Positions 1 to 39,738 of a stretch of DNA of 39,738 bases are shown here, piece by piece. Positions within the stretch are counted from its first letter, which is position 1, and every line of letters begins with the position of its first letter. The stretch spans positions 1 to 39,738 of IMG/VR virus record IMGVR_UViG_3300031976_000267; one strand, 5' to 3'. The notes under the pieces were generated by a model. That model was given only the letters and a program-made list of their open reading frames with translations. It searched no databases and was not told where the DNA came from. This stretch comes from a virus. The translations under genes and the position numbers were made by a program.

Positions 1-320
1 GAAACTTCGAACAACTTCATTAGTTCTGCTTTTTGTTTTACCGTAGGTGCGGGATTCCATACACCAACTTCTCGTTCTACGTGGTCAGGCATATGAGCAG
101 GTATTTCTTTTCCAGACCAGTTCCGATAGACCCCTTTGGGTGCTACAATGATAGCCGCGTTTATCCCACCTTTATCATATAAAAGTGCGATATTGTCTAT
201 AAGTACTTTAGATTTACCTGTACCCATTTCCATAAAATAAGCATATTCACGCTTATTCCATGATCTTTTTAATGCCTCAAGCTGATGCTCATAAGGCTTG
301 GTTTTAAACTTATACTGCAT
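1..320 (-). CDS. SNF2/DEAD-like helicase, N-terminal part (cut by window edge)
   Basis: Reading the minus strand from the ATG at 320-318 gives 106 codons open to the window edge. A Q-motif-like YEHQLEAL lies at residues 10-17, a Walker A MGTGKSK at 32-38, and a motif Ia-like AAIIVAPKGVYRNW at 55-68. This order is that of superfamily 2 SNF2-type helicases, ATP-driven DNA translocases that phages often carry near replication genes. It is the only leftward gene in the window and is divergent from the operon beginning at 634. Its upstream DNA contains element A (386-512), whose mirror image precedes terS. The C-terminal helicase half is not visible, so the exact subfamily is uncertain. Confidence 0.85.
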   Translation of the reverse strand, partial: MQYKFKTKPYEHQLEALKRSWNKREYAYFMEMGTGKSKVLIDNIALLYDKGGINAAIIVAPKGVYRNWSGKEIPAHMPDHVEREVGVWNPAPTVKQKAELMKLFEV

Positions 321-385
321 ATTCTTTCTAATTTCTAGTTCCCATTATATATTACAATTTACTTATAAAAAGCCCCAAACTAAAA

Positions 386-512
386 AGTTTTCTCATGCCC
401 TCTAATAGAATTAGTAGTTTCTAATAGATTGAATCGTACAATCTAATAGACTGTAACACTCTTAAACACTGGTTTTGTTTAAAAATCTATTAGATTATTA
501 CCGATATTAGTA
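386..512. repeat. Element A: left copy of an inverted, collinear intergenic element
   Basis: Four blocks recur in the same order and similar spacing, on the opposite strand, at 22254-22117: AGTTTTCTCATGCCCTCT (386-403, an exact 18-mer), TAGTTTCTAATAG (415-427), AATCTATTAG (484-493) and GATATTAGTA (503-512). Offsets from the 18-mer are 29, 98 and 117 bp here and 32, 109 and 128 bp in the other copy. Both copies sit 60-66 bp upstream of an outward-facing start codon, so a shared promoter or regulator site is the simplest reading. Confidence 0.75.
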
Positions 513-573
513 GTTTTCAAAAAGTTTTTCCTATAAACTTTTTTATTCTTAAAACTACTATATAACTAATAGC

Positions 574-602
574 TTTACTTTGTCGGTATTGCTAGATATT
601 AT
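574..602 (+). promoter_or_regulatory. Repeated-type phage promoter before gene 634
   Basis: GCTTTACTT contains -35 TTTACT at 574-579; a 17-nt spacer leads to -10 TATTAT at 597-602. It belongs to the series found before 5992, 12481, 13617, 15269 and later operons. The ribosome site GAAAGGAGAAA follows at about 619-629. Confidence 0.65.
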
Positions 603-633
603 TTAAGTTCTAGAAATAAGAAAGGAGAAAAAA

Positions 634-960
634 GTGACAGTATATGTCGTACAGGAGATTCCAGGACGCAACATTGCCTCGGCTAGAAGCTATGGTGATT
701 TTCAAGTTCTGTTACCTTCTAATACACAAATTATGTTAAGTGCTGCTCCCTCTGTTCGTAGGATGAAAAAACTCTTACAGGACTTCAAAGAAGGAGATTA
801 CTTATTATTAATAGGCGATCCTGCCGCCATTGGCGTAGCGTGTTCTATCGCTGCATTTTATAACCGAGGTAGATATAGTATATTAAAGTGGGATCGACAG
901 GAAAGTTTATACTATCCTGTTGATATCGATCTACATCAGAAAGGAGAAATAGATGAATAA
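634..960 (+). CDS. Conserved phage hypothetical protein, first gene of replication operon
   Basis: A 108-residue protein starting with GTG at 634 behind a strong AAAGGAG site. The N-terminus (TVYVVQEIPGRNIASA) and the segment VLLPSNTQIMLSAAPSVRRM resemble a short protein that I associate with marine phage replication operons; I know no function for it. The hydrophobic stretch YLLLIGDPAAIGVACSIAAFY near residues 75-95 looks like a folded core rather than a membrane span. The stop overlaps the next gene by 8 nt, indicating translational coupling. The promoter at 574-602 drives it. Confidence 0.7.
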   Translation: MTVYVVQEIPGRNIASARSYGDFQVLLPSNTQIMLSAAPSVRRMKKLLQDFKEGDYLLLIGDPAAIGVACSIAAFYNRGRYSILKWDRQESLYYPVDIDLHQKGEIDE

Positions 961-1525
961 ACCAACTTTTGAGGACTTAGTCGGTACGGAATCCGTTGAA
1001 GAATGGACGAATGAAGTATCTGACGGAGAACTTAATATTGTTTCTAACTTAGCTAAGAAACAACTTCAACTAGCTAGGCAAGTAGCCACGTTAGAAGAAG
1101 ATCTCAAAGCTAAGAAAGAAGAACTTCGTTTAACTTCGGAGCAAGAACTACCTGACGCGATGCAAGCAGCAGGTCTTAATCAAATAGTACTTAGTACTGG
1201 AGAGAAAATCTCTATTAATGAGTTCTATAACGCTCACATATCGAAGGCAAACCAAGAAGTAGCATATCAGTGGTTAGTAGAAAACGGTCACGAAGGACTT
1301 ATAAAGAACGAGGTTCTTTTAAAGTTCGGACGTGAGGAAAGCACAGTCGTAGACGAAACTGTTTCGGCTCTGCAATCTAGAGGTCTATCACCAGAAGTGC
1401 GACAGAGTGTTCATCCGAGTACATTAAAAGCTTTTGTAAAAGAGCAGTTTACTTCGGGTAACGATATACCAACCGAACCATTTGGTATCTATATAGGTAC
1501 TAAAGCAACCATTAAAAAGGATTAA
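953..1525 (+). CDS. Coiled-coil phage protein, unknown function
   Basis: A 190-residue acidic protein. Residues about 30-65 (LAKKQLQLARQVATLEEDLKAKKEELRL) form a likely coiled coil; the rest looks globular, with a central ISINEFYNAHISK segment and a C-terminal VHPSTLKAFVKEQ helix. The start overlaps gene 634 and follows AAAGGAG closely. Its position directly before the SSB-like gene suggests a replication or recombination accessory role, which is inference only. Confidence 0.75.
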   Translation: MNKPTFEDLVGTESVEEWTNEVSDGELNIVSNLAKKQLQLARQVATLEEDLKAKKEELRLTSEQELPDAMQAAGLNQIVLSTGEKISINEFYNAHISKANQEVAYQWLVENGHEGLIKNEVLLKFGREESTVVDETVSALQSRGLSPEVRQSVHPSTLKAFVKEQFTSGNDIPTEPFGIYIGTKATIKKD

Positions 1526-1527
1526 TT

Positions 1528-2313
1528 ATGACAGATAAAAAAGATATAGCTGAAACATCTAATACCGCTATCAGCACTTTTGACGATACTTTATTGTCAG
1601 GCGGTACAGGACTAGAAGAAACAACTACAGAGGATTTTGCGATCCCCTTTATAAGAGTTCTTCAACCCATGTCACCACAACTACAAAAACAACACGGTAG
1701 TTATGTACAAGGTGCGAGTGCAGGTGATCTGTATAACACTGTAACAGGTGAAGCCCACGACGGAGAAAAAGGAATATTAATTGTTCCGTGTGCTTATAAC
1801 AAAAAGTACATCGAATGGATTCCTAGAGAGAAAGGTGGTGGTTTAGTAAACGCTAACCATGACATTTCTATCTTATCTAAATGTACTAAAGATCCTGAAA
1901 CTAGACGGTCATATACGCCAGACGGTAACGAGATTGTAGAAACTGCACAGTTTTTCGTTTTAGTATTAGAAGGTGGTTCTCCACAACAGGCTGTAGTAAC
2001 GTTTACTTCTACACAATTAGGTGTAGCTAGAAAATGGTTAACGATGTTAAGAATGGCTAGAGTAGAAAACAGTAAAGGTGAGTCTGTAGAAGCACCAATG
2101 TTTGCTTATACTTATAGACTTACTACAACTACACAGTCTAACGATAAAGGTAGTTGGAACGGATATTCTGTTAACCAAGAAGGTGCTACAGAGATGCCTA
2201 TTGCAATGATGGCTAAAGACTTTATGTCTGCGGCAAGAGCAGGAGACGTTCAAGTTAAAGAGGAACATCAAAGAGATGACGTAAAAGATACTACGTTTGA
2301 CGACGCAATCTAA
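1528..2313 (+). CDS. Probable single-stranded DNA-binding protein
   Basis: A 261-residue protein with a mixed beta-rich body (FVLVLEGGSPQQAVVTFTSTQLGVARKWL, FAYTYRLTTTTQ) and a very acidic, disordered C-terminus ending DDVKDTTFDDAI. Such an acidic tail is a hallmark of phage SSBs, which use it to contact polymerase and helicase. The gene lies immediately upstream of the primase and is in the replication operon. No canonical OB-fold signature can be proven by eye. Alternatives are a recombination mediator or a generic DNA-binding protein. Confidence 0.6.
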   Translation: MTDKKDIAETSNTAISTFDDTLLSGGTGLEETTTEDFAIPFIRVLQPMSPQLQKQHGSYVQGASAGDLYNTVTGEAHDGEKGILIVPCAYNKKYIEWIPREKGGGLVNANHDISILSKCTKDPETRRSYTPDGNEIVETAQFFVLVLEGGSPQQAVVTFTSTQLGVARKWLTMLRMARVENSKGESVEAPMFAYTYRLTTTTQSNDKGSWNGYSVNQEGATEMPIAMMAKDFMSAARAGDVQVKEEHQRDDVKDTTFDDAI

Positions 2314-2327
2314 CAAGGAGGGGTTTT

Positions 2328-3851
2328 ATGTCGTTAGCAGAGAAATTTGCTACACGCTATGCTGGATTGCGGAAAGCTTACGGTACGTTTACCGCAAGTG
2401 ATGAAACTCGAGAGGATGGCAAGGCAAGTGGTAAAAACATTACCATATCTAAGGAGTTATCTGATAAAGATCTTCTGAAGCTGTGGGATGACCACTTGTC
2501 AGGTCGTCAAAGCGTAGGGATTGTAGCGATAGATGAAAACAATAGCTGTGTTTGGGGAGCGATCGATGTTGATGAGTATCAACTAGATTTAAAAGACCTT
2601 TCTAAGAAACTAGCTAAACAAGAATTACCTCTAATACTTTGTCGAAGTAAAAGCGGAGGAGCACATATCTATATCTTCCTACAAGAACCTGTTGCGGCTT
2701 CGATGCTACAACGAAAGCTTAGACAATTAGCCGCAGCAATCGGCTACGGTCAAGCAGAGATATTTCCTAAACAAACACAACTGTTATTAGAACGTGGTGA
2801 TAGAGGTAGCACGTTAAATATGCCTTACTTCGGAGGAGAGAACTCAACACGTTATGCTTACGGTAGAGACGGTGGAGCATTAACTCCAGAAGAGTTCCTT
2901 AACTTCGCATCTGAACTAGCCTTAACTGCAAACCAGTTAGAAAAATTAGAAGCCAGTCCATTAAACGAAGCTATTGATTGGTTAGATCAATCACCCCCAT
3001 GTATACAACATTTAATCGTACAGGGGTTTCCTAAAGGTACGCGTAATTCAGGATTATTTAATGTAGGAGTATTTCTTAGAAAGAAATTTCCTGACGATTG
3101 GGAAAAAAGATTAGAGGATGTAAATATAAAATATATGCAACCACCGCTAGGAGCACAAGAAGTGTTGACCGTCGGTAAGCAAGTACAACGTAAAGATTAC
3201 TTTTATAAATGTAATGATCAGCCAATAGCTAGTCATTGTAATAGTCCGCTATGTCGAACACGTAAATATGGGATTGGTGCTAATGGCGGTACACCGTTAT
3301 TTAGTAATTTAACCAAACAAGATAGTGAACCACCGATTTGGTTCCTGGATGTAGAAGGCGGCAGGTTAGAATTAGAGACAGATGACTTACTAAATCAAAA
3401 CAGATTTCAAAGAAAGTGTATGGATGCTCTAAATAAGATACCTCAGAAGGTTAAGGAAAACGTCTGGAGACAGATCATCCAGCAGCTCCTAGATGCGTTA
3501 ACCGTGGTCGAAGTTCCTAAAGAAAGTTCCACAGAAGGGCACTTTTTAGAACTATTAGAGAATTTTTGTACAGAACGACCTGCGAGAGAACGTGATGAGC
3601 TTTTATTACATAAACCATGGACAGATAATGGTAAAACTTATTTCCGACTTGGTGATTTAATGGAATATTTACATCGACATAACTTTAAAGACTATCAAAG
3701 AAATAATTTAACATCTAAACTAAAACAATTACATGGAGAACCACACTTCTTTAACATAAAAGGACGAGGAGTAAACGTTTGGTATATAGAAGAATTTAAA
3801 GCTCAAGACGAACCACATGATTTACCAGAATTTAACGATAACTTATTGTGA
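2328..3851 (+). CDS. Archaeo-eukaryotic-type primase (AEP/PrimPol-like)
   Basis: A 507-residue protein behind a strong AGGAGGGG site. Residues 77-84 (WGAIDVDEY) supply the DxD metal motif (D80, D82), SKSGGAHIYIF at 107-117 supplies the sxH motif (H113), and LNMPYFGG near 163-170 looks like the third catalytic region. A later region with C225, C295, C304 and C309 resembles the cysteine cluster of PriL-type or PriCT-like domains and could bind Fe-S or zinc. There is no helicase domain fused to the C-terminus; the last 150 residues are unassigned. The expected role is primer synthesis for the family A polymerase at 10229. The stop overlaps the next gene. Confidence 0.8.
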   Translation: MSLAEKFATRYAGLRKAYGTFTASDETREDGKASGKNITISKELSDKDLLKLWDDHLSGRQSVGIVAIDENNSCVWGAIDVDEYQLDLKDLSKKLAKQELPLILCRSKSGGAHIYIFLQEPVAASMLQRKLRQLAAAIGYGQAEIFPKQTQLLLERGDRGSTLNMPYFGGENSTRYAYGRDGGALTPEEFLNFASELALTANQLEKLEASPLNEAIDWLDQSPPCIQHLIVQGFPKGTRNSGLFNVGVFLRKKFPDDWEKRLEDVNIKYMQPPLGAQEVLTVGKQVQRKDYFYKCNDQPIASHCNSPLCRTRKYGIGANGGTPLFSNLTKQDSEPPIWFLDVEGGRLELETDDLLNQNRFQRKCMDALNKIPQKVKENVWRQIIQQLLDALTVVEVPKESSTEGHFLELLENFCTERPARERDELLLHKPWTDNGKTYFRLGDLMEYLHRHNFKDYQRNNLTSKLKQLHGEPHFFNIKGRGVNVWYIEEFKAQDEPHDLPEFNDNLL

Positions 3852-4426
3852 TTAAACATATCAAACATATTTTTGCAGAGTTCGAACACGGGATAGATAA
3901 GTGGGACGATCCTCGTGAACGTATGTTCGAAGGCACGATGGTTAAAGGTCGACCGACTCGTGGATTTGGTGATTCAACTTTTAATTATGCAGGTAAGTTA
4001 TATGAGCCTGAACCATGGACTCATAAAATGCAATTAATTAAGGTTGCGGCAGAAGATGTAGCTTCTAGAGTTTTTAATAAAGAAATCAAATTTACTTTTT
4101 GTTTATGTGGTTTTTATCCTGATGATAAAGGTATACCTCACCACAGCGATACTGTACCTACTCTTGATGACGTGGTTGTTTCTTTAAGTTTTGGTGCACC
4201 TAGAGTTTTTGCTTGGAGAACTTATCAAAATAATATAAAACGACATACAAATACCAGTGATGTAGATTTTAAGGAAAATTTTATAAAAGATGAGAAGTTA
4301 TATCTTCTTGAGCACGGTGATGTAATTATGTTCGATGGATACTCACAGATGAAAGCTACTCATGCTGTTCCTGATTTAGTAGGAGCAGAAGAAAGAGTTA
4401 ATTTAACTTTTAGAAGTGGTTTATGA
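3848..4426 (+). CDS. AlkB-like 2-oxoglutarate/Fe(II) dioxygenase
   Basis: A 192-residue protein starting with GTG that overlaps the primase stop. HHSD at 98-101 gives the HxD iron motif (H99, D101), H172 in KATHAVP is the distal iron ligand, and RVNLTFR at 183-189 is the RxNxTxR 2-oxoglutarate signature of AlkB. AlkB enzymes remove alkyl lesions from DNA or RNA, often ssDNA, which suits its place between primase and helicase. Because a base-modification island lies nearby, a role as a base-oxidising modification enzyme cannot be excluded. Length is normal for a single-domain AlkB. Confidence 0.85.
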   Translation: MIKHIKHIFAEFEHGIDKWDDPRERMFEGTMVKGRPTRGFGDSTFNYAGKLYEPEPWTHKMQLIKVAAEDVASRVFNKEIKFTFCLCGFYPDDKGIPHHSDTVPTLDDVVVSLSFGAPRVFAWRTYQNNIKRHTNTSDVDFKENFIKDEKLYLLEHGDVIMFDGYSQMKATHAVPDLVGAEERVNLTFRSGL

Positions 4427-5919
4427 CCTTACCTAGCCATACGCAAGTGATCCTTGGACCTCCAGGAACAGGGAAAACTAGCACACTCCTTGGCTTAATC
4501 GAAGACGAACTAGAAAACGGTACTGAACCTGAACGTATTGGTTTCTTCACGTTTACTAAAAAAGCAGTAAATGAAGGTAAAGAAAGAGCCATGAATCGTT
4601 TTAGTATTACTAATAAACAACTGCCATTTTTCCGTACTCTACATTCATTAGCTTTTAGACAACTAGGACTTACTAGAGAAAGCGTAGTAAGTAATTCAGA
4701 CATCTCAGACCTAAACGAAAAACTTAATTTAAAACTCACAGGCAGAACAACTTCCGATGATGGTCATTTATTCGGTATGACTCATGATGATCGTCTAGCC
4801 TTTATAGAAAACTTAGCTAGGATGAGAGACGTACCACTAAAAGAACAATGGCACGAGGTTGAAGATGCGGTCGGTTGGTTCGAGCTAGAACGTTTCGCTC
4901 GAGGATTGAAGTTATTTAAAGAAGATCGGTTGCTTGTTGATTATACAGATATGTTACAAAACTTTTTAGTTGATGGTGATGTACCTGTATTAGATGTTAT
5001 GTTCGTAGATGAAGCACAAGACCTTTCTCCTTTGCAGTGGGCGGTGGTGCGTAAGTTAGCAGAAAAAGCCAAAAAGATATACGTAGCAGGAGATGATGAC
5101 CAAGCGATCTATCGTTGGGCGGGAGCGGATGTTGAGTATTTGATAAAAAATTCTACCGACGCTATGATACTAAAACAATCTTATCGAGTACCGTCTTCTG
5201 TACATAAAGTTGCTAGTCGATGTATAGGTCAAGTAGGTTCGCGTATTTATAAAGAATGGAAACCTAGAACAGATGAAGGTTTGGTACGTTGGGAAGCTAC
5301 GATAGAACAGGTAAACATGGATCAAGGTGAGTGGTTAGTGTTAGCTAGAACAAATTATTTATTAGAAAGCGTTGATGAGTATTGTAGAAACGAAGGATGG
5401 TTTTTCGAAGTTAAAGGTCGACCGTCTATTTCAGAGGCAAAGGTTAGAGCAGTTATCTATTGGGAACGATTACGTAAAGGTCAAACAGTAACCTTGGCTG
5501 AATGTGCAAACATTCTAAAATATATCAAAGTTAAAACACCTAAGAAACTTGATTTATTAGATACTGATTTAGTTTTACAGTACGAAGATCTGAAAAGTCA
5601 TCTTCCAGACTTGCCTGATGGTCATTGGTACGATGTTTTTACATTATTAAGTCCTAAAGATATTAGTTACATACGAGCTATGTTACGTAGAGGAGAAAAG
5701 ATTACTAAACAACCACGTATCAGATTATCTACGATTCATGCGGCTAAAGGTGGAGAAGCTACCAACGTTGTATTACTTACGGATATAACTACAAGAGTTT
5801 ATAAAAATTATCAACAAAACCCTGATGAGGAAAATAGAGTATTCTATGTGGGTATTACAAGAACAAAAGAAAACCTGTATTTGATAGAGCCTAAAACAAC
5901 ACGCTGCTATCAAATGTGA
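4423..5919 (+). CDS. UvrD/Rep-like superfamily 1 DNA helicase
   Basis: A 498-residue protein joined to the AlkB gene by ATGA. Motif I GPPGTGKT is at 12-19, motif Ia FFTFTKKAVNEGKERA near 41-56, motif II FVDEAQD near 194-200, motif III GDDDQAIYRWAGA near 223-235, motif IV QSYRVP, motif V STIHAAKGGEATNVVLL, and motif VI VFYVGITRTKENLYL near the end. All seven motifs are present, so a working 3'-5' helicase is expected. It is shorter than bacterial UvrD and lacks the large inserted subdomains. It probably acts in replication fork progress or repair and ends the first operon. Confidence 0.92.
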   Translation: MTLPSHTQVILGPPGTGKTSTLLGLIEDELENGTEPERIGFFTFTKKAVNEGKERAMNRFSITNKQLPFFRTLHSLAFRQLGLTRESVVSNSDISDLNEKLNLKLTGRTTSDDGHLFGMTHDDRLAFIENLARMRDVPLKEQWHEVEDAVGWFELERFARGLKLFKEDRLLVDYTDMLQNFLVDGDVPVLDVMFVDEAQDLSPLQWAVVRKLAEKAKKIYVAGDDDQAIYRWAGADVEYLIKNSTDAMILKQSYRVPSSVHKVASRCIGQVGSRIYKEWKPRTDEGLVRWEATIEQVNMDQGEWLVLARTNYLLESVDEYCRNEGWFFEVKGRPSISEAKVRAVIYWERLRKGQTVTLAECANILKYIKVKTPKKLDLLDTDLVLQYEDLKSHLPDLPDGHWYDVFTLLSPKDISYIRAMLRRGEKITKQPRIRLSTIHAAKGGEATNVVLLTDITTRVYKNYQQNPDEENRVFYVGITRTKENLYLIEPKTTRCYQM

Positions 5920-5925
5920 AAGTGC

Positions 5926-5955
5926 TTTACTTTGCACATAAAAGTAAAGTATAAA
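5926..5955 (+). promoter_or_regulatory. Repeated-type promoter before modification/polymerase operon
   Basis: AGTGCTTTACTT gives -35 TTTACT at 5926-5931; an 18-nt spacer leads to -10 TATAAA at 5950-5955. The operon's first gene starts at 5992 behind AAAGAAAGGAGAAAA. Confidence 0.7.
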
Positions 5956-5991
5956 GGTACTTATATTTATGTTTAAAGAAAGGAGAAAATT

Positions 5992-6474
5992 ATGAACATA
6001 TTCTATTTTAACGAAGATCCTGTGATTGCGGCTAAGTCGCAACCAGATAAAATGCTAGTGAAGATGCCATTAGAAACCGCACAGATGCTCTGTACAGCTC
6101 ACCGTTTATTAGACGGAGACGAATATGCAGATAGTGTAGGGTTATATAGGAAAGCTTATATGAACCATCCCTGTACAATCTGGGCTAGAGAATGCAGTGG
6201 TAACTATTATTGGCTTTATAAACATTTTATAGCGTTAGGTAACGAATATACATATCGTTACCAACGGACTCATGCAAGTCTTGCTAAATTGTCAGACGCC
6301 TTGTATGTGATGCCTAAAAACATTACTCGAGGTCTTATGACACCAGTTGCTCAAGCGATGCCTGACGAATATAAAAACGAGGACTCTGTTCTAGCTTATC
6401 GTAATTACGTTATTAACGAGAAACATTACGCTAAGTGGGAAAAGGGTAGAACTAAACCAAGTTGGTGGAGGTAA
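5992..6474 (+). CDS. Conserved phage protein of the MNIFY-DP-AA type
   Basis: A 160-residue protein starting MNIFYFNEDPVIAA, followed by VKMPLETAQMLCTAHRLLDG and a His/Trp/Tyr-rich middle (ARECSGNYYWLYKHFIALGNEYTYRY) that looks like a helical bundle. Similar proteins occur in many marine and T4-like phages, where they are annotated as hypothetical or loosely compared with pyrimidine-dimer glycosylases; I do not see a proven active site. It is the first gene of the operon containing the modification enzymes and DNA polymerase, and has the strong cassette ribosome site, so it is likely highly expressed. Confidence 0.7.
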   Translation: MNIFYFNEDPVIAAKSQPDKMLVKMPLETAQMLCTAHRLLDGDEYADSVGLYRKAYMNHPCTIWARECSGNYYWLYKHFIALGNEYTYRYQRTHASLAKLSDALYVMPKNITRGLMTPVAQAMPDEYKNEDSVLAYRNYVINEKHYAKWEKGRTKPSWWR

Positions 6475-6479
6475 ATTAA

Positions 6480-7322
6480 ATGTCATCAATAAGAAAGAAA
6501 CTTACTGTTAATGAAAACGACAGTAAAAATACTAGAATGGATATAGCTAGTGCAGGTGTGTTAGCAAACTGGAGACCCGATGAACTTGCTCATATAAGTC
6601 GATTCGATAAGATCGCTTCTATGTGTATCGCTGAAGCTAAACGTTTAGGTCGACCACTCGATACATTTGAAGTTGGTTGTGGTGAGTGTTGGACGCTCAG
6701 AAATCTATATAAAGCTTATGTTGTAAAGAAATCAGATATTATCAGATCGTATTATGGTTACGATATCGATCCTGCTTGTGAATTAGAAAATCCTTTTTGG
6801 TCTAATGCAGGTGGAGAGTTAGCTGATTCTACATGGTTTCAGAACTTTAACGGTGAAATACGTATACAAGATTTAACTGTTGATCCTGTATTTAAACTAG
6901 AAGATGAAAGCGTAGATTTTTTCTGGACTACTGAAGTTATAGAACATATGGGTAGAGAGTTTATTGGTGCATGGTTAGATGATGCCGCTAGAGCTATAAG
7001 ACCGAATGGGTTAGCTTTTGTATCTACTCCTAACCACGATGGTTCTAACGACAAGCTTCCTGAAGATCACGTATACGAGTGGGGGTTTCAAGAACTAAAA
7101 GAAGAATTAGAAAGAAACTTCGAGATCGTAGACGTTACAGGAACGTTTATACAATTACCTAATTTAAAGAAAGCGATGAAAGAAGATTCTGAAACAGGAT
7201 GGACTCCTGAACAGTTTCAAAAATTACAAAACAGATACGGTAGACAGTTTTTACGAGTTGTTGCCGCCACGTTTTATCCTGAAGTCGCTAATAACTGTTC
7301 TTGGGTGTTACGTAAAAAGTAA
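6480..7322 (+). CDS. Class I SAM-dependent methyltransferase
   Basis: A 280-residue protein with motif I FEVGCGECWTL at residues 63-73, an acidic post-I strand YYGYDIDPA near 91-99, FFWTTEVIEHMG near 147-158, and RPNGLAFVSTPNH near 174-186. This is the standard Rossmann methyltransferase core. No DPPY- or PC-type DNA-methylase motif is visible, so the substrate is unknown; a small molecule, nucleotide or modified base is possible. GGAGG precedes the start and the stop overlaps the next gene as TAATG. It is coupled to the 5-hmdU-kinase-helical-like gene, which links it to DNA base modification by context only. Confidence 0.85.
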   Translation: MSSIRKKLTVNENDSKNTRMDIASAGVLANWRPDELAHISRFDKIASMCIAEAKRLGRPLDTFEVGCGECWTLRNLYKAYVVKKSDIIRSYYGYDIDPACELENPFWSNAGGELADSTWFQNFNGEIRIQDLTVDPVFKLEDESVDFFWTTEVIEHMGREFIGAWLDDAARAIRPNGLAFVSTPNHDGSNDKLPEDHVYEWGFQELKEELERNFEIVDVTGTFIQLPNLKKAMKEDSETGWTPEQFQKLQNRYGRQFLRVVAATFYPEVANNCSWVLRKK

Positions 7323-8254
7323 TGACTGAGTTTATTCCCGCAGAGTTGGATCGTTATTGCTATTGGCAAACTGAACGTGAGTCGATACGCATTAAAAAAG
7401 AATCTGCAGTTCTTTCCCCTCCCTGGACTGACGATCCAATTTTGCAGGAGTTTAAGTTCTGCCAAGTGTTTAGAGAAGATGATCGTACAACACGTTGGTT
7501 TAGAACACATATAAGAGAGCCTATGCGGAACGAAGAAGACGTTCTTATGGCTACGATTATATTCCGTTGGTTTAATTTAATAGAAACAGGGAGAACTTTA
7601 ATCGATCATGATTTATTACGTAAGTGGAATAGAAAGAAAGCTATTTATGAAATAACTAAACAACCTAAGTGGATCACGGGTGCTTACATTATTAAAACAC
7701 CAAACGGTATGGATAAAGTAACAGGAGTAGCCGAGTGTGTTTCACATATTTGGAAAGCTAGAGAATCTATATTATCTAGATTACATGAGAATTTAGTAAA
7801 GGGTGAATCTTCATTAGAAGCAACATGGTTAATTCTTAGAGATTATCCATACATGGGTCCATTTATGGCTTACGAAGTTGTTACTGATTTAAGACATACC
7901 TATTTATTAGAAAACGCTAACGATATTATGACTTGGGCTAATGCAGGTCCAGGAGCCATGCGAGGACTTAATCGTCTTACAGGCAGACCGTTAGACTATA
8001 GTCGTAAAAGCCATCCATGGTGTAAAGAAATGCAAGACCTATTTAAAGAAGTAAAGAAAGTATTAGCTCCTTCGATTATTTTTAGAAACGGTGCTAATTA
8101 TGAAATGCGAGAGATCGAAGGTGGTCTATGTGAGTTTGATAAATACTCTCGAATATATAAAGGCGAGGGACGAACACGATCGGTGTATAAACATAATAAT
8201 CTTCCAATGGTGGAAGACTTAATAGAAGGAGAAAGTAAGTATGGGAATGAGTGA
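7322..8254 (+). CDS. 5-hmdU DNA kinase helical-domain / aGPT-Pplase2-like protein
   Basis: A 310-residue protein. Residues about 38-60 (SPPWTDDPILQEFKFCQVF, then REDDRTTRW) match the signature of the HMUDK_hel family known from phages with hypermodified thymine. Further matches are KWITGAYII in the middle and GPFMAYEVVTDLR followed by ANAGPGAMRGLNRLTGR, a helix-hairpin-like GPG segment. Family members act on or beside 5-hydroxymethyl-dU in DNA. No P-loop kinase domain is fused here and none was recognised nearby, so this is either a stand-alone helical unit or a transferase-like relative. Its neighbours are a methyltransferase and a thymidylate-synthase-family gene. Confidence 0.7.
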   Translation: MTEFIPAELDRYCYWQTERESIRIKKESAVLSPPWTDDPILQEFKFCQVFREDDRTTRWFRTHIREPMRNEEDVLMATIIFRWFNLIETGRTLIDHDLLRKWNRKKAIYEITKQPKWITGAYIIKTPNGMDKVTGVAECVSHIWKARESILSRLHENLVKGESSLEATWLILRDYPYMGPFMAYEVVTDLRHTYLLENANDIMTWANAGPGAMRGLNRLTGRPLDYSRKSHPWCKEMQDLFKEVKKVLAPSIIFRNGANYEMREIEGGLCEFDKYSRIYKGEGRTRSVYKHNNLPMVEDLIEGESKYGNE

Positions 8255-8459
8255 TAGAGTAATAGAGTTGTTAGAAGAGTATGGTGATGTAATCGATATA
8301 CATTATACACAGTTTTTAGAGGTAGCTTTCTTTCTAAAAGTAGCCGCAGATGAGCGACTTGCAATAGCTTTTATAAAAAGAAAAGTACCAATGTTAAACG
8401 ATGAAGAAATTCGTTTTGTGATACATGAAATAGTAGGAGGTTATCAAGACACATTATGA
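8241..8459 (+). CDS. Small acidic protein, unknown function
   Basis: A 72-residue mostly helical protein (MGMSDRVIELLEEYGDVIDIHY). The ATG at 8241 lies 8 nt after AAGGAG; a second in-frame ATG at 8247 is too far from that site to be preferred. It overlaps both neighbours, so its translation is coupled to the HMUDK-like and thymidylate-synthase-like genes. No motif recognised; a small partner or regulator of those enzymes is only a guess. Confidence 0.65.
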   Translation: MGMSDRVIELLEEYGDVIDIHYTQFLEVAFFLKVAADERLAIAFIKRKVPMLNDEEIRFVIHEIVGGYQDTL

Positions 8460-9547
8460 AAGTAATTAATGCAAGAAACGTAAACGACGCGTTAGAAAAA
8501 GGTATAGATTTATTTCAAGACCCTACTGAATATAGAGTACAGGAAAGTCGTAATGGTATAACGTATGAAGCTAAGACACCTGTAGCTACCGTATACAAAA
8601 AACCTTGGGAAAGAGTTTGTTTAATAAAACAAAGAGACGCTAATCCATTTTTTCATTTTATAGAAGGGTTATGGATGCTCGATGGTCGTAACGACTTAGA
8701 ACCGCTAACTTATTTTGTTAAATCGATGTTTGATTTTTCAGACGACGGTGAAACTTTATGGGGAGCTTATGGTTGGCGATGGAGAAGTTATTGGAATAAA
8801 GATCAAATAGCCGCAATTATCGGGTTGTTAAAAGATAATCCTTATGAAAGACGAGCAGTTTTACAAATGTGGGACACTCATGAAGATTTAGCGAGAGCTT
8901 GTAATAAGAAAAAAGAACGTAAGGATGTACCTTGTAATACGAATATTTATTTTAAAGTACGTGATGGTAAGTTATGTATGACCGTTTGTAATCGTTCTAA
9001 CGATATGCTTTGGGGAGCTTATGGTGCTAACGCAGTTCATATGTCTATGTTGCAAGAGTTCGTAGCTCTTAATCTAAATTTACCGATGGGTGATTATACT
9101 CAAATTAGTGATAGTTTTCATATTTATCCAAACACTCCTGTGTGGGAAAAAGTTAAAGATATTGAACTAAATGTATACACCTATAAACATATACAAAATC
9201 ATTACGATCTTATCGATGAATATGAGCCTGTACCTATTGTTAATGACCTTATTTCTTTTAACAGAGAAGTCAGGTTCTTCTTCGATTATTTTGAAACTTT
9301 TAGATATAATCCAAAAGAAATGCTAAAAAGAACAGATGATATCGAATGGGATAATAATATTTTTCCAGACGTAGCAGTGCCTATGTTAAAAGCATTTCAT
9401 TATCATAAAGAAAGAGATTATTTGAATTCGTATCGAGAAGTACAGTCTATTAAGTCTCTCGATTGGATGGAGGCGTGTTTTGAGTGGATCCGCAAACGAG
9501 ACACCGCCTATACTTTAAACAATGCGGATATAGGAGAAAGCAAATGA
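8456..9547 (+). CDS. Thymidylate-synthase-family enzyme, possible dUMP hydroxymethylase
   Basis: A 363-residue protein. FFHFIEGLWMLDGRND at 65-80 matches the N-terminal TS helix. The catalytic cysteine is probably C160 in VPCNTNIYF, where ordinary TS has PCH; the phosphate and pyrimidine region is NRSNDMLWGAYGANAVH at 179-195. RSND and the changed residue after the cysteine resemble phage nucleotide hydroxymethylases more than cellular TS. An Asn (N192) lies at or next to the position that selects uracil over cytosine, so dUMP is the likely substrate. It could produce 5-hydroxymethyl-dUMP, the precursor of hypermodified thymine, or simply dTMP. ATGA-coupled to both neighbours. Confidence 0.85.
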   Translation: MKVINARNVNDALEKGIDLFQDPTEYRVQESRNGITYEAKTPVATVYKKPWERVCLIKQRDANPFFHFIEGLWMLDGRNDLEPLTYFVKSMFDFSDDGETLWGAYGWRWRSYWNKDQIAAIIGLLKDNPYERRAVLQMWDTHEDLARACNKKKERKDVPCNTNIYFKVRDGKLCMTVCNRSNDMLWGAYGANAVHMSMLQEFVALNLNLPMGDYTQISDSFHIYPNTPVWEKVKDIELNVYTYKHIQNHYDLIDEYEPVPIVNDLISFNREVRFFFDYFETFRYNPKEMLKRTDDIEWDNNIFPDVAVPMLKAFHYHKERDYLNSYREVQSIKSLDWMEACFEWIRKRDTAYTLNNADIGESK

Positions 9548-9891
9548 GCAAATGGGAAAGCATGAAAGAAGTTGCCCAAAACGATCTTGAAGCTCTTAAA
9601 CGAGCAGAGACTTCGTACGGTGATTCTTGGAGACGTCGTGGAGGTGTTGGTGCCTTTATGATGTTAGCACGTAAGTTCGATCGTATAGAACACCAGTCTG
9701 AAAAGCACGGGTGGGATATCTTCGAAGCAGGTGAAGTCTACAAAGGCGAAGCGGGTTTACTCGATGATATTCGAGACTTACGTAGATATTTATTATTAGT
9801 TGAAGAATACATTTTAGCTAATACTAATCAAGTTAGCGTTGAAGCTGACGATGTTAATTATGCCGCAGAAGATGGCAAGGAGGATTACTAA
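9544..9891 (+). CDS. Nucleotide-modification-associated (Nmad1/DUF1599-like) protein
   Basis: The start at 9544 is chosen because TAGGAG precedes it and it overlaps the upstream stop; this gives 115 residues. The core SYGDSWRRRGGVGAFMMLARKFDRIE, followed by LLDDIRDLRRYLLLVEEYI, fits the small all-helical family often found beside thymidylate synthase and base-modification genes in phages (DUF1599, named nucleotide modification associated domain 1). Biochemical function is unknown. Its coupling to the TS-family gene supports a nucleotide-metabolism role. Confidence 0.6.
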   Translation: MSKWESMKEVAQNDLEALKRAETSYGDSWRRRGGVGAFMMLARKFDRIEHQSEKHGWDIFEAGEVYKGEAGLLDDIRDLRRYLLLVEEYILANTNQVSVEADDVNYAAEDGKEDY

Positions 9892-10232
9892 TGAGTAATA
9901 CAGATAGTTGGTGGAAAAAGTTTGTTAAATTTTTTACACCGTTACCAAAAGAAGAACTACAACCTAAAAAAGTTGTAAAGGAAGAAGTTCTTGAAAAAGC
10001 AATCAAAGATGCTGAAGTTGTTTTAAAGAAGTTTGACGACGAACTTAAAGCGGGGAACATCTATGAAGTGGTGCAGAAAGATCCTAAACGAGCTAGAACG
10101 AAAAAAGGAACATATAAGGCAGACGATAAGTCTACTCCAAATGTTAACGAAGCTTGGGAAGGTGGTAAAGCTCCTGCAAAAAAGCCAAAAGCTAAGAAAA
10201 CTAAAGTCACGAGGATCAAAAAGAAGAAGTGA
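9891..10232 (+). CDS. Lysine-rich small protein, unknown
   Basis: A 113-residue protein with an amphipathic N-terminus (SWWKKFVKFFTPLP), a helical middle and a strongly basic disordered tail (KKPKAKKTKVTRIKKKK). The tail suggests nucleic-acid binding. It starts in the upstream stop (TAATG) and ends overlapping the DNA polymerase start, so it could be a polymerase accessory protein; that is inference from position. Confidence 0.7.
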   Translation: MSNTDSWWKKFVKFFTPLPKEELQPKKVVKEEVLEKAIKDAEVVLKKFDDELKAGNIYEVVQKDPKRARTKKGTYKADDKSTPNVNEAWEGGKAPAKKPKAKKTKVTRIKKKK

Positions 10233-12094
10233 TTTTACAAACCCCTATGTTCGCTCCAACAAGTGACTGGTCTATTCCAGAAGTTTTTCCTCAGTTTTCT
10301 GAGACAGAAACAATAGCAGTAGATTTAGAAACTTACGATCCACACCTCATGACTTGTGGTCCAGGATGGGCTACAGGTCGTGGGCATATCGTGGGTGTTG
10401 GTATTGCGACAGAGGGTTGGAAGGGTTACTTTCCTATCCGTCATCAAGGCGGAGGTAATCTTGACGAAGATATTGTATTACGTTGGTTACGCAACACTTT
10501 AGCATCGGAAAAGCGAGACGTTATATTTCATAACGCCTTATACGACGTAGGGTGGCTCCGTAGAGAAGGCGTACACGTAGGTGGTAAAATATTAGATACG
10601 ATCGTAGCGGCTCCCCTAGTAAACGAGAATAGGTATTCTTATTCTTTAGATAACCTCGGTGAGTTTTACTGTAACGAAAAGAAAGATGAATCGTTATTAC
10701 AAAACGCTGCTCTATCATTTGGGGTAAATCCTAAATCAGAAATGTATAAACTACCGTCTAAGTTCGTTGGACCTTATGGTGAGCAAGATGCAGCATTAAC
10801 TTTAAAACTTTGGCAAAAATTAAAGATCGAAGTTCAAGAACAAGGGTTAGAAAAGATACTCGATATGGAATGCCGACTGATTCCTCTATTATTAGAAATG
10901 CGATGGCGAGGGGTTAGAATCGATGAACAAAAAGCTGATGATGTTAGTAAAAAGTTATCGATCGAAGAACAAAAGCTACAGGTCGAGATTAAACGTAAAT
11001 ATGGTGCAGAAGTTAATTTATGGGCTAATGCATCGTTAGAAGCTATCTTTGAAAAGAACAAGATATGGTTTCCTAGAACCGCAAAAGGTATGGCTAGTTT
11101 TCAAAAAGACTGGTTAGAGGGACATGAACACGAGTTACCACAACTTATTGTTCGAGCCAGGAAACTTAATAAAGCTAGAACTACTTTTATCGATAAGATG
11201 ATTAAAGATCACTGCTTCGATGGTCGTATACACGCAGAAGCTCACGCTATGCGTAACGATCGTGGCGGCACGGTTAGTGGTAGATTTAGCTATAGTAATC
11301 CTAATCTACAACAAGTTCCTGCAAGAGATCCAGAGATCGGTAATTTAATACGATCTTTGTTTATTCCAGAGGATGGTTGTCAGTGGGGTGTATTCGATTA
11401 TTCACAACAAGAGCCAAGGCTTACCGTTCATTACGCTGATCGAATGAACTTAGCAGGGGCAAAAGATGCGGTAGTTGAATATACAGAAAAGAACGCGGAT
11501 TTCCACCAGATCGTTGCAGATATGGCTAATATACCGCGTAAACAGGCTAAGACGATTAATCTAGGACTTAGCTATGGGATGGGTAAAGAAAAGCTTATTA
11601 AAGAGCTGGGGATAGACGATACGGAAGCTGAGGGGTTATTTCAGCAGTATCATGCTAAAGTTCCCTTTATAAGAGGGTTACAAGATCAGTGTGCAAGGGT
11701 AGCCATGGAACGTGGCTATATACGAACGTTTGCTGGTAGACGTTGTAGGTTTAATCTATGGGAAGATAGATATGAACGTACTCTACCTCTACCGTACGAA
11801 GAAGCACAGGAAAAATACGGTGATAATTTAAAAAGATCATATACATATAAGGCTCTGAATCGGTTGATTCAAGGATCGGCTGCTGACATGACGAAGTTAG
11901 CAATGCTCGGTCTGTGGGAGGAAGGAATTGTTCCTCACCTACAAGTCCACGATGAGGTTGATATCTCAGTAGAGAACACTGAACAAGCTGACAAGATTGC
12001 AGAAATAATGGAAACTTGTGTAGAACTTGCAGTACCCCTACTAGTGGATAAGGAACTCGGAAGTTCATGGGGCGAAACAAAGGAAATAAAATGA
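10229..12094 (+). CDS. polA: Family A DNA polymerase with 3'-5' exonuclease
   Basis: A 621-residue protein from GTG at 10229; an internal ATG at 10247 is an alternative start. Exonuclease motifs are AVDLETYD (D32, E34), FHNALYDVGWL (D106) and YGEQDAAL (D187). Polymerase motif A is VFDYSQQEPRL with D390, motif B RKQAKTINLGLSYG at 437-450, and motif C LQVHDEVD with H574, D575 and E576. No 5'-3' exonuclease domain is present, as is usual in phages. The residue equivalent to E. coli Phe762 is Leu445. The complete motif set implies an active replicative polymerase working with the primase and helicases of the preceding operon. Confidence 0.95.
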   Translation: MILQTPMFAPTSDWSIPEVFPQFSETETIAVDLETYDPHLMTCGPGWATGRGHIVGVGIATEGWKGYFPIRHQGGGNLDEDIVLRWLRNTLASEKRDVIFHNALYDVGWLRREGVHVGGKILDTIVAAPLVNENRYSYSLDNLGEFYCNEKKDESLLQNAALSFGVNPKSEMYKLPSKFVGPYGEQDAALTLKLWQKLKIEVQEQGLEKILDMECRLIPLLLEMRWRGVRIDEQKADDVSKKLSIEEQKLQVEIKRKYGAEVNLWANASLEAIFEKNKIWFPRTAKGMASFQKDWLEGHEHELPQLIVRARKLNKARTTFIDKMIKDHCFDGRIHAEAHAMRNDRGGTVSGRFSYSNPNLQQVPARDPEIGNLIRSLFIPEDGCQWGVFDYSQQEPRLTVHYADRMNLAGAKDAVVEYTEKNADFHQIVADMANIPRKQAKTINLGLSYGMGKEKLIKELGIDDTEAEGLFQQYHAKVPFIRGLQDQCARVAMERGYIRTFAGRRCRFNLWEDRYERTLPLPYEEAQEKYGDNLKRSYTYKALNRLIQGSAADMTKLAMLGLWEEGIVPHLQVHDEVDISVENTEQADKIAEIMETCVELAVPLLVDKELGSSWGETKEIK

Positions 12095-12435
12095 AAGGTA
12101 TCTCACAAGAAAAAGCTAAAGAATACTCTATTAAGTACAGACGAATGTACGAACAATGGGTAGAGAGCTCTACAACTCTAGAACAAATGGGTAGAGAGCA
12201 TAATTTAACAAAACAACGTATGTGGCAGATTATTACACGTTGTAAACTCGGTGACGGTGATTACTACTATGGTACACAGATTGCTCGGAACAAATGGTCT
12301 GAGTTTAAAAATATGTACGATGACCTCGATCAGACTAAACGTGCTTTCGATGACTGGTTAAAAGAAAGAGACATCAAACTTATTGCTAATAACCAAAAAG
12401 CCGCTCCACATACTGGTTGGGACTGGTCGGGCTAG
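12091..12435 (+). CDS. Small helix-turn-helix protein
   Basis: The ATG at 12091 overlaps the polymerase stop as ATGA and follows AAGGAAAT, giving 114 residues. TTLEQMGREHNLTKQRMWQIITRC near residues 24-47 reads as a sigma-region-4-like helix-turn-helix. The C-terminus (YDDLDQTKRAFDDWLKERDI) is helical. It may be a transcription regulator of the phage's own promoters or a DNA-binding replication accessory. It is the last gene of its operon, just before the promoter at 12444. Confidence 0.7.
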   Translation: MKGISQEKAKEYSIKYRRMYEQWVESSTTLEQMGREHNLTKQRMWQIITRCKLGDGDYYYGTQIARNKWSEFKNMYDDLDQTKRAFDDWLKERDIKLIANNQKAAPHTGWDWSG

Positions 12436-12443
12436 TACAGTGC

Positions 12444-12472
12444 TTTACTTTCTAAACTTTGCCTTTTATATT
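12444..12472 (+). promoter_or_regulatory. Repeated-type promoter abutting gene 12481
   Basis: TGCTTTACTT gives -35 TTTACT at 12444-12449; after 17 nt comes -10 TATATT at 12467-12472. The ATG follows the -10 after only 8 nt, so the predicted transcript starts at or next to the start codon. Confidence 0.7.
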
Positions 12473-12480
12473 TAAGGTAT

Positions 12481-13194
12481 ATGTTTTTAGCAAGTAACAC
12501 ACAAATAGAACTACCGAACAACGGAGAGTGCAAGGTATGTTCGAAACCTTTATACGGACAAAGACGAAAGTTTTGTAGTGCCGAATGCGGTAACACGTTT
12601 CATAACGCTGAAGGCAAAAAACCGATCATAGATATTCCTCGATCATGTGTGTATTGTTCTGTTGAGTTTTTTAAGAATCAGACTGGATTATTAAATTATT
12701 GTTCTAAACATTGTCAAAAACAACATCAATATTCTAAAAATAAAGACCCTATGTCAACGTATGGCTCGGGTAAAAGAAAACAGGTTTTATCTGGTCATTA
12801 TCAAAACTGGTGTCAATGTGCTTATGACGAAGCGGTTATAGATAACGATATTTTAGACCATATAGAATATCTAGCGACTGATGAACCTTACGTACAAGAA
12901 GATATGGAGTGGCTTGAACGTGTATTAAATGAAGAACATACAACACCTAGATACTCAGACGGAACTGTATACAAACCTGATCCTTTATCGTTTAAATTGA
13001 AAAAATGGAGAAATTATTGGTGGCGAGAACCTAATATATCTAAACATCGAAAACGAGCAAAATATTCAAACAGTCGTTCTTTTAATGAACGTTGGTCTAT
13101 TTTAACAAAACGCTCGATTATGAAACGTTACCGTAAAATGAAATATGGCGAAAGAAAAAAATTTATGGCTCTTGTTAAGATCAAATCTGCCTGA
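12481..13194 (+). CDS. Double zinc-finger protein, probably leaderless
   Basis: A 237-residue protein. Two cysteine clusters, CKVCSKPLYGQRRKFCSAEC near residues 17-36 and CVYCSVEFFKNQTGLLNYCS followed by KHCQKQH near 56-80, look like treble-clef or zinc-ribbon fingers. The C-terminus is Arg/Lys/Tyr/Trp-rich and basic (KHRKRAKYSNSRSF), consistent with nucleic-acid binding. There is no ribosome site, and the promoter's -10 lies 8 nt upstream of the ATG. No enzyme motif is recognised. It could regulate transcription or bind RNA or DNA during takeover. The last 50 nt overlap the nuclease gene. Confidence 0.75.
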   Translation: MFLASNTQIELPNNGECKVCSKPLYGQRRKFCSAECGNTFHNAEGKKPIIDIPRSCVYCSVEFFKNQTGLLNYCSKHCQKQHQYSKNKDPMSTYGSGKRKQVLSGHYQNWCQCAYDEAVIDNDILDHIEYLATDEPYVQEDMEWLERVLNEEHTTPRYSDGTVYKPDPLSFKLKKWRNYWWREPNISKHRKRAKYSNSRSFNERWSILTKRSIMKRYRKMKYGERKKFMALVKIKSA

Positions 13195-13534
13195 AATACA
13201 TTTACAACGAATTGAAACAGGTATGACAGGAGCAGGTGTTCCTGACGTTAACGGTTGTGCCAAAGGTAAAGAGTTCTGGATCGAGCTCAAAGAAATACAT
13301 TCAGGTAATGCTCTTACTCTACGACCTATGCAAATATCGTGGTTAGCGAAACGTGCATCGTTTGGTGGTCAAGTTTTCGTTATGGCTCGTAAAAACGATG
13401 AGATTAAGCTCTACCATATCGACAGTCTTACAGGTATTCAAGACCTCGTTAAGACTGGTTATAAATCAAAAGCTCTTGTGACTCTTACGATTCCTTACGA
13501 TTGGGACGCTCTTGTTAGTGCTTTACTTTCGTAG
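13145..13534 (+). CDS. VRR-NUC-like PD-(D/E)XK nuclease
   Basis: A 129-residue protein. The start MAKEKNLWLLLRSNL fits the beginning of VRR-NUC domains. GVPDVNG at 31-37 supplies the catalytic Asp (D34) and FWIELKE at 44-50 supplies ExK (E47, K49). Stand-alone VRR-NUC proteins of phages act as Holliday-junction or structure-specific nucleases. It would resolve branched replication intermediates before packaging. It overlaps the zinc-finger gene by 50 nt and is presumably cotranscribed with it. Confidence 0.8.
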   Translation: MAKEKNLWLLLRSNLPEIHLQRIETGMTGAGVPDVNGCAKGKEFWIELKEIHSGNALTLRPMQISWLAKRASFGGQVFVMARKNDEIKLYHIDSLTGIQDLVKTGYKSKALVTLTIPYDWDALVSALLS

Positions 13535-13550
13535 TTTTCGTACCTATAAT
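13522..13550 (+). promoter_or_regulatory. Repeated-type promoter with 5' hairpins before DUF932 gene
   Basis: GTGCTTTACTTTCG carries -35 TTTACT (13522-13527); 17 nt later is a perfect -10 TATAAT (13545-13550). The predicted leader begins with the hairpin ACGTAGC-TAATAG-GCTACGT (13556-13575) less one base, followed by GTGCA-GCCA-TGCAC (13585-13598). The promoter overlaps the end of the nuclease gene. Confidence 0.75.
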
Positions 13551-13616
13551 GGTAAACGTAGCTAATAGGCTACGTGATTAACCAGTGCAGCCATGCACAT
13601 TAGAAAGGAGAAAATT

Positions 13617-14651
13617 ATGGCACACCAAGTAGAAACGATGGCTTGGACGGGGGATGTACCTTGGCACGGATTAGGTGTCGAGGTTGATTCTAACCTTAAA
13701 CCATCTGAAATGCAGAAAGCGGCTCAGTTAGACTGGACAGTTAGCAAACGTCCTAGTTATACTATAGACGCTCCTGAGTGGAGTGACGATGTAGGTCTTA
13801 TCCAAGCGGAGAATACCTTCCACGTTGTTCGAGATAGCGATAACCGAATACTATCGCATTGTGGTAGAGACTATGTCCCTATACAGAATGAAGACGTATT
13901 CAAGTTCTTCAAACGCTTTACGGATGCTGGTCATATGACCATGGAAACCGCAGGTAGTTTGAAAGACGGTGGAGAAATTTGGGGTTTAGCTAAAATCTCA
14001 GAAGACTTCGAACTAGCGGGTGACGACCTTATTAAAGGTTATTTGCTTATCAACCAACCACATATCGTTGGTCGAGCAATGACTATTAAGTTGACACCTA
14101 TCAGAGTTGTTTGCAACAACACTTTAACGATGGCTTTACAACACGGTGGCACAGCGTCCTTCCGTATGCCACACGTTAAAGCATTCGATGACGATGTTAT
14201 ACAGATCGCAGAAGAAGCTCTAGGGTTATCTGCTGAGCGTATGACAGAGTTTAGAGAAGCCGCAAACTTACTCTCTAGGAAGAAAGCTAAACATTCTCAG
14301 TTCCTTGAGTTTGTAGGTGATATTTATCAACCTGATATGATTGCTGCTTATAGACACGACCAACAGCTCAAAGCTGAAGGTAAGTTGATAGGTATGCAAG
14401 AACCTCTTGTTGATCAATTTAACAAGTTTCCACTTCTAGCTGTTGACGCTTTAGAACAGTCTCCAGGTGCAAACCTGAAGTCTGCTAAAGGTACGTGGTG
14501 GGGAGCATTGAATGCTGTCACCTACGTTGAAGACCATTTACGTGAGTCTGTAACCGAAGGCAACGCTCTACATAGTTCATGGTTTGGTGCTGCGGCTAAT
14601 CGTAAAGCCAAAGCTTTAGATTTAGCTGTGAAATATGCGGAGGCTGTGTAA
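13617..14651 (+). CDS. DUF932 phage/plasmid-like protein
   Basis: The ATG at 13617 follows AGAAAGGAGAAA, giving 344 residues. The opening AHQVETMAWTGDVPWHGLGVEV and the later segments IQAENTFHVVRDSDNRILSHCGRDYVPIQNED and LTPIRVVCNNTLTMAL are characteristic of DUF932 proteins, common in phages and plasmids. Function is unknown; they are often linked with recombination or anti-restriction genes. It has its own strong promoter and hairpin leader, so early and abundant expression is likely. Confidence 0.85.
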   Translation: MAHQVETMAWTGDVPWHGLGVEVDSNLKPSEMQKAAQLDWTVSKRPSYTIDAPEWSDDVGLIQAENTFHVVRDSDNRILSHCGRDYVPIQNEDVFKFFKRFTDAGHMTMETAGSLKDGGEIWGLAKISEDFELAGDDLIKGYLLINQPHIVGRAMTIKLTPIRVVCNNTLTMALQHGGTASFRMPHVKAFDDDVIQIAEEALGLSAERMTEFREAANLLSRKKAKHSQFLEFVGDIYQPDMIAAYRHDQQLKAEGKLIGMQEPLVDQFNKFPLLAVDALEQSPGANLKSAKGTWWGALNAVTYVEDHLRESVTEGNALHSSWFGAAANRKAKALDLAVKYAEAV

Positions 14652-14890
14652 TGGCTCAAGACCCTAAATCATATTTAGTTGATGGTGAAGTTTTAGCCAT
14701 GGTCTGGTCAGCATTGTATGAGGGAGCTAACGATGAGTTAGCTTCCGTCATACGTGACACGATGATTGCTCAGGGCTGTCAAGAACTACACGGTATTACT
14801 GATCAATCATTAATTTTAATGTTCTGGAAAAATTTCCTAGAAGAAAAAGGTCTAGTTGAGTTTTCCGACCCACCTAAGGAGGTGCACTAA
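14651..14890 (+). CDS. Small protein, unknown
   Basis: A 79-residue helical protein (MAQDPKSYLVDGEVLAMVWSALYEGANDELASVI). Its ATG overlaps the stop of the DUF932 gene (TAATG), and it is coupled in the same way to the next gene. No motif recognised. Confidence 0.7.
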   Translation: MAQDPKSYLVDGEVLAMVWSALYEGANDELASVIRDTMIAQGCQELHGITDQSLILMFWKNFLEEKGLVEFSDPPKEVH

Positions 14891-15150
14891 TGCAAGAACC
14901 TATAATAGAATCAGGTATACCTTTACCTGAGGATCAACGTTCGCAGACAAGCTATCCGTTTGCTAAGATGAAAGTAGGAGACTCGATCTTCTTCCCACTT
15001 AGCCCAAGCGATAACTCTCAGCGAATGAAGAACCGTTTAGCTCAAGCCAGTCGAGGCTTTGGCAAAAAACAAGAACCCGAATGGAAGTTCGTCATTAGAT
15101 ATCGTTTAGAAAACGAAATCTCAGGCGTCCGCGTTTGGCGTAGCTTGTAA
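14890..15150 (+). CDS. Small conserved phage protein (YPFAKMKVGDSIFFP type)
   Basis: An 86-residue protein with YPFAKMKVGDSIFFP, a basic middle (MKNRLAQASRGFGKK) and a C-terminal strand ending GVRVWR. This pattern recurs in many phage proteins of unknown function near DNA-metabolism genes and is suggestive of a small beta-barrel nucleic-acid binder. A GGAGG site precedes it and its ATG overlaps the upstream stop. Confidence 0.75.
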   Translation: MQEPIIESGIPLPEDQRSQTSYPFAKMKVGDSIFFPLSPSDNSQRMKNRLAQASRGFGKKQEPEWKFVIRYRLENEISGVRVWRSL

Positions 15151-15182
15151 ACAGTCTGCCTATGAGGTACTCGTTATAGTGC

Positions 15183-15211
15183 TTTACTTTCACGTATTTC
15201 GTAGGCATACT
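15183..15211 (+). promoter_or_regulatory. Repeated-type promoter with GCAA-tetraloop leader hairpin
   Basis: TGCTTTACTT gives -35 TTTACT (15183-15188); after 17 nt comes -10 CATACT (15206-15211). The leader contains TTCTAAC-GCAA-GTTAGAA at 15223-15240, a 7-bp stem capped by a GNRA loop, then AAAGAAAGGAGAAAG before 15269. Confidence 0.7.
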
Positions 15212-15268
15212 ATTAATAGTTGTTCTAACGCAAGTTAGAATTTGTTAACCAAAAGAAAGGAGAAAGAT

Positions 15269-15640
15269 ATGCAAACAGCAACATCTACATCTACCTCTGC
15301 AAAGAGAGTTCCTGCGAAAGCAGTAACAAAACCTTTGAGCAAAGCTAAAGTGACAGCAGTCCCGAAGCCTAGTTCAACAGGCAAAGGAGCTTCTAGAACT
15401 TTATATAAGTTCATAGGCAAAGTTCCTGAGTCTAAAGGTTTTACTCCGCAGATGAGAGCCTTGATCTTAACTGTTAGTGAAGCTAAAAAGAGTGATTTAG
15501 ACTCTGCTAGTTTTACAGCACAAGATCTAGTATCTCTTGCAGTGAAGCAAGGCAATCTGACTACAGGTCAAGACCCGCTTAGAATCTTTAGATTTTATGC
15601 GAAAAGACTTGTTGATGAAGGCTACTTCGCAAAGGTATAA
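15269..15640 (+). CDS. Winged-helix-like small protein, paralogue 1
   Basis: A 123-residue protein from ATG 15269, behind AGAAAGGAGAAAG. Residues 1-55 are a low-complexity Ser/Thr/Lys/Ala/Pro region; the rest (FTPQMRALILTVSEA, then DPLRIFRFYAKRLVDEGYFAKV) looks like a winged helix. The ending resembles that of 22980 (DIWAHYRKRLIEEKLITVS), and 23639 has a related layout. The gene is a single-gene unit with its own promoter, hairpin leader and terminator, so it is probably abundant and possibly a DNA-binding or nucleoid-like protein. Confidence 0.7.
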   Translation: MQTATSTSTSAKRVPAKAVTKPLSKAKVTAVPKPSSTGKGASRTLYKFIGKVPESKGFTPQMRALILTVSEAKKSDLDSASFTAQDLVSLAVKQGNLTTGQDPLRIFRFYAKRLVDEGYFAKV

Positions 15641-15646
15641 TCTGTT

Positions 15647-15682
15647 AAGTGCATAACAATGTTTGTTGTGCACTTATTTTTT
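15647..15682 (+). terminator. Rho-independent terminator after 15640
   Basis: AAGTGCATAAC (15647-15657) pairs with GTTGTGCACTT (15665-15675), an 11-bp stem with one G-U pair and a 7-nt loop, followed by ATTTTTT. It closes the single-gene unit 15269-15640. Confidence 0.85.
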
Positions 15683-15693
15683 AGGGGAAAACG

Positions 15694-15897
15694 ATGGAAA
15701 TAGAAATAACTAAACAAAACGGATTAACGTTTAAAACCAATGTAGCAGTTTTAGCACGACACGTAATACACGCAATGTTAAAAGATCCGTTTATTGAAAT
15801 TAAAAACGAGGATGCTGAACTTTTTGAAAAAGCAGTACATAACGTTATGTATGAAGCAATCGATAATCTTATAGAGGAAAAACATGGCACAAGTTAA
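15694..15897 (+). CDS. Small protein, unknown
   Basis: A 67-residue protein (MEIEITKQNGLTFKTNVAVLARHVIHAML), alpha/beta in appearance. The ATG is preceded by TAGGGGAAAACG, a usable ribosome site. It lies just after the terminator at 15647-15682 with no repeated-type promoter, so it depends on readthrough or an unrecognised promoter. It overlaps the next gene by 14 nt. Confidence 0.7.
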   Translation: MEIEITKQNGLTFKTNVAVLARHVIHAMLKDPFIEIKNEDAELFEKAVHNVMYEAIDNLIEEKHGTS

Positions 15898-16201
15898 ATA
15901 TGCAACGGTTGAGCTATTAGAAACTCTTACACAAAAAGCCGAAGACTCTGGCAAAAACAGATACCCTGACGTAGGGATTGTTAACGGAGCTTTACTCGAA
16001 TTAGGTTACGATTTAGAAAAAGTCAAACTACCAATTACTTACACTTTAGATCATAACGATATAGAAGTTAGAGCTATGTTTGTAATTCCAGGACCTGATC
16101 CAGAAGCAAACGAGCGATTCTTTTTAGATATGGAATACGAAGATTATAACAATCTACCTTATGTTGATTTACCCAACAATATCCTGTCAGACGAATTATG
16201 A
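15884..16201 (+). CDS. Small acidic protein, unknown
   Basis: A 105-residue protein with pI well below neutral (VIPGPDPEANERFFLDMEYEDYNN). Its start overlaps the upstream stop region and follows GAGGAAAAAC. No motif recognised; the acidic C-terminus could mimic nucleic acid, which is speculation. Its stop overlaps the lipoprotein gene as ATGA. Confidence 0.65.
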   Translation: MAQVKYATVELLETLTQKAEDSGKNRYPDVGIVNGALLELGYDLEKVKLPITYTLDHNDIEVRAMFVIPGPDPEANERFFLDMEYEDYNNLPYVDLPNNILSDEL

Positions 16202-16410
16202 TTTATCGATTATTAACAGTATTTATCATTACAGGCTGTGCGGCATACGTTCCAGAAACTAAAGAGTGGAACGATCGATATGATCCTGCGGCTTGGCGTA
16301 AACAGTTTGAAGAATGTCGGGATAGGTTGTATACAGCTTATCCTGAAGAAGTGCAACGAGATGAATGGTCAAAATGTATGGAGAAAAACTATGAACTTAA
16401 AGAAAGCTAA
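16198..16410 (+). CDS. Small predicted lipoprotein
   Basis: A 70-residue protein with a short hydrophobic signal (IYRLLTVFIITGC). The lipobox ITGC places the lipidated Cys near residue 14; the mature part is polar and has two more Cys. A phage lipoprotein made early may alter the cell surface, for example by superinfection exclusion; this is inference. ATGA-coupled to the gene before and overlapping the gene after. Confidence 0.65.
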   Translation: MIYRLLTVFIITGCAAYVPETKEWNDRYDPAAWRKQFEECRDRLYTAYPEEVQRDEWSKCMEKNYELKES

Positions 16411-16579
16411 ATTATTACGCAAAGTGTTAGCAACAGGTGGAGCTGATTGGCGAGACGCTAAACACGTACAAACAAAAGATCGGTTTGGTACTTTACTACC
16501 TACGATCTTTTTAGACCCAAAGTGCGGTCGTGCAATATATCGAAAAACAAAAACTATGGCACGAATGAGGGGTTCTTAA
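16391..16579 (+). CDS. Small basic phage protein
   Basis: The ATG at 16391 follows GGAGAAAAACT and gives 62 residues (NLKKAKLLRKVLATGG, then LDPKCGRAIYRKTKTMARMR). A longer reading from 16238 would overlap the lipoprotein gene almost completely and has no ribosome site. The LRK and CGRAIYR pattern recurs in short phage proteins of unknown function. High Lys/Arg content suggests nucleic-acid binding. Confidence 0.7.
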   Translation: MNLKKAKLLRKVLATGGADWRDAKHVQTKDRFGTLLPTIFLDPKCGRAIYRKTKTMARMRGS

Positions 16580-16585
16580 TAGTGC

Positions 16586-16615
16586 TTTACTTTGCTAACT
16601 TTCGTACTTTATACT
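16586..16615 (+). promoter_or_regulatory. Repeated-type promoter driving the structured RNA region
   Basis: AGTGCTTTACTTTG carries -35 TTTACT (16586-16591); after 18 nt comes -10 TATACT (16610-16615). Predicted start of transcription is near 16622. No coding sequence follows for about 525 nt. Confidence 0.75.
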
Positions 16616-16621
16616 ATAAGT

Positions 16622-17120
16622 ATGTTTACTAGAACAAGTTTGATAAGTCCAGAGAGATTCATATGATTACTCCATTAAATAATGATACCGAGCGGAGTTT
16701 TTTAGTTAGACCGCTCACCTCTCTGGCACAAAACGTGGTGCTGACAAGATTCACGAGGTCAGTTAAATGAGACTTGTTAAATACTCAAGCCACAACCAGT
16801 CAGCCATCGGGTGCGAGAAGGTTATCCCGAGAAGTGACTCAAAACTACTAGACCTTCAATGTGGTGATGTCCCGATCCTTGTAAAAGCCTGTACTTTCGA
16901 GTCGGTTAGGATGAACGGAGGTATATGTGGAAACCGAGTTCCTCTCATCGCCACACTTTTTACAGTTCCATGTGGATAGAGGGTTACACCAGAAAAATCC
17001 TGACTAGCGTGTGTAATCAAATAGTCAAAGCAGGTCGCACCTGCGATGCACATTGTTCCCTCACTTTAATTGCTCTCTACTTTAGCAGGTATGAGTTTTG
17101 AGAATAAAATAAACTCATCC
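16622..17120 (+). ncRNA. Long structured non-coding RNA candidate (about 500 nt)
   Basis: The stretch between 16580 and 17146 has no credible gene but folds on paper into ordered domains. Domain I is closed by 16633-16640 with 16771-16778; inside are CCAGAGAG/CTCTCTGG (16649-16656, 16719-16726), GAGCGG/CCGCTC (16690-16695, 16711-16716) and CTGAC/GTCAG (16741-16745, 16758-16762). Domain II is AGTCA/TGACT (16798, 16835) around TCGGG/CCCGA. Domain III is a 10-bp helix 16860-16869 with 16946-16955, around TCGGTT/AACCGA (16902, 16932). Domain IV is GAGGG/CCCTC (16979, 17058) around GGTTACAC/GTGTAATC and the hairpin GCAGGT-CGC-ACCTGC (17030-17044). A last hairpin is at 17091-17118. It has its own promoter. 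Base composition is richer in G and C than the neighbours. It does not match tmRNA, RNase P, group I or II introns or tRNA as far as I can see. It may also act as the 5' leader of gene 17147. Confidence 0.75.
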
Positions 17121-17146
17121 ATTTATTAATAAGAAAGGAGAAATAT

Positions 17147-17398
17147 ATGGATAAAGAAATAATGCAAATGATCGATACGCTTACACGTAGTCTCGATTTA
17201 TTAGTTGATACGCAACGTAAAACACAGGAGTTTATGCAAGCACAACTCGATGTGAATAATATGTTGATACAACGTATTAAAAAACTCGAGGTCGAAGCTA
17301 ACGTAATCAAAACAAAAGAACCTGTTGCGATTAACGATATCTTCGATACGATGATTAACCGTTTCAAAAAAGAAGGTGAAGATGCCACGAAAAGCTAA
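17147..17398 (+). CDS. Small coiled-coil protein
   Basis: An 83-residue protein, nearly all helical (MDKEIMQMIDTLTRSLDLLVDTQRKTQEFMQAQLDVNNMLIQRIKKLEVEA in heptad-like spacing, written here as one continuous helix region, residues 1-50). The strong AAGAAAGGAGAAA site precedes it. The nearest promoter is the one at 16586, so its mRNA would carry the structured RNA as a leader of about 525 nt. Residue pattern suggests an oligomeric coiled coil; function unknown. Confidence 0.7.
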   Translation: MDKEIMQMIDTLTRSLDLLVDTQRKTQEFMQAQLDVNNMLIQRIKKLEVEANVIKTKEPVAINDIFDTMINRFKKEGEDATKS

Positions 17399-17630
17399 AC
17401 CCAAGTTTGATTTAAACCCTATAGAACGAGCTGTTGCGACGATCGCTATTGCTTTAGAGCCTTATATAGCTGATCAAACGTCTGAAGAATATTTAGCACG
17501 TATGGATCGTAATAGAGTCGAAAGGGGTATAGCATTATTATTTGATACATTAGAAGCCGATGACGTTATCGATTATGAAAAAATAACCGATGCTATGTTA
17601 GAAGGTTTCGATTATAAGGAGGACTTATGA
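17382..17630 (+). CDS. Small protein, unknown
   Basis: The ATG at 17382 follows AGAAGG and is preferred to the GTG at 17376, giving 82 residues. A basic N-terminus (PRKAKPKF) leads into a helical, acidic body (ALEPYIADQTSEEYLARMD, ALLFDTLEADDVIDYEK). It overlaps both neighbours. No family recognised. Confidence 0.65.
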   Translation: MPRKAKPKFDLNPIERAVATIAIALEPYIADQTSEEYLARMDRNRVERGIALLFDTLEADDVIDYEKITDAMLEGFDYKEDL

Positions 17631-17806
17631 CACAACATAAGGCAGTCGTTGAGCAACAACGCGAAAAACTTGCACAAGAAGAAGATAATAACAAACTAGT
17701 TTCATATTATTATCAAAAAAGTCCAACAACGCATTATCGCGAACTTAAATATAAAAGCGGTCGAGTTGTTACAACAGATTTGAGTCATAAAAATGATGAT
17801 ATTTAG
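17627..17806 (+). CDS. Short hydrophilic protein (59 residues)
   Basis: The ATG at 17627 follows a perfect AAGGAGGAC site and overlaps the upstream stop as ATGA; 59 codons run to TAG at 17804-17806. The product starts MTQHKAVVEQQREKLAQEED and has a Tyr-rich centre (SYYYQKSPTTHYREL). It fills what would otherwise be a 160-nt gap. Function unknown. Confidence 0.7.
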   Translation: MTQHKAVVEQQREKLAQEEDNNKLVSYYYQKSPTTHYRELKYKSGRVVTTDLSHKNDDI

Positions 17807-17978
17807 AGAAACTTTTTGGAATACAGCTTATTGGGAAGAAAGAGGAATTGAATATTGGCTTGACTTTTTGTTTGTAGAAAACATCCAGTGGCAAATATTA
17901 ATTCCTGCTGTTTTATTAGGAATGTGTTTTGCATTAGTTGTATATAAATTAATAAAAATTACGAGGATGACTAAATGA
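17793..17978 (+). CDS. Small membrane protein
   Basis: A 61-residue protein with an aromatic N-terminal half and one clear membrane span (WQILIPAVLLGMCFALVVYK, about residues 34-53), followed by a basic tail (LIKITRMTK). ATG at 17793 or 17796 overlaps the previous gene. By the positive-inside rule the C-terminus would be cytoplasmic. It could act in exclusion or membrane remodelling; no family recognised. Confidence 0.65.
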   Translation: MMIFRETFWNTAYWEERGIEYWLDFLFVENIQWQILIPAVLLGMCFALVVYKLIKITRMTK

Positions 17979-18220
17979 GTGATTTCAATATGATGGGTGC
18001 TGTAGGTTATAGAATCTCACATACGGACGAATCACAAGATTATCCGATTGCTACCATTAAAATAGCATTTAAGCTTCCTGAGGGCGAAAACGGTCGAATC
18101 GAAATGTTTCACGTTCATGAAGCTTTACGCAGGATGATCGATAAAAAACAAATAGCTTTTGATTTAAGTCTACCACCTACCGAACCACCTAAAACTTGGA
18201 GTAATAATGAAAGTAATTGA
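17975..18220 (+). CDS. Small protein, unknown
   Basis: An 81-residue protein of alternating beta and helix (VGYRISHTDESQDYPIATIKIAF, then MFHVHEALRRMID). The ATGA overlap with the upstream stop and the GAGGA site support the start. No motif recognised. It overlaps the MazG-like gene by 14 nt. Confidence 0.65.
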   Translation: MSDFNMMGAVGYRISHTDESQDYPIATIKIAFKLPEGENGRIEMFHVHEALRRMIDKKQIAFDLSLPPTEPPKTWSNNESN

Positions 18221-18512
18221 TGATATAGCTGATTGGGCGGAAGTCCGTGGTCTACTTTATGGTCCCGATATACAACCTGAAAAACAGATGTTGAAACTTG
18301 TAGAAGAAGTCGGTGAAACAGCTCGAGCACTCGCTTACGATGATGCACCTGGATTAAAAGACGGGATAGGGGATTGTGTTGTTTGTTTGATCGTTTTAGC
18401 CGAACAAAAAGGTTTAACGCTCGAGGAGTGCATGCAAGCCGCTTACGATGAGATATCTGGTCGTACAGGTCGATTGGAAAACGGTTTATGGAAGAAACAA
18501 GAAGACCTCTAG
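18207..18512 (+). CDS. MazG-like nucleotide pyrophosphohydrolase
   Basis: A 101-residue protein with the EExxE motif in LVEEVGETARAL (E33, E34, E37) and the downstream metal pair in LKDGIGDCVVCLIVL (D52, D56). This is the all-alpha NTP-pyrophosphohydrolase core. Phage MazG-like enzymes may lower ppGpp or cleanse nucleotide pools. With the TS-family and HMUDK-like genes it may remove an unwanted dNTP from the pool. Strict ExxD is changed to GxxD, though D52 may substitute. Last gene of its operon. Confidence 0.8.
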   Translation: MKVIDDIADWAEVRGLLYGPDIQPEKQMLKLVEEVGETARALAYDDAPGLKDGIGDCVVCLIVLAEQKGLTLEECMQAAYDEISGRTGRLENGLWKKQEDL

Positions 18513-18534
18513 GTTTCTTGCCTTCTAGTACTGC

Positions 18535-18562
18535 TTTACTTCGCGGTACTCTTAGGCATACT
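18535..18562 (+). promoter_or_regulatory. Repeated-type promoter with 9-bp leader hairpin
   Basis: CTGCTTTACTTCG carries -35 TTTACT (18535-18540); 16 nt later is -10 CATACT (18557-18562). The leader starts with GTTATTAAA-TGG-TTTAATAAC (18570-18590), then AGAAAGGAGAAAG before 18613. Confidence 0.7.
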
Positions 18563-18612
18563 TGTATTAGTTATTAAATGGTTTAATAACATTAACTAGA
18601 AAGGAGAAAGAT

Positions 18613-18960
18613 ATGGATATTGAAAAAATCCAACAACAGGTGGCTGACCTTAAAAACAATGTCAGTTTATTAGAACATGCTACAGTCAGCGAATTTAATT
18701 CAGACTTACTGACTTCATTACATCGTATTACCGATGTTTTAGATGATTTACAGCCTCGAGTAATCGATCCTGCTGATTTATCGAAAGAAGCCGAGCAAAA
18801 AGTACTTAATACATTATCTGAGCTAACTGCTCGTATCGATAATATAGAAGCTCGTGAGTACACTGAAGAAGGTATCGAAGATATCGCCAAAGGTGCTATC
18901 CAAAATATGGATTTCAGTGCCGAGTTAGACGACGGTAGTTTATCAGTGTGGGCAAGATGA
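18613..18960 (+). CDS. Coiled-coil protein with acidic C-terminus
   Basis: A 115-residue protein, helical through most of its length (IEKIQQQVADLKNNVSLLEHA; LSELTARIDNIEAREY), ending in an acidic segment DDGSLSVWAR. It resembles the small helical protein at 17147 in style, though not clearly in sequence. It has the strong cassette ribosome site and is coupled to 18957 by ATGA. Function unknown. Confidence 0.7.
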   Translation: MDIEKIQQQVADLKNNVSLLEHATVSEFNSDLLTSLHRITDVLDDLQPRVIDPADLSKEAEQKVLNTLSELTARIDNIEAREYTEEGIEDIAKGAIQNMDFSAELDDGSLSVWAR

Positions 18961-19340
18961 TACACGGACTACTTATCGACCCGTTCGAGCAAATTGTTAC
19001 CAGAGTAGAGTTGTCAGAAGACTCTACTCTAGCTGACGCTAAGAAATTTATGCAACTTGAAGGACCTATTGATATTGTTACATTAACTGATGATACGATG
19101 GTCATAGTTGATGATGAGGGTTTACTTAAAGATGAAGTATTAGGTGGTCAACGATATTTCAAACTATCAGAGTTCCATCAGCCATTAGCAGGTCGTGCCA
19201 TTATTGTTGGTTATGATGATGAGGGTGCGACTATTAGCGGTAGTTATAATGCTGATACGATCGAGTGGATGCCTGAAGATCATGTCGAAGAACCTTTTAT
19301 GCAGTTTATACCGATTCCCGATGAGAAGGAGATGCACTGA
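18957..19340 (+). CDS. DUF3846-like small protein
   Basis: ATG at 18957 overlaps the upstream stop (ATGA) and gives 127 residues; a GTG at 18948 lacks support. The pattern LLIDPFEQIVTRVEL, VDDEGLLKDEV, YFKLSEFHQPLAGRAIIVGYDDEG resembles DUF3846 proteins of phages and plasmids, which have no known activity. C-terminus IEWMPEDHVEE is acidic. It is coupled to the next gene. Confidence 0.6.
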   Translation: MIHGLLIDPFEQIVTRVELSEDSTLADAKKFMQLEGPIDIVTLTDDTMVIVDDEGLLKDEVLGGQRYFKLSEFHQPLAGRAIIVGYDDEGATISGSYNADTIEWMPEDHVEEPFMQFIPIPDEKEMH

Positions 19341-19687
19341 TGAAACAAGAAAAATTAATTATTTCTTATCATTTATTTGTTCCATGGATACATGAAGAAT
19401 ACAATCGAGCTGATTTATTAGAAGCTTGGTCTAGTGGTGAGTCTCCCGAAGACCATGCACTAAGTATTGCAGGTTGTTTTCCTATAGGACATTTTAATAA
19501 TTGGGATGAAGTAAAACATCACTGGGACGACATACCTTATGACGGCAGTAAAGATACTGACGACTTAAAATTTAAAACTTGGTCTGAGTTTTATGACCAT
19601 GATGGTTATGTTGACGGTTTACCTGATACTTTAGATGTCGAGTGGGATTACGATGATAAGCACTTTACACCTATATCAGTAAGATGA
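19340..19687 (+). CDS. Small acidic protein, unknown
   Basis: A 115-residue Asp/Glu/Trp-rich protein (WSSGESPEDHALSIAGC; WDEVKHHWDDIPYDGSKDTDDL). ATG follows AAGGAG in the end of the upstream gene. Such acidic small proteins are typical of phage takeover or anti-defence regions, but no family is recognised. Confidence 0.65.
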   Translation: MKQEKLIISYHLFVPWIHEEYNRADLLEAWSSGESPEDHALSIAGCFPIGHFNNWDEVKHHWDDIPYDGSKDTDDLKFKTWSEFYDHDGYVDGLPDTLDVEWDYDDKHFTPISVR

Positions 19688-19851
19688 GGTTTGTACCACA
19701 ACTAAGCGAAGAACAGGTCAAATTTTGGGTAGAAACCGAAAATATCGATTATGTCGAGATTATTAAGTTGATTGCTAATGGCGAGATGAGCCCTAAAGCA
19801 TTAAATACTGAAATATTTGATAACGAAAACTGGGATCCAACGGAGGAATAA
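19684..19851 (+). CDS. Short acidic protein (55 residues)
   Basis: The ATG at 19684 overlaps the upstream stop as ATGA and 55 codons run to TAA at 19849-19851; the next gene begins 3 nt later. Product starts MRFVPQLSEEQVKFWVETEN and ends NENWDPTEE. It fills the interval between two genes exactly, with coupling on the left and the next gene's GGAGG inside its end, so it is very likely real. Function unknown. Confidence 0.75.
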   Translation: MRFVPQLSEEQVKFWVETENIDYVEIIKLIANGEMSPKALNTEIFDNENWDPTEE

Positions 19852-19853
19852 TT

Positions 19854-20285
19854 ATGGGATTAGATTGTTATATTAAACACGACGACTGTGAGACCGATTT
19901 TACTTACGAAGATGATCCACGTATAAAAAACGTGAACTTAATCGGTGGGATGATGAGCGGTCACGGTGCCGACGGATCGTTTCGAGGTAAATATTATGAA
20001 CCTTTAATGGATGAGTTGATGCAAGAAGATTGTATATGGCATACAGAAGAGAGTATTCATATTCAAACGTCTGAGTTAAAAGAACAAGCTCAAGCTCTAG
20101 CTGATTTATTACATGCGATCGAATCAGATGCTAAAGAAGAAGAACGCACTTTAGAACACGATACGATAATTTATCAAACACATCACGGATCACCGTATGA
20201 ATATACTTATCAAGAAGTCAAAGACTTAGAATTGTTATTACGTTGTGCGAGTGAGTTTAATGCGAGAATGGTTTGTTGGTGGTAG
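19854..20285 (+). CDS. Small phage protein (MGLDCYI type), unknown
   Basis: A 143-residue protein starting MGLDCYIKHDDCETDF, with a Gly-rich GGMMSGHGADGSFRGKYYEPLMDEL stretch (residues 33-57) and a helical, acidic C-terminal half. Similar MGLDC-starting proteins with FRGK are scattered among phages and are of unknown function. Three Cys and several His might bind metal. The gene ends its operon; the next promoter begins 12 nt later. GGAGG precedes the start. Confidence 0.7.
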   Translation: MGLDCYIKHDDCETDFTYEDDPRIKNVNLIGGMMSGHGADGSFRGKYYEPLMDELMQEDCIWHTEESIHIQTSELKEQAQALADLLHAIESDAKEEERTLEHDTIIYQTHHGSPYEYTYQEVKDLELLLRCASEFNARMVCWW

Positions 20286-20296
20286 TGCAGGGCTGC

Positions 20297-20324
20297 TTTT
20301 ATTCGCTAGGCTCGGCTTTATACT
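20297..20324 (+). promoter_or_regulatory. Repeated-type promoter, variant -35
   Basis: CTGCTTTTATTCG carries -35 TTTTAT (20297-20302); 16 nt later is -10 TATACT (20319-20324), followed by ATATATAAG. AAGGAG precedes gene 20359. Confidence 0.6.
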
Positions 20325-20358
20325 ATATATAAGTAAAAAATAACTAAGGAGATTTACT

Positions 20359-20592
20359 ATGAGTGATAAAACTAAACCACTTTCGATTCACGAGTCGAAT
20401 TTATTCTGGACTCCAGAAAGTTCAGAAGAGTTGAACGCTTACATCGATAAGCATATACCTGAAGAGGCTGTACTGATGCATATGGCGTGTGCATTCCAGC
20501 AGAACTTGATTGTTAACACCGTATTGAAGTACGGTATTGAGAACACCGAGTTTGTTGCCGCTAAACCATTGTTTACGAAGAAAGAAGCATGA
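20359..20592 (+). CDS. Small protein, unknown
   Basis: A 77-residue protein (SDKTKPLSIHESNLFWTPESSEELNAY, shown in parts: residues 1-27 polar, 28-70 helical). ACTAAGGAG precedes the ATG. No family recognised. It is first in a two-gene unit with the zinc-finger gene and overlaps it by ATGA. Confidence 0.7.
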   Translation: MSDKTKPLSIHESNLFWTPESSEELNAYIDKHIPEEAVLMHMACAFQQNLIVNTVLKYGIENTEFVAAKPLFTKKEA

Positions 20593-20783
20593 CCGACTGT
20601 ACTCTATGTGACGAACCTATTAGCCAAGGACGAAGAAGCCTTGGCTATATGACTTGTTTAGGTTGTGGTGAAGCCGCAGCCAACGAGTTAGCGGAACAGC
20701 GTAAAAAACAGATTGCTCCAGTGTATAACAAAGGAGCTTATCAATATATAACTGAAAACGATTTAGAGACTATCGGGAGGTAG
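20589..20783 (+). CDS. Small four-cysteine zinc-finger protein
   Basis: A 64-residue protein with CTLC near residues 4-7 and CLGC near 25-28, spaced like a zinc ribbon or DksA/TraR-type finger, followed by a helical basic segment (NELAEQRKKQIAPV). TraR-like phage proteins bind host RNA polymerase; that role is possible here but there is no DksA acidic tip. ATGA-coupled to 20359. Confidence 0.7.
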   Translation: MTDCTLCDEPISQGRRSLGYMTCLGCGEAAANELAEQRKKQIAPVYNKGAYQYITENDLETIGR

Positions 20784-20795
20784 CTCTATTACTGC

Positions 20796-20823
20796 TTTAA
20801 TTCGGCTTGGTCGCAGTTATACT
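20796..20823 (+). promoter_or_regulatory. Repeated-type promoter
   Basis: CTGCTTTAATTCGG carries -35 TTTAAT (20796-20801); 16 nt later is -10 TATACT (20818-20823), then TAGTT-AAA-AACTA as a small leader hairpin (20829-20841). AGAAAGGAGAAAG precedes 20867. Confidence 0.65.
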
Positions 20824-20866
20824 ATATATAGTTAAAAACTAACCATTAATTAGAAAGGAGAAAGCA

Positions 20867-21169
20867 ATGGAAAAAGAACTAAAAGAAATTATCGATATGT
20901 TGAATAAAAACGAACGTCGATTAGTCGGTGAGGATGGTGGAATGGCTTTGAATGTACTCGCTACGTATCTATCGCCTGTTGGTATTATAAATGCTGGTCG
21001 TATTGATTATGGCTTCGGTGGTATTTGTGATCTTATAATACGAATCTATAACTACGGTGATTGGAAATTTGTAGTCCAGGAAGATGTTGATGCAAAACCA
21101 GTGCATGACGGTGGTACAGTGTATACAGGGACTGTCGATTTATATAATATCAATAGCAGGGCAGTATGA
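20867..21169 (+). CDS. Small protein, unknown
   Basis: A 100-residue protein with a charged helical start (EKELKEIIDMLNKNERRLVGE) and a Gly-rich, beta-like remainder (GIINAGRIDYGFGGICDLIIRIY). It has the cassette ribosome site and is ATGA-coupled to the membrane peptide at 21166. No family recognised. Confidence 0.7.
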   Translation: MEKELKEIIDMLNKNERRLVGEDGGMALNVLATYLSPVGIINAGRIDYGFGGICDLIIRIYNYGDWKFVVQEDVDAKPVHDGGTVYTGTVDLYNINSRAV

Positions 21170-21279
21170 GAGACCCAGACAATATGTTATTGTTCTTTAT
21201 GTTCGGCTTAGTGGCGTTAGTGATAGCGTCGTACGTTGCTTTATTTCCGCTAATTCCTAGCTATACTATATATAGTTAA
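21166..21279 (+). CDS. 37-residue membrane peptide
   Basis: ATG at 21166 overlaps the upstream stop (ATGA); 37 codons run to TAA at 21277-21279. After MRDPDN the sequence is one hydrophobic span (LLFFMFGLVALVIASYVALF, residues 8-27) and a short tail. The promoter of the next operon lies inside its 3' half, which constrains its C-terminal codons. Small membrane peptides of this kind can act in exclusion or lysis timing; no evidence here. Confidence 0.6.
   Translation: MRDPDNMLLFFMFGLVALVIASYVALFPLIPSYTIYS
21240..21267 (+). promoter_or_regulatory. Repeated-type promoter inside gene 21166
   Basis: TTGCTTTATTTCCG carries -35 TTTATT (21240-21245); 16 nt later is -10 TATACT (21262-21267) with ATATATAGTT following, as in the promoter at 20796. 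AAGAAAGGAGAAAG precedes 21319. Confidence 0.65.
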
Positions 21280-21318
21280 AAAATAACTTTTAGCGATTAA
21301 CTAAGAAAGGAGAAAGAT

Positions 21319-21588
21319 ATGAGAATATTAACTAAAGAAGAGATTGATGCTTATAACCAAGGTATCAACGACGCGAAAGCAGGATTACCTTGTGACGCAT
21401 CGAAAACACGGGTAACAGCGAACTACTTCGGAAAGTATGTCAACGATTACTATGACGGTTATACAGCAGCAGAAGCAGGGATTAAGTTACATACTAGATA
21501 CCCTGAGAATGATTCTACCGTGGTAGAATTAGAGTATGAGGAGTGCTTGATGTCAGAAGACGCTTATTACGAATCAGCGTTAGCATGA
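21319..21588 (+). CDS. Small protein, unknown
   Basis: An 89-residue protein (MRILTKEEIDAYNQGINDAK, then YFGKYVNDYYDGYTAAEAGIKLH). The two repeated (D/N)AY..G or DGY.AAEAG segments resemble short phage proteins with a Gly/Tyr-rich helical hairpin. Acidic C-terminus. Strong cassette ribosome site; coupled to 21585 by ATGA. Confidence 0.7.
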   Translation: MRILTKEEIDAYNQGINDAKAGLPCDASKTRVTANYFGKYVNDYYDGYTAAEAGIKLHTRYPENDSTVVELEYEECLMSEDAYYESALA

Positions 21589-21986
21589 TGAAAGAACTAT
21601 ACGATAGAATACAAATAGAACTTGATAAACATCGAGTTGACGAATGGCATTCAGTTATACCATTATCAGAGGATGGAGCGTCTTTAGTTGATGATATGAC
21701 CGAGGTGAGTTATCCAGGAGGACACCAACAAAACGGTTTATTCTTACACGAGAATGAGCAGTCTATGATTAATCCGAAAGATGCATATACGACAGTTGCT
21801 TACGGAATGATGTTAGAAGATAACGATTATATTTATAATATATTCGCGGTCAGTGGAGGATGTGAACATCATGAAGGTCATATAGCTCAGATTACGAGAC
21901 ACGATAAACAAAAGAAAGAACCTACACAAGGTGAAACTTTCGGAGTTACGGAGTCAGCGATCTACTACGACGAAAACGGAATGTAA
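21585..21986 (+). CDS. Small protein, unknown; last gene of rightward block
   Basis: ATG at 21585 overlaps the upstream stop; 133 residues. Central part is His/Asp/Glu-rich (YPGGHQQNGLFLHENEQ; GGCEHHEGHIAQITRHDK), which could coordinate metal. No family recognised. A long terminator follows, marking the end of the early/middle transcription block. Confidence 0.7.
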   Translation: MMKELYDRIQIELDKHRVDEWHSVIPLSEDGASLVDDMTEVSYPGGHQQNGLFLHENEQSMINPKDAYTTVAYGMMLEDNDYIYNIFAVSGGCEHHEGHIAQITRHDKQKKEPTQGETFGVTESAIYYDENGM

Positions 21987-22002
21987 GATTATCTAATCTT
22001 TG

Positions 22003-22037
22003 CCCTCGGTCAGCGGTGCGTTGGTCGGGGGTTTTTT
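22003..22037 (+). terminator. Strong rho-independent terminator ending the rightward block
   Basis: CCCTCGGTCAGC (22003-22014) pairs with GTTGGTCGGGGG (22020-22031 in register) through 12 consecutive Watson-Crick or G-U pairs around the loop GGTGC, followed by TTTTTT at 22032-22037. Confidence 0.85.
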
Positions 22038-22116
22038 ATGTCTATCATGTTCTATTAATCTATGTGTATTGTTATTCTCAAAATTAAAAAAGTTTTTCAA
22101 AAAAGTTTTTCAAATG

Positions 22117-22254
22117 TACTAATATCTCTAATAAACTAATAGATTCGTTCTGTAAGTCTCTTGGTTACTCTATTCTTTGATTCTGCAAAACTAATAGAAT
22201 TCTATTACTCTATTAGAAACTATGGTAAGATTACCTAGAGGGCATGAGAAAACT
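22117..22254. repeat. Element B: right copy of the inverted intergenic element
   Basis: Read on the minus strand from 22254, it has the same four blocks as 386-512 in the same order, including the exact 18-mer (plus-strand AGAGGGCATGAGAAAACT at 22237-22254). Downstream of the 18-mer, both copies reach TTGTAATA after 27-28 nt. Here that leads toward terS at 22315. Confidence 0.75.
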
Positions 22255-22314
22255 ATTTATTTGATAATAAAACTAATATGATTGTAATAACTTTATGCGA
22301 AGCTCGGAGGTAGA

Positions 22315-22845
22315 ATGAAACAGCTGACATACACGTCATTAATGCCAACAGAAGATGGTAAAGGATTCATTGACGATAGTGGTAAGATTTGGCAGCCACT
22401 CAACTCTAAACAAAAGAAATTTTGTAAGGAGTACTTCAAAGGACAAACAGCTACTGAAGCCGCGATAAAAGCAGGGTATACGAAGGATCGCAAGGGTGCG
22501 AAGACACAGGGAAGTGTATTACTAAATCATAACCCAGTTGTAAAGAATTACTTGATCGACTTGGAAATCGCAGCTTCGGAAAGAGATGCAGTTTCCCTGG
22601 AAGCACACCTCTCTACTCTACACGACCTTAGAGAGGAGGCGAAGGACCAAGGTCAAATATCCGCAGCCATCACAGCCGAGGTCCATCGAGGGAAGGCAGG
22701 TGGACTCTACATCGATCGACGTGAAATATTAACAGCGAAAATCGATCTGATGTCCAAGGACGATATACTCGATCGACTCGAAAACCTTATTAAGAAAAGA
22801 ACTTTGGATGCAAAAGTTGTTGAAGGAGAGATAGCCGCGGACTAA
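22315..22845 (+). CDS. terS: Terminase small subunit
   Basis: A 176-residue protein. LNSKQKKFCKEYFKGQTATEAAIKAGYTKDRKGAKTQGSVLLNH (broken here for length: residues 29-50 and 51-72) is the helix-turn-helix DNA-recognition region of Terminase_2-type small subunits. Middle residues form an oligomerisation helix and the C-terminus (DDILDRLENLIKKRTLDAKVVEGE) would contact TerL. It is unusual that 3.8 kb separate it from terL. A GGAGG site precedes the ATG; element B lies upstream. Confidence 0.85.
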   Translation: MKQLTYTSLMPTEDGKGFIDDSGKIWQPLNSKQKKFCKEYFKGQTATEAAIKAGYTKDRKGAKTQGSVLLNHNPVVKNYLIDLEIAASERDAVSLEAHLSTLHDLREEAKDQGQISAAITAEVHRGKAGGLYIDRREILTAKIDLMSKDDILDRLENLIKKRTLDAKVVEGEIAAD

Positions 22846-22848
22846 GAC

Positions 22849-22860
22849 TCGTGCGAATCG
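22849..22860. repeat. Single copy of the TCGTGCGAATCG word
   Basis: These 12 nt recur exactly at 23452-23463 within the ATTCGTGCGAATCG repeat. The copy sits just after the terS stop and before the promoter at 22896, where a regulator could bind. Confidence 0.5.
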
Positions 22861-22895
22861 CTCCTGGTGGCATAATCCTGGACTCTTTTTAGTGC

Positions 22896-22929
22896 TTTAC
22901 TTTCGCTTGTTTGTAAGCAATAATATACT
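22896..22929 (+). promoter_or_regulatory. Repeated-type promoter before gene 22980
   Basis: AGTGCTTTACTTTCG carries -35 TTTACT (22896-22901). The -10 is less regular: AATAAT (22919-22924, 17-nt spacer) or TATACT (22924-22929, 22-nt spacer). The leader has the hairpin CTTAAATA-AAGGT-TATTTAAG (22933-22953), then AAAGAAAGGAGAA. Confidence 0.6.
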
Positions 22930-22979
22930 TATCTTAAATAAAGGTTATTTAAGAATTAACTAAAGAAAGGAGAATTATT

Positions 22980-23273
22980 ATGATAGATAAGAACTATCAA
23001 GCAGGAGCCCAAAGAGGGTCAATTAACTACGACGCAGTGATCACTTTGATCGCTACGCCAAAAGGAAAGTTCCCACCTCAAGCAGGGAAGATCATCGAAG
23101 CGTTAATCGCTGCGAAAGATCACACCATGACGGTGGGTGAGCTGATCGGCACTGACGGTTCGACCGAGAGTGCATTGGTCAAAGCGGGACTGCAAACAGT
23201 CCAAGAGCCGAATGACATTTGGGCTCATTATAGAAAACGCTTGATCGAGGAAAAGCTGATTACTGTCAGCTAA
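22980..23273 (+). CDS. Winged-helix-like small protein, paralogue 2
   Basis: A 97-residue protein. FPPQAGKIIEALIAAKDHTMTVGELIG and the C-terminal DIWAHYRKRLIEEKLITVS align by eye with FTPQMRALILTV and DPLRIFRFYAKRLVDEGYFAKV of gene 15269. It has the complete cassette (promoter, leader hairpin, ribosome site) and its own terminator, so it is a single-gene unit like 15269. Probably an abundant DNA-binding protein or transcription regulator. Confidence 0.7.
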   Translation: MIDKNYQAGAQRGSINYDAVITLIATPKGKFPPQAGKIIEALIAAKDHTMTVGELIGTDGSTESALVKAGLQTVQEPNDIWAHYRKRLIEEKLITVS

Positions 23274-23289
23274 CCACGGTTAACGAACG

Positions 23290-23312
23290 AGGGGACTTCG
23301 GTCCCCTTTTTT
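23290..23312 (+). terminator. Rho-independent terminator with UUCG loop
   Basis: AGGGGAC-TTCG-GTCCCCT (23290-23307) followed by a T run to 23312. Closes the unit of gene 22980. Confidence 0.9.
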
Positions 23313-23417
23313 GTGTCCGCTCTACTCTACGCTCTACTCTATCACTCAATCTACTCTATCACTCTATCCCTCACACTCTATCCCATTCCCTTCCCCTCTA
23401 CTCTATATATAATAAAT

Positions 23418-23504
23418 ACATTCGAGCGAATCGCCCAGAAAGAAAAAACATTCGTGCGAATCGGGTAAATAAAAAATAAAATCGCTAAAATCGTAAAAAT
23501 CGCT
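23418..23504. repeat. Iteron-like repeats, candidate origin or regulator site
   Basis: ACATTCGAGCGAATCG (23418-23433) and ACATTCGTGCGAATCG (23448-23463) are exactly 30 bp apart, each a near-palindrome ATTCG-N-GCGAAT-like. They are followed by AAAATCG at 23478, 23487 and 23496, a 9-bp period, and then an A/T-only stretch to about 23520. Direct repeats beside an AT-rich zone are typical of replication origins or repressor operators. Confidence 0.55.
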
Positions 23505-23638
23505 AATAAATAAATAATTAAATAAACGTATATATATGTATACAAGTAAAGTAGTTTATTGTTATACTAGGTTATTGATTAGGCAACTAGGCTACCTTAT
23601 CAATACTTAACTAACTAATAGCCTAAGAGGTATCCAAC

Positions 23639-24040
23639 ATGGATAACAAAGCAAAAGATAGATTAGCAGTCAAAACGGCTACTGCTAATGTAGATAAAAG
23701 AAAAGCCGATATAGATAACATTGCCCCTATTGGTAAAAGCGGTGGCGGTGTTGCTCAATCAATGGTCTTATCATTAACTGATAACGCCATGAATGATAGA
23801 GGTATTGCCCCTAGACAAGTACAACTTGTCTTAGCTTACCTTCATCTTTTAGGTGGTAAAGCTACAGTCAAGCAAATAGATGACTTTAGCGTAACTGCTG
23901 AGGATAGTATTGCATGGGTAACTGCTAGCGGTGATGCGTACGAACAAACCCCTAGTAAAATACTACGTACCTACATATCTAAAATGAAAGGTACTGATGC
24001 TTGGAACAAATCCAATGGTATCAAACCACTAGTTAGCTAA
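23639..24040 (+). CDS. Winged-helix-like small protein, paralogue 3
   Basis: A 133-residue protein. Its body APRQVQLVLAYLHLLGGKATVKQIDDFSV and SKILRTYISKMKGTDAW have the same layout as genes 15269 and 22980 (a PxQ helix, a helix-turn-helix-like centre, a basic final helix), with a weaker match. The N-terminal 45 residues are charged and then Gly-rich (IGKSGGGVAQSM). No good ribosome site is seen; AGAGG lies 12 nt upstream. It has a terminator of its own and sits between two C-rich tracts. Confidence 0.65.
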   Translation: MDNKAKDRLAVKTATANVDKRKADIDNIAPIGKSGGGVAQSMVLSLTDNAMNDRGIAPRQVQLVLAYLHLLGGKATVKQIDDFSVTAEDSIAWVTASGDAYEQTPSKILRTYISKMKGTDAWNKSNGIKPLVS

Positions 24041-24058
24041 CCTCTAGCTACCTTACCT

Positions 24059-24084
24059 AAGGGCTACATTCGTAGCCCTTTTTT
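24059..24084 (+). terminator. Rho-independent terminator after gene 23639
   Basis: AAGGGCTAC-ATTC-GTAGCCCTT (24059-24080) followed by TTTT. Confidence 0.9.
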
Positions 24085-24314
24085 ATGCCTACGATATAAC
24101 CTACCCCCTACACAACGCACACACATACACCATACACATAGGCTAGTCTTAACCCTAGCCCATAAGTATACGACCTACCTTACCTGCCCTTAGAACGCTC
24201 CACAGTAACCCCTATACCCCCCTTTTTAAGTTAGCCGCGGGTCCCACCCGCCCTCCCTTGGTGTTGCGTCCTTGATTGCAAGTACTTTACAAATAAGTCC
24301 CTGTGATAAAAATT

Positions 24315-24342
24315 TTGCGAAAAAATTTTTTACGATTATACT
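24315..24342 (+). promoter_or_regulatory. Promoter abutting gene 24349
   Basis: TTGCGA (24315-24320), a 16-nt A/T-rich spacer and TATACT (24337-24342) form a sigma70-like promoter. The ATG follows 6 nt after the -10, so the mRNA would begin at the start codon. Confidence 0.55.
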
Positions 24343-24348
24343 TTTGAG

Positions 24349-24876
24349 ATGGATTTGTTAGACGGTCTTACTAATTACATTATTTCGAAACAGGAAGGTG
24401 AGTTTCCTGGACCTTTACTCGTACAACCTGAAGTTAAAACTTCTCCTCGTGTTGATCGAATAAATGAGATTATGGAAGAACTTGCAGACCCAGATCAACC
24501 GATAGGACAATCTGCTGCACAACTTGATTTTTTAGAAAAACTAAGACAAGACGATAGAAAAAGATTTACTCCTAACTACATATTACAAAAAGATTATCAA
24601 AAAAGTCCGTATAGTTTCTTTTCAGAAGGTTACGACCCTGATATAAAAACAGACTTTAATCCTGAACTCGTTAATAAAGAATATAAAGATTTTATTAACT
24701 TCTTTCTAGAAAATGTTAAAAAACCAGAGTTCAACGATATTATCGGCTCTCAAACACTATCTCCGTTTGCACAAGAAATTATGCCTTCTGTTTTACAATA
24801 CGAAAAACAACACGACGGAACATACCCTAGAGATTTATTTGATCTGTTTCAAAACGTAGTAACAAAAGATGCGTAA
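24349..24876 (+). CDS. Hypothetical protein, probably leaderless
   Basis: A 175-residue acidic protein (MDLLDGLTNYIISKQEGEFPGPLL; PYSFFSEGYDPDIKTDFNPELV) with no recognised family. It precedes the spanin pair and packaging genes and may be a virion or lysis accessory. There is no ribosome site upstream; the -10 box ends 6 nt before the ATG. The next gene overlaps its stop by TAATG. Confidence 0.65.
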   Translation: MDLLDGLTNYIISKQEGEFPGPLLVQPEVKTSPRVDRINEIMEELADPDQPIGQSAAQLDFLEKLRQDDRKRFTPNYILQKDYQKSPYSFFSEGYDPDIKTDFNPELVNKEYKDFINFFLENVKKPEFNDIIGSQTLSPFAQEIMPSVLQYEKQHDGTYPRDLFDLFQNVVTKDA

Positions 24877-25259
24877 TGGGTTTTAAACTTAGCTTGGTTC
24901 TTGGAGGTCTATTGGCGGCATCTTTGGCGGGTTCGTGGTTCTTATTAGACCAGATATCCACGCTCAAAGGTAATCAGATAATCCTGGAATCAAAAATATC
25001 CGAGCAAAACGAATCCATCAAACAATACCTAGCAAAACAAGAACAGCTGTCCGCGAGTCTTGGTACGTTAGAAGCCGAAAAACAAAACGCACTTCGTGAA
25101 GTAAATAAATTAAGAAACACATTTGCTAAGCACGATCTTGATAACCTTGCACTAAACAAACCTAAACTTGTTGAGAAGATGGTTAACCGTGGTACTAAAC
25201 GAGTAATAGATAACCTTGTAGAGTTGACCACGGTCAGCGAGGAGGAGCCGAGTGGATGA
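24876..25259 (+). CDS. Inner-membrane spanin (Rz-like)
   Basis: A 127-residue protein with one N-terminal membrane span (LSLVLGGLLAASLAGSWFLL, about 4-23) and a long periplasmic coiled coil (ISTLKGNQIILESKISEQNESIKQY and onward). This is the form of the i-spanin, which with the outer-membrane partner fuses inner and outer membranes at lysis. The partner gene overlaps its end by 4 nt, a common arrangement. Implies a Gram-negative host. Confidence 0.75.
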   Translation: MGFKLSLVLGGLLAASLAGSWFLLDQISTLKGNQIILESKISEQNESIKQYLAKQEQLSASLGTLEAEKQNALREVNKLRNTFAKHDLDNLALNKPKLVEKMVNRGTKRVIDNLVELTTVSEEEPSG

Positions 25260-25621
25260 AGAAGGACCGATTGAAAAAATTTAGTATTATTGCGTTGTTC
25301 GCGGTCAGTGGTTGTTCGCTCTTTCCTACTGTAAAACCTGTAGATGTGAATACGATCGCATTACCTGCTCCGATGTACCACCCACCGTTACCTATGGAAA
25401 TCCAAGCGACCGAGGTAACATTTGAAGTGTTAACTCCAGAGATCATGGAAGAATACCTACAACTCGTTAAAGACGGTAAAGCTCCTGCGGTTGCATACTA
25501 TGCGTTGACCACACAACAATACGAAAACCTTTCGATGAATATGGCAGAGATCACACGCTACACAAAGAACATTTTAGCGATTGTAGAGTATTATAGGGAA
25601 TACGATGAGCAAGGGGAGTAA
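25256..25621 (+). CDS. Outer-membrane spanin lipoprotein (Rz1-like)
   Basis: A 121-residue protein with a basic start (MKKDRLKKF), a hydrophobic segment and lipobox VSGC that places the lipidated Cys at residue 20. The mature part has the Pro-rich LPAPMYHPPLP typical of o-spanins. The longer C-terminal helix region (LTPEIMEEYLQLVKDG; YENLSMNMAEITRY) resembles marine phage o-spanin-like proteins. ATGA overlap with the i-spanin gene. Confidence 0.8.
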   Translation: MKKDRLKKFSIIALFAVSGCSLFPTVKPVDVNTIALPAPMYHPPLPMEIQATEVTFEVLTPEIMEEYLQLVKDGKAPAVAYYALTTQQYENLSMNMAEITRYTKNILAIVEYYREYDEQGE

Positions 25622-25745
25622 ACGTAGACCAGAAAAAGGTAATCAATACCAAGATAACTGGGAAAAAATATTCGGGAAGAAAGATGCCAAAAACAGTACC
25701 AAAGTTCAAAGAACCATTAATCTTCGGGTATCACATCCACGCTAG
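25605..25745 (+). CDS. Short basic phage protein (46 residues)
   Basis: ATG at 25605 lies within the end of the o-spanin gene and 46 codons run to TAG at 25743-25745. The product MSKGSKRRPEKGNQYQDNWE continues KIFGKK. This SKGSKRRP...NWxxIFG pattern is common for a tiny phage protein encoded near packaging genes; its function is unknown. It overlaps the next gene by 62 nt in another frame, which is unusual. Confidence 0.65.
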   Translation: MSKGSKRRPEKGNQYQDNWEKIFGKKDAKNSTKVQRTINLRVSHPR

Positions 25746-26001
25746 ACCTGAACTAGGCGAGATCAAATGGCAATGGGCTGATCAACGTAAACAGTTTTGG
25801 GAAGATTGGATTCCTAAAGATAAAGATCTAATTATTCATACTCAACTATCCGCGGACCACGAACAGTTGTTCAGGGATGCGTTTTGGGAGGATATGGAAG
25901 ATGAAATACGGAATACGAAAGATAGTCTAAATTTCAGGGCTAGGCAGCGACGAGCTAAGAAAAAAGCTACCGCGAACCAAGGATCCCACCCCTCACCCTA
26001 A
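25684..26001 (+). CDS. Hypothetical protein with basic tail
   Basis: A 105-residue protein (PKTVPKFKEPLIFGYHIHARPE; DWIPKDKDLIIHTQLSADHEQL) with a basic, Ala-rich end (RARQRRAKKKATANQG). GGGAAGAAAG precedes the ATG. It could be a small DNA-binding or packaging accessory protein. It overlaps the 46-codon gene, so one of the two starts may be later. Confidence 0.6.
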   Translation: MPKTVPKFKEPLIFGYHIHARPELGEIKWQWADQRKQFWEDWIPKDKDLIIHTQLSADHEQLFRDAFWEDMEDEIRNTKDSLNFRARQRRAKKKATANQGSHPSP

Positions 26002-26030
26002 CTACTTTACTTATTCGTAAAACACAACGT

Positions 26031-26060
26031 TTTACATTTTATTGGTAGTTAGCTTATACT
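26031..26060 (+). promoter_or_regulatory. Promoter abutting gene 26064
   Basis: TTTACA (26031-26036), 18 nt, TATACT (26055-26060); the ATG at 26064 lies 3 nt and the ATG at 26067 6 nt after the -10. A second TTTACTT occurs at 26006. Leaderless translation from 26067 is likely. Confidence 0.6.
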
Positions 26061-26063
26061 TCG

Positions 26064-26678
26064 ATGATGGCGGATCTTGATCGTATAACCGAATTACTAT
26101 TATCAGAAGATTTTGGTGCTGACGTACCTGATTCTTTAATGGGTCGAATGATTCCTGATACCGAACCTACACTAAATCCTTTATTAGAATTATTAACCGA
26201 CCGACAAGGACAAGATGATTTTTTAATGATGATGGCAGGACTTCCTAAAAAACCCGCTAAAAGTGCAATCAACGTAGGGATGCAAAGATTTATGTTACCT
26301 GTAGATGAAATAGCAAGAACAGCTACTACAAGGTCAGGAGCACCAAAACTTACAGGCGAAGCGTTAAAACGACAAAACATGATTAACGAAGCATACCAAA
26401 CAGCTAACCCTGCTCCTACGTTAGCTACTATGTATCAAAAAGCTTTAGATCAAATACAAAAAGCAAAAGAACTAGCTAGAGATACGATTGGCATGAAAAA
26501 CCCAGCAGGACAAATAAAACAAGCCGATGCAATGGAAGCAGCAGCATTAAGAGAGATCGAACGAATAAGAAAAGCAGGAGGCGGTAAACTGCCTGATTTA
26601 ATGCCTGATAAATTAACTCCCGAACAAATACAACAAGCAATGCGAGAAGCAGGTCTAGGAAGCTTATTTAAACCCTAA
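26064..26678 (+). CDS. Hypothetical protein upstream of terL, probably leaderless
   Basis: A 204-residue protein beginning MMADLDRITELLLSEDFGAD; the second ATG (26067) is the better start given the promoter. The middle is Ala/Lys-rich and helical (AYQTANPAPTLATMYQKALDQ), and the end TPEQIQQAMREAGLGSLF is a helix. It may be a scaffold-like or portal-associated protein. There is no ribosome site. The stop abuts the terL start directly. Confidence 0.65.
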   Translation: MMADLDRITELLLSEDFGADVPDSLMGRMIPDTEPTLNPLLELLTDRQGQDDFLMMMAGLPKKPAKSAINVGMQRFMLPVDEIARTATTRSGAPKLTGEALKRQNMINEAYQTANPAPTLATMYQKALDQIQKAKELARDTIGMKNPAGQIKQADAMEAAALREIERIRKAGGGKLPDLMPDKLTPEQIQQAMREAGLGSLFKP

Positions 26679-28205
26679 ATGACATCTAACGCAGATAAGT
26701 TAGCAGCTTTACGAGAAATAGATGTTTCTCATTTAACTAAAGCAGAAGCTAAAGAATTTACGATTCTTTTAGAAGAACTAGAAAAACGTGAATTTCAAGA
26801 AAAAGCCACAAGCACCTTTATGGATTTTGTTAAATCTATATGGCAAGAATTTATTAACGGTGATCATCACGTTAAAATGGCGAAAGCTTTTGATGATATC
26901 GCTACAGGTAAACTTAAACGTTTAATTATTAATATGCCGCCTAGACATACAAAGTCTGAGTTTGCATCACATTTGTTCCCTGCGTACCTATTAGGTAAAA
27001 ATCCTAAATTAAAAATTATAGAAGCAACCCATACCGCTGACCTTGCGGTTAACTTCGGACGTAAAGTTAGGGATTTAATTGACGGAGAAGAATACGCGGC
27101 TTTATTTCCTGAAACAGAACTAAAAGCAGATAGTCGTTCTGCAGGTAAATGGTTAACAAATAAAGGCGGTGAATATTACGCAGCAGGTATTGGTGGTGCA
27201 TTAGCAGGAAGGGGTGCGGATTTGTTTATTATTGACGATCCACATTCGGAACAAGACGCTATGTCCGATAAAGCGATGGACGAAGCTTACGAATGGTTTA
27301 TGGCGGGTCCACGACAAAGGTTACAACCTGGAGGTGCAATCGTTATTGTAATGACCCGTTGGAATAAAAAAGATCTTACAGGGCGGTTAGTTAAGAAAAT
27401 GGCACAAGATCCTGGAGCAGACCAATGGGAAGTTATTGAGTTTCCTGCAATATTACCAAGCGGTAAACCTTTATGGAATAATTTTTGGAAATTAGAAGAA
27501 CTCGAAAGTATAAAAGCATCAGTTAGTCCAGGAAAATGGGCGGCTCAATATATGCAACGACCTACAGGTGAAGGTATTTCAATTATACCGAAAGATTGGT
27601 TTATGATTTGGGACGAAGAAAAACCACCTAAATGCGATTATCTAATACAAAGTTTTGATACCGCGTTTTTAAAATCAGAAAGAGCTGACTATACTGCTAT
27701 AACAACGTGGGGTGTATTTTATCCTGAAGGTAAAATAGGTGAAGAACACTATCACGGGGATGAAGCTCATTTAATTTTGATTGATTGTATAAAAGAACGT
27801 TACGATTTTCCCGAATTAAAAGCTGAAGCGTTACGTTTGTATGAATATTGGCAACCTGATACAATTATTATTGAAGCAAAAGCTAGTGGTTTGCCATTAG
27901 TACAAGAATTACGTAGAATCGGTATACCTGTAAATACTTTTTCTCCTGGAAAAGGACAAGATAAAATAGCTAGACTAAATTCTGTGTCTCCTATTTTTCA
28001 AGATGGACGTGTTTGGATTCCAGATAACCGTTGGGGCGAAGAACTTATGGATGAAGTTTCTGATTTCCCGAACGGTGAGAACGATGACTTAGTAGACGCA
28101 ACGACTTTAGCGTTAGCTAGGTTCAGGGAAGGCGGGTTTTTGACACTTTCGAGTGATTATTTTGAAGAGGAAGAACCCTATCAAGGCGAAAGGGTTTATT
28201 ATTGA
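26679..28205 (+). CDS. terL: Terminase large subunit
   Basis: A 508-residue protein. The ATPase has an atypical Walker A MPPRHTKS at 86-93, Walker B LFIIDDPHSE at 182-191 and a coupling motif VIVMTRWNKKD. The nuclease half starts near SFDTAFLKSERADYTAI and ends with NDDLVDATTLALARF, giving the expected acidic residues of an RNase H-like fold. This is a complete packaging motor ATPase-nuclease. No ribosome site is seen; the start immediately follows the upstream stop. Confidence 0.95.
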   Translation: MTSNADKLAALREIDVSHLTKAEAKEFTILLEELEKREFQEKATSTFMDFVKSIWQEFINGDHHVKMAKAFDDIATGKLKRLIINMPPRHTKSEFASHLFPAYLLGKNPKLKIIEATHTADLAVNFGRKVRDLIDGEEYAALFPETELKADSRSAGKWLTNKGGEYYAAGIGGALAGRGADLFIIDDPHSEQDAMSDKAMDEAYEWFMAGPRQRLQPGGAIVIVMTRWNKKDLTGRLVKKMAQDPGADQWEVIEFPAILPSGKPLWNNFWKLEELESIKASVSPGKWAAQYMQRPTGEGISIIPKDWFMIWDEEKPPKCDYLIQSFDTAFLKSERADYTAITTWGVFYPEGKIGEEHYHGDEAHLILIDCIKERYDFPELKAEALRLYEYWQPDTIIIEAKASGLPLVQELRRIGIPVNTFSPGKGQDKIARLNSVSPIFQDGRVWIPDNRWGEELMDEVSDFPNGENDDLVDATTLALARFREGGFLTLSSDYFEEEEPYQGERVYY

Positions 28206-28231
28206 GGAAAATCATACTATGATGTATTACC

Positions 28232-30661
28232 ATGGCTATTGAAAAACAACCAATTCCTATGCGTTCTCGTTCTGAAGACCCAATCGAACTAGAATTAGTA
28301 CAGCAACCCGACGAAGAAACTGAGCTTTTCGTTCAGCCTGACGGTTCTATTGTGCGTGGCAGCGACATGGAAGAAGAAACACCGTCTAAGTTTGGCGAAA
28401 ACTTAGCAGAAGTTTTAGACGACCGTGAATTAAACACTATTGCCGCAGAATTAGTTTCATCTTACGAAGAAGATTTAGATTCTAGAGACGATTGGTTTCA
28501 AACATACAGCGAAGGTTTAGAATTATTAGGAATTAGTTCTGATTCTAGGTCACAACCTTTCGTTGGAGCTTCAGGAGTACATCATCCGATCCTTGCTGAA
28601 GCAGTAACACAGTTCCAAGCACAAGCTTATAAAGAAATGTTACCCGCAGGTGGACCTGTAGATACAGAAGTTTTAGGAATTACCGATAATGCTAAGATGG
28701 AAAAGGCAAATCGTGTAAAAAACTTCATGAATTACCAAATTACGTACAAAATGGAAGAATATGACCCAGAAATGGATCAATTACTCTTTTATTTGCCGCT
28801 TTCTGGCTCCGCTTTCAAAAAAGTTTACTACGATCCCGCTTTAGGACGTGCAGTTGCACGTTTTGTTAAGTCAGAGCACCTTGTTGTTCCGTATTACGCA
28901 GTAGATTTACTTACCGCACCAAGAATTACCCACGTAATTCATATGAACGAGAACGAATTACGTAAATTACAAATTTCTGGGTTCTATAAAGACACCGATA
29001 TGATGTCTCCGACCAGTAATCCTGATTTAACGGAAGTAGATGATAAAATTGACGAACTTCAAGGGTTAACTAGAACAATAAGCGACGAAGAATTTACATT
29101 ATTAGAAATGCACGTTAATTTAGATCTTGAAGGGTTCGAAGATGTAGACGCTAACGGTGAAGAAACAGGATTAGCGTTACCCTATATCGTTACAATCTGT
29201 AAAGATAATAATAAAGTATTAGCGATTAGACCTAACTATGATCAAAACGATCCTATGCGTAAAAAAGTTGAATATTTTACTCATTATAAGTTTCTTCCAG
29301 GATTAGGTTTTTATGGTTTTGGTTTAATTCATATGATGGGTGGATTAACTAAATCAGTTACTTCTATTTTACGTCAGTTGATTGATGCAGGTACACTTTC
29401 TAATTTACCCGCGGGATTTAAATCAAGAGGACTAAATATTCAGCGTCATGATGATCCGTTACAACCTGGAGAGTGGCGTGATGTCGATGCTCCTGGAGGT
29501 CGATTACAAGACGCGTTTTTACCACTACCTTATAAAGAACCAAGCGGTACATTAGCTACATTACTAGGGGCTTTAGTTGATTCAGGAAAAAGATTTGCAG
29601 CAACCGTAGAAAATCCAACAGGCGACGGTAATTCCGAAGCTCCTGTAGGCACAACCGTAGCATTAATGGAAAAAGGGCAACGAGTAATGTCCGCAATCCA
29701 TAAAAGATTACATTATGCACAAAGATGTGAGTTTAAAATACTAAAAAGAGTATTTGGTGAGTTTTTACCGCCTGAATACCCTTATCAAGTACAAGGTGCT
29801 TCCGAAAACGTATTTAAACAGGATTTCGATGGTTCTGTAGACGTTATACCAGTTTCTGACCCTAATATCTTTAGTATGACACAAAGAATTACGTTAGCTC
29901 AGACACAATTACAAATGGCACAAGCCGCACCTGAATTACACGACTTACGTGAGTCGTATAAGAAGATGTATATCGCATTAAACATAAAAGATATCGATGC
30001 ACTACTTCCACCTGAACAAGAAGTACCTGCACGTGATCCTATTAGTGAACAACAAGCAGTTTTAACAGGAACACCTATTAGAGCTTACGAGTTTCAAAAT
30101 CACGAAGCTTATATAGCAGCACATAGTGCGTTTATGCAAAATCCGATGGTACAACAAAACCCAGTAGCTTCACAAGCAATCGGTGCGAATATACAAGAAC
30201 ACCAAGCGATGTTATATAAATTACAAATAGAACAAGCGATGGGTCAACCGTTACCTGAAATACAAGCAGGACAAATGCCGCCTGAAATGATGAATGAGAT
30301 TGCATTAATGGCACAAGCGGCAACACAACAAGTTACAGGTCAAGCACAAGCGATGGCAGCAGCAATGCAAACACCAGATCCACAAAAACAGATGTTCGAA
30401 CAACAACTACAACTTGAAAGAGAACAGTTGATGCAAAAAGAAGGCGACGATCAAAGAGATGCACAACTAGCCGCAATGAAAGCTGAACTAGACGCACAAA
30501 TTAAACGTGAGAAGATCGAAGCTGATTTACGTGTACAAGATACTAAAGCCGCAATAGAATTGCAAGAACTAGAGCAAAGAGCTAAAGTTGATGCAGAAAA
30601 GAACTATACGGAATTAGTTAAAACAGTTCGAGAAACTCGAAAACAAAACGGAGAAAAATAA
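28232..30661 (+). CDS. Portal protein
   Basis: An 809-residue protein following terL. Features are an acidic N-terminus, a core with YDPEMDQLLFYLPLSGSAFKKVYYDP, EYFTHYKFLPGLGFYGFGLIHMMGGL and DGNSEAPVGTTVALMEKGQRVMSAIHKRLHY (cited as landmarks around residues 175-500), and a long Gln/Ala-rich coiled-coil C-terminus. This fits large podovirus-type portals forming the dodecameric DNA gate. No ribosome site lies near the ATG; TATGAT (28218-28223) ends 8 nt upstream and could be a -10 for a leaderless message. Confidence 0.9.
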   Translation: MAIEKQPIPMRSRSEDPIELELVQQPDEETELFVQPDGSIVRGSDMEEETPSKFGENLAEVLDDRELNTIAAELVSSYEEDLDSRDDWFQTYSEGLELLGISSDSRSQPFVGASGVHHPILAEAVTQFQAQAYKEMLPAGGPVDTEVLGITDNAKMEKANRVKNFMNYQITYKMEEYDPEMDQLLFYLPLSGSAFKKVYYDPALGRAVARFVKSEHLVVPYYAVDLLTAPRITHVIHMNENELRKLQISGFYKDTDMMSPTSNPDLTEVDDKIDELQGLTRTISDEEFTLLEMHVNLDLEGFEDVDANGEETGLALPYIVTICKDNNKVLAIRPNYDQNDPMRKKVEYFTHYKFLPGLGFYGFGLIHMMGGLTKSVTSILRQLIDAGTLSNLPAGFKSRGLNIQRHDDPLQPGEWRDVDAPGGRLQDAFLPLPYKEPSGTLATLLGALVDSGKRFAATVENPTGDGNSEAPVGTTVALMEKGQRVMSAIHKRLHYAQRCEFKILKRVFGEFLPPEYPYQVQGASENVFKQDFDGSVDVIPVSDPNIFSMTQRITLAQTQLQMAQAAPELHDLRESYKKMYIALNIKDIDALLPPEQEVPARDPISEQQAVLTGTPIRAYEFQNHEAYIAAHSAFMQNPMVQQNPVASQAIGANIQEHQAMLYKLQIEQAMGQPLPEIQAGQMPPEMMNEIALMAQAATQQVTGQAQAMAAAMQTPDPQKQMFEQQLQLEREQLMQKEGDDQRDAQLAAMKAELDAQIKREKIEADLRVQDTKAAIELQELEQRAKVDAEKNYTELVKTVRETRKQNGEK

Positions 30662-30864
30662 TGAGAGATTATTACGATAACGATAAATATCCTTCACCGT
30701 CACCTAAGAAAACAAAGGCGTCTCCTAGTTTTCCTAGCGTAGAGGATACAACAAAAACACAATCTGTTCAAGCAGGTGAATGCTTAGACAAACCTGAAGA
30801 AGCTAAAGTAAAAGCGGCTTATGGACAGACAAAAGGACTTCTTTGGTATCGTTCTATTAAATAA
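30661..30864 (+). CDS. Small protein after portal
   Basis: A 67-residue hydrophilic, Pro/Ser/Lys-rich protein (RDYYDNDKYPSPSPKKTKAS). The start overlaps the portal stop (TAATG). Probably disordered; a virion or assembly accessory is possible. No family recognised. Confidence 0.7.
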   Translation: MRDYYDNDKYPSPSPKKTKASPSFPSVEDTTKTQSVQAGECLDKPEEAKVKAAYGQTKGLLWYRSIK

Positions 30865-30867
30865 TTA

Positions 30868-31065
30868 ATGGACTATATCTTAGCAACGGAGCATTTGCTT
30901 CGTAAATTTCGTGAGAGAAAAGAAGCTCTCATGCAAACATTGGCTTCTGGAAGTATTGAGAATTTTGAACAATACCAAAGGATAGTCGGTGAAATAGCAG
31001 GTTTGAGTTTCTGTGAACAGGAAATTCAAACTTTACATTCTAACATGGAGGATGCAAATGACTAA
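30868..31065 (+). CDS. Small helical protein near portal
   Basis: A 65-residue, mostly helical protein (YILATEHLLRKFRERKEALM; YQRIVGEIAGLSFCEQEIQTL). Small proteins with this GEIxGL...QEI pattern commonly follow phage portal genes; function unknown. It overlaps the GroES gene by 8 nt. Confidence 0.7.
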   Translation: MDYILATEHLLRKFRERKEALMQTLASGSIENFEQYQRIVGEIAGLSFCEQEIQTLHSNMEDAND

Positions 31066-31510
31066 TGAAGTCGAAAACACAACTGTTCCAGATAGGGTAG
31101 ATAATTTCGGTAGTAATGGTGCGGCTAAAGCAGAATTAGCTTCAGAGCCAACAATTACTCCTGATAATGTAGACTCTCATGCAAGTTCGTTACCCCGTCC
31201 AACTGGGTATCGAATTTTAATATTACCTTTTAGCCCCAAAGCGGTAACTAAAGGTGGAATACATATAGCAAAACAAACGGTCGATAAGGAAAGGTTAGCG
31301 ACTGTTGTAGGGTACGTAGTTTCTCTAGGACCCGACGCTTATAGTGATCCACATAAGTTTCCAGAAGGAGCTTGGTGTAAAGAAGGTGATTGGGTTATCT
31401 TCGGTCGATATGCGGGAGCTCGTTTTCAAATAGAAGGTGGCGATATGCGTCTTTTAAATGATGACGAAATTTTAGCTTGTATCGATGACCCAGAAGCAAT
31501 TTTATCATAA
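31058..31510 (+). CDS. GroES-like co-chaperonin
   Basis: ATG at 31058 follows GGAGGATG and gives 150 residues. After a disordered N-terminus of about 45 residues comes the Cpn10 fold: PTGYRILILPF, the mobile-loop-like KGGIHIAKQTVDKE, VVGYVVSLGPDAY, KEGDWVIFGRYAGARF and DDEILACIDDPEA. Phage GroES proteins replace host GroES to fold the major capsid protein in GroEL (as T4 gp31). No GroEL gene is in the window. It lies just upstream of scaffold and capsid genes. Confidence 0.9.
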   Translation: MTNEVENTTVPDRVDNFGSNGAAKAELASEPTITPDNVDSHASSLPRPTGYRILILPFSPKAVTKGGIHIAKQTVDKERLATVVGYVVSLGPDAYSDPHKFPEGAWCKEGDWVIFGRYAGARFQIEGGDMRLLNDDEILACIDDPEAILS

Positions 31511-31528
31511 CAAACTTGAGGAGGACTC

Positions 31529-32416
31529 ATGCAAAATAACGAAGCCGAAAAAATAGAATTAGAATTACCCGAAGGGGAAGTTGATATACACGCAGCAGAC
31601 GTAGACGATTCGATTAAAGACGAAGTCGTCGAAGAAGCTCCTGTAGAAGAAGTAAAAGATGAATTAGATACTATTTCTGATTCAGTGCAAAAGCGTATCG
31701 ATAAGTTAACTTATAAGATGCGAGAAGCAGAAAGACAGCGAGATGAAGCTGTTAATTACGCTCAAAGTGTTAATCAAACAGCGACTAGTTTAAAAGAAAA
31801 ATTAAAAAATTCTGATACTTCGCTTTTCAAAGAGTACGATAACAGGGTACAATCTGAAATTGAAGGAGCAAAAAGACTTTTAAAAGATGCACAAGAAGCA
31901 GGGGATAGTGAAGCAGTGGTTGAAGCAACTACGGTTCTTTCTCGTGCTACCGCTGAAGCAGAAAATCTTAGAAGACTACAAGCTCAACAACAAGTTAGGG
32001 AAAAGGCAGCACCACGAGAAGTTCCTGTGGAGTCTTATCAACCTACCTTACAGCCAGACCAAGCTCCAGGACCAGATCCTAAAGCTGAAGCATGGGCTGA
32101 AAAAAATGAATGGTTTGGAGATGACCAAGCAATGACGTTTGCAGCATTTGGAATACATAAAGAATTAGTAGAAGAAGGCGTTGACCCAACTTCTGATAAA
32201 TACTATTCTGAAGTTGATAAACGTATGGCTGAAAATTTTCCACACAAGTTTTCTAACGAGCAATCTGCCCCCGTGCAACAGGTTGCTGCTTCTAGCCGAG
32301 GGGCTAGTGGTAAAAAATCATCACGCAAAATTAAGTTGACACCTAGTCAAGTAGCAATAGCTAAAAGACTAAATGTGCCGCTAGAAGAATATGCTAGACA
32401 TATTGAAGGAGTATAA
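31529..32416 (+). CDS. Capsid scaffolding protein
   Basis: A 295-residue, highly charged helical protein. Acidic N-terminus (residues 1-50), long coiled coil (ISDSVQKRIDKLTYKMREAERQRDEA and onward to about 160), a Pro-rich linker, and a basic C-terminus (RGASGKKSSRKIKLTPSQVAIAKRL) that is the usual coat-binding helix-turn-helix. Position between portal and capsid fits. GAGGAGG gives a strong ribosome site. Confidence 0.8.
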   Translation: MQNNEAEKIELELPEGEVDIHAADVDDSIKDEVVEEAPVEEVKDELDTISDSVQKRIDKLTYKMREAERQRDEAVNYAQSVNQTATSLKEKLKNSDTSLFKEYDNRVQSEIEGAKRLLKDAQEAGDSEAVVEATTVLSRATAEAENLRRLQAQQQVREKAAPREVPVESYQPTLQPDQAPGPDPKAEAWAEKNEWFGDDQAMTFAAFGIHKELVEEGVDPTSDKYYSEVDKRMAENFPHKFSNEQSAPVQQVAASSRGASGKKSSRKIKLTPSQVAIAKRLNVPLEEYARHIEGV

Positions 32417-32417
32417 A

Positions 32418-32912
32418 ATGACCGAAGAAAATAAAACAGAAGTCAATACTGATCGTAACTCACGATCTGCAGAGACACGAGCCTCTCAAACTCGCAGAAA
32501 GCCTTGGGCTCCCCCGTCTATGTTAGACGCACCCGAAGCTCCTCCTGGATATCAATTTAGGTGGATTCGTGAAGCTACTCGAGGAATCGATGATAAATCT
32601 AATATGTCTAAACGTATTAGAGAGGGATATGAACCTGTGAGAGCAGAAGACTATCCTGATTTCGAAGCTCCTACTATTGAAAACGGTAGCAACACTGGAG
32701 TAATTGGAGTCGGAGGATTAATACTTGCTAAAGTTCCAGTCGAAACCGCAGCAGAGCGTAATGCTTATTTTAAAGATCAAGCAGATACCGCAATGCAAGG
32801 TGTAGATCAAAACTTTATGCGAGAAAGTGATGCTAGAATGCCTATTAAGGATAGTGATATCCAAAGGACTTCTAAAGTCGCCTTCGGTAGTAAGCCTACC
32901 GATGCAAAGTAA
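32418..32912 (+). CDS. Virion-module protein (PPGYQFRWIRE type)
   Basis: ATG 32418 follows GAAGGAG; 164 residues. A basic N-terminus is followed by PPGYQFRWIREATRGIDDKSNM and KRIREGYEPVRAEDYPDF, a pattern that recurs in proteins encoded between scaffold and capsid genes of marine phages. It may be a minor head or decoration protein. Function unproven. Confidence 0.7.
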   Translation: MTEENKTEVNTDRNSRSAETRASQTRRKPWAPPSMLDAPEAPPGYQFRWIREATRGIDDKSNMSKRIREGYEPVRAEDYPDFEAPTIENGSNTGVIGVGGLILAKVPVETAAERNAYFKDQADTAMQGVDQNFMRESDARMPIKDSDIQRTSKVAFGSKPTDAK

Positions 32913-32949
32913 TTAATAATAACAATGTATATAGACAAAGGAGAAAACA

Positions 32950-33489
32950 ATGGCTAATACAAATAAACCAGATGGTTTTACTCCCGCATATCATATGTAC
33001 GGAGGTGTTATTCGTCCTGCCAAAATGAGAATCGCAAGTGCAACTAACGCATCAATCTTTTCAGGTGATGTTGTTAATTTATCTAGTGGTTATGTCATCC
33101 AAGGCACAGCGACAGGCACACCCGTAGGTGTATTTTACGGAGTATACTATACAGCTACTGACGGCACCCCGACTTTCTCGAAAGTTTGGACTGCTGACAC
33201 AGCTACCCAAGGCGGAGCAGATGCAGAAGCTCTCGTTTATAACGATCCTGGAATCGTTTACGAGGCTCAATTTACAGCTGGAACACCAGCAGTAAGTTTT
33301 ATCGGCTCTAAATATACTCTTTCTACGACTGCAGGTTCAACATTGAACGGTAGATCAAAGGAAGGGGCAACCGCAACAACCTCAAGTGGTGTAGCGTTAT
33401 GTGTAGGATTCGCCTCGCAACCAAGCAACGAAATCGGTGCTTATGCGAGAGGGTTATTCACATTCCCTACTAACACTTTTGCTGTTTAA
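32950..33489 (+). CDS. Head decoration/stabilisation-like protein
   Basis: A 179-residue protein rich in Gly, Thr, Ala and aromatic residues, beta-structured throughout (GDVVNLSSGYVIQGTATGTP; GVALCVGFASQPSNEIGAYARG). Immediately upstream of the major capsid gene, the usual site of decoration proteins. AAAGGAGAAAAC gives a strong ribosome site. Confidence 0.65.
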   Translation: MANTNKPDGFTPAYHMYGGVIRPAKMRIASATNASIFSGDVVNLSSGYVIQGTATGTPVGVFYGVYYTATDGTPTFSKVWTADTATQGGADAEALVYNDPGIVYEAQFTAGTPAVSFIGSKYTLSTTAGSTLNGRSKEGATATTSSGVALCVGFASQPSNEIGAYARGLFTFPTNTFAV

Positions 33490-33506
33490 TTCTAAGGAGA
33501 TAAATA

Positions 33507-34415
33507 ATGGCGATTAACAGAGCACAACTAGTCAAAGAACTAGTTCCTGGACTCCATGCTCTCTTTGGATTAGAGTATGAGAGATATAATAACGAACACG
33601 AAGACATCTTCGATACTGAGAACTCCGAAAGGGCTTTTGAGGAAGAAGTAATGTTAAGTGGATTTGGTGAAGCACCGACTAAAGGAGAAGGAGCCGCAGT
33701 CATTTATGACACAGCTCAAGAATCCTGGACATCTCGTTTCACGCATGAAACTATCGCACTAGCGTTTGCGTTAACAGAAGAAGCAATCGAAGATAACCTC
33801 TACGACACACTTTCTTCACGTTACACAAGAGCACTAGCACGTTCGATGCAACAAACTAAGCAAGTTAAAGCAGCTAATGTTTTAAACAATGCTTTTAGTT
33901 CATCTTACGTTGGTGGTGATGGAAAAGAGCTTTGTGCTACAGACCATCCAACTGTTGCGAACGTTGATTTAAGTAATGAGCTGTCTACAGCTGCTGACCT
34001 TAATGAAACTTCTCTAGAGCAATCATTGATTGATATCGCTGGATTTAAGGATGAAAGAAACCTTAAAGTAAATGCACAAGCAAGGAAATTAATTATTCCA
34101 CCTGCTTTGCAATTCGTAGCGGATAGATTGATGGAAACTCCAGGAAGAGTTGGTACTTCAGATAACGATATTAATGCAATTAGAAATATGGGAATGGTCT
34201 CAGAAGGCTACGTTGTAAATCATTATCTAACAGATACTGACGCTTTCTTCATCAAAACTGATGTTCCTAACGGGTTAAAACACTTTGTTAGAACTCCTGT
34301 ATCTACTAGTATGGAAGGCGACTTCGAAACTGGTAACGTAAGATACAAGGCGAGAGAACGTTACAGCTTTGGTTGGAGTGACTGGAGAGGTATCTTCGGT
34401 TCACCAGGAGCCTAA
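33507..34415 (+). CDS. Major capsid protein (Mu gpT-like, HK97 fold)
   Basis: A 302-residue protein. The N-terminal AINRAQLVKELVPGLHALFGLEY, the segment TIALAFALTEEAIEDNLYD, LCATDHPT, ARKLIIPPALQFVADRLMETP and the C-terminal RYSFGWSDWRGIFGSPGA are characteristic of Mu gpT-type capsid proteins with the HK97 fold. Followed by a strong terminator, giving high and discrete expression. GroES, scaffold and decoration genes precede it. Confidence 0.9.
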   Translation: MAINRAQLVKELVPGLHALFGLEYERYNNEHEDIFDTENSERAFEEEVMLSGFGEAPTKGEGAAVIYDTAQESWTSRFTHETIALAFALTEEAIEDNLYDTLSSRYTRALARSMQQTKQVKAANVLNNAFSSSYVGGDGKELCATDHPTVANVDLSNELSTAADLNETSLEQSLIDIAGFKDERNLKVNAQARKLIIPPALQFVADRLMETPGRVGTSDNDINAIRNMGMVSEGYVVNHYLTDTDAFFIKTDVPNGLKHFVRTPVSTSMEGDFETGNVRYKARERYSFGWSDWRGIFGSPGA

Positions 34416-34435
34416 TTCATTAACGTGAATTCATT

Positions 34436-34461
34436 AAAGGGGAACTTCGGTTCCCCTTTTC
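34436..34461 (+). terminator. Rho-independent terminator after the capsid gene
   Basis: AAAGGGGAAC-TTCG-GTTCCCCTTT (34436-34459) with a UUCG loop and T-rich tail. A small hairpin AATTCA/TGAATT precedes it at about 34414-34430. Confidence 0.9.
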
Positions 34462-34476
34462 TTTTTGTAGGCATTC

Positions 34477-34488
34477 ATATACAATCAA
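34477..34488 (+). promoter_or_regulatory. ATATACAATCAA motif, candidate late promoter element
   Basis: This 12-mer recurs exactly at 39430-39441. Both copies lie in short gaps upstream of virion genes that follow a terminator or gene end (34572 and 39463) and precede a GGAG site. Confidence 0.4.
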
Positions 34489-34571
34489 AAGACTAGGATA
34501 TATTAACTTGTTCTACAGACTGACCTAGCAGACAAGCCAAGACAGTAGAACTTATTTCCACGGAGGAAATT

Positions 34572-35081
34572 ATGGCAAAATCAACCTTTTCAGGTCCAGT
34601 CAAATCATTGGCAGGATTTATTTCAGCAGGGGTTAATAACTCTGTTTCTTTAACCGCAGATACTACTTTAACAGTAGATGCACATGCAGGAAAAATCTTG
34701 TTGTGTAATGATGCAGACGGTAAATTTACTTTACCTTCTATCTCATCAGCAACTCCAGGCGATCCTACAGATCCTAACCAAGCTAACAACATTGGTGCTT
34801 CTTTCTATTTTGTAATAGAAACAGCAGCAACAGACTTAGACATTTTAACTGATGGTACCGACAAATTTGAAGGTGCGGTATTAGTAGCTGTAGACGATGG
34901 AGCTAAAAAAGCTTTTGTTCCAGCAGCATCTAACGATGTTATGACTATGAATGGTTCAACTAAAGGTGGTATTGCAGGAAGTGTTGTACGAGTTACAGCT
35001 ATCGATGCAGCTACTTATCTTGTTCACGATTCATTATTAATTGGTTCAGGAACTATAGTAACACCATTTGCTGACGCTTAA
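34572..35081 (+). CDS. Virion protein after capsid, unknown
   Basis: A 169-residue beta-rich protein (SLTADTTLTVDAHAGKILLC; IETAATDLDILTDGTDKFEG). Thr/Ala/Asp-rich composition is that of a structural decoration or fibre-like protein. CGGAGGAAA precedes the ATG. No family recognised. Confidence 0.65.
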   Translation: MAKSTFSGPVKSLAGFISAGVNNSVSLTADTTLTVDAHAGKILLCNDADGKFTLPSISSATPGDPTDPNQANNIGASFYFVIETAATDLDILTDGTDKFEGAVLVAVDDGAKKAFVPAASNDVMTMNGSTKGGIAGSVVRVTAIDAATYLVHDSLLIGSGTIVTPFADA

Positions 35082-35101
35082 TCTTAATATAGGAGATTAA
35101 T

Positions 35102-35428
35102 ATGAGTTCATCAGATGTAAAAGCGACCGTAGCTTTAGCTGCAACAGGACAATTACAAGGGTTTATTGGTTCTGGTGCGGGTACTGCTACTAATTTAGGT
35201 CCAATAAGAATTCAGTCTGTTCAAGCACAAGCTAGTGCCGCAGACGGTTCTATAAAAATCTATGACGGAACGAGTGCAAGTGGAACTAAGTTACTTATTG
35301 AATTTAAGTTCGGTTCAGCAGCAAATGAGTCTTTTGACCATTATTTGCCTAATGACGGAGTAAAATTTAATACGGGGGCTTATGTTGTGTTGTCTAATTG
35401 CGACTTTTTTGTAGCATACTACAACTAA
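35102..35428 (+). CDS. Small virion protein, unknown
   Basis: A 108-residue protein (SSSDVKATVALAATGQLQGFIG; YDGTSASGTKLLIEFKFG). Short beta-rich fold in the head/connector module. AGGAG precedes the ATG. Function unknown. Confidence 0.65.
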   Translation: MSSSDVKATVALAATGQLQGFIGSGAGTATNLGPIRIQSVQAQASAADGSIKIYDGTSASGTKLLIEFKFGSAANESFDHYLPNDGVKFNTGAYVVLSNCDFFVAYYN

Positions 35429-35429
35429 C

Positions 35430-36101
35430 ATGGCAACCTCGGGAACTCGTGCATTTAGTTTAGATGTAGCGACCGCAATCGAAGAGGCGTACGAACTTGC
35501 AGGATTAGAAGCTCGTACGTCATACGATGCTGTTACAGCACGTCGTTCTATGAATATTATGTTTGCCGATTGGTCAAACAGAGGTATTCAAATGTGGGAA
35601 GTAGCCAAAGAGGAGCTAACTCTTACAGAAGGCACTAATGAGTATACGATTAACTCATATGATATCGATGTTTTAGACGCTTATGTAGAACGAACAGTTA
35701 ATACTGTAGTTACTGATTATCCTTTAGACAGAATAGATCGGAATGAGTATATAAGTATTCCTAACAAAGCTACTAAATCACGTTCTACAGAATTTTGGCT
35801 AGAACGTAAAAAGTCTCCTGTTATTCATCTTTATCCAACGCCCGAGAATTCAACGGACAAACTCATTTACTATGTCTGGCGTACGATAGAGGATGCTGCG
35901 GCTTCTACTAACGATGTAGATATACCTACACGGTTTATGCCTTGTTTAGTATCAGGACTAGCTTATTATTTGTGTATAAAGAAAAATGTTCAGAAACTTC
36001 CTGTGATCCAAGATTTATATGAAAGAGATTTAGCTAACGCTTTACGTTATGATGAAGACCGTTCTAATATTAGACTAGTTCCTAAACAAGAGTATATCTA
36101 A
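35430..36101 (+). CDS. Head-tail connector/adaptor-like protein
   Basis: A 223-residue protein. VATAIEEAYELAGLEARTSYD and SMNIMFADWSNRGIQMWEVAKEEL form the helical start typical of podovirus adaptor (P22 gp4-like) proteins, followed by a beta region (EYTINSYDIDVLDAYVE) and the segment FWLERKKSPVIHLYPTPE. Located where portal-binding adaptors normally lie. Subfamily uncertain. Confidence 0.65.
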   Translation: MATSGTRAFSLDVATAIEEAYELAGLEARTSYDAVTARRSMNIMFADWSNRGIQMWEVAKEELTLTEGTNEYTINSYDIDVLDAYVERTVNTVVTDYPLDRIDRNEYISIPNKATKSRSTEFWLERKKSPVIHLYPTPENSTDKLIYYVWRTIEDAAASTNDVDIPTRFMPCLVSGLAYYLCIKKNVQKLPVIQDLYERDLANALRYDEDRSNIRLVPKQEYI

Positions 36102-36478
36102 TGGCTTACGCTTCAGGAAAATATGCTTACTTTATTTGCGATACTTGCGGGTTTAGATATCCATATAAAGAAGCTAGAGGCACTTGGGAAAACAATAGAG
36201 TTTGTCATGAGTGTTATGAACCTAAACACCCACAACTAGACCCACCAAGTATAGGAGCAGACGCAGAACTGCTTTGGAGACCCAGACCCGACGTTCCTTT
36301 ACCTCAAGCAGGGTTAGGTGTTGTTACTACAATAGATCCTTCAACAGCAGTTATAAATAGCACAACAAGTCCTAGTGGAACTAGAACAATGACTGTTACA
36401 GATGATCCTATTGGTAGTGTGTTTGAAGGGGAGTTCGGAACAGGTGAAATAGGTACTTTAGAAGCAGGTGGAGACTAA
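36101..36478 (+). CDS. Zinc-ribbon virion-module protein
   Basis: A 125-residue protein with CDTCGFRYPYK and, about 20 residues later, VCHECYEPKHPQLDPP, giving a CxxC...CxxC ribbon. This CGFRYPYK...CYEPKHPQLDP pattern is widespread in marine myo- and podophage virion regions. The remainder (residues 45-125) is Thr-rich. Function unknown. Start overlaps the upstream stop. Confidence 0.75.
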   Translation: MAYASGKYAYFICDTCGFRYPYKEARGTWENNRVCHECYEPKHPQLDPPSIGADAELLWRPRPDVPLPQAGLGVVTTIDPSTAVINSTTSPSGTRTMTVTDDPIGSVFEGEFGTGEIGTLEAGGD

Positions 36479-37134
36479 TGGCAGGATTTACATACGCAAC
36501 ATTAAAAACAGCAATACAAGATTATTTAGACAATACAGAAACTACTTTCGTTAATAATTTAGATACTTTTATACAAACAACCGAAGAAAGAATTTTAAAA
36601 GGAGTACAACTTCCTGTTTTCCGTAAAAATGTTACAGGGTTAGCATCATCAGGTAATACTTATTTAGCGACGCCTACAGATTTTTTATCTCCATTTAGTT
36701 TAGCTTTAATTGATAGTTCAGGTAACTATAGTTATTTATTGTTAAAACACGTTTCCTGGATAAGGGATTATACGCCTTCAGCAGCTACACAAGGAGCTCC
36801 CTTGTATTATTCTCAATTTGATGAAAATACTTTTTTATTAGCTCCTACACCTAATTCTGATTTGAATTTTGAATTACACTACAACTATAGACCCGCATCA
36901 CTAACCACCGTTGGAAACGATAATCAAAGTTGGCTTTCTGATAACGCTCCTAATGCTATGTTATACGGTGCTTTAGTAGAAGGTGCGGTATTTATGAAAG
37001 AAGCTCCTGAAACTATTATGTTATACGAACAAAAATTTCAAGAAGCTTTAGCCTTACTTAAAGTTCTTGGAGAGTATAAAGACGTTAGAGACGAAGCTCG
37101 AAACGATCAACTTAAAATACAACCACAAGCATGA
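36478..37134 (+). CDS. Probable head-tail/tail completion protein
   Basis: A 218-residue protein. FTYATLKTAIQDYLDNTETTF, FIQTTEERILKGVQLPVFRK and LTTVGNDNQSWLSDNAPNAML resemble a frequent marine phage connector-region protein that follows the zinc-ribbon gene. It may be a second adaptor or tail-tube component. Start overlaps the upstream stop. No enzyme motif. Confidence 0.65.
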   Translation: MAGFTYATLKTAIQDYLDNTETTFVNNLDTFIQTTEERILKGVQLPVFRKNVTGLASSGNTYLATPTDFLSPFSLALIDSSGNYSYLLLKHVSWIRDYTPSAATQGAPLYYSQFDENTFLLAPTPNSDLNFELHYNYRPASLTTVGNDNQSWLSDNAPNAMLYGALVEGAVFMKEAPETIMLYEQKFQEALALLKVLGEYKDVRDEARNDQLKIQPQA

Positions 37135-37859
37135 AAGAACTAGAGGGTAAAAATGTTGCAATAGTCGCCATGGGGCAAAGCCAAATAGATTTTCATCTTT
37201 CTCAAACCCATAGTGTAGAGTTTGATGAGATCTGGGCAATTAATGCAATGATTGGAGTTTTACCGAATATTGATAAAGCTTTTATTTTAGATCCTATGAG
37301 TCGATTCCTGGATACAGAAGATGCGGGAACTATGACTCAAATGATGAGAAAGAAATTACCTAAATGTAATTTTCCTATTTATACGTGTGAATTAGACGAT
37401 AGAGTTCCTGCTGCTGTTGAGTACCCTATAGAGTTAGTTGTACATGATTTAGGATGTTCTTATTTTAATAACACCATTCCTTACGCTATAGCTTTTGCTT
37501 TATGGAGCAAGGTCGGTAAAATTTCATTATTTGGAATTGACTTTACATATAGAAGCAATATGCATTTTGCGGAAGCAGGTAGATCATGTACGGAGTTTTG
37601 GTTATCTAAATGTATCGATGCAGGAATGCAAATAGAAGTGGCTCCTAGATCAACTTTGTTAGATATGGATATTCCTTTACACGAGAAACTATACGGTTAT
37701 CATAGACTTGATGATCCTAAAGTTGTTTATCAAAACGGTAAAGATATGAGCGTTTGTAAGTTATCTGAAGTAGAAATGGAACCAAAAAATAAACCTGTAG
37801 GAATAATTAATAGACATGATTTAAAAGAATTAAATCCTGTAGAACCGAAAGAGTATTAA
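37131..37859 (+). CDS. Rossmann-like DUF115/MptE-like protein in virion module
   Basis: A 242-residue protein. GKNVAIVAMGQSQIDFHLSQ (residues 5-24) begins like the DUF115/MptE-like Rossmann family, with EIWAINAMIGVLPNIDKAFILDP and ISLFGIDFTYRSNMHFAEAGR later. Relatives occur in many marine phages next to connector genes and are of unknown role; a glycosyl- or nucleotide-related activity has been suggested for the cellular family. ATGA overlap with the upstream gene. Confidence 0.6.
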   Translation: MKELEGKNVAIVAMGQSQIDFHLSQTHSVEFDEIWAINAMIGVLPNIDKAFILDPMSRFLDTEDAGTMTQMMRKKLPKCNFPIYTCELDDRVPAAVEYPIELVVHDLGCSYFNNTIPYAIAFALWSKVGKISLFGIDFTYRSNMHFAEAGRSCTEFWLSKCIDAGMQIEVAPRSTLLDMDIPLHEKLYGYHRLDDPKVVYQNGKDMSVCKLSEVEMEPKNKPVGIINRHDLKELNPVEPKEY

Positions 37860-37860
37860 T

Positions 37861-38151
37861 ATGTTTTCTTTAAAATCAGATTTAGAAGTAGGTAATTTAG
37901 GCGTAACCACCACAGACAACAGAGGGCACAGTGTTGAAGAAGTTGCTGAGATGGCGGTTAACAAAATAATTTCTGTGAGCGATACAGCTCCTGCACCCAT
38001 AAGGGCACAAGCTCATGCATTTCGAGATGCATGTAAAAAGATAGTTATGTATTATATGCAAGAGGTAATTAAAAACCATATGTGTACAATAGGTAATCAA
38101 TTAGAACAGCAAGGTCAAAAAGACTTAGCTAATATTATCAGGAGACTATAA
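37861..38151 (+). CDS. Small helical virion-module protein
   Basis: A 96-residue protein, helical for most of its length (VEEVAEMAVNKIISVSD; AQAHAFRDACKKIVMYYMQE). This sequence type is common in cyanophage and marine phage virion regions. Function unknown. No Shine-Dalgarno; start directly follows the upstream stop. Confidence 0.7.
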   Translation: MFSLKSDLEVGNLGVTTTDNRGHSVEEVAEMAVNKIISVSDTAPAPIRAQAHAFRDACKKIVMYYMQEVIKNHMCTIGNQLEQQGQKDLANIIRRL

Positions 38152-38582
38152 TGGCAATAACACAAGCAATGTGTACAAGCTTTAAAAAAGAGCTTCTTGA
38201 AGCAAAACATAATTTTTTAGCTTCAGGTGGGAATTCTTTTAAATTAGCTTTGTACACAAGTTCAGCAACAATGGGTGCAACAACAACAGCATTCACAACC
38301 ACTAACCAAGCATCTGGAACAAACTATACTTCAGGTGGAGCAGCATTAACCAATATTAACCCAACGTCATCAGGAACAACAGCTTTTACTGATTTTGCGG
38401 ATTTAACTTTTGGTACAGCTACTATTACCGCTAGAGGATGTATGATTTATAATGATACAGCTTCAGGCGATCCAGCAGTTGCAGTGTTTGATTTCGGTGG
38501 AGATAAAACATCTACAGCAGGTAGTTTTACTATAACATTTCCAACAGCCGACGCATCAAACGCGATTATTAGAATAGCGTAG
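38151..38582 (+). CDS. Virion protein, unknown
   Basis: A 143-residue protein with MAITQAMCTSFKKELLEAKH and a Thr/Ser/Ala-rich beta body (TTTAFTTTNQASGTNYTSGG; FADLTFGTATITARGCMIYN). Similar proteins occur before tail genes in diverse phages and are called tail or structural proteins without proof. Start overlaps the upstream stop. Confidence 0.7.
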   Translation: MAITQAMCTSFKKELLEAKHNFLASGGNSFKLALYTSSATMGATTTAFTTTNQASGTNYTSGGAALTNINPTSSGTTAFTDFADLTFGTATITARGCMIYNDTASGDPAVAVFDFGGDKTSTAGSFTITFPTADASNAIIRIA

Positions 38583-38588
38583 TAACGA

Positions 38589-39413
38589 ATGGCTGGTTGG
38601 GGTCGTTCTACTTGGGGATCTGGTCCTTGGGGTGAACCTGCAATAATTAATGTATCCGTAGCTGTTACAGGTGTTGCGGGTACTTCTGCATTAGGCACAG
38701 AAACCGTTACTTGTGACGCAAATGTTGCGGAAACGGGTATCGCAGCTACAGGTGGAATAAACTCTGTAGTTGTTACTGGTGCAGCTAATGTAACAGAAAC
38801 AGGTGTTGTAGGTACTACATCACTAGGTTCAGAAACTGCTACAGGTTCAGCAAATATTGCAGTCACTGGACTAACAGCAACGTCTGCACTAGGTTCCGAA
38901 ACAGTTACAGGAGAAGCTAATCTCTCTATTACTGGACTAACAGCAACGTCTGCACTAGGTTCCGAAACAGTTACTTGTGATGCAAACGTAACGGAAACGG
39001 GAGTAACAGCGACAAGCGGATTAGGGAATGTAATAGCTGCTGGTTTTGCAATAACAGGAGTTTCTGGATCCGCTTCTACAATAGGTCTCGGAGATGAGAC
39101 AGTTATTTGTGATGCGAATGTTTATCCTACAACTGTAGTAGGAACTACAGCTTTAGGAACTGTAGGATTAGTAACAAATAATATTATTTCATTATCAGGT
39201 CTTGGTGCAACGTCGGCACTAGGTACTTTAGAAACAACAGCAGACGCAATAATTTACCCAACATCTGTTGTTGGAACAGGTGAGATTTCTAGTCTTACGG
39301 TTTGGGGAGACGTAGTACCAGGAGTGACGACTGATTGGGAAAACATCACAACAGTGACGACTGATTGGGAAAACATTACAACAGTGACGACTGATTGGCA
39401 AGAAGTTGCTTAA
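38589..39413 (+). CDS. Repeat-rich tail protein
   Basis: A 274-residue protein. After a Trp/Gly start (AGWGRSTWGSGPWG) come about ten imperfect repeats of 18-22 residues built on VTGLTATSALGSETVT, each likely a beta-hairpin, then three repeats of 10 residues TTVTTDWENI at the C-terminus. The repeat pattern and position suggest a tail fibre, needle or baseplate-like structural protein. Repeat number may change by slippage. Confidence 0.75.
   Translation: MAGWGRSTWGSGPWGEPAIINVSVAVTGVAGTSALGTETVTCDANVAETGIAATGGINSVVVTGAANVTETGVVGTTSLGSETATGSANIAVTGLTATSALGSETVTGEANLSITGLTATSALGSETVTCDANVTETGVTATSGLGNVIAAGFAITGVSGSASTIGLGDETVICDANVYPTTVVGTTALGTVGLVTNNIISLSGLGATSALGTLETTADAIIYPTSVVGTGEISSLTVWGDVVPGVTTDWENITTVTTDWENITTVTTDWQEVA
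38865..38974 (+). repeat. 44-nt exact direct repeat, 66-bp period
   Basis: 38865-38908 and 38931-38974 are identical over 44 nt (starting ACTGGACTAACAGCAACGTC). They encode consecutive copies of the tail-protein repeat, and look like a recent duplication of one 22-codon unit. Confidence 0.85.
39324..39400 (+). repeat. 30-bp tandem repeat at the end of the tail gene
   Basis: GTGACGACTGATTGGGAAAA begins units at 39324 and 39354; a third partial unit starts at 39384. Encodes three copies of a 10-residue VTTDW-type motif. Confidence 0.9.
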
Positions 39414-39429
39414 CATTTTGCTAAAAACG

Positions 39430-39441
39430 ATATACAATCAA
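39430..39441 (+). promoter_or_regulatory. Second ATATACAATCAA motif
   Basis: Exact copy of the 12-mer at 34477-34488, here 21 nt before the start codon of gene 39463 and partly overlapping its leader. The ribosome site GGAGAG lies between. Confidence 0.4.
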
Positions 39442-39462
39442 GAAAGTACGGAGAGATAAACT

Positions 39463-39738
39463 ATGGCAACTTATGTAAATGATTTAAGACTCAAGGAAAT
39501 CGCCACAGGTGATGAGTCAGGAACTTGGGGTACAAGTACCAACACCAACTTAGAATTAATTGCAGAAGCTTTTAGTTATGGCACCGAAGCCATCACCACT
39601 AACGCTGATACGCATACAACCACCATAGCAGACGGAGCAACTGATCCAGGCAGATCGATGTACCTTAAATATACAGGTACTTTGGATTCAGCTTGTACTA
39701 TTACGATTGGTCCTAATACAGTTTCTAAAGTATGGATT
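39463..39738 (+). CDS. Tail-fibre-like protein, N-terminal part (cut by window edge)
   Basis: 92 codons are open to the window end. The product starts MATYVNDLRLKEIATGDESG, then TWGTSTNTNLELIAEAFSYG, the anchor found at the N-terminus of many marine phage tail fibre or receptor-binding proteins. Thr/Asp-rich beta structure follows. CGGAGAG precedes the ATG. The receptor-binding C-terminus is outside the window. Confidence 0.85.
   Translation, partial: MATYVNDLRLKEIATGDESGTWGTSTNTNLELIAEAFSYGTEAITTNADTHTTTIADGATDPGRSMYLKYTGTLDSACTITIGPNTVSKVWI

Follow-up and report, generated by a model that had tools for sequence, protein, structure and literature searches.

What does a cluster of short repeats beside A/T-only DNA do in a phage genome: does it mark an origin of replication, or does it hold binding sites for a protein encoded next to it? 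The question arises from a locus in record IMGVR_UViG_3300031976_000267, which belongs to a marine phage group; the window, by which we mean the whole stretch analysed, spans the full 39,738 bases of that record and has no repeated ends. An earlier note on this DNA had called the repeats a candidate origin or operator cluster. Our comparison with related loci upholds the operator half of that proposal, in that palindromes stand before several promoters and track one type (type A) of the gene that follows them, and speaks against the origin half. Judging from sequence comparison, we consider it reasonably probable that the sites are regulatory and serve the hypervariable, winged-helix-like protein encoded by ORF 23639, which would lie in an insulated unit.

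Genomic setting and the two flanking genes

The features of the window are collected in Table 1. The stop codon of the terminase small subunit (TerS) gene abuts the first palindromic site, and PHROGs matches include two spanin genes besides TerS. Judged by TerL, the nearest named phages are 023Pt_psg01, DSL-LC04 and the Pelagibacter phages HTVC027P and HTVC023P, all with less than 60% identity. The DNA from 22315 to 24400 matched no named phage, an Rfam search of 22200-25000 gave no match, and a search of the literature on the locus found no paper.

Table 1. Coordinates of predicted and matched features in the window; a single number is the position given for the gene
Feature	Position	Strand	Basis or remark
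Archaeo-eukaryotic-type primase gene	2328		Pfam
UvrD-like helicase gene	4423		Pfam
Family A DNA polymerase gene	10229		Pfam
TerS gene	22315..22845	+	phrog_51, E 3.9e-17; landmark
Palindromic site (a), ACTCGTGCGAAT	22847..22858	+	Exact match; touches TerS stop, ahead of ORF 22980 promoter
Sigma-70-like promoter of ORF 22980, TTTACT-17-AATAAT	22896..22924	+	Consensus scan, 9 of 12
ORF 22980 (gene 1), 97 aa, winged-helix-like	22980..23273	+	AlphaFold2 mean pLDDT 85.5
Gene 1 intrinsic terminator	23289..23308	+	Predicted
CTCTACTCTATC tract, C-rich, nearly G-free	23316..23405	+	Internal repeats; composition
Palindromic site (b), ATTCGAGCGAAT	23420..23431	+	Exact match
Palindromic site (c), ATTCGTGCGAAT	23450..23461	+	30 bp after (b)
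Three AATCG half-sites, 9 bp apart	23480..23502	+	In register with (b) and (c)
Sigma-70-like extended -10 promoter of ORF 23639, TATACA-18-TATACT	23539..23568	+	Consensus scan
ORF 23639 (gene 2, type A), 133 aa	23639..24040	+	AlphaFold2 mean pLDDT 82.6
Gene 2 intrinsic terminator	24059..24080	+	Predicted
Second C-rich, G-poor tract, after gene 2 terminator	24147..24224	+	32 C, 7 G; second-highest C-minus-G, + strand
TerL gene	26679		PHROGs
Portal gene	28232		PHROGs

In the AlphaFold2 models of both gene products, the elements run strand, helix, strand, helix, long loop, helix, strand (short and single-residue strands included), an order by which both read as winged-helix-like; in the gene 2 product the N-terminal region is variable, and residues 42-133 make up the well-predicted, winged-helix-like part. 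The earlier description of the repeats as lying between two winged-helix-like genes agrees with this predicted order, but matches in the PDB are weak: Foldseek returned nothing at E≤0.001 for either model, a second structural look at gene 2 gave a best Z of 5.3, too weak for a family name (with RctB domain 1, at Z 4.4, and the RecQ and FoxO winged helices as weak look-alikes further down), and a profile search against PDB sequences found nothing meaningful (best E, 0.2). Neither ORF has a match in PHROGs, and both, like ORF 15242, fall below the Pfam cut-off. No match to ORF 22980 was found in named phages, and a peptide-seeded scan of 84,980 bacterial and archaeal species, which reaches close relatives only, found no close relative of gene 2. 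Viral contigs hold 48 relatives of ORF 22980 and 22 of ORF 23639; a search with the gene 2 protein of one divergent locus, L217, found only its own contig.

Gene 2 comprises several families among the relatives. Genes 1 and 2 look like distant kin in sequence, and in some genomes the place of gene 2 is taken by a gene-1-like protein. ORF 15242 (15242-15640) is a distant relative of ORF 22980 (30-31% identity, E 0.003-0.004), so that this genome encodes two or more proteins of a winged-helix-like family that has no annotation; gene 2 also gives a weak match, with an internal stop, to the ORF 15242 place in record G003 (23%, E 3.7e-4). ORF 22980 itself was not found in G008, and no such ORF follows TerS in L194, L254, L263, L188 or L217. 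A separate observation is that gene 2 is hypervariable, near-identical flanks enclosing unrelated or partly swapped proteins (L022 versus L023, L044 versus L046); the interval from TerS to the spanins is likely a recombination hotspot.

Palindromic sites in the window and its relatives

The repeats listed in the earlier note are all present. Two ACATTCG-type repeats lie 30 bp apart (ACATTCGAGCGAATCG at 23418-23433 and ACATTCGTGCGAATCG at 23448-23463), the 12-nt partial copy TCGTGCGAATCG at 22849-22860 belongs to a larger ACTCGTGCGAATCG at 22847-22860, AAAATCG occurs three times with a 9-bp period (starts at 23478, 23487 and 23496), and A/T-only DNA follows at 23504-23526. Each 16-mer contains a perfect inverted repeat, ATTCG-NG-CGAAT, and the repeats are better termed palindromes, with the consensus AnTCGnnCGAnT, than iterons. 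Seven AWTCG half-sites lie on one strand (23420, 23429, 23450, 23459, 23480, 23489 and 23498); their spacings are 9, 21, 9, 21, 9 and 9, and the AAAATCG repeats thus share the 30-bp/9-bp register of the palindrome pair.

The repeats are real and well above chance expectation. Among 300 dinucleotide shuffles of the window, none had seven or more half-sites within 90 bp (the largest number was 4), none had an exact pair 30 bp apart, and none reached the four exact AnTCGnnCGAnT sites of the window, with three or more found in 3 of the 300. With up to 2 mismatches, ATTCGNGCGAATCG has 4 matches in the window against 0.62 expected; the AAAATCG unit alone is unremarkable (TAAAATCG, 3 matches against 2.67 expected). 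The fourth exact site, at 22767, falls within TerS and is probably incidental; the TerS-internal match was excluded from all site counts. Dyad sites at promoters in non-coding DNA, beyond chance, are what a regulator-operator module would be expected to show.

Across the 23 groups of relatives that are of type A or bear sites, AnTCGnnCGAnT occurs at 79 sites, which represent 20 distinct 15-mers; eight constant letters of the consensus were imposed by the search pattern, and degenerate sites are uncounted. An initial, looser pattern left the first two letters free, and in its listed hits the first was always A and the second variable. Among the AnTCGnnCGAnT sites all four bases occur as the second letter, the centre is TG, AG, GG, CG, GA or CA, and an invariant C trails the palindrome; all 20 distinct site sequences have it on the + strand. 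Since a CA-centred site is a TG-centred one read on the opposite strand, a palindrome is likelier than oriented direct repeats. The position of site (a) is matched in 15 of the 23 groups, and a CA-centred version lies one or two bases earlier in 6 further groups; in L017, the site adjoining TerS is not in the counts. The pair of sites is found in 21 of the 23 groups (30 bp apart in 16, 31 bp in 5) and is missing from L190 and L217. The AATCG half-sites are not conserved, the 21 pair-bearing groups having 3, 2 or 0 copies.

Sites accompany one type of gene 2

The comparison used the best 80 of 217 TerS relatives; 298 loci plus the window gave 149 sequences with TerS, which form 82 distinct groups, and sites outside TerS were counted over a range reaching up to 3.5 kb upstream and 2 kb downstream of the TerS stop. 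Sites occur in all 21 groups with a type-A gene 2 (2-5 sites each), the type-A pattern having been written after the site-bearing loci were seen, and in 0 of the 38 groups classed as having another gene, a few of which probably have a gene-1-like or other ORF and not a true gene 2. Another 23 groups are unclassed (contig ends, a gene-1-like protein only, or no ORF fitting the rule), among them L192 and L196, which have sites and end before gene 2 is complete. The sites go with one type of the putative regulator, over few independent events, since most type-A loci belong to one TerS lineage and many are near-copies. L243, which was not classed as type A, has a helix very like that of type A (YNQTPSKVLRTY) and no site, and counting it as type A would make the figure 21 of 22; L190 has a type-A gene 2 and no site ahead of that gene. 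When 31 chosen gene 2 proteins, many of them near-copies, are placed on a tree, the 18 with sites need 2 changes, compared to 10.2 with shuffled labels.

Lineage is a confounder of this association: TerS identity exceeds 92% in most type-A groups and is below 91% in the non-type-A groups, L020 apart. Two loci break the pattern and so argue against lineage alone. L020, with a TerS 98% identical and nearest TerS relatives that are of type A with sites, carries a gene 2 of another type and shows no site, its sequence reaching 1.7 kb upstream. Conversely, L217 has a distant TerS, and its eight nearest TerS relatives have no site and no known type-A gene (the nearest, L239, ends before gene 2); it carries a type-A-like gene 2, 45% identical, and two sites. 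The DNA just after TerS is common to L217 and L027, which has another gene 2 type, except for the insertion that makes the site in L217. Each of these two loci could also represent one block swap, with the sites merely carried along with gene 2.

The sites are confined as well. Nine records (495 kb) contain 31 exact matches, 7 of which are one stretch inside TerS; the other 24 of 24 lie between about 2.3 kb before the TerS stop and just past gene 2, and the reversed pattern gave 0 matches in the same records. Two of the records, G000 and G001, do not differ in the 1.15 kb over which they were compared, and two others, G006 and G007, lack both the sites and a type-A gene 2. G008 has five sites, a type-A gene 2 (69%) and no match to gene 1, which argues that the sites can be retained without gene 1, although the G008 record may be a fragment and gene 1 could lie outside it. 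A paired-site scan of viral contigs returned at least 119 stretches, with 117 new loci; among the matches listed, 7 of the 117 hold a TerS of the group, and the remaining 110, for which tblastn with five window proteins found no match, are, on that sequence comparison, probably chance occurrences. A second pattern, a site abutting a CT tract, found only L217. The TerL region of HTVC027P (L299) has no exact site, and that of 023Pt_psg01 (L300) has one, inside an annotated gene, as did 22 of 200 shuffles.

These distributions bear on a reading that we regard as unlikely but worth weighing, in which another factor (a host regulator or a different phage protein, for instance ORF 22980 or ORF 15242) binds and the sites are only linked to the type-A cassette. 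ORFs 22980 and 15242 are related, ORF 22980 is located between sites, and the sites lie near enough to gene 2 for one recombination block to move both. A host-factor regulon, however, would not be expected to be confined as the sites are in the nine records, or to be absent from all 38 other-gene groups, and the site-free records G006 and G007 do contain ORF 15242. ORF 22980 is disfavoured as the binder because G008, possibly a fragment, and L217 have sites without it. We favour the view that the repeats are operator-like sites, with the consensus AnTCGnnCGAnT, for a dimeric phage DNA-binding protein, most likely the product of ORF 23639.

The broader idea that each type of gene 2 has its own operator was unsupported when palindromes and shared k-mers were sought in chosen members: the GAATCC repeats of types C, G and H track the gene 2 type only imperfectly, and types D, F and B have little in common beyond CT-rich or promoter sequence. 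Separately, GAATCC/AAAATC repeats with a period of ∼9-10 bp lie between TerS and gene 2 in L032-L038, and in L043 only before gene 1.

Promoters, terminators and insulation

Upstream of the sites is a stop codon or a terminator, and downstream of them a promoter. The promoters are predicted, sigma-70-like hits being no commoner in the region than in shuffles (7 compared to 5.3), and the TTTACT-17 form of the gene 1 promoter is retained in L190, L193, L266, L010 and L200. With the transcription start taken as 12 bases past the first base of the -10 box, the centre of site (a) is at -78.5 relative to the gene 1 start in the window, L190, L193, L266 and L010 and at -77.5 in L200, a near-constant distance although gene 1 promoter sequences differ. 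A further site stands before an upstream unit in 10 of the 23 groups that are of type A or bear sites, a count limited by contigs too short to reach it, and is absent from the window. The unit lies 1.2-2.3 kb upstream and, in four loci inspected, stands at the head of different small genes; the centre of its site is at -59.5 to -61.5 in L190, L193, L266, L010 and L194. The centre of the gene 2 pair varies from -90 to -150 (window, L193, L266, L010, L194 and L254), and the gene 2 sites of L217 are at -99.5 and -207.5. The near-fixed distances may reflect common descent. Because the site centres are all upstream of the -35 element, upstream activation or DNA looping is likelier than promoter occlusion.

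Other elements were noticed around these promoters. A 5'-UTR hairpin with an AGG-type loop (TCTTAAATAAAGGTTATTTAAGA, CGCTAAAAAGGTTTTAGCG) lies between some promoters and the ribosome binding site, at 22932-22954 in the window, about 2930-2952 in L003 and about 3530-3555 in L064. A palindrome, TTGGTACCAA, occupies the -35/-10 spacer of many gene 1 promoters (L004, L020, L022-L026, L028-L031, L044-L048, L204, L206 and L207), other sequence being found there in most type-A phages; from its sequence and place it is a candidate second operator.

At the gene 1 terminator, GC-rich stems with a CTTCGG loop and compensatory changes (stem pairs include GGGGAC/GTCCCC and GGCGAC/GTCGCC) are found in 49 of the 82 groups, counted with a single pattern. 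Within the tract that follows, positions 23322-23399 hold 35 C, 1 G and 25 YC in 78 nt, and their C-minus-G value of 34 is the highest of any 78-nt window on the + strand, where the mean is -3.06 (sd 5.86); on the - strand the mean is +3.06 and values reach 27. By composition, the tract at 23316-23405 is probably a Rho utilisation (rut) site behind the intrinsic terminator, and the tract at 24147-24224 is probably another. A best 78-nt C-minus-G stretch of at least 21 (median, 28) is found in all 73 groups that extend 700 nt or more past TerS. As an observation on the phage group, CTCTACTCTATC / CCGTCCGTC tracts follow stop codons and terminators, and their sequence changes while the C-rich, G-poor composition stays. 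Gene 2 would be insulated on both sides, each time by an intrinsic terminator plus a C-rich tract with probable Rho-dependent termination.

It is conceivable, if rather doubtful, that the sites take part in this insulation in a roadblock or stoperator-like manner, the bound protein stalling read-through RNA polymerase for release by Rho. Between the C-rich tract and the start of the pair (b, c) there are 14 bp, a terminator-like stem and T run precede the upstream-unit sites of L003, L004, L018 and L064, and the trailing C keeps to the + strand. Site (a) in the window, in contrast, follows a stop codon without a C-rich tract, and insulation does not appear to need the sites, because the C-rich, G-poor stretch is present in all 73 groups and the sites only with type A.

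Origin and packaging

That the locus is an iteron-type origin, with three 30-bp units beside an AT-rich zone opened by an initiator encoded next to them, seems to us improbable. There is indeed a direct-repeat array beside AT-rich DNA, the seven same-strand AWTCG half-sites in their 30/9-bp register adjoining the A/T-only stretch 23504-23526; an initiator and its iterons would also covary, and RctB domain 1, one of the weak structural look-alikes of gene 2, comes from a replication initiator. Yet the half-site array is lost in many type-A groups, the pair is absent in L190 and L217, the repeats are missing from L020 (in the part covered) and from the 38 other-gene groups, and the same sites stand singly at other promoters, scattered over as much as 2.3 kb. 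The GC-skew profile that the earlier note had proposed as a check likewise gives the origin no help: the skew does not switch sign from one side of the locus to the other, as it is positive to the left and to the right, dips locally to -0.16, and is negative only at 22.5-25.5 kb and, slightly, at 1-1000 and 29.5-30.5 kb. Some origins show no GC-skew switch. The primase, helicase and polymerase genes, at 2-12 kb, are weak evidence against an origin here.

Packaging (pac or cos) or recombination sites near the terminase genes are very improbable: the location beside TerS would suit them, and direct ANTCG repeats within the site could mediate gain and loss, but the sites are absent from L020 despite its 98% identical TerS and stand ahead of several promoters at near-fixed distances. 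GANTC methylation of the CcrM/GcrA kind was considered and rejected; the sites contain GANTC, but the motif is neither scarce nor enriched in the window, with 104 occurrences compared to the 107-130 expected by the model.

Comparison with known systems

As described in PMC6550527, the stoperators of cluster A mycobacteriophages are 13-14 bp long, have no dyad symmetry, number 20-30 per genome in lysogen-forming phages and are oriented with transcription, and the repressor and its matched sites diverge between phage types. The likeness lies in a phage protein, here a predicted DNA binder, whose matched sites recur at several points of the genome, and in the single orientation that most sites keep; the difference is that many asymmetric sites spread over the genome were not found here, the sites being palindromic, 2-5 per locus and in one neighbourhood. 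A tyrosine integrase (PF00589) was found in 0 of the 9 records, which may be fragments, compared to 14 of 14 control genomes.

In lambdoid-type immunity regions, an exchangeable cassette combines a regulator gene with its own operators. Here too there is an exchangeable regulator cassette with putative operators, but neither sites overlapping promoters nor signs of lysogeny were seen, and the regulator is of a different, unannotated family. Iteron origins share with the locus in-register short repeats beside an AT-rich stretch and a winged-helix-like gene, and differ in that the array here is unconserved, the same sites are scattered before promoters, and a close relative lacks them. Morons are single phage genes with their own promoter and terminator. 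Gene 2 resembles them in having its own predicted promoter and terminator and in being highly variable between near-identical flanks; unlike a moron, it is part of a winged-helix-like family of which the genome seems to contain other members, and its place is occupied in most of the relatives seen.

A proposed mechanism and its meaning

In the mechanism that we favour, the type-A protein would bind the palindromes through its winged-helix-like domain, two dimers would sit on about the same face of the DNA at the 30-bp pair, and the AATCG half-sites would offer extra, weak contacts. The type-A protein would control its own gene, gene 1 and, in the groups that have the additional site, the upstream unit. 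A bolder extension, to which we give little credence, is that the region between the terminase genes is an exchangeable "identity" cassette, in which double terminators insulate a hypervariable winged-helix regulator and its matched sites before neighbouring phage promoters come and go with it, perhaps in a strictly virulent marine group. If this were true, co-infecting phages that share a type would act on one another's promoters, an effect resembling superinfection immunity without lysogeny.

The locus carries a warning that a repeat cluster beside AT-rich DNA need not be a replication origin. If the operator reading is right, it would give a protein family that matches nothing in PHROGs or Pfam a first regulator-site pair whose consensus is defined, and would offer a simple system for testing the joint exchange of a phage regulator and its sites. 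It would also suggest why the locus is so variable, namely, that co-infecting phages may compete through shared and unshared sites.
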